In this document: in pieces, positions 1 to 64,000 of the stretch
Layout of the letters: each line of letters begins with the position of its first letter
How positions within the stretch are numbered: position 1 is the first letter of the stretch
Assembly (NCBI GenBank): GCA_035079385.1
Contig: JAVHKY010000028.1
Coordinates: 7,378,001 to 7,442,000, forward strand
Direction: 5' to 3'
Length of the DNA: 64,000 nt
Source of the DNA: Aspidiotus rigidus
Lineage: Eukaryota > Arthropoda > Insecta > Hemiptera > Diaspididae
The notes under the pieces: generated by a model
Seen by the model: only the letters and a program-made list of their open reading frames with translations
Databases searched by the model: none
Told to the model about the DNA's origin: nothing
Made by a program: the position numbers and the translations under genes

Positions 1-1865
1 CCCATCGACCTACATTTCTTTGTATCAAGTGATTGGATGATGGTTTCAAAAATTGGTACGATCGTTTGGTTGATAATTGAGTATCGAAAAATCTGGAGTT
101 CCTTATCTTTCTTCATTTGCTGACACATTCTTTTCGTGTTTTTTTTTTCACGAGATCGAGTATGTGCTCAAATGTTCCTTGCTATACATACACGATTATG
201 GAACTATACACACTGTGTTCATTATAAACGAATCCGAATTCGATCACGATAAACTACGAATAACCTCGACCGTAGGTAGCAGCAAATCTCCCATGTGACT
301 GATCACCGGACACGATATTTATGGTACAATTCATTCGTGTTGGTCGCCTTTACCCTTTTAGACTTATTAACTCGGTCGCCGCATTAGCATTTTAAAATAA
401 TAACTTATATAAATGCGAGTGAGGGAAAACAGACATTGAACTTTCCACACGTTACCTTATTGATTTGGTATCGTTAATAAAATTCATAAATATACCCCCT
501 TGATTAATAACAAAAAGCAACAACGTAAACAAGAAAGCATTTCGGGGGAAAGAAAAAAAAAAAACAAAAAGCTCATTTTGCCGACATGCAGGGAATTACG
601 GCGCTGCGTATTTATCGCGTGTTATAAGTGGCTTTTTCAAAAGTCAGCAAACCGAGTGAACAGTTAGCGGTCATGCTACCTTCCTCGCCCTTTCTCGACT
701 TGGCTGTGGATCCGCGTGTGTACGCACGGCGTGGCGCCGCGGGCACGGGCTCGTCGTGCACGAGTTCGGTGTATTTGACGCGTACCTGTGGGGAGGGGGG
801 AAGAACTAGACGCGTGAATAGAATTACAATAATTGTAGCGATCGAAGATATCGAATGATTTTGTACTCGTATAGTACTATTGATTTGTAAACATGTTTGT
901 ATAGTTATTTGTAGTATGTTTTTCGATTCATCATTTTTAATTTAATCGAATATTACGTATCACTCGTCATAATTAAATGATGCACGAGAACTTCGAACTT
1001 GTCATCTATACATATAGTTCAATAAGCTGAGAAAATGTACTCGTGCTCGTATCTAAATTTGACGAGTAATTTAGATGCTAGATGAGTACATCAAGCAACT
1101 GTATTTAGTGGAAATGCGTGCATCATATCTTTATGAAAAATTTCAACTTATGATTACAGAGCGGTTTTAAAGAATTGAGACTAGTACAGAAAAGAATCTA
1201 TTAAAAAAAGAAGAAAAGTTTAATTCTCGATTAGAACTCAATAAGGAGTTATTAGATCATTTTTTTTTTTTCTTGCTTTCAATAAATTGCAATCTGGTGC
1301 ATTTAACCATTCGCGATCTTCAAGGAAAGGAGAAAAAAAGTGTACTGCATGTGTGCTAAATAAGGTTAGACGGAATGGTATCGTACGTAATGTTCAGGGT
1401 ATTAGTGCGAGAGTGTGTCCATGCCTTTAAGTGTAATGATCGCACGAGTATTGACGCGGTAGTAATCATTTTTTTTTTTAGGCTATAAAAACTGATTTCG
1501 TTCGTGTCTTATGTGATTTAATGAGGAATAATTTCTTAATCATTACGAGCTGATGCGAATGAAAAAAAATGAACCCTAGCATTTAGTTGTACTACGTCCA
1601 GTATATACTAGATGCTATATAAAGTACAAAGATACGATAGTTCAATTCTGATCCGCTATAGAATGTAATTACCGTTACAATAATACACATTTTTTCTTAG
1701 TTTAGAACGTCGATGTTGAAATAATTAGTGTTCAATAAAGAAACGAACTTTCATTAACGTTTAAGTCAAGAAGTAGGTCTGATGGCGTAATTTTTTGCGA
1801 ATACCTTCGCATTCTTGCGTGCTATTTAGCGCAGCAGAGTACGATCGCAGCTAATGTGGTACTGA
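1..1865. other. Intergenic DNA, no gene recognised
   Basis: The only reading frames here are short, lack recognisable domains and fall in AT-rich sequence with homopolymer runs. A GC-richer patch at about 660-800 has no convincing splice or coding signal. I see no RNA gene or mobile element in this stretch. Confidence 0.5.
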
Positions 1866-1870
1866 CGATT

Positions 1871-2330
1871 AGATGCTGACTAATTTCGTGACACAAGATC
1901 ACCACTAATCGACGTCAAGGAATCCGGAATTTGAGAATGTTGATTGAAACGACAGTGTTGGGAAAACAGGGTTCGAAGGGATCACAACCTCAACAAAAAG
2001 ACCAGACTGAAGAGCCGTCAGAACATTGTGAGATAGACAAATTGATCTTATCTAATGAGGTAAAGATTTGGGCCAGCCCCATGAAGAGCAAATTTGAATG
2101 GATGGAAAAAGGTGGTTTAATGAAAGCTTATGTTCGAAAATTGAAATCATTTACTGAGGAAGAAAATGTAAAGTATCACAAGCTGGAGAGCGTAACTTGA
2201 AGGAAAATAGAGAGTTGTAAAGTAGTAATTCAGACAGTAGGTAAAGAGGGTTCGAAAAACCATAAAATGGCGCTGACTAGCAGATGCTGACTAATTTCAT
2301 GACACAAGATCACCTCTAATCAATGTCAAG
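1871..2330. repeat. 411-bp-spaced direct repeat flanking a small ORF
   Basis: A segment of about 49 bp at 1871-1919 recurs at 2282-2330 with only a few substitutions (both begin AGATGCTGACTAATTTC). The copies bracket an 89-codon frame at 1931-2200 on the plus strand. That frame is hydrophilic, rich in Lys, Glu and Gln, and matches no family I know. The arrangement could be a tandemly repeated pseudo-LTR of a decayed PLE, since a PLE-like terminal motif lies just downstream, but this is inference. Confidence 0.45.
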
Positions 2331-2384
2331 AAATTTGAAAACGAAGAAAACGAAGGCTTTTCCCGCACAAATTTTTAATATTTA

Positions 2385-2420
2385 AACAACGTTTCGACCA
2401 GACTAATGGTCTTTTTCCAC
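2385..2420 (-). ncRNA. PLE-type hammerhead-like motif remnant
   Basis: Read on the minus strand, the sequence has a 4-bp stem (GACC/GGTC) closing a loop, then GAAACGTTGTT. This is the stem II, GAAA and palindromic ACGT order seen in PLE terminal repeats, including the clearer copies in this window. The 5' CUGANGA half is not intact. It probably marks the edge of an otherwise lost PLE lineage. Confidence 0.35.
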
Positions 2421-2464
2421 AATTATTCAAAACATGACGTAGAAAAGAACTTCGGAATTGTACT

Positions 2465-4363
2465 CTAGGGGGGAATTTAATATCTCTGAAAGAATTTTCG
2501 ACTCAGGATGTGGATTCTGCACTCAAAAAATTGAAACCAAAAAGGGGTATGGGCCCTGATGGAGTACTACCCTACATCTATACAGGATGCAGAGAATCGT
2601 TAGTGCTTCCGCTTACGTACCTCTTCAATTTAATACTTCATACACGCACGTATCCTCGCTCGTGGGTAATTTCCAAAATCACACCAGTGCCAAAAACGGC
2701 TGAAGCTTAGGAAATTTGCAACCATAGATCTATCTCGATCGTATGTGTCCCTGCTAAAATTTTTGAATCTGTGCTGTTCAGCAAGTTGAATCCTCAGACA
2801 AAGAATTTAATTCCGTCGCACCAGCATGTCTTTGTAGGGAGGAGATCGGTACAAACTAATCTCCTGGAATTGACTTATTGTACATAAGGTAGTAGATGAA
2901 AGAGTATCCTCTCAGTTAGACATTATATATTTAAATTTTGAAAAAACTTTTGACAACGTAGATTATAACAAATTACTCGAGAAACTTGATTTCATTGGTT
3001 TCTCCGACTCTCTCATTGAACTGTTGTGGACTTATTTATTGGAAAGAAAACAGTATGTCATGAACTCATGTTCAATGGAGCTAAGTCTGAAATGTTCGAT
3101 AGTTCCTCGGGGGTACCACATGGATCTGTTCTGGGTTTATATCTCTTCCTCTTATTTATGATTGGCGTAGATAAAGACTTAAGATATTCGCGGTGCTCAT
3201 TGTACGCTGACGATGTAAAGCTATTCAGAGAGGTACGCGGTTTGGAGGATTCTGTGTTGCTGCAGCGGGACCTCGATGTGTTGACTAGATGGAGCGAGGA
3301 AAATACGATGCTTTTAAAAACCAAAAAATGTAAAGTGATGATGTTCTCTCTTAAGCGAACTAAGATTCAGACAGAATATCAGATATGTGGAGAGATCTTA
3401 AAATCAGTTGAGGAAATTCGGGATCTTGGTATCCTCTTTGATCCCAGAATAAACTTTGATTGCCACTTACACAAGGTACTCAATAACGCAAAACGCAACT
3501 GGGAATCATTATGAGACAAACAAAATCTTTTGTCAACATGTCTGTTCTCCGCTTGCTGTACCTGGTGCTTGTACGATCGCATCTGGATAGTGCAAGTGTG
3601 ATATGGGGTATAGTAGATAAGGGGAAGTTGAAAATTGAACGTATTCAAAAAATGTTCACAAGATATCTTTATTTTAGAAATTTTGAATATTACGATACCT
3701 CAATTACTTATTCGGAATTGGTCGTGGGTTACGAGTTAACTACTCTAAAAGTAAGAAGCGAACTTAGTATAATAATGATGGTGAGCGATATGTGGAAAAA
3801 CTGAATCGTCGTTCTTACTAAGTAAGATAAATTTCCTCGCTCCATCCAGAACGAGTAGGTGTAGGGATATCTTTCAGATTCCTCAGCGCAGAACGCAGCA
3901 TTTCGCTTCTGCTCCACTGCTTCGTGCCCTGTCTCTCTTGAACCGTGTTGTTAAAGAAGACCGCACGATTGATATATTTTTTGACAGTAGAAAAATTTAA
4001 GGTAGCAAGGAGACGACAGTCCTCATGAATTTGGAAACAAATTGATAATGCTCGCCAATACCTTATTTTTGTTCATTATTCAAATATCTCTCTTTTTTTT
4101 TTTTTTTCATATTATAAATTTTTTAGTCTGAATGGGTCCGCACCCCTATGATCAAATGGCCGCCATAATGTAATATATCTGTAATTATTATTATTATATC
4201 ATCTATTTATTTATTTTTATTATTATTACTTTTTTTGTTTATTCTTCGAAATGATTGGTTTGTGGAAGGGGTTGGTGGATTGGACATGGGACCAGGGTTG
4301 GGGTGGCTAATAGTGGACATATTATCATTATCGTTTTTTTTTTTGTTGTTCATCATCCGTATT
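2465..4363 (+). mobile_element. Jockey/CR1-like LINE copy 1, 5' part (decayed RT)
   Basis: This is a 5'-truncated non-LTR retrotransposon read in several broken frames. The frame at 2510-2710 holds a fingers motif (GMGPDGV). The frame at 3026-3514 holds the PHGSVLG turn and the catalytic YADDVKLF box, with both aspartates present. The frame at 3511-3804 covers the thumb and connection region (LVRSHLDSASVIWG). Stops and frameshifts near 2708, 2885-2990 and 3514 make it non-functional. The 3' UTR follows from about 4000 and contains landmarks shared with three other copies, including GATCAAATGGCC and a G-rich block at 4255-4320. It is interrupted at about 4363 by the Foldback-like block and resumes at 8577. 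The clade is judged from general RT appearance only. Confidence 0.85.
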
Positions 4364-4574
4364 AACAGGGAACCTGTTTTATGGGGGGCTATTTGAGAAA
4401 TCTGCCGTGCGCCGTCCAGCGAAAAACTTAGAAACAATTACGGCTTCCTTAACGAAGTTAAACGAGGAACGCAGGGAACCTGTTTTATGATTCGAATGAG
4501 ATTTGGTATTGAAAATTCAAGGAAGCCTAGATTTGGAGAAAGGTAGTAAAAAGAAGGCCTAGACCAACTCCAAA

Positions 4575-5865
4575 TTTTTCTAAGTCCCCCTCCTATCATA
4601 TATGGCTCGAGAGTCGAAATTTTTCTAAGTCCCCCACTATCATATATGGCTCGAGAGTCGAAATTCTTCTAAGTCCCCCTTCTATCATATATAGCTCGAA
4701 AGTCGAAATTTTTCCAAGTCCCCCTTCTATCATATATGGCTCGAGAGTCGAAATTCTTCTAAGTCCCCCTTCTATCATAGATGGCTCGAGAGTCGAAATT
4801 CTTCTAAGTCCCCCTCCTATCATATATAGCTCGAGAGTCGAAATTTTTCTAAGTCCCCCTTCTATCATATATAGCTCGAAAGTCGAAATTTTTCTAAGTC
4901 CTTCTCCTATCATATATGGCTCGAGAGTCGAAATTTTTCCAAGTCTTCCTCCTATCATATATAGCTCGAGAGTCGAAATTTTTCTAAGTCCCTCTCCTAT
5001 CATATATGGCTCAAGAGTCGAAATTTTTCTAAGTCCCCCTTCTATCATATATAGCTCGAAAGTCGAAATTTTAACAGGGAACCTGTTTTATGGGGGGCTA
5101 TTTGAGAAATCTGCCGTGCGCCGTCCGCCGTTCGCCGTCCGCCGTCCGCCGTCCGCCGTCCGCCGTGCGCCGTCCAGCGAAAAACTTAGAAAAATTTCGA
5201 CCCTCGAGCCATATATGATAGGAGAGGGACTTGGAAAAATTTCGACTCTCGAGCTATATATGATAGAAGGGGGACTTAGAAAAATTTCGACTCTCGAGCT
5301 ATAGATGATAGGAGGGGAACTTAGAAAAATTTCGACTCTCGAGCTATATATGATAGAAGGGGGACTTAGAAAAATTCCGAATCTCGAGCTATAGATGATA
5401 GGAGGGGAACTTAGAAAAATTTCGACTCTCGAGCTATATATGATAGAAGGGGGACTTAGAAAAATTTCGACTCTCGAGCCATATATGATAGGAGAGGGAC
5501 TTAGAAAGATTTCGACTCTCGAGCTATATATGATAGAAGGGGGACTTGGAAAAAATTTCGAATCTCGAGCTATAGATGATAGGAGGGGAACTTAGAAAAA
5601 TTTCGACTCTCGAGCTATATATGATAGGAGGGGGACTTGAAAAAATTTCGACTCTCGAGCTATATATGATAGAAGGGGGACTTAGAAAAATTTCGACTCT
5701 CGAGCTATAGATGATAGGAGGGGAACTTAGAAAAATTTCGACTCTCGAGCTATATATGATAGAAGGGGGACTTAGAGAAATGTCGACTCTCGAGCCATAT
5801 ATGATAGGAGAGGGACTTAGAAAAATTTCGACTCTCGAGCTATATATGATAGAAGGGGGACTTAT
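4575..5865. repeat. 45-bp minisatellite array, first part, with inversion
   Basis: Monomers of 45 bp (for example successive TATATGATA or TAGATGATA ends at 5220, 5265 and 5310) run in one orientation at about 4575-5068. After a spacer they run in the opposite orientation at about 5180-5865. Because 45 is a multiple of three, one frame stays open and gives an apparent 15-residue repeating peptide. I treat that as a by-product, since it appears on whichever strand the array faces. Related, more degenerate monomers occur outside the block near 34100, 38450 and 60800. Confidence 0.9.
5070..5182 (+). repeat. GC-rich satellite spacer with 7-bp microsatellite
   Basis: The spacer opens with a short palindrome (AACAGG-GAA-CCTGTT), continues through TTTATGGGGGGCTATTTGAG, and ends in about eight copies of the heptamer GCCGTCC at 5119-5178. 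Other copies lie at about 4366-4432 on the plus strand and at 5917-5996, 6716-6796, 7296-7375 and 8095-8175 on the minus strand, with fewer heptamers. The satellite often changes orientation at these spacers. Confidence 0.8.
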
Positions 5866-8289
5866 TTCTAAGTCCTTCTCCTATCATATATGGCTCGAGG
5901 GTCGAAATTTTTCTAAGTTTTTCGCTGGACGGCGGACGGCGCACGGCGCACGGCAGATTTCTCAAATAGCCCCCCATAAAACAGGTTCCCTGTTAAAATT
6001 CCGACTCTCGAGCTATATATGATAGGAGGGGGACTTGGAAAAATGTCGACTCTCGAGCTATATATGATAGGAGGGGGACTTGGAAAAATTTCGACTCTCG
6101 AGCTATAGATGATAGAAAAGGGGGGGGGGGGCTTAGAAAAAATTCGACTCTCGCGCCATATGTGATAGGAGAGGGACTTAGAAAAATTCCGACTCTGGAG
6201 CTATATATGATAGGAGGGGGACTTGGAAAAATTTCGACTCTCGAGCTATATATGATAGGAGGGGGACTTAAAAAAACGACGGCTTCCTTAACGAAGTTAA
6301 ACGAGGAACGCAGGGAACCTGTTTTATGAGTCAAATAGGAGTTGGTATTGAAAATTCAAGGAAGCCTAGACCTAGATAAAGCTAGTATAAAGAAGGCCCA
6401 GACGTAAAATAAGCCTAGTATAATGTAGTTTGAAAGTCCAAGTTTTTCTCAAATCTCGAGCTATTTATGATAGGAGGGAGACTTGGGAAAAGTTGTCCCC
6501 TATCATATATAGGTCGAGAGTCAAAAGTTTTCCAAGTCCCTCTCCTATCATATATGGCGCGAGAGTCGAATTTTTTCTAAGTCCCCCCTCCTATCATATA
6601 TAGCTCGAGAGTCGAAATTTTTCTAAGTCCCTCTCCTATCATATATGGCTCGAGAGTCGAAATTTTTTCTAAGTCCCCCTCCTATCATATATTCTCGAGA
6701 GTCGAAATTTTTCTAAGTTTTTCGCTGGACGGCCGACGGCGGACGGCGCACGCCAGATTTCTCAAATAGCCCCCCATAAAACAGGTTCCCTGTTAAAATT
6801 TCGACTTTCGAGCCATATATGATAGGAGGGGGATTTAGAAAAATTTTGACTCTCGAGCCTTACATGATAGGAGGGGGAATTAGAAAAATGTTGTTTCTCG
6901 AGCCATATATGATAGAAGGGGGACTTGGAAAAAATTTCGAATCTCGAGCTATAGATGATAGGAGGGGAACTTAGAAAAATTTCGACTCTCGAGCTATATA
7001 TGATAGGAGGGGGACTTGAAAAAATTTCGACTCTCGAGCTATATATGATAGAAGGGGGACTTAGAAAAATTTCGACTCTCGAGCTATAGATGATAGGAGG
7101 GGAACTTAGAAAAATTTCGACTCTCGAGCTATATATGATAGAAGGGGGACTTAGAGAAATGTCGACTCTCGAGCCATATATGATAGGAGAGGGACTTAGA
7201 AAAATTTCGACTCTCGAGCTATATATGATAGAAGGGGGACTTATTTCTAAGTCCTTCTCCTATCATATATGGCTCGAGGGTCGAAATTTTTCTAAGTTTT
7301 TCGCTGGACGGCGGACGGCGCACGGCGCACGGCAGATTTCTCAAATAGCCCCCCATAAAACAGGTTCCCTGTTAAAATTCCGACTCTCGAGCTATATATG
7401 ATAGGAGGGGGACTTGGAAAAATGTCGACTCTCGAGCTATATATGATAGGAGGGGGACTTGGAAAAATTTCGACTCTCGAGCTATAGATGATAGAAAAGG
7501 GGGGGGGGGGCTTAGAAAAAATTCGACTCTCGCGCCATATGTGATAGGAGAGGGACTTAGAAAAATTCCGACTCTGGAGCTATATATGATAGGAGGGGGA
7601 CTTGGAAAAATTTCGACTCTCGAGCTATATATGATAGGAGGGGGACTTAAAAAAACGACGGCTTCCTTAACGAAGTTAAACGAGGAACGCAGGGAACCTG
7701 TTTTATGAGTCAAATAGGAGTTGGTATTGAAAATTCAAGGAAGCCTAGACCTAGATAAAGCTAGTATAAAGAAGGCCCAGACGTAAAATAAGCCTAGTAT
7801 AATGTAGTTTGAAAGTCCAAGTTTTTCTCAAATCTCGAGCTATTTATGATAGGAGGGAGACTTGGGAAAAGTTGTCCCCTATCATATATAGGTCGAGAGT
7901 CAAAAGTTTTCCAAGTCCCTCTCCTATCATATATGGCGCGAGAGTCGAATTTTTTCTAAGTCCCCCCTCCTATCATATATAGCTCGAGAGTCGAAATTTT
8001 TCTAAGTCCCTCTCCTATCATATATGGCTCGAGAGTCGAAATTTTTTCTAAGTCCCCCTCCTATCATATATTCTCGAGAGTCGAAATTTTTCTAAGTTTT
8101 TCGCTGGACGGCCGACGGCGGACGGCGCACGCCAGATTTCTCAAATAGCCCCCCATAAAACAGGTTCCCTGTTAAAATTTCGACTTTCGAGCCATATATG
8201 ATAGGAGGGGGATTTAGAAAAATTTTGACTCTCGAGCCTTACATGATAGGAGGGGGAATTAGAAAAATGTTGTTTCTCGAGCCATATAT
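5532..8289. repeat. 1,379-bp tandem duplication inside the satellite block
   Basis: Positions 5532-6910 are repeated head to tail at 6911-8289. Every stretch I compared is identical, including a run of 12 Gs near 6120 and 7500 and reading frames that differ by exactly 1,379. Such identity in slippery sequence implies a very recent unequal exchange or an assembly duplication. Confidence 0.85.
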
Positions 8290-8576
8290 GATAGAAGGGG
8301 GACTTAGAAAAATTTCGATTCTCGAGTTATATATGATAAGAGGGGGTTGGAAAAATGTCGACTCTCGAGCTATCATATATAGCTGGAGATTTGAGAAATA
8401 TTTAGACTCTCAAACTATATTATACTCGTACTAGTCTTATAGTAGGTCTAGGCCTTCTTTATACTAGCTTCATCTAGGTCTAGGCTTCCTTGAATTTTCA
8501 ATACCAAATCCCATTTGACTCATAAAACAGGTTCCCTGCGTTCCTCGTTTAACTGCGTTGAGGAAGCCGTCGTTTT

Positions 8577-8745
8577 TTTTCTATTATTTTTATTTTTGTT
8601 TTTTTTGTTTTTATTGTATTTTTTATTTATTTTTTTTATTTTATTTGTTTTTTGTTTTTTGTTTTTCTTTTCTTTTTTGTTTATAGTGCCCTCCTGTCTT
8701 TGGCCGATCGACTGTTAAAGGGCACTCTAATAATAATAATAAATA
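8577..8745 (+). mobile_element. Jockey/CR1-like LINE copy 1, 3' terminus
   Basis: T-rich 3' UTR sequence resumes here after the Foldback-like block and ends in the conserved hairpin GTGCCCT...AGGGCAC (about 8688-8730), followed by a (TAA)n tail. The same terminal order is seen in the other three LINE copies. Confidence 0.75.
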
Positions 8746-8749
8746 AAAA

Positions 8750-10085
8750 AAAAAACTTTTCAATGAGGTCATTATCAGGGAAGAACCGATTCAAAATAAT
8801 AACCTCATTATCATTCACATGACAAATTATCTCAACGCACTCGAGGGCCAACCGTCTGCAAAAGAAACTCTCAGAATGGAGTAATACGGCTTGGTCCAAC
8901 TCAAAATTGTGGCCGGATTCCAAAAGGTGTTCGGCGAAAGCCGATTTCTCTTGGAGGAGGGGAGGGGGGGGGGGGGGGGTAGAAGCGGCTTCATCGAGGC
9001 GTTCCTGAACCCCGATACAAAGTTGCCGGCCTGTCTCCCCTGTGTAAACAGCCGGGCAACCAGAAAATTTGAGCTTGTAGACACCACTTCTCTCAGATAT
9101 AGGGATGGAATCTTTAGATTTACAGAGAAGACTACGAACCGTATTAGGATTATAAAAAACAGGACGAAGACCAAAAAGCTTAAGGAGGCGGGTAAGTTCG
9201 GAAGACAACCTCCCAGAAAACGGAATACGAGCCCATTTTTCTTCCCTCCTAGAACCAGACAAACACCGGGGAAGAGATTTGGTAAGATCTAAGCTTTTGA
9301 AATAAGTCTTTTCCAAATCATCCTATAATAATAACAAGCTCGAAACCATTAGAAAGAGCAAGATGCTTGATGATAGATACCTCCTCAAGAAACGCCTGAG
9401 GAGATTGAAAGGAAGGGGTGGACGAAGCTGTTGAAGGTGACCAATTTATGGGAGGTGGGGCAATACGAGGAGGCATGAACACAGATGTCCCGTACACGTA
9501 TTTTTCCGGAAGATACCAAAACTATGGACGCCACCAACAATAGAAATAGAGAGGTCAAGAAAGTTGATGGAAGACCCACCCACCTCTAAGGTGAACTTGA
9601 TGGTGGGTTACCTGCCATTGAGAAAGGTAATGAAAGTTTGAAACTTCGAAACAGAACCTTTCCAAAGGCAAAGGACATAATCGCATGATAACGGTGCCAA
9701 TAAACCACATGAGGAAGGAGGTAGAAACCAGACTGGAACACCTCGCTCTCAAGTTTTTTAAAGAAGACTCCAGAGACCAAGGAGCCAAGGGGAGAGCCTA
9801 TCGGAACACCGATGTTCTTAGGGAACTCGTAAATAAGGTAACGATATTGACAAAAGTTGGGGGAAAGGCACAACTCAAGAAGGGTCATGAAGTCATCAAC
9901 AAGGGGAGTAGGCACTTGCGCGTTAACCAACAAAATTCTAAAATACTCTAAGGTAGGGGGGAGGGGGATGCTCGGAAACATGCTAGTCACGTCAAAAGAA
10001 ATAAGAATAGAATTCTCAGGAGGGGAGACACAACTGATTGTGTCCACCAATTCCCGAAATTCGAACTCTGCCTGTCACAAGTAAA
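8750..10085 (-). pseudogene. Divergent Penelope-like element (type alpha), decayed
   Basis: Read on the minus strand, the order is RT then GIY-YIG endonuclease. The RT part (about 10050-9586) has an FDVTSMFPSIP-like motif A and GVPIGSPLGS. Where related PLEs have HRYVDD the sequence reads HRYHAIM, so the catalytic aspartates are lost. Frameshifts follow. The endonuclease part (about 9316-8750) has GVYKL, then YTGETGRQ, then the conserved SAFAEHL and ALE blocks. A long C run (G on the plus strand near 8955) sits inside the endonuclease and is probably slippage. The 3' end abuts the 3' tail of LINE copy 1, tail to tail. Endonuclease scraps of the same type recur near 60058-60350. Confidence 0.85.
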
Positions 10086-10089
10086 GCGT

Positions 10090-10445
10090 AGCATAGGTCT
10101 AGTATACTGCATGGTGGATCTTAGTTTGAGCCTAGTATCACCTAATATGCTGTATGCTAATCCATTGTAGGCCTGGTATAGGGCTAATATAGTCTAATAT
10201 ACTGTATTCTAGGCCTAGTCTTAGCCTAGTACAGGCTGGTGTTAGGATAGCGTAGCATAAGTATGCTAGGTCTATAGTTTGAAGCTAGTCCAATCAAATT
10301 AAGGCTAGTTTAAGCCTAGTTTACGGCTATTGTATGCTAGGATTGGGAATTTCGAAATCGGCCTCGCAGATTTTCGGATTAGGTTGAAGGCGGATTCCAA
10401 GTTCATCAATGGGAGGGGGAGCAACTCGGCCTCGCGGATTTCTAA
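10090..10445. repeat. CTAG-rich dispersed repeat (GCCTAGTATA words)
   Basis: The stretch is built from variants of CCTAGTATA, GTATGCTAGG and AAGCCTAGTTTA. It ends in a segment (GTATGCTAGGATTGGG, then CTCGCGGATTTCT) that recurs at about 48515-48560. The same words appear near 6360-6420, 8430-8470, 38370-38395 and 47450-48540. There is no coding capacity. The family is unknown to me. Confidence 0.6.
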
Positions 10446-13000
10446 TAGTGAGGTGGGTTGTCGGTAAAGACATAAAAATGACGTAGCTGCCTAGAAATCC
10501 GAGCTAGAGACGTCTGCTGGTACAGTTTTTTGACATTAATGGGGTCGTTTTCCAGTGACAGAAATTGTATCGATTCAAAAATCAAGCCATTTCTTCTTTC
10601 TTTCGAAGAAAAAAGATGCTTGGTTCGAAAAATCAAATCTAATGAAAGTTCTCGAATGGAATCTCGCGCGGTCATCGGCTGCAGATCCGTATACGCAACG
10701 CGTTATTTTCCCGACAATAATAACAATGATATAAATTTTTATAGACGGTACACGTCGATTGAATGAAACGATTTTTTCCAACATCTTCCAATTTATCTTG
10801 ATTAACGCGCTAATCAACTTAATTAGCAAAAGAGACTCGTTTCGTATTAGAAATGCCAGAACCGTAACCTGTGCCGGACCAGCGTTTGGAACATCGAACG
10901 GGCACACATCGCAACCGATGATCATACGCATAATACTTAACCTACAATAAGCAGCATAAGAAACAACAAATAGCATTCGGTCTTATAATGACATCAAATA
11001 CCGAAACTGCCGACTGGTCTTTATAAATATTGTTGACAACGCATAAGCGTTCACATAAAAATATCACAAAATAGTTCTCTCCTCTTCGAAAATCTTCTCC
11101 GTCTTCGACCCGTATATTACAAGCCCATCAGTACGCGTATGTAGGCGTTTGAAACAGCAGTAATTTAATACCGAAAATATTATCGGTTTTCGGTATCGAC
11201 TAGAACAATTCTCTCGATAATTAATGTTTTATTTGAAATAAAATTCTTTTGGAAATATTCCGAATACTATTACCTTTACCTGTAAGGTGCTGAGTTAGTC
11301 AGCGCCGACACAACACAGATTCTACAGCATAATTCTCTTTGTATATGGGAAAAAGAAAACCAGTACGATCACCTTTTTTTTTTCTTTCTTTCTCTCTTCT
11401 ATTTTTTTTTTTTTACGAAGAATGTAAACCAATAACCAGGAAAACGGGTGCACGTCAATTTTTAATGTTCGATTGTGATTACATTAAGTTTCGTTTTGTT
11501 CACACTCGCGTGTGATAATCTCGAAAACAGAATCGGAAATTAAATACTTCTCGATGCGCGCATTCAAATGAAATACTAAAAGATTCTCGGCGCCCGCAAT
11601 CATTCCGTAAGCTTTAAATCGTCTACTAAACGTGCCTAATGCTCGGTACGTTGGCCAAAGTCATTTTTATTCGGCTTTATCTATCAGTTTAGATAGGCAT
11701 CGAAATGTGGCCACCTATTTCTTCCTCAAATTGACAAATACTGGCAGGCTCGATTCTCTCGAATTTTCAAATCGCCTCACCTCACGCGAAGCGTATAACT
11801 GAACGTGACGCATGTTATTAACGAAGCTATTTCGACGTTGAATGTAGGTCGATACCAAAGCCCTTGGATTTAGAAGACGAAGATGTTGAACTATAGGAAC
11901 TTTGCAAAAGTCAGAAACGCGAAGTAAAGGTCCGAGACAAAACTACACCAAGTTGTAGAAATCCAACGTTATGGGAACAAGTTTCTATTTCAATAGACTC
12001 ACTCGCCATATCGTCAGTATCAAGATAATAATTTAAATTTTCTAATAAGCTGATATTAGACTGTGAAAATTGAGAGAAAACGAAGAAGAAATGTACGTGC
12101 TAGCGTATGCACATTGTGACTGACGCAACCACTTAAGAAGAAACGATTCTTCTAAATTAATTAAGCATACGTACGTGCGACCGAATATAAAGTGAAAAAA
12201 TGAAAAACGACCGATCATTAACCTAGACACAGAGATGAAACGTTAGAAATGACATCGAAAATTATTAGACGTTTGTCAATACGCGATCGTTTTCCTACGC
12301 AGTTGCATAGTTTGTTGTGGCACTTGTCCCGTTCAATAAAAATCCCGTATATGAAATGTACCTATTCCAATTAGTTACTCGCGGTAAATTACTTTACACA
12401 ATACGTCTACTCGTTTGTGTTTGTTTTAGGAAAAATCACACGCTGAGAAACACCAGTATGCAGACGTCAATTCGGCTTCGCGCTGCAATGACAACCCGTT
12501 TTCTCATCTGTATACCACGACGGGCTCGATATGTACAACCTACGACTTTGAATATTCCTCGACGTTAAATTCTTTGGAATTGTTCATCTTCACAAATCAA
12601 TAACGAATGAAAAGTCGTAAATGTCGTTTCAACCCATCGGAGGCGGGGTCATCTGATGAACAAACAATCGAGGGTAAAGGGCATTAAATATTATTGCACA
12701 ACAGTGTTTATTAAAAGTTTGGAAAATATGGAAGAGATCTTGAGAGCACTTGGTACTTGATTTCTTTTGCTCGATTAATGACAAAACATCGCCTAATAAT
12801 TTTCCTCATCTTTCTAGTTGGTTGCAACAATTCTATAGAGCAGTCATATAGTAAGGGTCCTTTGAGATGATGATATCTGTAAGAATCAAGCGTTTTTGTT
12901 TGATCGACCTGTGGTACAAACTATAAACGAGATTTTGCAAACAAGAGGAAATCGCGAGTAATTTGAAGTCACAACCCTGTATTATTGTACTGTTAAATGG
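10446..13000. other. Intergenic DNA, no gene recognised
   Basis: The sequence has moderate GC, no repeats I recognise, and only short frames without domains. T-rich tracts occur at about 11374-11415. It could be intron or intergenic DNA of a host gene. Confidence 0.4.
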
Positions 13001-13020
13001 TAATGCCACTTTCTGCTTCT

Positions 13021-13350
13021 AGTCCAAGAAGTTCAGGGCTTATCACTTGTCTAGTGAGGGCAACACAGCCCGGAACGCGTGACTTACTGGATGAATATAC
13101 ACCTCAATTTCCGCGATCACCACTTGCACCACGACCACCTGGATCGCTAAATAATAGCTATAAAAATACCGCAAACTACAGGAGCACTTTTCCACCATTA
13201 CAAACAAATAGCATTACCTATACCGGTACGGACAGGAGCCTACTTCCACCATCACCAGGGAGAAAAGATACCTATACCAGCAACGAGAGGCGCACACTTT
13301 CATCATGGATTCGAGTTATTTTCATTGTAGGGATAATTTATCAATATTAA
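13021..13350 (+). CDS. Possible terminal exon of an unidentified host gene
   Basis: A good splice-acceptor context (pyrimidine tract then TTCTAG) ends near 13022 and opens into a frame that runs to a stop at about 13350, roughly 109 codons. The product would be rich in Pro, Ser and Arg (PRSPLAPRPPG, then LLPPSPGRK). It would end in a short hydrophobic stretch (WIRVIFIVGIIYQY), which could be a minimal tail anchor. I do not recognise the family. No partner exon is evident nearby, so this is a weak call. It could equally be a chance open frame. Confidence 0.25.
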   Translation, partial: SPRSSGLITCLVRATQPGTRDLLDEYTPQFPRSPLAPRPPGSLNNSYKNTANYRSTFPPLQTNSITYTGTDRSLLPPSPGRKDTYTSNERRTLSSWIRVIFIVGIIYQY

Positions 13351-13830
13351 TGTGTCATCACAAGATTGTATGCGCGAGTGAATGGTCTTTTCCTCTTCAA
13401 GAATGCCGGCAATGCAAATTCTCAAAAATTAGAGAAGATATAGGTTAGTTTTCAAAAAGTATCTTAGACTTACATCACTTTCAACTATACTATAAACTGG
13501 TAATGCAGTTGTGAAATTGTACAAATAAAGGACTTTAGAGATAAAAAAATGTTGACAACAAGTGCGCAAACCGTAAAGACCAATGCATTAGGAGGGCTTC
13601 TTGCAAGCAACCACCGCTGTCCATCAACAATCATGGATACTTGAGACTGCTTGCAGGGAGCCATGGTTTGGGTCACAGATAAAAAACTTGTCTACACACG
13701 TGTTTCCAATTCCATTGATTCATGGGCAATATTCCAACGTATCGAAATTAAAATTTAATTTGAAAATAATTTTAAATTGAATCAATTCGTTTCTGTAAGT
13801 TACTGTCATCCAAAATTAGGGAAAATATTC
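13351..13830. other. Intergenic or intronic DNA, no gene recognised
   Basis: Only short frames are present. A minus-strand frame at 13485-13676 has no recognisable domain. Confidence 0.4.
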
Positions 13831-13837
13831 AAAGATT

Positions 13838-15642
<1,805 letters not shown>

Positions 15643-15728
<86 letters not shown>

Positions 15729-15745
15729 ATATAAATAAATAAATG
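15643..15745 (+). repeat. (AAAT)n tail of LINE copy 2
   Basis: About 25 AAAT units follow directly after the conserved 3' hairpin. This is the position expected of a reverse-transcriptase-generated simple-repeat tail. Confidence 0.9.
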
Positions 15746-15992
15746 TCTCGCGGTTTTTGCAATTCGTATTTTACTCCTTTGAATATTCTTCTTGATTAAT
15801 TTTAAATCTTTATACAGTAAAATCTCTCTTAGCGAACACCTCGAAATACCGGACACCTTTTCCCGACTTTTGGACATTTCTTCTCGTTTTTTTAAATGAA
15901 TAAACTAGCATGCAGTTAAATCAACTTATCCTATTTGATGTGTGGTGTGCGAGTGTTCATAATCCATGAAATTTTTCCGTCGGGCAACTTTA

Positions 15993-16196
15993 TTGTTTTA
16001 GTTAACGAAGTTCAATTTGGTTTCTCCGTCACTTAAATAAAATACAAAAATATTGTTAAAAAAGTATAGAAAAATTGCAAAACAATAATAAAAAAAAAGT
16101 ATTATTTTTATTTTTTTTTTTCTACATTTTAATAATATTTTTGTATTTTATTTGAATGGTGGAAAAGCCAAATTAAACTTCATTGATTAACAAAAC
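15993..16196. mobile_element. Foldback hairpin, MITE-like
   Basis: The left arm at 15993-16061 and the right arm at 16123-16196 are imperfect reverse complements over about 70 bp, sharing TGTTTT...AACGAAGTT...AATTTGG...AAATAAAATACAAAAATATT. A 60-bp AT-rich loop separates them. There is no coding capacity. I could not define a target-site duplication. Confidence 0.65.
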
Positions 16197-18655
16197 ATCT
16201 AACCACCTTTTTATTTTTTAACTTCATTCAATACTGTGATTGTGGTAAAACTATCTATGTACAACATTCATCATAGATACTTTTTTTTTTCTCCTCTGAA
16301 TACCATCGACATTTTCTGAACTATAGGACCTCTCCATCACAGTCCTGACCAAAAAGTAGTATACTCAAAGAAGTTTTGACTCATCCAAATGATTACTTGA
16401 TTACCGGATAAAAACAGATTTCCTGCCCACTTCAATATTTGATGGAAGAGACGGTTGCGTTTGTTGCATAATTTCTCGAATTTTCGTCAACCATCAACTA
16501 GATAAACGTCCTTGCGATTGCGTGTGAGATAATTTCACGACCTTCCACCGAACATTTTTTAAATCAGAAGACGACTATACCTACAAAGGCCGCTAAACCA
16601 TCTGTTATGCGACGTTCCACGGCGAGCTGCAGGTGGAATTCCCCTTATAGACGATCGAACTATTTTCCAAACCGCGTTCACTCGACGTATATTCCAACTA
16701 TGTACACGATTCCTTCTAGTGAAGTACAAAAGCTACTTGAGTGTCCAAAACAAGTGACATATGGCGGGTCTCGCAAAAATTTCGCGAAAACGCGACATTT
16801 CTCAGCGCTGATGTCGTCCTATACGCCGAGCATAGACTCAAAAGCACCGCATTAGTCTTCTCTAGATACTTCTAATACGTGTGCGTAGCGAACGTCGACT
16901 TTTTCCGCGTGAAATTCGCAAAGTCCTTTTCGTCCCCGATGCGAAGTAAAAGCTGTAAATGCGAACATAAATAATAAGTAGTTCAAAATGAGCAAATCTT
17001 GTTTCCGCTATGTAAAACAAGGCGGATATTGAAAGGATTACTTTCTAGCGCGAATACATTTCATGTGCGAACGCATCTAGCCGGAATAGGCGAGGGCAAA
17101 GGCGACGGAGAGTAATTTCGGCGATAGGATATCCTGCGTCGGATGGTAGGATCAGCCAGAAGGATGTTAGATGAATCCTTTTCCGTGTGTAGCTTTCATT
17201 ATCCGTAATGATGTCTTTAAGATTTCGCTTCACTTCGGTCGAAGAAGAAGGAAAGACAGAACGACTTAATATAACAAAACATACATCATAACTAAGACAG
17301 TGGACAGATGCATAGGCATTTTCTCTTAAATGACACCCGCGCCATTTCGCCTCCTTCTGTTCCGTTCGTATTAGTGTTATTAATGAATCGTAAGACACGT
17401 CCATTTCGAGAGACTCTTTCGTCTGGATGGCGTGCCGGTATCGTGTGCGCCCCGTACTCGAGGTCGAGAGGTAATTTCACTGCTCGTACTTAATGTAATG
17501 CGCGTAACGTCGTCTTTCGCTATATAAGATGATGACGACGACAGCAAAGAAAACGAAGACATTTTCGGCGTGTATCAGAAATTTCGGTTAGATATAAGTT
17601 ACATCATTACGGACGACACTTTTGTACTGTCAACCGAACGATAGAACGTGAAGAAGCTGAGAGCCCCGCTTTCGGAAAACGTTCACTCGCAGACGGGCAT
17701 AAGGTCGTATATAAATCCGCGTATGGCGCAGCAATCTCCTTAAGTGTTTCATTCAGGCGCCTTACCTGCGGCTCATTCTCATCGTTTCTCGTTCACGCCA
17801 CAGGGTTGGATGACGGCGTGACAATTCATTTCAATTTATTAAATTTCAATTTGTTCGTTTCTACAACACTCTTCTGTATACGGGTCTTTCGCGGATCTTT
17901 AAATGGTTTCAATTACGAGATACGTACGGGAAAAATTGTTTTTTTACACCTACACAGATATATATTTTTGAACACGAAAAAAAAAAAAAAAAAAAAAATA
18001 CTCGAACACAATCTACGTACACCCAGTGGCGCGTTATACTTAAGCTCGTCTGTCTTTATTCTTAGACGTGATTATACCTGCCAACGTTAGGCAATAATAC
18101 CTATCATGTCCTCGAGGAGTGTAACTTTTAAAAATCTGTCATTACTTTTCTTCCTCGCTCTGTTTCTTTCTTTTTTTCCTTGCCTAAATCCTGATACTTC
18201 GCGTACCTCTTTTTCGAAACCATTTTATATCGTGAATATTTTTTTTTTTTTGAAAAGTAAGCTTCCCTATTCTTTATAAATTACAATTATTGATCTCTAT
18301 ATCAAGCTTTTCCTGCTCTGTTGTTCCTTTTATGAATTCTGAAGCCAGATATTTCCTTGTAAGTATTTTGAAGGAGCACGTCCAGTCTAGACTCGTTAAA
18401 TATCATTTGGGCTATAGGTCTGTAATTTAACTCATGCTCTATTTCGTGGAAATGTGTCCTGGCGTCCGCGTGGGCTGATGCAGGCAATAGAGACACATAA
18501 CATATTATGAGATATAGAAGCGGAAATTATCGTTAATGGTTATGATAAAAGTTCCGCCCCCAGGTCCCGTGTTAAATTTTTTGTAAATCCCTTCCCTGAA
18601 AAATAATTTTAATCTCTTTCATTGGATCTGAACCATCTAAAGAACCTTATAACTT
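16197..18655. other. Intergenic DNA, no gene recognised
   Basis: A relatively GC-rich, CpG-containing segment lies at about 16600-17790. It has a TATAAA box at about 17710 on the plus strand and a consensus-like splice donor on the minus strand (GCAG/GTAAGG near 17757-17767), but no linked coding frame. A poly-A run lies at 17976-17998. Confidence 0.4.
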
Positions 18656-18659
18656 TCAC

Positions 18660-19145
18660 ATGACGCAAGTGTTAAGTGGATATGTCTGCTTCAACGAGTA
18701 CCTCGATGAGAAGTTGAGCAAAGTTGAGCAGGCAACGTGTTCGTATTGCGATCAAAGGCGAGGTGATTGTCCACAGCACACATTATTTGAGTGTGAGGCG
18801 TGAGCGGGGGAAGCTTAGTCAATCACCGCAAGAGATTGAGATCGATGAAGCGCTTGCTCCAAGTAGCCCAGTAACCGAAATTCTAAAGCAGGTGTGATTC
18901 AGAAGAAGATGGAAATGGAATGGATAGGTAAATGCAGAGCCATACTATGGGCTACTCAATCCCTGTACGATTTACAATACATACAGAAGAACTTCTGCAG
19001 GAAGCAAATGAAGATGAAGCGTAGGGAAATGAAGGGATTCAAACTACAAATTATATTCCTAAGGCGCGTCTGGTATGTGAGCTAATTAACTTATCGTGCC
19101 TGAGAGCTCTACAGCTTCTGTATCCACACGTACTCCACAATTGAT
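18660..19145 (+). pseudogene. R1-like LINE, C-terminal zinc-knuckle fragment
   Basis: The frame reads QVLSGYVCFNEYL, then a CxxC...H...C knuckle (CSYCDQ, HTLFECEA). This order is diagnostic of R1-group LINE C termini (usually VLTGHGCF...C.YC...HTLFEC). It breaks after the knuckle and resumes in another frame near 18894. Two related fragments occur at 43861-44425 and 54002-54585. It is truncated at the 5' side and joins a PLE fragment at about 19148. Confidence 0.7.
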
Positions 19146-19147
19146 TA

Positions 19148-19619
19148 TTGCTGGAAGCGAAGAAGGAATCCAAGACAGCACAGTATGGAAAGTACTCCAG
19201 ATCAATTCCATACATAGAAAAGTTCACAAAAAAAGTGATAAATAGGTTGAATGGTTATAACGTGAATGTGAGTATCCATAACAACCCATCCTTGGTGAAA
19301 AAAATACATAACGGCCAGACAAAAGAAAAAGATAAGAGGAGCTTGAGTGGAGTATACAAGTTCAATTGTAAAAAGTGCGCAGGCCTTTACATTGGTGAGA
19401 CTGGGTGAAAGTTTGACATTAGGAGGAAAAAACATGAAACATCAAGGGATAAAAGAGATAACAAGTCACTGTTTGGCAAACACTGCAATGAAAAATAGCC
19501 CAATGGTAAAGGAATACTCAAAGTCAAACATGTAGAAACCCGTACGAAGAGAAGCAAACTCTGGGAACAGATGAACCTTGCTAAGGCAAAGAGGAGAAAA
19601 GCTAGTCTTGAAGAATAAC
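19148..19619 (+). pseudogene. Penelope-like element, GIY-YIG fragment (distinct lineage)
   Basis: A frame from 19148 reads through IPYIEKFTKKVINRL, then SGVYKFNCKKCAGLYIGETG. This is the GIY-YIG core with CxxC between GVY and YIG. A frameshift at about 19404 moves the remaining conserved part to a second frame (KFDIRRKKHE onward). The spacing and the IPYI motif resemble the canonical Penelope clade more than the other PLEs in this window. There is no RT part. LINE copy 3 begins directly at 19620. Confidence 0.75.
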
Positions 19620-20093
19620 ATTACTCTAAAAGTGAGAAGGGAACTTGGTTTAATAATGATAGTGAGGGATGTCCTGTTTGGAAAAACTGAATCGTCGTTC
19701 TTACTAAGTAAGATAAATTTCCTTGCTCCATCCAGAACGAAAAGGTGTAGGGATATCTTTCAGATTCCTCAGCGCAGAACGCAGCATTTCGCTTCTGCTC
19801 CACTGCTTCGTGCCCTGTCTCCCTTGAACCGTGTTGTTAAAGAAGACCGCACGATTGATATATTTTTTGACAGTAGAAAAATGTTAGGTAGCAAGGAGAC
19901 GACAGTCCTCATGAATTTGGAAACAAATTGATAATGCTCGCCCATACCTTATTTTTGTTCATTATTCAAATATTTTTTTTTTTTTCATATCATAAATCTT
20001 TTAGTCTGATCTTGTCTGCACCCCTATGATCAAATGGCCTCCATTTATCTGTAATTATTATTATTATTATATCTATCTATTTATTTATTTATT
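19620..20093 (+). mobile_element. Jockey/CR1-like LINE copy 3, first part
   Basis: This severely 5'-truncated copy begins within the C-terminal coding region (TTACTCTAAAAGTGAGAAGG) and contains CRDIFQIP and the AFP LLRALSPLNRV-type tail block. The 3' UTR starts near 19930 and is interrupted at 20094 by a MITE. It continues at 20355. Confidence 0.85.
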
Positions 20094-20354
20094 TGTGATG
20101 CGCTCCATGAAAAGGGACCACAAGTCGGCATGATAAAAGCTCCCTGTGTAAAACTGGCTGTCATGTAAGGTTCATTTTATACGGAGAAAGTTGTTTATAA
20201 AGTTTGATTGAAGAATCTTAGAAGTCTACGACGGTAGTCTCGCGCGTACACAATCATACACTTATTGTGAAAGACAGGCCTAATCTGACGACCAATTCTA
20301 CACGGGAGCTTTTACCATGCCGACTTGTGGTCCCTTTTCATGGAGCGCATTACA
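20094..20354. mobile_element. 261-bp MITE with ~50-bp terminal inverted repeats
   Basis: The ends are near-perfect inverted repeats beginning TGT(G/A)ATGCGCTCC and continuing through AAAAGGGACCACAAGTCGGC to AAAGCTCCC, about 50 bp per arm with two or three mismatches. The interior of about 160 bp has no ORF. It lies in the (TTTA)-rich 3' UTR of LINE copy 3, so a short duplication cannot be separated from the simple repeat. I cannot assign the DNA-transposon superfamily. Confidence 0.85.
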
Positions 20355-20745
20355 TTATTTATTTATTTATTTATTTTTATATTTTTATTTTTTGTGTTTA
20401 TTCTTCAAAATGATTGGTTTGTGGAAGGGGTTGGGGGATGGGATATGGGACCAGGGTTGGGGTGGCCAGTGGTGGACATATTATTATTATTGTTTTTGTT
20501 TTTTTTTTTCTATTTTGAATTTTGAATTTTATTTGTTTATTATCCGTATTTTTCTATTATTTTCATTTTTATTTTTATTTTTGTTCTATTTTATTTTTTT
20601 TTAATTTTGAATTTTGTTTGTTTATTATCCGTATTTTTCTATTGTTTTTATTTTTATTTTTATTTCAATTTTTTTTTTTATCTTTCTTGTTTATTGTGCG
20701 CTCTTGTCATTGGCCGATAGGCTGTTGGAGGGCACTCTAATAATA
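20355..20745 (+). mobile_element. Jockey/CR1-like LINE copy 3, 3' part
   Basis: The UTR resumes after the MITE with the conserved block from TTCTTCAAAATGATTGG through the G-rich segment. It ends in the terminal hairpin (about 20696-20733), followed by a short AT-rich tail. Confidence 0.85.
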
Positions 20746-21559
20746 TAAGTAAATAAATAAAAAATTATTCGGCTTGGTGATTGGACGAGACAGGAAGAAC
20801 AGAACCGATCAATATAATGACAGCAGACCTGGTAGCCAATATAAAGTAGCGCATGAGCAAATGATTCAATCACGATGTAGTATTGTTGTAGCCAATCAGA
20901 TCACAGTGTTCTACAATGATAACTAATGTTTTCAGTGAAGAACTTGGACAGGTATACGAAACTGATAATTTTTGCCCGTTTTGCGTTCCAGTTCCACCTA
21001 ATTCTCCCCAGCAGCGTTGGTAGCATCCTGTGTAATTTCGGGCGAAAATAATCGGAGCGATACAACTGATGATGGGGTAAGACGTCCGAAATTACTCTTG
21101 TACGCTGATTAATAAAGTAAGATTGTACACTTGAGATCTTTTTGATATTGTGCACTACTTACACTTTATCACTCTTAATATGAGTTCCGATGACCAAAAA
21201 ACGTTGAAGGTATAGTGCGATCTTAGAATAATTACACTCCACTTTTTATTGAGGCCAAACTGCACCAACATTGCATACAACAAAGACGGGAAAATTGATG
21301 AGGGAAAGTGTGGGCAACGAGCAGAAACTATCCTTAAATTGGTCTGAATCAATTTTTATGAGGGAAGGTACTTTTTAGAAAACTTGATGCTCTACAAATT
21401 TTGTTCCCTTAATTTTTCTCCTAAATTGCTTCATTCCCATATTATTTCGAGATTACTCAGTGAACAAATACTGGTGACGTTACTTGGCTGAATAGGTACT
21501 TTTTTCTTCATGAGTAATATCGTGATGATTTGCTTGTTCAGTCTTGATTTTGGGTTTAG
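20746..21559. other. Intergenic DNA, no gene recognised
   Basis: Only short frames are present. I see no repeat with a second copy in this window. Confidence 0.4.
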
Positions 21560-21905
21560 CTGCTGTTGAGTCACTTGCTAGCGTTGGAAAATTGGTCAAA
21601 CGTGCAGTAAAAACTCTAAAAAAAGCAATAAAAACGTGTAATAAAAATCTAAAAACATGCAGTGCACTATGGCTAAAAAATATACATAAACTACCAAAAT
21701 CGACCCACATTAGCGACCGGATTCGACTACAAAACGATGGACGCGGCATAAAACGACCAGAACACGATTAAAATAGACAATGAACGTCCAAAATCGGAAA
21801 AAAATCGCTAAAATGTACAGAAAATTACCAAAATTGAGAAAAACAACGTGCAATTAAATTACCTGAATTGACCGAAATCATCTGAAAACTTTGAATACTG
21901 AGCAG
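21560..21905. repeat. Degenerate 10-bp-periodic A-tract array, left half
   Basis: The sequence falls into consecutive 10-mers resembling YGACCAAAAT with an A-run at a fixed phase (for example the units ATAGACAATG, AACGTCCAAA, ATCGGAAAAA, AATCGCTAAA). The period equals about one helical turn. The array is interrupted by LINE copy 4 and resumes at 23147. Confidence 0.7.
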
Positions 21906-21929
21906 AATGCAATGAAAAACAACGTACCG

Positions 21930-21931
21930 CA

Positions 21932-22016
<85 letters not shown>
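21930..22016 (-). repeat. (TTA)n microsatellite, tail of LINE copy 4
   Basis: About 28 ATT/TTA units abut the 3' hairpin of the minus-strand LINE copy 4. As (TAA)n on the LINE strand this is its 3' tail. Confidence 0.9.
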
Positions 22017-23146
22017 ATTAAAGTACCCTCCAACAGCCGATCGGCCAATAACAGGAGGGCACTATAAACAAAAAACAAAATAAAACAAAAAAGAAATACA
22101 ATAAAAACAATAGAAAAATACAGATAATAAATAAATAAAAAAAAAAAAAAAAAACAATAATGATGATAATATGTCCACCACTAGCCACCCCAACCCTAGT
22201 CCCATGTCCAATCCCCCAACCCCTTCCACAAACCAATCATTTTGAAGAATAAACAAAAAATAAATAAAAAATAAATTGAATTAATATAATATTATAATAA
22301 TAATAATTACAGATATATTATGGAAGCCATTTGGTCATAGGGGTGCAGACAAGATCAGACTAAAAAACTTATAATATGAAAAAAAAAAAAAAAAAAAAAA
22401 AAAATTAGATAAATAATGAACAAAAATAAGGTATGGGCAAGCATTATCAATTTTGTCTCCAAATTCATGAGGACTGTCGCCAGCTTGCTACCTAACGTTT
22501 TTCTACTGTCAAAAAAGATATCAATTGTGCGGTCTTCTCTAACAACACGGTTCAAGAGAGACAGGGCACGAAGCAGTGGAGCAGAAGCGAACTGCTGCGT
22601 TCTGTGCTGAGGAATCTGAAAGATATCCCTACACCTTTTCGTTCTGGATGGAGCGAGGAAATTTATCTTACTTAGTAAGAACGACGATTCAGTTTTTCCA
22701 CACAGGATAACCCTCACTATCATTATTAAACTAGGTTCCCTTCTCACTTTTAGAGTAGTTAACTCGTAACCCAGGACCAATTCCGAATAAGTAATTGAAA
22801 TATCGTAATATCCAAAATTTCTAAAATAGAGATATTTTGTGAACATTTTTTGAATACGTTCAATTTTTTTCAACTTCCCCTCACCTACTGGACCCCATAT
22901 CACACTGGCACTATCCAGATGCGATCGTACAAGCACCAGATACAGCAAGTGGAGAACAGACATGTTGACAAAAGATTTGGTTTGTCTCATAACGACTCCC
23001 AAATTGCGTTTTGCGCCATTCAGTACTTTGTGTAAGTGGCAATCAAAGTTTATTCTGTGATCAAAGAGGACACCCAGATCCCGAATTTCCTCAACTGATT
23101 CGATGATCTCTCCACGTATCTGATATTCTGCCTAAATCTTAGAAAA
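22017..23146 (-). mobile_element. Jockey/CR1-like LINE copy 4 (minus, 5'-truncated)
   Basis: From its 3' end, the terminal hairpin lies at 22022-22062, the G-rich UTR block at about 22175-22245, and the GATCAAATGGCC-type block near 22330. The coding frame at 23002-22355 retains the intact thumb and C-terminal region (LVRSHLDSASVIWGPV through LLRALSLLNRV), about 215 codons including run-through. The 5' break is near 23146 at the GCAGAATATCAG region. It looks like the least degraded C terminus of this family here. It interrupts the 10-bp-periodic array. Confidence 0.85.
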
Positions 23147-23440
23147 ATATCAAAACCAACAAAAAAACAACCAGAAAATGACCAAACTTGACCAAAATCA
23201 ACCAAGAACGTTGAAGATTGACTAAAACGTGATAAGGAATAGCCGAAGACGACCAAAATACAACAAGAATTTACCAAAAGGTTCAAAATGAACCAACATA
23301 CGACCAAAATTGACCATAAATGACCCAGAACAAGGAACAACGATCAAAATCTACCAAAAATGCTCAAAATGAACCATAAACGACTGAAATCGACCTTAAA
23401 ATGCCCAAACATGAACACAAAAATCACCACAGGCAAAAAA
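23147..23440. repeat. Degenerate 10-bp-periodic A-tract array, right half
   Basis: From 23301 to about 23420 the decamers stay in register with no phase slip: CGACCAAAAT, TGACCATAAA, TGACCCAGAA and so on, with the dinucleotide CC or an equivalent at 23304, 23314, 23324, 23344, 23354, 23364, 23374 and 23394. The same register holds with small slips back to about 23150. Confidence 0.8.
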
Positions 23441-23521
23441 CACGAGTGGTATTTTTTCGCACAAAATAAAAAGTCAGAAATCACAAAAAAAAAACAAAAA
23501 CTTCAAGCGGTTAAAAATGAC

Positions 23522-23572
23522 TTTCCCCCCCCCCCCCCCCCAAAAAAAAAAAAAAAAAAATAATAATAATAA
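23522..23572. repeat. poly-C / poly-A / (TAA)n tract
   Basis: A run of about 17 Cs is followed by about 19 As and a few TAA units. It may mark the tail of an eroded retroelement. It is also a likely place for sequencing error. Confidence 0.8.
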
Positions 23573-26495
23573 TCAAAAAATCAAAAAATTAACATTAAAA
23601 ATTAATGCACATAAAAAATCATATAATAATTGAAAGACTAAAAAATTTCAATAGGTAATAAAAATCAATTTGTAAGCGCGCATTTGGCTTTGTCCGGCCT
23701 GCTGTGTTTCCTTCTTGACCGAGTGGTATCATTTTGCCTCAAGTGGCGCCAACAGCAACCTCAGCCGAATGCATATCCCCATTGGATGTTACTTCAATAT
23801 GCAATCTATTAGTCATTTTGTTGTAGTAGACAATCGACCTTGACACAAAGAACCGTCCAATCCACTAAGATGAACTGAAAGTCAGCGGGGAAGTGTTGCA
23901 GCTCAAAAGAAGATGTTATAATTCAAAGTCTAGAAATGAGTCGTATTAAGTATTTTTCATGTCCAGAAACAAAAGAAAAGGATCCTATTTTTTGATGCGC
24001 TTTACTTTTCAACAGTACGCGTCAAGACCAAGGATACGATAGCTACGAGTTGTATCGAATATCTATCATCTTGATTTAGCAATAGGATGAAATGAAAAAT
24101 TAAGAATCAACAAACAAAATTGTTTGCCCCCCTGAGGAAAATTTACTCTTCCACCCATGGTGGTTATGACTAAAGTTGTGGTGAAAAAGAAAGCAGCTGA
24201 TGTTGCTACGAGACCAGAATTTTTCGACAATTTGGATGTGAATGTGCATGCGGATATTTTCGAGGTTGGAAAAGGAAGAAGAAAGAAGTGGTGTTTTAAA
24301 GGTTCTGAAAGAATGATGCAGAAGATTTTTTTCCCCTTCCAAATACGTCTAATTAATTTTACCCTATATCCCGAGAGTACAGTATACGCATGTTGTAAAA
24401 ATGTTATACACTCGCATTTTATGTCACTTGATCCGTTTCTGTGCTGATTAAACGCGAATCATAAATTTCTGAAAGATAGATGAAGATGTTCGTCTGGGAG
24501 TGTTTATTGCCTTCATATTTCGTAACGCGTAATTCGGAAAGCTCAATTTTTTGGTGGAATTACTTTACGGTAGGTATATACTATGCCATAGTAAATTAGG
24601 CGGCGATCATTCTTCTCGTACCTGTATCGCATTAGCGAGTTATAATATTACCTATGTCCTTTGACCATTCGATCGGTAAATGTCGACCACTGATGGGACC
24701 TATAATCAAAGTCCAATTAGATGGCGTCGATAATGGAAGTAGGCACACACGCACCGTGAGGGCGAATTGATCTTTAATGACATAGTCTACTCCACAACAC
24801 GTATACATATAGTCTCGAAACTTTTTTCATTTTTTTTTTTTGTCGGACTAACGTCCTAAAGCATACTCTAGAACTGATCCGCGCACTCTCAATATTGTAC
24901 CTACGATTTTACCGTAACGTTTTCAGTCTGTCCGTCAAAGAAGAAAACATTTCGTGTAATGTTGTTTGCTTTCTCGATGTACGGGAAATAAATAAGGATA
25001 CCGGAATACCGCGTTCAAATTGTATTTCCACTCTTCATGCACGTTCGATATGGCATCGACTATAGGAATTAGGGTCGGTCGATGAATTATATTATGCAGA
25101 TTAATCGAGGACACAATGCAGGAATTAGGTTTCAAAAATCGTAGGTCGTATTTATGAAAATTACCCTTATATTCTTTTTCAAGTGTAAATCTTATTCGTG
25201 TATATCTGATCAGGAAACAGTCTTAACTATAGGTTCACTCTATTCCTCTCGAGATTTGTGTAATCGACGGAAAAGTCTACAATTATTTTCGGCAAGTTAG
25301 TAATCTCACACTTAGCTTGCTTGTGTGGGTATACGAATACCGTGATGAGTACGAAGAGTGTATACGCGTATCATCGATCGTCGTCTTTATTACCGAGTTT
25401 TGATTAATCAGCCGGTGTCAAATTGGAATTCCCTTGCCGAATGAAGCGCGTGAAAAATCGAGTCAGTATATACGGTTTTCAATTCGATTAAAAATTTTCT
25501 TATCTTTGTTGCGTTCTCGTCTCTCCCTCGAGCGATTTAATTACCCTTAGCGCGCGACAGAAGAAGGAGAAGAGGTGATGTGTGCTCGAGACAAGAGGAG
25601 TACCAAGGAGGAGAAAAGAATAATCGGTCGGCTCTCTATATCGCGCGTATATTTCATATCCTCGCGTCGTATTTCGATACCGCAAATACGAAAACTTGGA
25701 AAAACTCAATTAATCGCGCGAATATTAAAACGTCAGTCGAAATTAAAGAGCCGACTAAGTGTACGCGTTTAGTTTAGAAATGAATAATCACACGTCAGAT
25801 AGCGGTTGAAACGAAAATGTCTACGTAAACTATAACACTCCCAGAAAGGGAAATGCTTCTCCGGTAGATGTGCGAACTCCTGAATAGTCTTCGTTCGCGC
25901 GAGTACAAATCAGTACAGGACTTATATATGCCAGCGACAGCTCTCTTTTTTCCTTTCTCCGATTCTCGCCTGCCTCGGTGAAATTAAAATGACGCGCAGA
26001 TCAAAGTAGGTTATTAATGTTTCATTTAAAAGGCGCTTCGAGTTGTTATAAGTTGACAAAATGATAACATTACGATATCTATAGCTTGATAGCGAGTTGA
26101 TGCTTTTAGCGAGTACAGCGAAACAAATAACGTACATGTAACGTCGCTGGCAACAAAATACAGGCGAAAAAGTGACATTTTGAAGATATCGAGACTCGTG
26201 CGATGTAATAAGTTCTCTCTCCCTCTCTGTCACCCCTACTACTTTTCACACACGTTTGATGATGTTATACGCGAGCATTCCTCGTTTTTTTCCCTTCCGA
26301 TAACTATAACTCACGCAAAGCATCTTATATTAAGATATCGCGACAATTACGAGATAATGTTTTTGGCGTTAGTCAAAGAGTTGCAATTTATGACGAGCAT
26401 AAATACCTACGCACAGATTGAATATAACGAGCATCAAAATGACTAAGTTTCAGTCACTATACGGAGCATTCGGAACTTCTTCGTCGCTCATACTT
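23573..26495. other. Intergenic DNA, no gene recognised
   Basis: A frame at 24157-24447 starts with a Lys- and Val-rich segment but has no recognisable domain. The stretch 25500-26300 is CpG-containing and repeat-free and could be near a host gene outside the window. Confidence 0.4.
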
Positions 26496-26499
26496 GTAT

Positions 26500-26888
26500 A
26501 CACTCGATTCCCAACAAGACTTACAAATTTCATCTCGAAACTACGGAATACTCCTCGGATTACATTTTGATCTAAAGCTCACTTGGGCCCCTACATTAAA
26601 ATCGTCAAAGCTAAATGCACCAGCGCTCTCGATATTATAAATTTTTTTTCTGACCCCTCAAAAGGCTGCAACAGAAAATTTCTCCTCCAACTATACAAAA
26701 GCCATATCCGCTCTAGATTGGACTTCATCGTCCCAATACATGACTCAGCCAACAAATCCCTCCTGCGTAGCTCATTCTGAGTAATTCTCATTTTCCATTC
26801 TTAAAACAAGGCCTGCCTGACCTCTTGCTTGACCAGCAAAGCCTAATCCTTTTATGTCCTCTTCTTTACTTTGAACACCACTGCTTTC
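26500..26888 (+). pseudogene. LINE RT C-terminal fragment
   Basis: A frame at 26583-26780 reads VKAKCTSALDII, then LLQLYKSHIRSRLDF. This matches the thumb/connection region after the RT of jockey/I-type LINEs (usually KAKC.KALNILK...LYKSLIRSRLDYG). The upstream frame near 26550 (LGLHFDLKLTW) is displaced by a frameshift. It probably belongs to the RNase H-bearing LINE family found elsewhere in the window. It is cut at about 26888 by the PLE complex. Confidence 0.6.
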
Positions 26889-26957
26889 TAATTAGAAGTT
26901 AAATACTCCGAAGAGTAAACGAAAGAAAACACTGCAAAAACCGCAAAAATTTGAAAA

Positions 26958-26998
26958 CACACGAGCGCTTTCGGCTAAACGGCCATTCTCAAGAGACG
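26958..26998 (-). ncRNA. Hammerhead-ribozyme-like motif of PLE-beta
   Basis: On the minus strand the sequence runs TTGAGAATGGCCGTTTAGCCGAAAGCGCTCGTG. It has a 3-bp stem GGC/GCC closing a loop, then GAAA, then the palindrome AGCGCT. The 5' core is TTGAGAA rather than canonical CUGANGA, so activity is doubtful. Confidence 0.45.
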
Positions 26999-27033
26999 GA
27001 AAGCAGCTGAACCCAACACCAACAAGAACAAGT

Positions 27034-27175
27034 TGACGCCTTTGAGCAAAACTCGACCAAGCGACGTGATAACAATCTGGAGAACTGAAGAAATGTTCCT
27101 TTACTATAAGCAGAGAATTCTCCTTTTCTCCAGATCGTTATCATGTTGCTTGGTCGAGTTTTGCTTAAAGACGTC
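27034..27175. mobile_element. 142-bp MITE with 5-bp TSD inside PLE-beta 3' UTR
   Basis: The arms at about 27035-27092 and 27118-27175 are inverted repeats (GACG(C/T)CTTT(G/A)AGCAAAACTCG onward), leaving a loop of about 25 bp. The flanks are CAAGT at 27029-27033 and again at 27176-27180. The related PLE copy at 31400-31440 shows the uninterrupted site with one CAAGT-like sequence, which confirms the insertion. No ORF. Confidence 0.85.
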
Positions 27176-29011
27176 CAAGTGACATCGAAGGAGATCATGA
27201 CTGAACTAGCGAGTCATCAAAATGTGAATCATCCTCGTAGACTAATTCATTCAATCCCTCTTCAGGAATATACCTGTTCAACACGGAGACGTCTTTATTA
27301 TTCCGGTGTCTACAAATTTCAATTTCCTCTAGAGCCATTCGTTTGAAGTACAAATTTTCCCTATGGAGGAGGACTTCGGACCCCTCTAAAAAACTATGGC
27401 CTTTTTCGATTAAATGGTCAGCAAAGGCCGACTCGCCCTCTCTTCTTTTAATCCACGACTTTTTGTGTTCATCGACTCTAATTTGGAGTTGACGGCAAGT
27501 CATACCTATATAAACGCACTGGCTATCACTACAGGCTACCCTAAAACCCCTCGCCACTCAAGCATCGGAATGTGGTCTTTTAATTTGACAAATAAGCTCT
27601 TGACCGTATTTGTACTGTGAAAGTGCGGTCTAAAGCCAACGGGACGGAGGACACGGCTCAACTCTGAAGAAAACTTGCCTAGGAATGGTAGCCTGATCCA
27701 CCGTTTTCTACTGAATCCCGGGGGAGGGTGGTCGTAGAGTCAAGACTTTTTCTGGTAAGTCTCCTACTAACCATAAATCAACGTCCAGCTTGACTTGATT
27801 CACACGGGCAAGGTGCTTTATATAGTCACGAGCTCCTTGTGGAACGAGGCCTGACTCAAGGGGAGGTGAGTGAAGCGATATATTAGGCTATTAAATGTAG
27901 CCATTTTCTGGGCAACAGACACGAAAGACGACCCATGGATAGCGATATCGGTCGATGTATCTTTTCAGTAAATCCCGAATTCATGGACACCGTCAATGAC
28001 GGAAATAGTTAAGTCCAAAAAATTTGTAGAAGAGCCACCAACTTTCAGTGTAAATTTGATGGAAGGGTATAAGCTATTTAAATAAGCAAGAAACTCAGTA
28101 AGGAGTTCTGCTGGACCAGTCCACACACACAAGATGTTGTCAACGTACCTGCGCCAATAGAAAACATTGCCCAAAACCACCTGGCCCGAAGAGAATAAGT
28201 CAAGCTCAAATTTGGGACGTGAACCCCTCCGATATGAGAGAACCCAAAGGGGATCCCCAGCTCTTCGGGAAACTCAAAAAACTTCCCATCGAATTTACAG
28301 AAGTTAAAGGACCAACAAATTTTCAATAGGTCAAAAAATTCACTTATTTCCTCATGGGGGCACCGGATTTAACAAGCAAGTCTCCTATCCGTTGTAAAGT
28401 AATAGTCCTAGGGATGTTGGGAAAAAGCCCAAAAACATCGAAGGAGGATAAAATCGAACCCAAAGGGGAACATACATCCTTCAATTGGTCCGCTAGGATG
28501 CCCGAGTTCAAAACTGAATAGGGAGATTCCAACTCCACTCGAGATTTAAACCACTGGTCTAAGAATATAGTGAGAGAGTAGGTCGGGGAGGAAACGAACA
28601 AGACGACCGGTCTCATTGGGATATTTTCTTCATGCACTTTGGGCAACCCATGAAGAAGGGGAGGAACCGGGTTGAGTGGTTGAGTTCCAGAATGGCCTTC
28701 TTTGTTAGAGGGCTCTTAATGATGACTTTACTATCATTAATGAGACTCCTGACTTCTTTTACAAACTTAGGAAAGCTGAATAGGGCATTCTCCTGAGCAC
28801 CACATTGAGCGAGCACGTCGTAACCTGGGAGATGTAAGAGGATTTCTCCATAATTACGACGGTATTCCCTTCGTTAGCCTTAGTAATAATTGACCTCCTC
28901 AAATCTTTGATTAGATCACTCTCCTCTTTACTTACGCTGGGGAGGGGAGTGCTACGGACCATTTCAGCACATTTTTTCTGGATATTAATTTCAGGAGGCT
29001 TGAGAGGGGGG

Positions 29012-29286
29012 GGGGTGTTTATAGGGTAGCCTGTGGTGATTGCTCGAGTGTTTATATAAATGGGTATGACTAGCCGTAAACTCCAAATTAGAGTCGATGA
29101 ATACAAGAAGGCGTGGAATAAAAGAAAAGAGGGTGAGTCAGCCTTTGCTGACTATTTAATCGAAAAAGGCCATCGTTTTAAAGAGAGGTCTGAAGTCCTC
29201 CTCTATAGGGAAAATTCGTACTTCCAACGAATGGCTCTGGAGGAAATTTAAATTTTCAGACACCGGAGTAATAAAGACGTCACGTG
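29012..29286 (+). pseudogene. Penelope-like element (type beta), plus copy, first part
   Basis: The plus-strand GIY-YIG region starts near 29012 (VACGDCSSVYI), passes SRKLQIRVDEYKKAW and SAFADYLIEKGH, and reaches HRSNKDVT before it is interrupted. A frame break near 29058 removes the YIG glycine context. The continuation of the same C terminus is found at 31316. Confidence 0.8.
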
Positions 29287-31329
29287 AACGCGAAAGACGA
29301 ATACTCCGACGTGGAGTAAAGCATGCAAACCGCAGAAAAATAAAAGACGACGAGCGCTTTCGGTTAATAAACCATCTTCAAGCCTGAAATGAAAGCAACT
29401 GACGAAAAAATGAGAAGAACAAGGTATTAAGATCGTCCGAACGAGAAATCACGGTGTGAGTCATAAACCAGTTCGATCAGGCCATCTTCCGGAATGAACG
29501 AGTTGAGTACAGTGATACCGTCAGTGTTGAGATGACGCATTATCTCTATATTCTCGAGGGCGATGCGCTTACGGTAGGAATTCTCCTTATGGAGGAGCTT
29601 TTCGGATCCCTCGCGGAAGCTGTGGTCGCTGTTTATTAAGTGATCGGCGAAAGCTGACTTCCCTAAGTGTCCCTTCTTCCAAGACTTCAGGTGCTCAGCT
29701 ACTCTAACTTTCATTTGGCGGCTGGTCTCACCAATATAAAAGCCTCCACAATCCTCACATTCCAACTTATAAACACCACTCCTCTCATCGACAGGTATGG
29801 GGTCCTTCAGTCTCACAAACAACCTCTTGACTGTGGTAGGGTTGTAAAACGCGGGTCTGAAGCCAAATGGGTGAAGGGCCCGACCCGATTGCAGGGAGAA
29901 CTTCCCCAGGAAAGAGAGACTGATCCAACGCAAACGGCGATCACGGATCGTGTCTCGGGGGAGGGAGGTGGTGGAATCCAGGAGGCTCCTCGTAACTTTC
30001 CTCCGAACCATCATGTCAACGTCGACATTGACCCCATTCACTCTGGCCAGGTGTTTTATTGTGAATAACTCTTTCTTGAAGACAGACTGACTTAAAGGAA
30101 TACGAGTCAGTCTGTGAACTAGGCTATGAAAGGCAGCCATCTTTTGAGCAACAGGACCGAACGAACCACCGTGGACTAAAACATCGGTCGTAGTATCTTT
30201 CCTGTAAATTCCAAACTTATGGATACCGTCCATTATAGAGATCGATAAATCCGAAAAGTTAATAAAAAATACCCCTATTTCCAACGTAAATTTGATGGAA
30301 GGATTCCAGGAATTGAGATACCTCAGAAACTCACCAAGGAGATCTGGCTGACCAGTCCAGGTACATGGAACGTCATCAACGTACTTAGTGAATATGATTA
30401 AGTAAAACTTGGTTCGAGGAAAAGAGGTCAAGTTCAAACTTAGACAAGAAAATTTCGGAGATGAGAAAGCCTAGTGGTGATCCAATGGGGATCCCTACTT
30501 CATCAGGGAACTCGAAAAATTTCCCTTCAAATTTACAGTAGTTGGGGGACCAGCAAGTGTTCCAAAGATCGAAAAATTCATGAAGTTCATTATGAGGAAT
30601 GTTGGCTTTGACGAGTAGCTCACCCATACGCTGGATGGCAGCAGCCTTAGGAATATTCGGGAACAAACCAACAACATCAAACGAGCAGATGGTCGTTCCC
30701 GGGGGAAGACTTACATCCTTGAGGACGTCAGTTAAAGAGGCCGAATTCAAGACCGAATGAGGGGATTCAAAATCAATTCGATTTTTGAACCAACGGTCAG
30801 GAATTTGGCAAGGAGGTAGGTAGGAGAGGAGACGAAAGAAACAACGGCTCGCATCGGGGTATTGTTCTTATGCACTTTAGGCAGCCCGTACAAGAGGGGG
30901 GGTGTGGGGTTAGGAACAAGGAAAGCTTTTTTTCAAAGCAGGAGTTTTGATAACAGTCTCACTCCTGTTGATGACACTCCTAACTTCTTTGACGTGCTTA
31001 GGAAAGCTGAAATCCTCACTCTCTTTAGCACCTTACTGCTGTAGGACTTCATGGACCTTAGAAGAATAGGCCGACCTCTCCATCACTACAACAGCGTTGC
31101 CCTTGTCAGCCTTAGTGACGATCAAATCTCCTTCTTTCATCTTCCTCCTTAAACCCTGAATCACTCCTCCCAAATTATTACTCATGCGAGGGAGGTGGTT
31201 ATTACGGACTAATTCGGCACAGACTTTCTGGGTATTAAACCCAGGACCAATCTTAACCGCAAGATCCACAACAACATTGTTATTATTTATTATGGATAGC
31301 CGATTCGTTTAATTTAAAGACGTCACGTG
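29273..31329. repeat. 14-bp target-site duplication around inserted PLE
   Basis: AAAGACGTCACGTG occurs at 29273-29286 and again at 31316-31329, exactly at the two edges of the minus-strand PLE-gamma copy. The host reading frame (C terminus of PLE-beta) continues across when one duplicate is ignored. Confidence 0.9.
29287..31315 (-). pseudogene. Penelope-like element (type gamma), 5'-truncated copy
   Basis: This is a close relative of the intact element at 54945-57772. It covers the protein from about residue 205 (DLAVKIGPGFNTQKV) to the C terminus, but in several frames: 31269-31033, 30750-30385 and 30437-29427. YVDD and GVY...YIGETSRQ are intact. The breaks are frameshifts near 30400, 30830 and 31030. 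The 5' edge (31260-31315) carries a short inverted piece of the element start (GGCTATCCATA) fused to internal sequence, a truncation with inversion. The 3' UTR with the hammerhead-like motif lies at 29348-29385. Confidence 0.9.
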
Positions 31330-31752
31330 TTGAACTAGTATATTCCTGAGGAGGGATTGATTGAATTAGTCTATGAGGATGATTCACATTTTGATGACTC
31401 GCTGGTTCAGTCATGATCTCCTTCGATGTTACTTGTCCTTGTTGGTGTTGGGTTCAGTTGCTTTCCGTCACTTGAGAATGTCTGTTTAGCCGAAAGCGCT
31501 CGTGTGTTTTCAAATTTTTGCCAGTTTTGCAGTGTTTTCTTTCGTTTACTCTTCAAAGTATACCCTCTAATTATGGATAATCGCAACTTACAAAAATATA
31601 TTGATTCGACCACCGCTCTCTCCTCAGCAAGGAGCTCAAATGGTAGACGACGTGCTAGTAGGCGAAGAGCCTCCTCAGAGACAGTGCGATATGAACTAAT
31701 ACCGTTGGATCTTTTCCATCGCAAGCTCGGCTTATCTTGGGCCACCATATAA
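31316..31752 (+). pseudogene. Penelope-like element (type beta), plus copy, second part and next 5' end
   Basis: After the duplicated target site, the C terminus continues (YIPEEGLIELVYEDDSHFDDSLVQS, with one in-frame stop just before YIPEE) to a stop near 31416. The 3' UTR and hammerhead-like motif follow (31466-31506). Then a new ATG at 31573 opens MDNRNLQKYI, which matches the N terminus of the intact gamma protein (MDSRNLKERI). The frame ends at 31752. The 3' end of one unit is therefore joined to the 5' end of a second, truncated unit, the head-to-tail arrangement typical of PLEs. Confidence 0.8.
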
Positions 31753-34019
31753 AAGGATCAACAATCCGGTGCTTTGCCTCACTAGACCCTAATAGTAATA
31801 CAGTGTTGGTAATCTTAATTTCGACTGATATCTTCATGCTAGTAAATATCTGACCTATGATTCATTGTCAACGTTTAGGTCATCAAGTTGTTATACATAA
31901 ATTTCGCATATTTTAGTGACCATTATAGTATTCTTTTCTCTTCGCGTATTTATTGACAGATATTTTTATTACTTTGAAGAATGAATTGATTCTGTACATT
32001 GAATTCGGACCAATCATGCGCTAGGATCTCTATGATAGATTTTAAAAATTGATAGGAAAACCAGGGAAATTTGAATGTGTATCTCACGCTAAATTACTGT
32101 GTTGGTGTTAGTGTGTAATATTAGTTCTTTCAAAAGTGTTATTTTTATGCTAACCCTTTCGGATACGTCAAGGAAGATAAGCGAGTGTTTCGTCATGATC
32201 AGTTTGTCTTCATAGGTGATAATGCGAATATCCTGATCTGAACTCAGTCATCATTTTTCCTCCATTTCCATGATATTATAACTTCTATATTTGAACGTTT
32301 TTCTGACATCCCTCAAATTTAGACCAAAATCAGGGTGAAGACAAAACTTAGACTTGGTAAAACTCTCGATAGACGAATAAAATCAACCGTTTTTGAAGTA
32401 AATTCTGAATCTTTCTCAATGAGTATTTTCCATGTGTGAGACTCTAATGTAACTGGGTAGACGAGAACTTCTGGCACACGCAGAATTTTCGAGCTTCTCA
32501 CTCAAATTTTACGAATAAGAAATATAAATTACTACTTTCACATGTTTCACTCGATATACAACATACAATTCGATGCAGCGGATGCATATACTATATATAT
32601 ATCGTGTATATTGCCTTGATAGCAGATTTCAACCGAGAAGGTTTAGTTTTGCGATGAGAAATTTTCTAATTGTCGTATATATATATATAAGTTATACAAT
32701 TATACACGTTTGCATTATAGAAAAGAGCCGTAAACATTTGTGCTGATCGGAATATTTAACGTGGGAATCAGTTCCGCAACGCACGGTCGATCAATAGCAA
32801 GTTCTACGATATAAAGCAACTCATCATTGCAAAAATAAATTAACTAATAAGAGAACAAACAAGACGTGAACGAGTGAGAGAATGGGAAAGAAAAAAGGTT
32901 ACGTATATATAGTACGATACGCCAGTACGAACGATCACTCTGAATATTTAATTAGGAACGGTTTTAATAAATTCTTTCGGGGGTTGATTAGAACCCTTCT
33001 TGCTTTTTTTCGTCTCTCTACGCTTTTCTTCTTCGCTCGCTTTTAATCAATAGTCATGATCTGAATTACTAATTACGCATCTTGCGTTCCTGATGTACCA
33101 TTCTTTCAAAATGCTCGACTTGAGCAGTGTGTATGGATGAAGTACCTGATAGTATATTCTTTTGGACAGAACGCAACGTCTAATTTATTCAGCGAATACC
33201 GTACCTATCCTGTGCTACACATTACATTAGTTGACGACTTCAACGTACGTATTTTCGTACATATAACGCGTCGATGCGTGCATATTAAATAGACAATATC
33301 TATAGACGCAGGAAATTAGGTCTAAGGATTAAACTCCGTATTAAATATTCACAATATTCGACCGACGATGTTATTGTTTAATAACAGGTTTGGTATCCAT
33401 TTTCCCAGACTTTCGTATACGTACACACCTAGTGTAACTAACGTTTTTAAACTATAATATACGTACATCGATGTTTTTTATTTTATTAATTTAAAATGTT
33501 ATCAACGATTCTTGTCTGGATCATTCGCATATTTGATTATCATCAATTTTTTTTTGCAGACTGTAACAGTCGGTAGAAATTATTTATACAACATATGTTT
33601 ACAGGTATCAAGTTTAATTATGATCTATAACATTGATGGATGTGGCAAAAAATTAAACTATAACGTACTAGACATTTGAGATCCGAACTACATTTTCACA
33701 ACGTGCTTAATTATTCACACTCTTTGAATCACCCCAAACAAATTTGTTGAGTTCGATTCATTATTCTTGTTCAATGGCTGCCTAGAACGGTTTTCCAAAA
33801 TCGGATCCATAATTGGGGATTTTTCGAAGATGTACATTCGTCCACATTTGATTGCAATATTTAAAAACTCAGACTATCGAACCCGAAATTGTCTTCATTT
33901 TTATTTCAAAGCAGTACTTCCAGAAATCAGTGTTATAAAAAAAATTAACGAATTAATATGTATTATAATGTTCAAAAAAATCACAAAAAAATTAGATGGC
34001 ATTGCAGGACTGCAATGGT
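31753..34019. other. Intergenic DNA, no gene recognised
   Basis: AT-rich sequence with short TA runs near 32590 and 32680. A frame at 33767-34021 has no recognisable domain. No repeats with copies elsewhere in the window were noticed. Confidence 0.4.
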
Positions 34020-34245
34020 AGCGGGAACCCGCTGTCCCGAGTCCCCTAGAGCCTGAAGTTTTTTCAAGTCCTGAAAATCATGACGTGATAACGGAAGCCG
34101 TCGTCTTTCCAAGTCCGCTCCCATCATAGCTCAGAGGTAGGAATTTTTCCAAGTCCCTCTCCCCTCTCCGTGACGTCATCAACCTCGCTCGCGCTCGCGG
34201 ACGAAAATTTCCTGTAAATACCGCCAACAAAAGGGATAGCAGGTT
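34020..34245. repeat. Degenerate satellite-like segment
   Basis: Phrases such as TTTCCAAGTCC, CCCATCATAGCTC and GGAATTTTTCCAAGTCCCTCTC match the 45-bp satellite of the Foldback-like block in reduced form. A TGACGTCA occurs near 34172. Confidence 0.5.
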
Positions 34246-34543
34246 CCGCGCTAAAAAAAAATCAGAAATGCCCACTCCTTTGGAAGAACCTTCATACGTA
34301 TGACAAGGGAGCGGCTCACAAAAACCATACGAAATACAGCAGCTGCGGGCGTATTCGGCTGAATGAACTTCTTCAAACGTAAACGTAAGAAAGCGACTCA
34401 ACCCAACGCCAACGAAAACAGAAGAACTCGAAATAAGAATCATGATTGAACCAGCGAGTCATCACATCATTCTCATATATTAGTTCAATCAAACCCTCAT
34501 CAGGAATATACCTTGATACAAAAGTTGTATTCTACGAGAGAGT
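34246..34543 (-). pseudogene. PLE 3' end fragment interrupted by a MULE
   Basis: On the minus strand it reads from a PLE start-like piece (34513-34543) into the C-terminal codons (YIPDEGLIELIYEND) and the 3' UTR (CGCTGGTTCAATCATG), ending in a strongly degenerated hammerhead-like region near 34360. It was contiguous with the PLE at 35519 before the MULE inserted. Confidence 0.7.
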
Positions 34544-35518
34544 CGGTGTTGGCAGATTGCGGCCCGTTGTGATATGCACTTTGCGGCCCAAAGATGACCT
34601 TTTTGCGGCCCGTGTGTCGAGTCGAGACATCCTTTTTGCGGCCCATGTGTCGAGTTCAGCCATCCTTTTTGCGGCCCATGTGTCAGAGTTCAGACATCCT
34701 TTTTGCGGCCGAAAATAACGACGCTGTTGAAAGCGTGTGGCGATCGACTTTAATACAAGGATGTCGGTTCCATTTAGGCCAATCATGGTTCCGGCGTATC
34801 CAGTCACTCGGTCTTACTAAGATGTATAGGAGCAAAACAGCGGAGGGGTCTTACCTATGTGTATTTTTCGGGCTGCCATTCCTGGATCCAACTGACATGG
34901 AAAGCTTTTTCGAGCAAGAACTCCAAACGAAGGAACCCAACCATCCTGCGGTGAAGGAATTCTCCAAGTATGTATACGAGAACTACGTGCGACCCGGTGC
35001 CCCCTTCCCCCCTTACCTATGGGCAAGCTACTCTTCCAGCATAGCAAGAACAACTAACGCGTGCGAGTCGTTCAACAGTAAACTGAATGGACAGTTCTAT
35101 CACGCTCATCCCAATATTTATTTATTCATCGACGCCCTATTGGAGATTCAAGAGAGAACGTATTCAAAAATGTTGTCTGTCCACATCAAGAAAATGTCTA
35201 AGAAGAGCGCGCTGAAGCAGCAATATATTCGCGAGGCAATGGACACATTTGAAGAGGGACGTATTGATAGATATGAATTTGTTAAGAAGGTGTCACGCAA
35301 GTTTTTAGTTAAGAAAATATGTTCATGAACTACCTGTTTTGATTTGTGGCCGCAATGTGGTTCCTTTTGTTTTTTCAGTTGGCCGCAATCTGGTTGCTTT
35401 TGTTTTTTCAGTTGGCCGCAATCTGGTCGTGTTTCGTTTCTCAGTTGGCCGCAATATGGTCATCTTCGGGCCGCAAAGTGGACGTTTTTTGCACTTTGGG
35501 CCGCAATCTGGATTCAGC
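34544..35518 (+). mobile_element. MULE-type DNA element with tandem-repeat termini
   Basis: The flanks are CGAGAGAGT at 34535-34543 and CGAGAGATT at 35519-35527, a 9-bp duplication with one mismatch. Nine base pairs is the length typical of Mutator-like elements. Both ends hold inverted subterminal blocks: CAGATTGCGGCCC and CACTTTGCGGCCC near 34553-34590, with their complements near 35465-35510. Several further TTGCGGCCC or GGCCGCAA units form short tandem arrays (unit about 33-35 bp). The element of about 975 bp encloses one transposase-derived ORF. It lies inside PLE terminal sequence. Confidence 0.8.
34594..35328 (+). CDS. Truncated MULE transposase-like protein
   Basis: This open frame of 244 codons begins within the terminal repeat array, so about 45 N-terminal residues are translated repeat (LRPMCRV-type). 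From residue 55 or so the protein looks like the C-terminal half of MULE transposases: GCRFHLGQSWFRRIQSLGL, then FFGLPFLDPTDMESFF, RTTNACESFNSKLNGQFYHAHPNIYLFIDALLEIQ. The region that should precede GCRFHLGQ, including the middle catalytic Asp, is missing. The protein is therefore unlikely to transpose on its own. The frame is uninterrupted, so an internally deleted but young element, or a retained DNA-binding relic, are both possible. The actual start codon is uncertain. Confidence 0.7.
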   Translation: MTFLRPVCRVETSFLRPMCRVQPSFLRPMCQSSDILFAAENNDAVESVWRSTLIQGCRFHLGQSWFRRIQSLGLTKMYRSKTAEGSYLCVFFGLPFLDPTDMESFFEQELQTKEPNHPAVKEFSKYVYENYVRPGAPFPPYLWASYSSSIARTTNACESFNSKLNGQFYHAHPNIYLFIDALLEIQERTYSKMLSVHIKKMSKKSALKQQYIREAMDTFEEGRIDRYEFVKKVSRKFLVKKICS

Positions 35519-37262
35519 CGAGAGATTAGCGATTTATCAAAACCACACTAAACAAACCGCCAAGATCTTTCGGTTAAACAACCATCTTCGGAGCGCGAAC
35601 GAAAGCGACTAATCCAACAACAACGAAGACAGAGAAACTAACTTGAGGATCATGATTGAACCAGCGAGTCATCGAAGTGTGAATCATTCCTATAGACTAG
35701 CTCAACCAGACCCTCATCAGGAATATACCTTTTTAAGACGGTGAAGTCTTCATTATTCCGGTGACGTAAGATTTCAATATTTTTCTAAAGCCATACGTTT
35801 AAAGTATGAGTTCTCCCTATGGAGGAGGGTACCAGACTCCTCTTTGACTCTATGGCCACATTCGATAAGGTGATCGGCAAAAGCCGACTCACCCAAGTTA
35901 CCCTTCTCCCAAGCTTTTTTATGCTCATCAATTCTAATGAATTGGAGCTGACGGCCGGTCATTCCTACATAAACTCCAGGGCAATCGTTGCAGGCTGTGC
36001 TGTAAACACCGCTCCTCTGGGCTAGAGGAATGGGGTCCTTCAATTTACGAATAAACTTTTTACCGTGTTAGTATTATAATATTCCGGACGGAACCCGAAA
36101 TGACTGTGCACACGGCCCTACTTCAACGAAAATCTACAGTCTAATCCAACGTGTCTTCCTATCTAGGTGTGAATCCCTGGAGAAGGAGGTGGTGGAATCG
36201 AGGCTTTTTCTGGTAAGTCTTACGGATCATTAGGCCGATGTCCACACTCACTTCATTCACTCTAGCCAGGTGCTTAATTGTCCCTAATTCCTTTTGGAAA
36301 ACGTCCAGACTCAAAGGAATATGAGTCAGGTGATGGATCAAGCTATTGAAGGTAGCGATCTTATGTGCTGCTGGGCAGACGGATGACCTGGGGATTGTAA
36401 TATCGGTCGACGTTTCTCTTCTATAAATTCCAAATTCACGGACGCCATCTCTAACGAAAATGGACAAGTCCAAAAAATTTATCAATGGGCCACCAACTTC
36501 CAGGGTGAATTTTAAGGAAGGGTATTGGCTATTTAAGTAAGCGAGAAACTCACGAAGGAGTTCGACTGGACCGGTCCACGCACAAAGTATGTCGTTCACA
36601 TATCTATGCCAGTAAAAGACAGGATTTAACAGCACCTGGCCTGAGGAAAACATATCGATCTCAAATTTGGACATGAATACCTCAGATGTCAGAGAGGCCA
36701 ATGGAGAACCATTGGGGATCCCCACCTCATCCGGGAACTCGAAAAATCTCCCTTCAAATTTGCAGAAGCTGGAGGTCGAACAAACCCTCAGAAGATCAAA
36801 AATTCCGCCATCTCCTTGTGAGGGACACCTGATTTTACGAGCAATTCGCCCATGTGTTGGATAGTAACAGCCTTAGGGATGTGAGGAAATAATCATACAA
36901 TATCAAAGGAGCATAAGGTCTTCAACCTATCCGCCAAGGAGCCCGAGTTCTTTACTGAATACGGGGAGGTACAATCTACTCGTTATTTAAACCATCGATC
37001 TAGAAATTTAGCTAATAAGTAAGTTGGTGATGAGACAAACGACACGACCAGCCGCACTGGAACATCTTTTAGTCTATGGAATGATTCACACTTCGATGAC
37101 TCGCTGGTTCAATCATGACCCTCAAGTGAATTTCTCTGTCTTCTTTGTTGTTGGATTAGTCACTTTCGTTCGTGCTCCGAAGTTGGTTGTTTAACCGAAA
37201 GATCTTAGCGGTTTTGATTAGTGTGGTTTTAATATTTCGCTACTCTCTCGTGGAGTACACCT
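35519..37262 (-). pseudogene. Penelope-like element (beta-related) with long inverted termini
   Basis: On the minus strand the RT runs from about 37050 to 36159 with several frameshifts. It has GIPNGSPLASLTSEVFMSKFE and HRYVNDILCAW, so the first catalytic Asp is Asn. The GIY-YIG endonuclease lies at 36043-35774 (GVYSTACNDCPGVYVGMTGRQ; SAFADHLIECGH). Inverted termini of about 170-190 bp, each containing 3' UTR and the hammerhead-like motif, lie at 35519-35715 and about 37070-37262. The right arm includes an inverted copy of the last coding residues (DSHFDDSLVQS). This is the same tail-inversion plan as the intact gamma element. Confidence 0.85.
35552..35598 (-). ncRNA. Hammerhead-like motif, PLE 35519 copy (3' end)
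   Basis: Minus strand: CGCT then CCGAAGA, stem GGTT-loop-AACC, GAAA, palindrome AGATCT, then T and GGCG. Stem I can form 4 pairs (CGCU with GGCG). In the opposite end of the same element (37170-37211) the partner is TGCT with AGCG, still paired, which supports a real helix. Confidence 0.5.
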
Positions 37263-38235
37263 TTCGTATCAATGAAAATCATGATTGAACCAGCGAGTCA
37301 TCAAAATGTGAATCATTCTCGTATACTAGTTCAATCAATTCCTAATCAGGAATATACCTGTTTAGAACGGTGATGTCTTCGTTATTTCGGTGTCTAATAA
37401 TTTCGATATTTTTCAGAGCCGAGCGTTTGAAATACGAACTCTCTCTATGGGAGAGGGCCTCATACCCCTCTTTGAACTTATAGCCATTTTCGATTAAATC
37501 ATCAGCAAATGCCGACTCACCCGATTTTCCCTTCTCCTGTACCTTTTTATGCTCACCCACTCCAATGTGGAGCTGGCGGCCAGTCATCCCTTCATAGATG
37601 CCAGAGCAATCAATGCACGCTATGCTGTATACTCTACTCCTCTCGGACACAGGAACGGGTCCTTTAATTCAAAAAATAAACTTTTAACTGTGTTAGGATT
37701 ATAAAAGGCTGTCCGGAATCCAAATGGGCGGAGGACACGCCCCACCTGCAAAGAAAACTTACCCATGAAAGGAAGTCTAATCTACGGTTAGATGATCCCT
37801 AGGGAGGGAGGTAGTGGAGTCGAGGCATTTTCTAGTGAGCCTCCTCTGGACCATACTCTAACTTGATTCACCCTGGCTAGGTGCTTAATCGTCACTAGTT
37901 TTTTTTGGAAAGCAGCCGGACTCAAGAGAATATGAGTCAGTCGATGAATTAGGCTATTGAAAGCAGCTATCTTGTGGGCAGTAAGACAAAAATACGACGC
38001 GTGTATAACAATATCGGTCGACGTTTCTTTTCTATAAATTCCAAACTCATGGACACCATCATTATTAGAGATGAACAAATCCAAGAAGTTCATTGATGAG
38101 CCACCGACGTCCATAGAGTGAATTTAATGAAAGGGTGTTGGCTATTTAAATGTGTAAGAAACTCACTCAGGAATTCTACTGGACCGATCCACGCACACAA
38201 AATTTCGTTCACGTACCTACGCCAATAATAGACAA
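37263..38235 (-). pseudogene. Penelope-like element (type beta), truncated copy
   Basis: On the minus strand the RT tail begins near 38232 (just after the YWRR motif), continues through VGGSSMNFLDLFIS and IYRKETSTDI, and leads to a GIY-YIG domain at 37650-37342 (SRVYSIACIDCSGIYEGMTGRQ). In the endonuclease, YIG-like Gly-Met is preceded by Glu (IYEG for YVG). One frameshift lies near 37790 and another near 37650. The 3' UTR joins the terminus of the neighbouring PLE at about 37270, in tandem. Confidence 0.8.
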
Positions 38236-38989
38236 GTACAATCCCTCGTCATAAATGTTCAACCATAAAATTAAAGAACAAATTAATTGTACGGATTTTC
38301 AAAAAATTTTAAATTGTTGTGTAGTAATGAAGGCTAAAGGTCGAAATTTTCCCAATTCAAGCCTAGCATACTGTATACTAGGCCTAGTATCCCCAGCCCA
38401 AAGACATGTACATGTCAATACCTTCAAGCCATAGTGTATATGACACGAAGGGGACTTGAAAGAATTTCGACCTGAACTTCAAAGAATTTCGACCTTTCCC
38501 AGACTTGGACTATTTTTACCACTGGAACTTCGGGTGGGGCGTTGTTGGACTTGGATCGACTTGGGTTTTTTGTGATAGACACGACACAGCGCGCGGTAAA
38601 TTTTCCGGAATACTCCTCCCTCTCCTTAGAATAGTTCCCTGTTAAAATTTAGACTTTCGAGCTAGAGATTGTTCTGTGACGTCATTAGATCGTACCGTCC
38701 CAGGGAAAGATCCATGACGTCAAAAGATTGTGACGTCATAGGGTCTCCTCTATGACGCCATCAAATCGCAACTTGGAAGATATTCAGGTATTTTTTCGGA
38801 ATCAGCGTCAAATCTCGCTGCCAATTTTTTTGCATCCACAGCTAAATTCACTCAGCTTTCAGTCTACGTACCCGTGCTTTGTGGTTGCCGACATAATTCT
38901 ATTCAAACACCTCAAATTGAACCGTCTACCCGCTACCGTAGCTAACCCCTTCCCAGTTACCTGACACGATCTAGCTGGTAATCTCCAAA
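38236..38989. repeat. Satellite- and CTAG-derived mosaic with TGACGTCA cluster
   Basis: It contains CTAG words (AAGCCTAGCATACTGTATACTAGGCC near 38372), degenerate satellite phrases (GGGGACTTGAAAGAATTTCGACC near 38450, GTTAAAATTTAGACTTTCGAG near 38640), and four TGACG(T/C)CA-type sites between 38675 and 38765. A frame at 38752-38964 has no recognisable domain. Confidence 0.5.
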
Positions 38990-39660
38990 CACATAATTAC
39001 TGTTATACCGACATCTCTATACCAATTTTCCGGTTCTGCAGCCCTACTTTACCGACAGAATCGATCCAAGAAGTCATAATCATTCGTTGATTGGAAAATT
39101 CTGCCTCTATTTTCACCACCGAAAAAAAAACGCCTTATACTCTTATCTTTTTCATCTTCATCGCCTCACCCCCAACTCAAATTTATTCTGTTGACTGCGA
39201 TTTTTTTTCATCTCTCGTGGCTATACAGGACTTTAATTCAACTCATTCCCCAATTCAACGCGCGATTGTCTTTGCTGTCAAAGATTCCCTTCTATCGACA
39301 AAATTTTTGACCCTGTCTTCATCCCTACTTTTGACCTTATAAACGATTACCGATCCCTGATACTTGAGTCCTCGGATGATTTTTGGAAAAATCAGCAATC
39401 GAAAGTAAAGCAGTCCCCTGGACTCCTTTCAATCGAAGTAACTGGCATAAAGATCATTCTCTCCTGCCTCAGAATCGTTCACAGGTGTCGTTTTCATTTC
39501 TATCGCCCCAGAATTGGTCACACATGTCCCACCCATTCCTATCTTTTTTTTTATGTTTATTCTCTCCTTCGCCCCTCTCATTAATATGATGATAATTATA
39601 TTATGTTCTTCATCTCTTCTTATGTCCTGCACTTATCCTGTTTCTCCCTGTCTCAGTAAT
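38990..39660 (+). pseudogene. RNase H-bearing LINE, 3' coding fragment (plus)
   Basis: The segment aligns by eye with the minus-strand copy at 49700-48860. Shared landmarks are the RNase H start (CAGCCCTACTTTACCGAC), TCAAAGATTCCCTTCTATC, ATTACCGATCCCTGA and TTTTTGGAAAAATCA. It ends in the zinc-knuckle lead-in, which reads RIGHTCPTHSYLF in one frame. Frameshifts and stops are frequent. The RNase H plus C-terminal knuckle order is that of I/jockey-type LINEs. Confidence 0.65.
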
Positions 39661-42060
39661 TGTACACCAATGGGAAGCGACATTCAAAATCTCAGTAAAA
39701 CTGGAACCATACGTGGTCTATTCGTCTAAGAGAACTTCTTCTCCTTTATATTATTATAAATATGATTGAACTTTTCTATATCAAAGTATGCAAACCAAAA
39801 AGTCCGGTAAAAGGTCCTGCAAAATCGTTTCATTTTGACTTTTCAATTTTTGTAGACACTCTGCTTTAGCGTGGAGTATCTGTCATCGAGAACGTGCATT
39901 TTTGTTTCCAGATTATCCAGTATGATGCGTTTTCCGAAGGTGTGTTGAAGACCAACACCAATATTCTCTTCAAAAGAATGTCCGGACGCTTTAATCTGGA
40001 CATCAGAAGGAAAAGGAGAAGGGAGAGATCCTCCTGTGGGTAAGTCAATAATTTCGTATAGTTTGACCAATTTGTCCAATATTGATAGCAGAAAAATCAT
40101 TACATTGAAGTGAATTAGGAGATTTTTGAGATTGAAGAGGTGTCTATAATTCCACTTGTCCGAGAAGGATTATGTGTGTAGTAGGTAGACTGGTGAGAGG
40201 TTGGAGATGATGAGGATCTCAAAACCGAATTGAGAATTTGGACTGGAGACGCTGGATGAATAAACGTTTGAGGCCATACATTAAAATGTTACGTAATGAA
40301 GCATCTTATATCTTTTGGAACGAATCTTTTTTTGAATAGACACATAGGGAGCTCGTTCTTTTCCTCCCATGGAACGGAACTTGAAATATATGACCCAGTT
40401 TAGATTGAAAAAATAAGAAACTAGTTGTTGTGATTAGAAGAGCTTGTTGTGGTACGAATCATAGACGAGAGAAACAGTTTTCGAACTGGCGTGCGGATGA
40501 TTGCTTCTCGACCATGAGTTGATATACGCTTCTTAACAGTCCAATCCAATTATTAACCATTGACCGAAGTTAGCTATGCTCTCAACTCTTAAAGACGACA
40601 CAGCCTCCAATAATTTGAACGAAAATACATTTCTTCTCCCACACGATATTAGAAGACGAAGGAACTCGGAAAAGAACATGGGACAGACGGCATTCTGTTA
40701 AAGATTTTCGTCTTCAGAAATCGATTATTTATTGTGAATATCTTATAGGGACGAGTTCCTCTCTGTTAAACTCTAAATTTATGAAATAATTACTTGATAT
40801 AAGGTGTTTCGCTTTTTTCTATACGTGATTTGTAGAGTTGACCTATTGTGTCGCGTGTACAATTCCGAACAGTAAATAACAGAATTATTGAAACAAACCG
40901 AATAGCCACGCATACAATGGACAGTAGCACGATGAAAATGCGACCGAATCTATACTATATGGGTTTCGTATACATATACAGCTACGTAGGGAGGATTTTT
41001 TTAAAAGCTATTTTCCATATTTTGAAACGCTATACTATCCATTCTTTACGATCGTCGTCGCGTATTATAAAATATCGTTTATCGGTTTGCCGTATCGCTT
41101 TCGATGATGACGACGACGACGACGGTGATAATAATAAAGAAATAAACGGCTAATCAATACTCTCGGTCCATTTTGGTATTAATTCGTGAACCGCCATCTA
41201 ATCACGTTAATAACGACCGCAGTTTTATTAAAAGCGAAACTTTGAGCCTTCGATAAGCTTGAATAATCACGGTAACATTAGTTATACTCCTTTGTATACC
41301 GATTCTAATCCCGCAGCCTTTTTCCTGGCAAGACACCATAAATATTCGTATAGGCTACGCCACAGCTACCGAACCTGAAGACTATCGTCTGTATAGGAAA
41401 TAAATATTTTCACGTTTCGGTATTTTACCAAACCCTGTTATTTACGAATTTAGAATAGTTTATACATGTACACGTCGGTAATTTCGAGGAGTACAGTCTT
41501 TATCCTCTCGTCTACCGTAAACCGTCTTCCAAGTGAGCCTTTCGTCTATCGATTATGCGGTTTTTCCGCCTTATCTGTTCGCGTAAGTATGTTTATCCTT
41601 TTCGTCAACCTAAACTCGCGTGGATGCCAGAAATGTTGACCCTCGTATTGTTTTAAACCACGATTGAAGAATTTCCTAACGTACCTGATATATGTAAATA
41701 TCAGCAACGTTTACAAAAAGGTTGTTTAGTATTAAGATTGATTAAAAATTGTAGGGTGAGCGTTTTCCTGTTCGAAGGGTTTTTCCGAGAATTTGCCGCT
41801 CGTGGAGACGATTTCATTAAGTAAGAAGCCGCAGCGTGGAGACGTGGATAGAAGTGTGAAAGTCTAAGAGGGTCATTAAAACTGTGAAGGGCAGGGATGA
41901 TCTGGAATGAAGAAATGCTACGATTTCTGGTGTTAACGAGTTCAACGACTTGATGAATTCCTCCTCATGTTCTTGAGTCGATTTTTTTTTAGTTCTCCTT
42001 CCCTCAAATAGGTAAACTGACTCCCCTTTCGACCTTTGGTTGAATATCCTTCTCTAGAGA
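39661..42060. other. Intergenic DNA with one diverged repeat, no gene
   Basis: The only structured part is 40530-40790, which resembles 58228-58480. A short GAC/GAT run near 41104-41125 encodes Asp repeats in one frame and is a microsatellite. No domains were recognised elsewhere. Confidence 0.4.
40530..40790 (+). repeat. Diverged direct repeat of 58228-58480
   Basis: Shared blocks in the same order are CTTAA(G)CAGTCC, ATTA(A/G)CCATTGACCGAA, GCTCTCAACT, ACAGCCTCC(A/T)ATAATTTGA, TCTCCCACACGA and ACGAGTTC(C/T)TCTCTGT. Identity is perhaps 65-75 percent by eye. The two copies are the only ones I noticed. They could be an old transposable element or conserved non-coding DNA. Confidence 0.55.
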
Positions 42061-42294
42061 GTTTAAAAATAGGCCAGTCATCATCAGTCGAAAATTTTTT
42101 CAAGTCTTCCTGATGACACCCCACACCAAGATGACGTCACGTTCAGATGATGTCACACTTGTTTTTGGGTCGGCCATCTTCCTCCCTACTTTGCAATGGA
42201 CATTTTTTGAGTTCCGCTGATGACGTCACCTCTTTTCCGAGTTAGCCATCTGTTATTTCTACTCTGTAATCCGTCTTCCTGACGTCGTCACGTA
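42061..42294. repeat. TGACGTCA-rich segment
   Basis: At least five TGA(C/T)GTCA-type sites occur between 42110 and 42292, beside a satellite-like phrase (AAAATTTTTTCAAGTC). The same association is seen near 34170, 38680 and 48200. The TGACGTCA octamer is the classic CRE/ATF core, but function here is unproven. Confidence 0.45.
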
Positions 42295-43604
42295 TATCTA
42301 AATAATATATAAATAAATTAATTAAAAGAAAATTGTTAATCTTATATTATTTACTGTTGATAAAGCTATTAATTTATTTATGTCAAAAACAAACAATATT
42401 AATATTCCATAATAAAAAATTCTAATTATTAAATAATACTCAATTCATTTTAAATTTAAATAATTTAAATATTGAAAAATGAAATATACTCCAACTGTAA
42501 TGAAAGTTGATGAATGAACTAACATAGAAATAGGTAAAGGAGCAATTATTGCTTTTGCTTCAGTTAATCATAAATTTAAATAAAAAAACAAAATATAAAT
42601 AAATGATTAATATTAAAATTAAAATTTAATATTAAATTATTTTTAGAATAAATAAAAAAATAAAAAATTATTATTGAAATTAAAATGTCTCCTAATTGAT
42701 TAAATAATATTACTAAAATTCTTATTTTTATAATAATGTAATTATTACAATAAATAATTAATAAAAACGATATTAAACCTAATAAACCTCATGAAAAAAT
42801 TATTATTATCAAATTTAATATAGTAATTAATATAATTATTATAAATACAAATGATATACCTAATTATATATTAATAATGATAATTATTATTTAGATAAAA
42901 TATATAATTATAATGAATAATTAGGATTCCAATTATTAAAACTATAATAATAATTATAAATAATAAATTAAATTTATCAAAATAAAATATTCTATCAAAA
43001 TATAGATAATTAAGTATTAATAAATTTAAATTAACTACTAATTTAATTTCAATTATTAAAATTAATAATTAAAAAAATATTAATAATATTTGATTAAATA
43101 ATTAATGATTTTGTACATCATTTGATAATAATTAATTATAAAAGTAAACGTATTGATTATTTTATTTACCATTATAGTAAATTTTTCTAATTCAATAATT
43201 ATTTCTTCAAGAATAATAATCATTTTCATAAGAATATTAATAATTTTCTTATTTAAAAATCCAATTATTTTGATGATACGTAATTTTATTATTTTAAATT
43301 TCAAGAATGATTTTTATTATTACAATTTTATATTAAAATAAAAAATTAAACGATATTACTTACGGGAAATGATAATTTTTATTAATTTAATATTTAAATT
43401 TAAATAAAAAAATTGTTTTACATTATTTGTTTTTAAATTTATCACTATATTGAATTTATTATTAATATTAATTTATATAATATTAAATATAAATTTTAAT
43501 TCAAAAATTAAATTTAAAAATCTGATGAAAATATTTTTAATTAAAACATCTACAAATTTAAATATTATATGAAATATTTGATCATTAATTAAATTAATTA
43601 TATC
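42295..43604 (-). pseudogene. nad5: Nuclear copy of mitochondrial DNA (ND5 and neighbour)
   Basis: Base composition drops abruptly to extreme AT, with boundaries at 42295 and about 43604. On the minus strand, with the invertebrate mitochondrial code (TGA = Trp, ATA = Met, AGA = Ser), the part from about 43080 to 42300 reads as ND5, a proton-pumping subunit of complex I. Recognisable blocks are FDKFNLLFM, then FSWGLLGLMSFLL, NQLGDILIS, LTEAKAIIAPLPISMLVHSSTF and FDINKLIALSTVN; the family normally reads [20 protein letters not shown] and KKIIALSTLSQ. The unit divergence is high, which may reflect a fast-evolving mitochondrial genome. The remaining 43080-43604 is equally AT-rich and probably mitochondrial, but I could not name the gene. 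It sits among retroelement fragments. Confidence 0.8.
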
Positions 43605-43860
43605 AATATCCAAGTCAAAGCCAACCGCTTGAAGTACGAATTCTCCCTATGGAGGAGGGCCTCAGAACCTTCCTTAAACTTATGGCCACTCTCAATTAAA
43701 TGATCGAAGAATGCCGATCCACCCAATTTACCCTTCTCCCAAGCCTTTTTATGCTCAGCTACCCGAATCTGGAGCTGGCGGCCTGGCATGCCTACGTAGA
43801 TACCCGAGCAACCGTTACACGCTACACTATAAACTCCACTCCTCTCGGCCACAGCGCCAC
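43605..43860 (-). pseudogene. PLE-beta GIY-YIG fragment
   Basis: On the minus strand it reads ERSGVYSVACNGCSGIYVGMPGRQLQIRVAEHKKAW, then SAFFDHLIESGHKFKEGSEALLHRENSYFKRLAL. GVY, the CxxC pair and YVG are present. There is no RT. It is joined directly to mitochondrial DNA on one side and to an R1-like 3' UTR on the other, without visible duplications. Confidence 0.85.
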
Positions 43861-44425
43861 CCATCCTCCATGCGATCGCGTGGGTAGTTGCAGAGATGCG
43901 TATGCATTTAATTTTGTTTCCTCCAAGACCGGAATCGACCTTTTCGGGTATACCTTTAGTGTTGGAAGAATCTCTGTGGCAAATCCCCTCTTCTTCTTGG
44001 CAACCGCCAAGCTGCAGTGTCCCCAGGTAGGCATAACATTAGAACGCACAACAACACCACCACCTCTGATATAGTAGATCACTGTTGGAGTCTGTTCATC
44101 TTCTTCTTTCTTCGGGGATGATCTTTCTCTTCTTCCTGCACATCTGGATGTGGTTGGTACACAGGTGTTGAGTAGGCCATAACGTGGTTTTGCATTTGCC
44201 TATTCCATTCCTGGTCCATCTTCTTCTTCATGACGGTGGCTGCAAACGCAGACATCTGGTTCCATGTTTCTTTAGAACCTAGCAGTCTACTCGGGGTAAG
44301 CGCTTCATCTACGGTGATCGCTTGAAGAGACCACCTAAGCTTGTCCCGCTCACGCCTAGGCGCCTCACACTCAAATAAGGTGTGTTGTACATTTGACTTC
44401 AGTGCGAACACGTTGCCTGCTCAAT
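43861..44425 (-). pseudogene. R1-like LINE 3' fragment (minus)
   Basis: The minus-strand frame 44411-44079 begins just inside the zinc knuckle (HTLFECEAPRRERDKL), then SLQAITVDEALTPSRLL, AFAATVMKKKMDQEWNRQ, AYSTPVYQPHPD and a Lys-rich end, followed by a 3' UTR to about 43862 ending in GGAAACAAAATTAAATGCATACGC. The same C terminus and UTR are found at 54002-54585. The frame is clean for 110 codons but lacks everything upstream. Confidence 0.75.
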
Positions 44426-44439
44426 TTTCTTTACAATGT

Positions 44440-44650
44440 GACTTTGCTCAACAGCTACTAACCTAATGAGGGGTTCAATAAATTAATTTATGAGTTGATA
44501 TCTCGCTAGTTTGGTCCTGATTTTGTCGGACGTTCTCGTTTTCAGTCGTCTTCGGGTTAGTTACTTTCTTGTCTAGCTAGATGAAAGCGCTCGCGGTCTG
44601 TGTTGTAGTTTCTTCACGGTTTATGCAAAATTTACTGCTTTATTTTACTC
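44440..44650 (+). pseudogene. Degenerate PLE 3' UTR
   Basis: It contains CGCTAGTTTGGTCCTGATTTTG (compare CGCTGGTTCAGTCATGATCTCC in PLE-beta), GGGTTAGTTACTTTC, and then GAAAGCGCTCGCGG in the position of the hammerhead-like motif. The stem II region (CTAGCTAGAT) is eroded. Confidence 0.5.
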
Positions 44651-47440
44651 ATTTGATTCGGCCGTGACTTCAAAAATTGTATTGAAAAACAACCTCCAAC
44701 GATGACATTCCCACGTTAAAACTTTCTGAAGTTCTGTACACCGAATGATTCAGAAATACAATTGTGATAGTTTTAGTTTATGGGGGTTACTGCAGGTCAC
44801 TACATTTTTAGCGCTCGTTAATGATACAGTGTATCGAACCCGGTCGTACGCAACAATAAATTTTGCGAATTTTGTAACACTTTTTCTTTAACTTGGTGGT
44901 AATTTGCACAAAAATGGAGAGCTAAATTCTGAGATAAATTTTACTCTAAATAACTTTTAATTGAAGCATTTATCAATAAAAGCTAAAGATTCCTCGGGAA
45001 TCATCCCCTCATGTACTGGCGATCATCCTTTCGAAAGATGCTGTAGTCGCCTTCACTGAAAAGTGGCAAATATTTCAAGTCATCCCATTGTTGTCTTGAC
45101 TAATTGTCGTTATACGATACCACTTAGTCTACATTACGAAATCACAAGAACTTGTCCACGTATCGGCTCATTACGAGACGTGTGAGCTTTACACGTTCCA
45201 AAAATGAGAAAATGGCTTCCGATTGATGACGTTCCCGATGACGGTCGACGGGTACGGAGAGCCGAACGTCGTCTGAATAATTTCCGCGTCGAAATATAGC
45301 GTTCGAATCATTTTGCAATTAGACGCGTACAAATTAGACTTTTTCACATAACCTGGCGTAAATATTCTTTGTGGATGCGTTCTCGAAGTGCTACTTGACT
45401 AATGTGGTGTTGCGTACGGAGGTACCGCCGTCTCTGTCATCGTTGTCGTCGCGCTTATAAATAATTGAATCGGAGAGCACCGCGACGCCTGATGTCGACC
45501 CCGGGTAGTTCGTCTTCTCGTCGAAATACTTCGACATGGTCGGGGCTAATATAACTCATTTGTAATTTTAAACAGCACGTCGCTTTCCGAATAGTCTTTT
45601 CTTGTTAGTGCGGTGTGTAGAGCTGCGAAATGGGAAGCGAAGAACAAAGTGCGTCATAACGCGACAAACGACGAAAAACGTCTTCGAAGAACGCGCGAAT
45701 TTTTGAAAAAAAAAAGCACATTCGAGCCGTTCCGTTATGAAAGCTATGTACACGGAGAGAAAGACCTGGCGATTGGGAATATTTTCACGTGGGCTGTAAT
45801 GCGTGTGGGTGTCGAAGCGTATACACGCGCGCGAGAGAGAGACTCCAAAAAGGATCACGTATACATTAGGCCTACGTAAGGTAGATTTTAATGCGCCGAT
45901 ATAGCCTTTTAATTTCATTAGTTGACGAATTCGCATCGGGGTAAAATAATAAATTAATACAATACTTTCGAGTGACTCGTGGTCACGCTAATTTTATTAC
46001 TATCATCGAGCTGAAATATTGCCGCAGCCTGCTGTAATTGTGTTCGGTGAATATTTTCGCGATTCTAATGAAGAGTCCGTGAAATCGATGATTAAAATAC
46101 GTGGAATCGAGCGATAAAAGCACCCTAAGTAGATCTCGAATAGATAAAAATAGTTCAGGGTTTCGTGAATTCACAAGCGTGATATCGCGGAAAATATTTC
46201 AAAATATGTTCCGAGTGTCGAAAGAAGATACGGAGTAGCAATCCGGTCTTTGGAGTATATTGATGGCGTCGAAAGTTTCAAAGAGCGTCCGATTGATGAG
46301 CACGCCAAACCCCACACGGCAAATTCGTTTAATGACGTGGGAGAAGTAGGAACGGACACGTCATCGACGAATAAAAAAAAATTAAATTTCATAAAGGACC
46401 AACATTATTTTATCGAATGTAGTTTACGACCGTTATATAAAGTATATTATGTAAGAAGAGAAACGAGATCCGCACGTAAAGAGGGATAGTTACCCAGATT
46501 AGAGTACCTTTCGTGTTCGGAGGAGAAGTTGTAAATCTGATATTCATGAATATGTAAAGGGGTTGTTCGAGCTACTTCAGATATTTCTTGTTCTCTCCTT
46601 CTTTTTCTTCCTGTCTTACAGTCGGTGATCATTTATCAGCGTTAAACGCAGCCACGTCGACAATCATCGGATCAATCGGCTACTTGTCTTGGAATAATAA
46701 TTGAAGATTAGCTTTTTCGTACGCTTCTCGCGTCGTCGCGCCTAATCGAACTTCAGTTTCACTTCATTGTTGATACAGCTTCGTCCTTTTGTATTTATCA
46801 AATCTCCTTCCTTACATCGAATATTCAGATAGGCTCCTCTATAGACGTCGACGCCTTTCGACCAAAATAGATCCTTCCGTCGATATTTAGATATCTGTCC
46901 GTGTATATTGACGGAGCAAAAAACACATTTGTCTTCTTTTTATAATACGGATGAACGATCGATTGAGTTTTTTTTTTTTTTTTAGGTGCGGGGTGCGTTT
47001 GTGTAATTTAAATTTCCGTTCACATTCAGTCATCGAACTCTCGATAACAGCCTTCAAAATAATATAGCGAACGACTCGTTAACTATAGAAAATAAGGGTG
47101 TGAAATTATTTTATTCCAAAACAAAACGTCAAGAAAGTTCGAGGCCAAAGAGAACGGGAGATGCGTAGTGAATGGGGTGACGAAAATTGTGATGAAGGAC
47201 GACTTGCCAATCAATAAGCTGAGAAGGAGTTTCACGTGAGGGAAAGAAAGCCAAACGAGCAGACAGAAATTGTTAAACTAAAGAAGGAAAAACAACATCA
47301 CTTTGCTCAGCGATTTAACGTAATTTGAAGGCGAAAAAACGGTTTGGCCTGCAGTAATTAATGATAGAGGTCGTATCGAAGGGGTGCTAGAGATGCGCTA
47401 ACCCTCATTCCCTCCAACACTCCGAGTCATTGTATCATAC
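44651..47440. other. Intergenic DNA, no gene recognised
   Basis: A CpG-containing stretch at about 45180-46650 lacks repeats and has short frames on both strands (for example 45613-45879 and 46250-46489) without recognisable domains. A poly-T run is at 46970-46983. A host regulatory or untranslated region is possible. Confidence 0.4.
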
Positions 47441-48600
47441 TTTGCGCACCATAGGCTTGTACTAGCCTAGTTCAAAGCTAGTATAGCTTAATTAAGCCTA
47501 GTTAAAGCTAAACGTCACAGTAAATTTCTCCAATTAAATTTAAAATGAACTCAACGTTGCACCTCATTTTGTATCTTTGTAAAATTGATTTATTCAGTAT
47601 TTCGAGTGAATTTCTCCATTGCATGGAAAATCATTAAACCATGCATAAGGGTGAATATTTCAAAAGAATCACTCATATTACGTTTAGAGATTTGTGCAAT
47701 CTTCTCAGTTGACTCCGAATTGAATATTTTTATTGAATTCTGATTCGAAAATTCCGAAATTCATCATATAAAAGTAGATTACTTTCAACACTCAAAGAGA
47801 AAGCTTCACAAAATGGACGCGATTGCTGGTCTTTGGACGTTTTATCAATTCATCGACCTTGATTGTATCGATATATCGATTGTATACTAGGCTACTTCAG
47901 CTCGTTCGTCCCCACTGCTAATCCAATGTAAGTCCAGTATAGGCTTACTACATGTTAAACTTACTAGCTTTCGAGACTCATTCGCTCTGTTCGTTCACTC
48001 TCATCCTTGGTGGAGTATAATAAGCTAACTGTCAAGGATTCATAGAAATTTTATTGGGGGAAGGGGGGAGATAAATTCGGACTTTGACTCGCAGAAATCC
48101 AATAGATTGAAAATAAAAGGAAAACCAGTCTTAAATTTGCGAATTTTCTATAGCGGATAATGACACAGTGAAGACATCAACCAGTTTGAACCTACTTGTG
48201 ACGTCATTAGTTCGTGACATCATCAGCTTTACTCTCTTTTGACAGAAGCCTATTATAATCTAGAACATTGTATGCTAGGCCTAGTAGAGCCCAGTATATT
48301 ATCTGTTATGCTCGAGGAACTCAAACGCGCATATTTCTGGATCAGGTCAAGGGTAAATCCATCAAAAGGAAGGTAGGAAGCCTTGTATATTTACGCTAAG
48401 CTTAATTTAAGCTCAGTATAGGCTAGTATATTAGTATAGTGCCTGTAGTCCTAGTTTAAAGCTAATTTAATCTAATTAAGCCTAGTTTAGAGATAGTATA
48501 GCCTAATACACTGTATGCTAGGACTGGGAGACTCTAACTCGGACTCGCGGATTTCTGGAGTTGAACGAGGTGACGAGGATTCTGAGTCCATCGACGGAGA
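47441..48600. repeat. CTAG-rich dispersed repeat, second region
   Basis: Words such as ACTAGCCTAG, AAGCTAGTATAGC and GTATGCTAGGCCTAG recur at 47455-47515, 47880-47975, 48245-48310 and 48395-48530. The end (GTATGCTAGGACTGGG, then CTCGCGGATTTCTGG) parallels 10333-10445. TGACGTCA occurs near 48197. Unstructured AT-rich DNA lies between. Confidence 0.55.
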
Positions 48601-48859
48601 GAGGGATGAGGGAATTTGGACACTTGGATTTGTAATATACCAATTACTCTGCTCTCAGGACTAAGTCAAAATTCTTCTGAATCTTCCGGTGGCGTTCTCG
48701 AGGTCAGTCAACTCACCTTCTGCTTTCTGCCTTTTAGATCGCATTACGCACAGAAAACGCCGTGCTTTGCTGATATCTTTCTCTCTTTTGAGTCGGCTAT
48801 CTCACCTCTCCGCTCATTAATGAAAATTGTTTCAAGCTTCCCGGATGAATTCATATTCA

Positions 48860-49700
48860 GTAATTGTGGAGAATCTGGGATAAATGAGGTGAGAGTTGGT
48901 AAAGGATCAGAGACAACAGTGGCGGATGAAGGAAAGAGAAACGCAGATAGTCAAGAGAGTTGGTGACCGAATTGGAATCGGTACAAAGAGCAGGCGGAAG
49001 ACGTGCAGAAACAGAGTGAGAGAGACGGATATTTTCAAGAGCAGAACACAAGAAGAGGCGACGAACAGATATATTATCATATTGGCAGTATTGACAAGAG
49101 AGGAGGAGAGAATGGACCTGAAAAACGAGGGGGAGGAGTGGGATGTAAGACAAATTCTGAGGCGAAAGAGAATGATTTTCTTATGACGGTTATTTCGATT
49201 GGTAGCAGTCCTGGGGACTGCTTCACTTTCGATTGTGTTAAGTTTCTTTGAATGGTGATTTTTCCAAAAGTTATGCCAGGAGTAAAGTGTCAGGGATCGG
49301 TAATAGTTTCTAAGGTCAGAAGGAGGGGTACGTACAAGATCAGAAATTTTGTGGGATAGAAGGGAATCTTTGAGGGCAAAGGAAATCGCGTCATCTTTCG
49401 GGAAGTTGATGTGATCCGGAATCCACAGGAAGGAGACAGATGTAGGAGTGGATTGATTTGTGGAATTATAGTCAGGAGAGATGAATGTGAGTTAGATAAC
49501 AGTAGAAATTTTAGCTAGTGGTCAGGAGATGGAGATGAGAAAGACAAGAGTACATGGCGTTTTGCTTGGTAGCGAAAAGGAGGCAGAATTTTTTAATTTA
49601 TGACTACTTGAATTGAGAAAGCATATCCTGTTTAGGGTCCAGATTTAGATCCGTCGGTAAAGTAGGGCTGGTGGGTCGCGAAATTGGTGTTACCAATAAT
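48860..49700 (-). pseudogene. RNase H-bearing LINE, 3' coding fragment (minus)
   Basis: From 49700 on the minus strand the RNase H domain opens with PYFTDGSKSGP, with an in-frame stop shortly after, and runs through frameshifted sequence to the C-terminal knuckle (LLLSCQYCQYDNISVRRLFLCSALENIR) and a stop at 48857. The final 40 residues parallel the copy at 53473-53186 (TNSLDYLRF versus TNTLNFLQF). The 5' side is lost where PLE-delta begins. Confidence 0.7.
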
Positions 49701-49704
49701 TTGA

Positions 49705-50475
49705 CTACGTACCGGAATTTAAGAACCTAATCTCCATCTACCTACTACAGAACATTTGCGTCTTTAGAAGGGATACCTACGAATTTCCGGATGGCTTACC
49801 TATGGGCGCAGCGGATGGTTTCATGAATTCGATGGAAGTGAATCTGCTGGACAACGTCGTCAATCATAGTTAAATTGGGCACAATACATATGTCGACAAC
49901 ATTATCTGATATGGCGTGGTTCGGATGAAGTTCTGGAGCAGTTCTTCAACTCTTTGAATTCCTATCACCTCTCCATCTCGTTTACAATCGAGGTCGGAGG
50001 CGACCGTATAAATTATTTAGATCTCCTACGTGTATGGTGGAATAGTCCAACGTCCTCAAGGCAGATTTCGCTATCCATCGCAAAGACACTTTCTCAGGCT
50101 TCTCTATTCATTCAAGATCCCTTCATCCCAAGACCGCCATCTACTCCTATTTACACCGGCTCCTCACTACCCCCTCTCTAATTATGCATTTGAGGAGGAG
50201 GTAGTGAACATCGGACAAATAGCTAGAGCGAATGAATTGAACCTGGACGTCCAATCGTCCAGCAAACGGAAACAGCTTCGACGATTGCTAACAGAGATGG
50301 ACCCTTACCCCTGAAAATGAACGGAAGAAAGAAAAATGGCTACGTCTTCCCTTCTTAGGTAAACTTTCAGAAGCCTTAGCTGGTTACGTTCGACGCCTGG
50401 GTTTCTAATTTCTCTCAAAGATCGTATTCCTGAACTGGACAAGCCTGGAGTCTACTGTAGATTAGAATCTGGGTG
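49705..50475 (+). pseudogene. Penelope-like element (type delta), decayed
   Basis: Plus-strand RT pieces read YEFPDGLPMGAADG (motif B; usually PMGSPLS) and TYVDNIIWY (motif C with Asp to Asn). Next come NSYHLSISFTIEVGGDRINYLDL, YALSNYAFEEEVVNIGQIARANE-like residues in the frame at 50030-50314, then RLPFLGKLSEALAGYVRRLG. The GIY-YIG domain has only begun (KDRIPELDKPGVYCRLES) when it is cut at about 50475 by an opposite-strand PLE. It is divergent from alpha, beta and gamma. Confidence 0.75.
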
Positions 50476-51905
50476 AATCGAGCTGTGGATACAAGAAAAT
50501 TGGCAGTGGGAGTTAGGAAGAGGCATTTTAGGGGGGTGGGTTACCAGCTTCAGTAGAACTAGGTCGTTGTGCGCCGGGCTTAAGACCAGGGCAATCCTAC
50601 AAGCTATCCTATACATATACGCTACAGCTATCGGAGTGGGATCTGTAGACTCTTGACTGTAGTAAGATTGTAAGAGGCCGGCTGGAATCCGAAAGGTCAC
50701 CCCACTGCGTAGAAAACTGACCCCCCAAAAAGGAAATCTAATCCACCGTTTCCTACCATCATGACGCGAATCTCGAGGGAGGGAGGTTGCAGAATCTAGG
50801 CATTTTCTAGTAAACCATATGATCAATGTGATCAATATCTACGTCGACCTGATTCACTACAGCCAGGTGTTTTATCGCCGTCAGCTCCTTGTGAAAAGCA
50901 ACCTGACTCATAGGGCATAGTCAGTCGATGGATTAGTTGAACGTAGCAATTTTGTGGGTATTAGGACAGATTGACGGACCGCGGATTACGATATTGGTCG
51001 ATGTATTTTTCCTGAATATATAAAAACCATAGACGTCATCTCTAACAGAGATGATCTTGTCCAAGAAGTCTATTGAGGAGCCACCAACTTCCAATGTAAA
51101 TTTTATGGTGTCAACGTCCCTGTGCCAATAATAGACGTGACTCAAAAACACCCGTCCCGAGGAGAATAGATCAAACTCAAATTCGACATGAACACCTCTG
51201 AAATAAGAGAACGTAACGGAGATCTAATGAAGGACAACCCCACTTCAAGGAACTCAAAGATTTTCTCATCAAATTACAAAATTTTGGGAACCAACAAACA
51301 ATAAGAAGTTGTAAAAATTCCTCCAATTCCTCATGAGGAGCACCAGATTTAACGACAAAGTCATCCATAATGTTGGTGACGGTAGTCTTGGGAATGTTTG
51401 GATCGAATGAATCAAGTTGAATCCGGAGAGAGAGACTTAAATCTTTCATCAGCTTATCTCCCTGAGCAGGGAGAGTCGAGCTCAACACACGATTTAAACC
51501 AGCGATCCCAGAATTTGGCAAAAGAGTAAGTCGGTGAAGATGCAACCGGCCATATTGGGATATCCTTTCCATATACCGTAGGCAATCCATGAAGGAGGGG
51601 AGGCACGAGATTTGGTTCCAAAAGGGCTTTCTTCGCCAGAGGATTGTTGATAATGACTTTACTCCTATATTAATGAGATTTCTAACTTCTTTGACCTTGG
51701 CCCCACACTAGTTGAGCGTTATAAACTTTGGAGACCTTGGAGGACTTCTCTATAATTACAATGGCATTCCCTTTATCAGCCTTTGTGAGGATTAACCTCT
51801 TCCCTGACCAGTCCTTTGATAAAACCACTCGCAGCATTACTTACGCGAGTGAGGGGGATTTTACAGACTCTTTCAGCGTAACTTTTTTGAATATCAACCG
51901 GTACG
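50476..51905 (-). pseudogene. Penelope-like element (type beta-related), heavily decayed
   Basis: On the minus strand, fragments follow in PLE order. An RT N-terminal part spans about 51905-51600, with KGNAIVIIEKSSK recognisable. Motif A is damaged near 51420 (DSFDPNIPKT). Motif C truncates to YYWHRDVD followed directly by TIKFTLEVGGSS, so about 25 residues are deleted. The RKNTSTNIVIRG block is next. A ruined GIY-YIG region (YRIACRIALVL) lies near 50600. It has several stops. Confidence 0.7.
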
Positions 51906-53160
51906 ATCGATCATAACCCAACTACTCAAATTTTTGTAATTCTTACAACACTTTCGGCCAGGATTCTTTTTGAGCCGCTAGGAGCAAAATATGCGCGTCC
52001 TTTCTTCCTTCGAAAACGTCGATAAAAATAACTTATATACCTACCCGATGTGTCAAGTCCAATCCGACTCGTGAACGGACTACCATTTTTGTGCTGCGCG
52101 TAAGTAGATATAGTAAACGTATATGGAAGGCTGAAAAATATTAAAAATAAGACATTTATCAAGAAGCGCTATGCGTTGTTCGCGGGTTACAAAAGATTAG
52201 AAACTCGTGATTACAAAAAAATAATACAACTTTTAATACGAGAAAAACATTAAAGAAAGAAATCATTTACAACAACTATAACCTCTATGCATCCTTTTTT
52301 TTTTTCCGGTGGTAATGGAATATTTTCTAATATTATATTTACATATTTCACGACGATGCGATGATGAGCATAGATTGCGGTGCAACCCACAAAACACTGA
52401 ATTCAAAAATATAAATATACGGTAAATATTACTTATACCTATCCGATTTCAAAATCATTTTAATCGTTCTCTTGTGGAAATTTGGCCCTGCAGGAAGTCT
52501 TTTCGATCTAGATTCCAGAAATTCAAATTCATACAATCGACATCCGAGTTATGCGCGCGTAGACGCAAGTACGCTACGTTGTAATATAAAAAAAAAAGAG
52601 GTCGCCTTCGATATTTCAAAGAACATCAAATTTTATCTCGTTGTTAGATTTACTCATATGAATTATTATTTATAGTACGAACGCGAACGAGATTAACCGC
52701 GCACAAAAAATAATATTATTATAGCTCCCTAAATTCGAAAGAATTTACGTAAACCCTTCATACATAAAAATTGAATGCATTATAAATTTGACGGTCGGGT
52801 AATATATAATTCATTTACGGAAAAGTCTTTCTTATCAGCCGTACAGATGACTCGAGCTGTTGGAAATATTACGACTTCGGACCGAACGAAGCTCGAAAAT
52901 ATTTTCAGAATCGAAGGGATTCTTTGGAAGAGCACCAAGACATCTATATTCAGTCTGGAGAATGAAAACGGACAAAATATGCGCTCTTGAAGATGGACTA
53001 CTGTTTGTGTAGAGTCAAGATTCGTACGATTGCATGAATATTAACTTCGTAGTGCAGCAGGTTTACTTTTTTAATCGTTGAAACAGACTGAAATTTGTAG
53101 TAGAATCAATGATTTTTTTTTTTTTTTTACGAGCTCTTCGACTACTCACCCCCTCCCCCG
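51906..53160. other. Intergenic DNA, no gene recognised
   Basis: AT-rich sequence with short frames only. A poly-T run lies at about 53112-53127. Confidence 0.4.
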
Positions 53161-53164
53161 CTTA

Positions 53165-54860
53165 GCTCGGGGAGAGATTTTCGGATTAAATGGTATTGTA
53201 GTAATGGGTGAATTGGAGAAAGTTTAAGGTGTTGGTTATGGTTTCTGAGTAATTGGAAAGAGCAGACGGGGTATTGGAGGAAACAGAAAATGAGTTCCTG
53301 ATGTTTATGAAAGAAAGGCAGGTAAAAAGGTGAGAGACTGGAAAATTCTCAGTTTGGCAGTATTGGCATGAGGGAGGAGCAGAGAGTCCAAGGATTAGGA
53401 AGGAGAGGATTAGGCGAGTGCGTCCAATTCGTTGTCGAGTTACAACTATTTCTTCGCAACGTGAGGGACGCATTGAAGAGGTCCAGGAGATCGGGTACTT
53501 TTAATTGAGCGAGGTTTGTTGCAGGGTTGAAAAGACCAGAGGTTGTACGCCATGATGAGGTGATTTGTAAACGGTAGAATGATTTTAAGTTATAGGCCGG
53601 TGAAGGGAACGATCTTTGACAGGTTCACTGCGTCGTGTTCCGATAGACCGGTATGACCAGGGATCCAGAGGAAAGCAATTGAAGACAAAGAAGGTGTTGA
53701 CTATGAGAATGCGCTGTACGATAGAATTAGAAGAGTAAGGGTTTTGCATGGCTCGGAGAGAGAGTCAGAGAGAAGGAGGAATTTACTGGGTTGAGGGAGA
53801 AGAGTGACGTATAAGGCAGGTATAGATGGCAGATAGTTCGTCAGAATATATGGAGGTTGAGTTTTTCGAACGAAAATGTGAGATTTCACTATTGATGGAG
53901 AAGGCGCAGCCAGTATTAGGGCCCGATTTGGAACCATCTGTAAAGCACAGGTTGTGGAAAGGGAAGTCGTTATCAATTATTTCTGTAATGTATCTTATAT
54001 ATATGAGGCGTGGAGGCGTGAGTGGGACGAGCATAGTCGGTCTCTTCAAGAGATCGGGGTAGATGAAGCGCTTGACCCGAGTAGCCTGGTACCCACTATG
54101 CTAGGTTCCGAAGAAGCATGGAACTAGGTGTCTGCATTTGCGGCCACCATCATGAAGAGGAAGATGGACCAGGAATAGAATAGGCAAATGCAGGACTACG
54201 CTATGGCCTACTCAACACCTGTGTACCATCAACATCCAGATCTGCAGGAAGAAGAGGATTAAGATCTTCCCTGAGGAGAGAAGAAGATGAAGAAACTCCA
54301 ACAGTGACCTACTATACTGTGTATTGTGGTGGTGTTTGTTGTTGTGAATGCTTTTATGTTTTTTGTGCGTGCCAGGGGGGACTGCAGCTTGACGGTTGCC
54401 GAAGCAACTTGGCAGTTGCCGAGTAGAAGAGGGGGTTCGCAGAGGAGATTCTTCCTTCACTGAAGTTATACCCGAAAGGGTCGATTCCGGTGTTGGAGGA
54501 AACAAAATTAAATGCATACGCAACCGCACCTACTCCAATATGGAGGTATCTGCAAAAATGCGACATAAATGCGAATGTATATGCGAATGTATCTTATATA
54601 GATTATATTAGCCGATGGCCAGGTCGAGGCGAATGAGGTGGATGGGAAGATAGGGAGAAGGGGTTGAAATTCGAGATGGTGGTCAAGATGAGATTCTAAT
54701 GAGAGGAGTAGAGAATTTTGGGGGAGGAGAGACGGTTGGTAGTTAGGAAGATGAGGAAATTGGGCGTGGACGCGAGGAAATTGGCTGTAATCGATAATGA
54801 ACGGAATTCTAGGGGAAGCATGGTTCACATACAGGTTGTCAGAGACCATCTCTGTCCCCT
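53165..54860 (-). pseudogene. RNase H-bearing LINE 3' half, interrupted by R1-like insert
   Basis: Coding on the minus strand runs from about 54849 to 54601, is interrupted by the R1-like insert, and resumes at 53986. The RNase H domain reads CFTDGSKSGPNTGCAFSI, then IYSDELSAIYTCL, so the first Asp and the Glu of the active site are visible. It continues to the C-terminal knuckle with RQRIGRTRLILSFL, then SCQYCQTENFPVSHLFTCLSF (53473-53186). Frameshifts lie near 53780 and 53480. The element supplies the target for the insertion at 54002. Confidence 0.75.
54002..54585 (+). mobile_element. R1-like LINE fragment with 15-bp TSD
   Basis: The 15-mer AATGTATCTTATATA occurs at 53987-54001 and 54586-54600. 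Between them is the C terminus of the R1-like family (DEHSRSLQEIGVDEALDPSSL, AFAATIMKRKMDQE, YAMAYSTPVY), with stops after WN and QE, and a 3' UTR that matches 43861-44080 in reverse. The 5' truncation and long variable TSD fit target-primed reverse transcription. The end shows GCGAATGTAT repeated twice, perhaps a tail. The host LINE frame continues across the empty site. Confidence 0.85.
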
Positions 54861-54944
54861 TCTAATTTGACAATTCAAAATTTAATCTATTACGTAGACT
54901 TTCCATTCTCTCAAATCTTCCTTTCTTTTGAGAAGGATACATCT

Positions 54945-55191
54945 ACACGAATCCGTTCCTTTAAGTTACGGCTATCCATACTAAACAATAAAGAGGAATA
55001 CTCCGACGTGGAGTAAAAAAATGCAAACCGCAGAAAAAATGAAAATACGACGAGCGCTTTCGGTTAAACAACTATCTTCGAGCCTGAAATGAAAGCAACT
55101 GACGAACAAAAGAGAAGAACGAGGTATCGTCGGAGTATTCCTCTTTATTGTTTAGTATGGATAGCCGTAACTTAAAGGAACGGATTCGTGT
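54945..55191. repeat. 64-bp inverted repeat spanning the PLE start codon
   Basis: Arms 54945-55008 and 55128-55191 are perfectly complementary and separated by 119 bp. The second arm contains the ATG at 55157. An RNA covering both arms would bury the start codon in a long duplex. Confidence 0.9.
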
Positions 55192-57625
55192 AATTGAGAA
55201 CGCTTCTGCGGTGTATTTACAGTTCCTTTTTCTGAAATTTCGGAAGCAACGCGCTTCGTTTTCCTCTCATATTTGGTTTCTTCGTCGGTGTTTAGTGTTA
55301 CATTTGAGGCCCAAGTTCGTTAAATTCCGGTTTTATTCCGATTGCAAGGTTACGACTAAGAAACTGGAAAATTATATGAGGGAGAAGTGGATCAGAACAG
55401 AGTTGCGAAGATGGTATGGTAAATTTAATATCACGACCAGATTAAACCTTATGGTCCATTCGAGACTCTCCGGCATGCTCCTCCCCCTTGAGTTGGATTA
55501 CTTTATGAGGGACGTCAATGAAAAGTGTCGGAAGTTCGAGGCGAAGTTGAAGGAGAGGAAAAATAAGAAGCTGTCCTCCCTAATGACGGTTAATGAGGAG
55601 GTGGTTGAGGAGGGGGTGAGTGATGGTGTTGTCGTTCATAAATTCCATCCTCCTCTCATAAATAATAGTCAGGTAGTGTTCAATAGTGACGAAACATCCC
55701 TCCTTGAGAAAGGTTTGAAGTTCAGTATGCCTCCCCTCAAGAATGATGAAACCTTGGCGAATGTTGTTGCGGATCTTGCGGTTAAGATTGGTCCTGGTTT
55801 TAATACCCAGAAAGTCTGTGCCGAATTAGTCCGTAATAACCCCCTCCCTCGCATGAGTAATAAATTGGGAGGAGTGATTCAGGGTCTAAGGAGGAAGATG
55901 AAAGAGGGAGATTTGATCGTCACTAAGGCTGACAAGGGCAACGCTGTTGTAGTGATGGAGAGATCGGCCTATTCTTCTAAGGTCCATGAAGTCCTACAGC
56001 AGTGTGGTGCTAAAGAGAGTGGGGATTTCAGCTTTCCTAAGCACGTTAGAGAAGTTAGGAGTGTCATCAACAGGAGTAAGGCTATTATCAAAACTCCTGC
56101 TTTGAAAAAAGCCGTCCTGGTTCCTAACCCCACACCGCCCCTCTTGTACGGGCTGCCTAAAGTGCATAAGAACAATACCCCGATGCGACCCGTTGTTTCT
56201 TTCGTCTCCTCTCCTACCTACCTCCTTGCTAAATTCCTTGACCGTTGGTTCAAAAATCGTATTGATTTTGAATCCCCTCATTCGGTCTTGAATTCGGCCT
56301 CTTTAACTGACGTCCTCAAGGATGTAAGCCTTCCCCCGGGAACGACCATCTGCTCGTTTGATGTTGTTGGTTTGTTCCCGAATATTCCTAAGGCTGCTAC
56401 TATCCAGCGTATGGGTGAGCTACTCGTCAAAGCCAACATTCCTCATAATGAGCTTCACGAATTCTTCGATCTTCTTAATACTTGCTGGTCCCCTAACTAT
56501 TGTAAATTTGAAGGGAAATTTTTCGAGTTCCCTGACGAAGTAGGGATCCCCATTGGATCTCCACTAGGCTCTCTCATATCCGAAATCTTCATGTCTAAGT
56601 TTGAACTTGACCTCTTTTCCTCGAACCAGGTATTACTTAATCATATTCATTATTGGCACAGGTACGTTGATGACGTTCTATGTACCTGGACTGGTCACCC
56701 AGATCTCCTTGGTGAGTTTCTGAGGTATCTCAATTCCTGGTACCCTTCCATCAAATTTACGTTGGAAATAGGGGTATTTTCCATTAACCTTTTGGATTTA
56801 TCGATCTCTATAATAGACGGTACCCATAAGTTTGGAATTTACAGGAAAGATACTACGACCGATGTTTTAGTCCACGGTGGTTCGTTCGGTCCTGTTGCTC
56901 ACAAGATGGCTGCTTTTCATAGCCTAGTTCACAGACTGACTCGTATTCCTTTGAGTCAGTCTGCCTTCAAGAAAGAGTTAATCACAATAAAACACCTGGC
57001 CAGAGTGAATGGGGTCAATGTTGATGTTGACGTGATGGTTCGGAGGAAAGTTACGAGGGGCCTCCTGGATTCCACCACCTCCCTCCCCCTCCCCCGAGAC
57101 ACGATCCGTGATCGCCGTTTGCGTTGGATCAGTCTCCCTTTCTTGGGGAAGTTCTCCCAGCAATTGGGTCGGGCCCTTCGCCCGTTTGGCTTCAGACCCG
57201 CGTTTTACAACCCTACCACAGTCAAGAGGTTGTTTGTGAGACTGAAGGACCCCATACTTGTTGATGAGAGGAGTGGTGTGTATAAGTTGGAGTGTGAGGA
57301 TTGTGGAGGCTTTTATATTGGTGAGACCAGCCGCCAAATGAAAGTTCGAGTAGCTGAGCACCTGAAGTCTTGGAAGAAGGGACACTTGGGGGAGTCAGCT
57401 TTCGCCGATCACTTAATAAACAGTGGCCACAGCTTCCGTGAGGGATCCGAAAAGCTCCTCCATAAGGAGAATTCCTACCGTAAGCGTATCGCCCTCGAGA
57501 ATATAGAGATAATTCGTCATCTCAACACTGACGGTATCACTGTTCTTAATTCGTATATTCCGGAAGATGGCCTGATCGAACTTGTTTATGACTCACACCG
57601 TGATTTCTCGTTTGGACGATCTTAA
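55157..57625 (+). CDS. PLE polyprotein: reverse transcriptase + GIY-YIG endonuclease
   Basis: I place the start at the ATG at 55157 (MDSRNLKERI; a TTG at 55148 extends the frame by three codons but is not a likely start). The protein has 822 residues. Residues 1-200 are basic and of unclear role. The RT spans about 250-560: KADKGNAVVVMER (257-269), YGLPKVHK (331-338), motif A FDVVGLFPNIP with D402, motif B GIPIGSPLGS (463-472) and catalytic YVDD (503-506). The GIY-YIG nuclease starts at GVY (707-709), has C713 and C716, then YIGETSRQ (720-727), R731, H735, SAFADHL and the ENSYRKRIALENIEI block. Paired cysteines between GIY and YIG are a feature of PLE endonucleases. The enzyme would nick target DNA and copy the element RNA in the nucleus. 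A related truncated copy begins its N terminus with MDNRNLQKYI at 31573, which supports the start. The stop codon (57623-57625) touches the 3' inverted repeat. Confidence 0.95.
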   Translation: MDSRNLKERIRVIENASAVYLQFLFLKFRKQRASFSSHIWFLRRCLVLHLRPKFVKFRFYSDCKVTTKKLENYMREKWIRTELRRWYGKFNITTRLNLMVHSRLSGMLLPLELDYFMRDVNEKCRKFEAKLKERKNKKLSSLMTVNEEVVEEGVSDGVVVHKFHPPLINNSQVVFNSDETSLLEKGLKFSMPPLKNDETLANVVADLAVKIGPGFNTQKVCAELVRNNPLPRMSNKLGGVIQGLRRKMKEGDLIVTKADKGNAVVVMERSAYSSKVHEVLQQCGAKESGDFSFPKHVREVRSVINRSKAIIKTPALKKAVLVPNPTPPLLYGLPKVHKNNTPMRPVVSFVSSPTYLLAKFLDRWFKNRIDFESPHSVLNSASLTDVLKDVSLPPGTTICSFDVVGLFPNIPKAATIQRMGELLVKANIPHNELHEFFDLLNTCWSPNYCKFEGKFFEFPDEVGIPIGSPLGSLISEIFMSKFELDLFSSNQVLLNHIHYWHRYVDDVLCTWTGHPDLLGEFLRYLNSWYPSIKFTLEIGVFSINLLDLSISIIDGTHKFGIYRKDTTTDVLVHGGSFGPVAHKMAAFHSLVHRLTRIPLSQSAFKKELITIKHLARVNGVNVDVDVMVRRKVTRGLLDSTTSLPLPRDTIRDRRLRWISLPFLGKFSQQLGRALRPFGFRPAFYNPTTVKRLFVRLKDPILVDERSGVYKLECEDCGGFYIGETSRQMKVRVAEHLKSWKKGHLGESAFADHLINSGHSFREGSEKLLHKENSYRKRIALENIEIIRHLNTDGITVLNSYIPEDGLIELVYDSHRDFSFGRS

Positions 57626-57665
57626 TACCTCGTTCTTCTCTTTTGTTCGTCAGTTGCTTTCATTT

Positions 57666-57706
57666 CAGGCTCGAAGATGGTTGTTTAACCGAAAGCGCTC
57701 GTCGTA
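57666..57706 (+). ncRNA. Hammerhead-ribozyme-like motif in intact PLE 3' end
   Basis: Order: AGGC, core TCGAAGA, T, stem GGTT-GTTT-AACC, GAAA (from 57691), palindrome AGCGCT, then C57700 and GTCG. In a hammerhead the order is stem I, CUGANGA, stem II, GAAA, stem III, then cleavage after NUH. Here stem II is perfect, A and U of the palindrome fit positions 15.1 and 16.1, and C57700 fits position 17. C3-U4 of the core read U-C, so catalysis is uncertain. An inverted copy lies at 55047-55086 on the minus strand. Confidence 0.5.
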
Positions 57707-57784
57707 TTTTCATTTTTTCTGCGGTTTGCATTTTTTTACTCCACGTCGGAGTATTCCTCTTTATTGTTTAGTAAGGATACATCT

Positions 57785-59860
57785 CTCCAATTGTCGTACA
57801 CTCGTTCTGTGAGAGTCTCAAGAAGAGAAGAAAGATGACCCTTTAGTTTTACTGGACCCATCACGTGTATCGCGTAATTCCTATAGCCTTTTCATCATAT
57901 TGTTTTAATGCGGTATATACGAGCGTGAGCGGATGTAAGTTCTTTCAAATCATCGTTATTATCGAATGGTACCTATTCTCGAGTCATTTCTACTAGATCC
58001 ACCTACTTATTACCTTCCGAAGAAAAAGCAAAAGAAAAAAAAAAGTAACACCAACCAATACTGAGTGCTGGTAATCTAACAAGTGCTACTGGTTTTTACA
58101 ATTACGATGAATTATTCTCTTAATACCTAAGCGGAGTATACTCCTTTTTTAACTTTTCGTGAATGGCCACACAGTTTGGTTATCGCTTGTTACTCGTATT
58201 TCGAATACTTCCCATCGCGCGTACACACTTAAGCAGTCCGAACTAATTATTAGCCATTGACCGAAAGTTGATTGTTCTTCGGCGTATAATATATCAGCTA
58301 CTAGTTTTGCTCTCAACTTTTAGGACGATACAGCCTCCTATAATTTGACCGAGTATACATTTTATCTCCCACACGACGTTCGAAAGGTAGCACACAGACA
58401 GAAACGTCTTACTCTCAGAAATCAATTACGTATCGTAGATTTTAGATAAAAACGAGTTCTTCTCTGTCAAAATTTCCAGCGATTTTTGATCATACAAGTA
58501 TATCATAATGAAGCATGTAACGGTTGACAATCCCCTCGCTAAAGAAGAAAAAAAACGGAATTCAAAGGATTAAATTGAAAATTAGGTCAAGTGTTAGTGT
58601 TTCTTTATTAAAAAGTGTGAAGACCTAACCACCGATAAGACAGATATTATTGTGATCAAAAAGTTCCCAGCAATACCACGAGCATGAAAATGCCGTTTGT
58701 CGTTTACGAGTACAAGGTTTTGAGTGATATTCGCAGTAATAATAATATAAATTTCATCTTTTGTTTTTTCCTCCTCGTACACGAAATATTTTTCTATATT
58801 ACATTCGACTGGAAAAAGAACAAGAGAACAGAGCACAGGTTGAATTGAATTCCATACGGAGACACTCCTGGACCCCGCTACGCGTCTGGTGCGGACCCTT
58901 TCGCTATCTCTTTATTCCGTCACAACGCAATATACAAATTGTAATCATTACATCGTTTTTAAGCTCGACTTTACGTCACAAATGATTTATGCATTGGTTT
59001 ATCATTCGAATACCGAAGTGGATCTTCGGTCGACAGTCTTCTAATACGTATATATTTATATAAGACATACAGTAACGATGGTGGTGGCATCGTACCGAAA
59101 AGTCGGTAGCGAACAGCATCGCAGTCGATTGATCGACCTATCCGAGGGACGTCTTGTCACAACAGGCTAACATTTATTTTCTAAATGGGACGCGTTCATC
59201 ATTTATCAAAGTGAACCGTCTCCGCGAATTCTTCTTCGGTAGCGCGTCACAATATACCTTCTTACCGGCGGTGAGTGCGCGTGAAGCGGGGATACCGTTC
59301 GCGGCCTGCCGAAGATTTGCCGCGTGAACTTGTTGTCGCGGGGATGAAGAACCCTTTTTTGAGGTTGGCCGCGATATTGTCACCGCGCGCTGTCATTGCC
59401 GCAAATCCTTTTTCGTATTCGGAACAAAACAAATATCTTAATAAATACGCGCCAGCCTAAGACGTTTCGCTATTTATCGTTGTTTCGAGTGGTATACAAG
59501 TTTGTACATTCGTTTCGTATCGGTAATGTCTGGTATCGAAACGGAGGGTCGAATCAGGGTTCACTGTCCGCTCGTTGGTCCGAGTTTTCGAAGAAAGTCA
59601 ATACGCGGTCGCCTGCTGGCACTCGTTATTTAGGTATTTCGACGAGCTAATTGTCAGATTGATAGAAGTTCTCAAAGGAAAATTCGATACACGGAAAAAG
59701 AGGAAATGGCGCATTTTAGTTGACGGCAGGGGAACAGGGGGACGCTAACACATCTTCTTATAATATAATAGAATTAAAAAAGAAAAAAAAAATCTTCTTA
59801 TAATTGAATATAGGAAACATGCATAAATGCGTACCTAACCCAAGACTATAATTTCTTGAA
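57785..59860. other. Intergenic DNA, no gene recognised
   Basis: It contains the second copy of the diverged repeat (58228-58480). A CpG-containing segment at 59030-59650 has short frames on both strands without domains. I see nothing else to support a gene. Confidence 0.4.
58228..58480 (+). repeat. Diverged direct repeat of 40530-40790
   Basis: This is the partner of the segment at 40530-40790, in the same orientation 17.7 kb away. Block order is conserved, with small insertions (for example about 30 bp extra near 58280-58310). Confidence 0.55.
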
Positions 59861-60057
59861 GTTCAACGATCCCTCTTTACTTGTCCGACTACTCATTCCA
59901 CTCTATCTATTCTCTGATCTCTGCCCTCATTGTCTTTTCATCCTCAACGCTTATCCTGTATGTTCTCTGATTGATACCACGCCATGAGAAACTTTCTCAA
60001 CTCACTGGATCTATAAAAATCAACACTTCCACACCCGCTCACATATACTCTCACTTA

Positions 60058-60350
60058 ACTTGTGCAGCTTTGTACTAGGGCTTAAGAACACCTCAATGAA
60101 GTTACTGTTGCCCCTCTCCGAAAACGCTCAGCCTTTGCAGAGCACCTCTCAGCTACTGACCATAAATTTGATCTTCACCGAACCGTCGTGCTCCATTCAG
60201 AGAATTCCTTCCGTTGACGATTGGCCCTTGAGCATGCCGAGATCGTTCGCTATATTCGAATTGTACAATAATGTCGTACTTGTAATAAATCGCTTCCACC
60301 CTGAGAATGATTTAATCGAGAAGTTCTACAGTTTCTCTCCTTCTCCTAAC
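60058..60350 (+). pseudogene. PLE-alpha GIY-YIG C-terminal fragment
   Basis: Across two frames it contains RSAFAEHLSATDHKFDL, VVLHSENSFRRRLALEHAEIVR, then INRFHPENDLIEKFYSF. These match the alpha element at 8750 (SAFAEHLLESGHNFEL; ILNRFFPDNDLIEKFFF). The GVY...YIG core is missing. Confidence 0.65.
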
Positions 60351-60884
60351 GACTCATTTTAATTTTCCTGTCATCTCTGGTCTAATTCAGTTTTCTTCTT
60401 TCGTACCTTTCACTTCTTTTTCTTTGTAGCTCTTCTATTTTGTATATCGTTTAATAACGCCTATCTGGAGCCGAAAATATTCACAATTTTTTGCATTCTT
60501 CGATTTCCTGAAACTTTTTCGATTTTTACGATTTCATTTTGAATTTCTTTGGTCTTTCGAATATCTGATGATATCATGATCAATTTATTTATTTGTACGA
60601 TTTGTAAAAAAACCCTCAAATTTTCGAAGTTTGATTTCAGCCATTGGGAGGAGCGCAAAAGTCGAAAAGTCGCGAGTTATGCTGGGGTTTCAAATGGAAT
60701 TGGGGGTGCGCAAAGATACGAAACATTTCAAAATTTCAAATATCGAGCTGATGAGGAGAAACTTTGAAATTTGTACGAGTAATTTTGACCATACATATAA
60801 ATGATGGAGGAAACTTGGAAAAATCTGGACTTTCGAGCTTGGACTCTTAAGGTGGTCACCGGTGGATTTTGCACGGCGAATCGT

Positions 60885-61005
60885 CAGACTCCCTGGAGTC
60901 CTCATAGGCTTTCTTCTCGGTTCTTTGTTAGCTGAGGTTTTTATGGCTAAATTCGAGGAAGAGGGTATAAATTGCATTGTTTCTTCTCGGAAGTTTTACC
61001 GACTT
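60885..61005 (+). pseudogene. PLE RT motif B fragment
   Basis: A short frame reads PGVLIGFLLGSLLAEVFMAKFEEEG, which is the PLE motif B region (usually GVPIGSPLGSLIAEVFMAKFE) with Pro to Leu and Ser to Phe changes. It lies downstream of the endonuclease scrap, so the order is rearranged or two elements are represented. Confidence 0.55.
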
Positions 61006-61132
61006 TTCTAACTAGAAAAGTGAGGTATTACACCCGTAGCAAGGTCAACAGGGGGAGTGGGCAATGAACTTTCTCGACGTTTTAGGGGTCTTAGATCACA
61101 ACTAGCATAAAAAAAAATTTCAGGTTTCCTTA
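61000..61132 (+). repeat. Dispersed repeat shared with 62620-63130
   Basis: AACTAGAAAAGTGAGGTAT and GACGTTTTAGGGGTCTTAGAT...TTCAGGTTTCCTTAT recur at about 62630-62648 and 63070-63128. In the second locus about 360 bp separates the two halves, so it is either interrupted there or deleted here. Confidence 0.5.
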
Positions 61133-61157
61133 TATATATATATATATACGATTTTTT

Positions 61158-61490
61158 TGTCCACGGAACTCCTCCGAAACTACCCGATGGATTTTTTTGT
61201 AACTTGGCCATATTGTAGTAGTATATCTGAAGATGTGCACCTGCAATTTTTTTGAAAATCGGATGAGTAGTTCTCGAGAAATTTTCAATTTGTTGAGAAA
61301 TTTTGCAGTATTTCGAGTACCTTTTTGTCCGCGGAACTCCTCCGAAACTACCCGATGGATTTTTTTGTAACTCGGCCATATTGTAGTATTATATTTGAAG
61401 ATGTGCACCTGCATTTTTTTTTGAGGATCGGATGAGTAGTTCTCGAGAAATTTTTACTTTTGTTGAAAAATTTTTCACTATTACGAGTAG
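61158..61490 (-). repeat. Two tandem copies of a 168-bp unit
   Basis: GGAACTCCTCCGAAACTACC starts at 61165 and again at 61333, offset 168. The shared text continues through GATGGATTTTTTTGTAACT, ATGTGCACCTGCA and GGATGAGTAGTTCTCGAGAAA. 168 is divisible by three, so minus-strand frames show a 56-residue period. It may be a satellite monomer pair. I do not recognise a protein. Confidence 0.75.
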
Positions 61491-61974
61491 CTTCTTACGA
61501 ATAGCTGCGAGTAGCTGCTTACGTTAGGAGAAGCGGATTTTCCTATACGTTTACCACTTTCGTTATCAGTACGTGTATTGTGAAGAACCTTTCATCATTC
61601 GACAGGTTCATTCTTTGTTCATTCTTTACCAAGGGTTCATTGGATTTTATTTCCGATGAAACCTTTTCGTTCAAATTTAGTACACTTGTATCTCGCTTCC
61701 CACAGCCCCTAGAGCGTTGAATTTTGTTTTGTCAAATTTTATTTGTTTTGTTAAATTTATTTTTGAACGGATAGTGGCAATGGCGAGTTGTTCATTTTTC
61801 TAGCTATTTTTCATTATTATTAGTCATACTCGATAGTTTTTTTTTTTTTTTTTTTTTATTATTATTTTACGAGCATTATAAACTGCACGAGGGTTATTTG
61901 CTCGGCGTTACAATCTTATTTTAGAACATTACTTGAATTAGGTTAAATTAGGTACGTATTGGTGGAATTGAGTG

Positions 61975-62290
61975 GCGATTGAACGGAATTTGTTGGTGAA
62001 TTATATGAAGTTGTAGAATTGAGTGGTGCGTAAATAAGTTAGGGTTGAGTCGATGGTTTCGGAGTTGTTGTTTAGTGCTGCATTGATATTGGAAGATATA
62101 TTTAGGGAGGTTCGAGTGGGTTGCAGGACGGGGCATGAGAAAAAATGATCAACTGATAAATTTTCTTGGAGACAGTGAGGGCATGATGGAGGAGCGAGAT
62201 TAGTGAGAAGATAAGTATGAGTAAGACGAGTGTGGCCTATTCGCAGCCGAGCTAAAATGACCTCCTCTTGCCTTGAATTTCGTTGGGATG
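61975..62290 (-). pseudogene. RNase H-bearing LINE, C-terminal zinc-knuckle fragment
   Basis: On the minus strand it reads ILARLRIGHTRLTHTYLL, then PPSCPHCLQENLSVDHFFSCPVL, then a tail ending TYLRTTQFYNFI. The RIGHTRLTH and CPHC...H...C pattern is the C-terminal knuckle of jockey/I-type LINEs. The tail parallels the copies ending at 53186 and 48857. The frame is clean over about 95 codons, but RNase H and RT are absent. Confidence 0.75.
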
Positions 62291-64000
62291 AGGACCAAAA
62301 TGTGGGTTCACGTTTTATTTTTCTTAATTTGTTATTCGACTGATTTTAGTGAAAACCTTGACTTTGAATGATTAAGTACAATTTTTTAATCTTCATCAAG
62401 TGTGCTGATGCGAGACTACCTGGGTGATTTCACTCTTAATTAATAATTGATTTATTTGTCATTTTTTCATGTATGGGTACATAATTAATAGTGGTTCATA
62501 GTTGATTTGAGGTGTCAAAAGAGATGGAAAGATTATTTTCAATTTGGACTGGCTTTTTTGAGTGAGATTTGAGATTAGACTAACGAGTAAACCGGGCTTG
62601 GGTGCTATATATTTTTACCGAATTTTCTAGCTAGAAAAGTGAGGTATTTTGTTAATACGTTTGGAATGGTTGAAGCGTGAGGGAAGGAATGAGGGGTTGA
62701 CTATTGGGTGATTGGTTGCTTCTTTCGTTTCGACATCGATTTTTTTAGTTTTTCGGGATCTCGTTGTAACTGGATTCCCAGATGAAGAATTTTGGGGTGG
62801 AGTGTGCATAGAAAATGGTGATGTAATAGCGTGAAGGCAATTTATGAGTGCACGAGAGGAATAGCAGCTCGAGATAGCTTTAAGAGATGCCAGAAATCGG
62901 AAGTGATAAAGAATTGAACCACTCATCCTAATATACAGTATACTAGACTAACAATATGCTAAGAATAAGGTATGGGAAAAAATGATTGTAGAGCTCTTTT
63001 TTATTAGAAACAACTGTTATAGCCTCGTAGCAGTTTGGACAGGGGGAGGGGGAGTGGTTTTTCTGGAGACGTTTTGTAGGTTTTAGATGACTCTTAGCCT
63101 AAATTATAACAAAATTCAGGTTTCCTTATTGGATTATTGGTATTTTTACTCTGTTATCTGTTGATGTGACGTAGTGATAGAATTTATAAACTGAGTTTTA
63201 TTGTTTATTCTACAAATGTTTGACATGATTGACAGGTCATTGGTATTTAATTTAAAGAGAGGGAGTGACTCTCTCAATGTTTTTTGCATTGTGGGAAGAA
63301 AAGTCGTGTACTACTCACGCGACTGCGTGAGTGTTTTTTCTGAGCGTCTTATCGCATTTTCAGTGAGAACTATTGGTAGTACGTGTATTTTAGTATAGCA
63401 CATAAGTTTTTAGTCCACGGTAGGATGACAAAAATCGAATAAAATATGCGCGTAATGAAGGCTTCTCGTTTTACGATTATCGGTTTTGAATATTTTCCGT
63501 CTATCAAACTTTCCTCGCGATAAAAAGATTGCTTTGTATTGGTGTTTGATTTTGAAAAGGGAGAGTTGATGTGAAAGTGTAAGTCAACGTATCTGAAACG
63601 AACAGTAGTGCCGATATCGTGGCAAACAAGTGAAAAGGATGGGAATTTCCCGATTACCTGAAAGTCTTGATTAGTAATCTACCTTTTCTGCCTTGTGAAT
63701 TCGTGTCTGCGTCCAACAGTTCAATAATCGTTATCTCTTGTCTTTCCAAATTTTTCCTGTCTTGTGGACAGCGTATCTCCTCTCTTCTCCTTATTTCTTG
63801 TGTGGTGTAATGCATCTGCCCGATCACGCTGATTTCGTGGTCGAAAAACGTATCGAGCGTCGAACGAGTTTTTAACCGTACAGTTTTCTGTTCGTCTCGG
63901 AGGTGTTTTTTTGGTTTCTGTTTTTCGACGCTAGCCGGCGGTCTCCTATTTCGAGTTCAAAATTCGGGGTTTTAAACCGTTTCTACCGGTGAAATTCGCG
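62291..64000. other. Intergenic DNA, no gene recognised
   Basis: Apart from the dispersed repeat segments at about 62620-62650 and 63020-63130, there is nothing I can assign. A minus-strand frame at 62926-62627 and a plus-strand frame at 63201-63398 have no recognisable domains. Confidence 0.4.

Follow-up and report, generated by a model that had tools for sequence, protein, structure and literature searches.

The 64,000-nt stretch of Aspidiotus rigidus DNA analysed here (the window) carries seven full copies of a 38-nt motif, all in the pseudo-LTR-like termini of PLEs, and this motif is very probably a type I hammerhead in the minimal form known from PLEs, located in the pseudo-LTR, that would cleave as a dimer by means of a short palindrome. 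Observed here were a covarying fold, the position of the motif, palindrome swaps between element families, relatives with a canonical core, and, in places, tandem units whose length is constant. A preliminary description of this DNA had reported six PLE termini sharing the motif; the shared motif stands, with a count of seven, plus a remnant at 44559..44596 (+) that retains the palindrome AGCGCT and its flanks and has lost the core.

The gamma element has a PLE coding frame at 55157..57625 (+), assigned by translation and a Pfam RVT_1 match. The open frame extends over 55103-57625 (840 codons, or 822 from the first ATG at 55157-55159, with the stop at 57623-57625) and is intact, and it encodes a reverse transcriptase (RVT_1, E 3.7e-8) followed at the C end by a weak GIY-YIG match (E 0.0024) that lies below Pfam's cut-off; GIY-YIG is listed for some PLE relatives of this ORF, and terminal repeats are present too. 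A reverse transcriptase, a C-terminal GIY-YIG and such termini we take together to mark a PLE. That assignment agrees with excerpts of PMC11167929. The 3′ pseudo-LTR plus tail (57625..57779, +, 155 nt) is a 99% inverted match to the inverted 5′ pseudo-LTR (54973..55127, −), and the tail (57744-57779) carries a second copy of the ORF start (55128-55163). At 54944-55192, its 5′ end, the element forms a head-to-head junction around the inverted pseudo-LTR, with 65 nt of the ORF start perfectly inverted (54944-55008 / 55128-55192). The motif at 57667-57704 starts 41 nt 3′ of the stop of the intact reverse transcriptase frame, in the pseudo-LTR of an element with a PLE reverse transcriptase and GIY-YIG (the latter a sub-cut-off match in the window ORF), and the PLE location proposed earlier is borne out by the Pfam reverse transcriptase match and the terminal repeats. 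Viral contigs and prokaryotic contigs, each scanned once for relatives of the PLE, gave 17 loci, of which 16 are short matches of 19-58% identity. In the remaining one, L006 (JAGLBD010000131.1), a degenerate PLE in a MAG, no terminus was recognised and no Rfam match found; the MAG is labelled as bacterial (Pseudogulbenkiania), and with its degenerate PLE-like frame this contig is probably contamination. Elsewhere in the window, 3020-3514, 13776-14468 and 22355-23131 appear from their translations, read by eye, to be fragments of non-LTR-type reverse transcriptases separate from the PLEs. A satellite-like array of ~45-nt units in both orientations occupies ~4531-8500, and sub-threshold MIR1446 matches at 6658-6848 and 8037-8227 (35.2 bits against a gathering threshold of 70) are presumably due to the inverted repeat.

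The seven copies belong to three element families (gamma with three, e and beta with two each), one copy in every family being the inverted partner of another, and they align gapless in the order stem I, YYGA(A/G)(G/A)(A/U), U, stem II (4+4+4), GAA, AGNNCU, Y, stem I. The gamma copy at 57667..57704 (+), delimited by a covariance model and the alignment of the seven, consists of stem I (GGC 57668-57670 / GTC 57701-57703), the core UCGAAGA (57671-57677), an extra U (57678), stem II (GGTT 57679-57682 / AACC 57687-57690), GAA (57691-57693), the palindrome AGCGCT (57694-57699) and H17, a C at 57700, with the predicted cleavage site between 57700 and 57701; stem I in gamma has three pairs only. Of its two relatives, the copy in the inverted 5′ terminus (55048..55085, −) has an A x C mismatch at the core-side pair of stem II, and that at the 3′ end of a 5′-truncated PLE (29348..29385, −; element 31278-29293, −) has the core UUGAAGA, which departs from the consensus at C3 only, plus the extra U. 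Both e copies carry the palindrome AGATCT, at 35558..35595 (−) with core CCGAAGA and stem I CGCT/GGCG, and in the inverted terminus at 37173..37210 (+) with core CCGAAGU and stem I TGCT/AGCG. The beta copies share the core UUGAGAA (U3-A8); that at 26959..26996 (−) has stem II GGC/GCC and a U x U mismatch in stem I, that in the inverted terminus at 31468..31505 (+) has stem I CAC/GTG and one stem II mismatch, and the two flank a 4.4-kb stretch with a gamma element inside. The letters previously given for stem II, for the AGCGCT and AGATCT palindromes and for the two e-family stems I were confirmed on reading the window, to which we add the change of G8 to A in beta (YYGAGAA), the extra U in all seven copies and a kappa-family copy discussed below. 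The PLE fragments alpha (8759-10050) and j (60065-60256) gave no motif with model R2.

None of the seven window copies has the strict core C3 U4 G5 A6 N7 G8 A9: their cores are UCGAAGA (two), UUGAAGA, CCGAAGA, CCGAAGU and UUGAGAA (two), so that the consensus is lost at C3-U4 in all seven, at G8 in two and at A9 in one; in every one of them a single extra U also separates A9 from stem II. G12 A13 A14, the A15.1-U16.1 pair and H17 are present in every copy, as is a 6-nt palindrome without a loop. Positions 3 and 8, which form a core contact in known hammerheads, make a standard pair in all seven (U.G in gamma, C-G in e, U-A in beta). A register with a base inserted between U4 and G5, which would keep CU in gamma, was rejected by inspection, since it leaves the base before the core unpaired in stem I, while the direct register yields the best-ranked covarying helix.

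A covariance model built from the seven copies scored them at 51-61 bits and the next match in the window at 11.5 bits, and the motif is not a chance match. Hammerhead pairing was 89.3% complete in the seven rows, and among 500 shuffles the covariation score was reached in none and the percentage paired in one; doubly changed pairs (71/500) and pair types (148/500) were not special against the same shuffles with so few rows. Stem I ranked first by covariation among 44 helices that were at least 70% paired, out of 465 three-pair helices scanned. A search of the window with the palindrome pattern by itself returned mostly AAATTT and AATATT matches and was uninformative, and other core-like matches (41375, 60748, 61421 and others) were judged by eye to be chance; 61417-61448 reached 12.0 bits (E 5.2) with model R2.

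The motif was then counted in the assembly to which the window belongs (102 contigs totalling 441 Mb), where all counts are lower bounds. The 21-mer GGTTGTTTAACCGAAAGCGCT, covering stem II, GAA and the palindrome, occurs at least 1,436 times, against none for the reversed control. A loose pattern that left the stems and core positions 3, 4, 7 and 8 free, and that required neither stem II pairing nor the extra U, matched at least 5,921 places (2,949+2,972) against 592 (292+300) for the reversed control. Among the first 100 places listed, 72 fit the motif frame (40 distinct; one, AUGAAAA, is probably chance and was removed before the stem I test below), the 28 that failed the frame filter having been read by eye only, which puts true relatives in the genome at about 4,200 (applying the 72%) to 5,300 (subtracting the control). 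The PLE carrying the motif is very abundant in this genome. The 72 sampled places have the cores UUGAAGA (25), CUGAAGA (11), UCGAAGA (10), UUGACAA (8), GUGAGAA (4), UUGAGAA (3) and others (11), with AGCGCU as palindrome in 68 and a standard 3-8 pair in 63. The rows taken from the loose pattern were filtered on at least three of four stem II pairs and the extra U, a selection that biases upward both the stem II percentages of these rows and the apparent constancy of the U; in genome rows other than L048 and L050 the extra U was demanded by pattern or filter. The preliminary description had C3-U4 as YY in every copy, which is true of the window (7/7) and fails beyond it: the canonical CUGANGA is present in 12 of the 72 sampled relatives and absent from 60, and the canonical core with extra U and GAAA occurs at a minimum of 2,716 places (1,376+1,340), against 12 (5+7) in the reversed control. 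The loose-pattern and canonical-core sets overlap. A palindromic 6-mer is present in 84 of the first 100 listed canonical-core places and missing from 16.

The canonical-core relatives were reached by searching contig C1 with model R1 in 20 stretches of 10 kb placed at regular intervals, which gave three weak matches (18.3 bits, E 0.052) that on reading proved to be another PLE clade, at L048 4307-4344 (+) and at L050 3032-3069 (−) and 5640-5677 (+). Their motif reads ACAA-CUGAUGA-U-GGGAUAACACCC-GAA-AGUACU-C-UUGU, where GGGAUAACACCC is stem II (GGG..CCC); the core in L050 is fully canonical, stem I, stem II and the palindrome are all unlike those of the window copies, and these copies also have the U between A9 and stem II. 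Along most of the length that could be matched, the L050 protein shares ~30% identity with the window ORF, and the termini of the element (2985-3306 and 5404-5724) are inverted repeats of 96.6% identity. At L050 5625-5690, an outer stem I (GTTGC/GCAAC) was noticed by eye beyond an internal loop (gac/ataa); it could supply the loop contact said to be missing in minimal PLE hammerheads. CAGTTGC also lies, by eye, upstream of gamma copies. The strict C3-A9 consensus was found in L050, L048, L019, L028, L066 and L069. Among these, L066 has stem I UAGU/ACUG, stem II GACG/CGUC and the palindrome AGUACU, and L069 combines AGAUCU, the palindrome of the e family, with a canonical core; in L067 stem II is good, but stem I has one pair and the place of the palindrome is taken by AGUUCU, which is none. 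Three palindromes are found at family level, AGCGCU, AGAUCU and AGUACU. L068 (G000 C1:9539405-9539525, −) has a canonical core, stem II GACA/TGTC and then an 8-nt palindrome, AGACGTCT, with a poor stem I. The window itself has one copy of this canonical-core family by model R2, a decayed kappa copy at 21062..21101 (+; 22.8 bits, E 0.0053) that accompanies PLE fragments at 19152-19599 and 20760-20930 and reads ACAA CUGAUGA U ... GAAAUUACUC UUGU, with the palindrome broken.

Covariation was measured on a 21-row alignment (A6) whose rows are related and were hand-picked from distinct types, as were those of alignment A5. A6 includes L066, L067 and L069 from 12 fetched places, the other nine being excluded because L070 resembles L069, L073 and L077 are decayed kappa copies, L068, L071 and L072 have no good stem I, and L074-L076 are apparent chance matches. 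In A6, 90.1% of 252 cells are paired, the covariation score is 0.604 against 0.205 ± 0.025 in shuffles (0/500) and 0.054-0.130 in slid versions, 10 of 12 pairs are changed on both sides (0/500), and stem I columns 2-37 hold six pair types; 18 rows, omitting the three added places, score 0.575 against 0.193 (0/500). The palindrome pairs alone also exceed all shuffles in score (0/500), and their doubly changed pairs (310/500) are unremarkable because only the inner pair varies. Stem I provides a clean test, as the sampled rows were not selected on it (several were filtered on stem II or U): the 39 distinct sampled rows hold 15 combinations, and 82.2% of their stem I pairs are standard against 47.6% when shuffled (0/5000). 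Stems I and II both covary, stem II subject to the row filter. For the 3-8 pair, covariation is no more than suggestive: shuffles matched it in 3/500 with 18 chosen rows and in 547/5000 with the 39 distinct rows sampled. The letters constant across all 21 rows are G5, A6, the extra U, GAAA and the G, C and U of the palindrome, although GAA, A..U and several of the invariant letters were fixed by the search patterns in most genome rows. The excess covariation in a family alignment that had been named as a check is therefore present, and the genome copies strengthen the hammerhead-like fold with compensatory changes in three helices that had been claimed from the window.

The other check, a match to a hammerhead model, came back empty: Rfam hammerhead models had no match to the motif at E ≤ 10 on 201 bases and none window-wide at E ≤ 5. 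The canonical L050 motif likewise had no Rfam hammerhead match in the same search, so the models failed on both copies of the class that were tried individually, and their silence is uninformative because a fully canonical copy was missed too. Single-sequence energy minimisation favours a different fold, a long hairpin (GAUGG..) that is the minimum-energy structure of a lone gamma RNA and, with a small shift, that of one beta RNA (two of the four folded), and in which 75-80% of cells pair. Its covariation is nevertheless at shuffle level, at 0.124 against 0.120 (199/500) on 18 rows and 0.093 against 0.113 (332/500) on 11 rows, and these counts contradict it; that this hairpin is the real fold is scarcely credible.

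We infer catalysis, dimer formation and a role in RNA processing along the following lines. The motif lies in the pseudo-LTR between the stop codon of one unit and the start of the next, with stem I and stem II forming inside one RNA. A single molecule cannot close AGNNCU on itself for lack of a loop, so two copies would pair into one 6-bp stem III; stem III is absent or possible only between copies, the palindrome being loopless in all seven window copies, and present in 68 of the 72 places sampled with the loose pattern and in 84 of the 100 sampled for the canonical core. Each partner of the dimer would supply the other's substrate strand and cut after C17 (57700/57701), and the cut would free a PLE RNA with a 5′ end ~72 nt before the ORF start of the following unit, whose start codon is placed from the repeat 57744-57779 / 55128-55163. 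Among the matches listed, some elements are arranged in tandem, each unit with a single motif: three same-strand gamma pairs are spaced 2,609-2,611 nt apart and three kappa pairs 2,742-2,752 nt. Such arrays are the minority among close neighbours. Of the 19 canonical-core pairs listed within 5 kb, 14 are head-to-head (− then +), four are same-strand and one, a match unlike a PLE, is of the other kind; the gamma list has 17 such pairs, 14 of them head-to-head and three same-strand, and the two lists share some places. In a head-to-head layout the dimer must form between transcripts, and the window gamma and e elements, each with one sense and one inverted copy, would need either separate transcripts or a tandem array for dimers to form. 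At G000 C1 7172996/7175739/7179870 (+), kappa motifs on the same strand lie 2,743 and 4,131 nt from one another, and some head-to-head motifs are only 36-65 nt apart (e.g., G000 C1 10067117 −/10067153 +).

The variant cores would also be expected if the copies were relics, that is, ancestral PLE hammerheads whose catalysis was lost in gamma, e and beta and which are drifting, with the termini kept as parts of the pseudo-LTR. This fits the non-canonical C3/U4 of all seven window copies, the 60 of 72 frame-fitting sampled copies without CUGANGA, and the finding that PLE hammerhead mutants still insert in vitro (excerpts of PMC11167929). Stem covariation among variant-core copies argues against plain relics, however, with scores of 0.537 against 0.224 within 12 A8 rows (0/500; doubly changed pairs 62/500) and 0.306 against 0.140 within 11 U3-or-C4 rows (0/500; doubly changed pairs 311/500), the rows of alignments A7 and A8 having been selected by core letters. 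Moreover, U3-A8 is a natural replacement of C3-G8 that is active in vitro in other hammerheads (excerpts of PMC3088659), and the element of the gamma copy has 99% identical termini and an intact frame, so we regard loss of catalysis throughout these families as rather unlikely. Still less probable is a structured, non-catalytic RNA that only resembles a hammerhead and tells the PLE protein where to bind or to begin reverse transcription. The start of reverse transcription a short way downstream in the Anolis PLE (excerpts of PMC11167929) and the invariant G5, A6, extra U, GAAA and palindrome G/C/U of the 21 rows, several of them pattern-fixed, would suit such a signal, but a mere binding site would not need the full hammerhead core that is found, as CUGANGA with GAAA, at the 2,716 or more canonical-core places.

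Within the hammerhead reading, families may differ in activity. The beta core differs from the consensus by one covarying pair (U3-A8) plus the inserted U, and with U4 kept the beta copies are likelier to be active; those gamma and e copies that carry C4 probably have little or no activity, as C4 and U3.G8 alter conserved letters. Core insertions lowered activity in the cases described, one being thought tolerable (excerpts of PMC3088659), and U9, as at 37173-37210, occurs in a working natural hammerhead (excerpts of PMC10085705). We tentatively entertain the possibility that PLE lineages here run hammerheads with an exchanged active-site pair (U3-A8, perhaps U3.G8) and an inserted U that work only as dimers joined by the palindrome and perhaps only when the PLE protein is bound, such cores making up most sampled copies (60/72) of one large group.

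Minimal type I PLE hammerheads were reportedly described by Cervera and De la Pena in 2014 and by Lunse, Weinberg and Breaker in 2017. In the available portions of PMC7761336 and PMC6155905, they share with the motif the pseudo-LTR, the order I-core-II-GAAA-III-H17, a missing or diminished stem III and proposed dimers. Those lacking stem III may self-cleave through dimers (PMC7761336, in part), and in short-stem-III hammerheads two motifs exchange substrate strands (excerpts of PMC7229834, PMC7761336 and PMC6155905). In contrast to them, as they are known from partial descriptions, the window copies vary at C3/U4 and partly at G8/A9, the copies here have a U between A9 and stem II, and stem III in the main families is a loopless 6-nt palindrome. 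Natural U3-A8 hammerheads show the same base-pair exchange as the beta and m families, which here occurs in PLEs beside C3-G8 and U3.G8 relatives in one genome (excerpts of PMC3088659). Axolotl retrozyme hammerheads also have a weak helix III, theirs with a palindromic tetraloop and better cleavage as dimers, but they belong to small non-autonomous tandem repeats of ~330-350 bp and have loop-loop contacts (excerpts of PMC7229834).

The Poseidon element PAc of Anolis carolinensis is, in the portions of PMC11167929 that describe it, a PLE with reverse transcriptase and GIY-YIG whose ORF starts at stem II, with the cut 26 bp downstream and the start of reverse transcription 111-118 bp into the ORF. 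The geometry here is similar, with C3 and G8 preceding an ATG (A9-U-G) where stem II starts, the cut 24 nt on and the element end 102 nt on; unlike in PAc, where the ORF starts inside the hammerhead, the frame of this ATG is closed by a stop three codons later, and the ORF begins ~72 nt after the predicted cut. The same portions state that the PAc hammerhead cleaves only with protein present, that its mutants still inserted in vitro and that no RNA-seq ends lay at the cut site, so the hammerhead structure may not matter for transposition. With a PAc-like geometry, the hammerhead here may depend on protein, and it may also be dispensable.

Minimal PLE hammerheads that act as dimers have been published before, and their activity and role are called a mystery (excerpts of PMC7761336). 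What look new are the palindrome-keeping swaps between families, the abundant variant cores with covarying stems and, perhaps, the U after A9. In a single genome there are thousands of copies, with about fifteen types of stem I, cores both canonical and variant, several palindromes, and tandem and head-to-head layouts. This makes testable the palindrome as a setter of dimer specificity between families, the tolerated drift of the 3-8 pair and of U4, and the need of cleavage for transposition.
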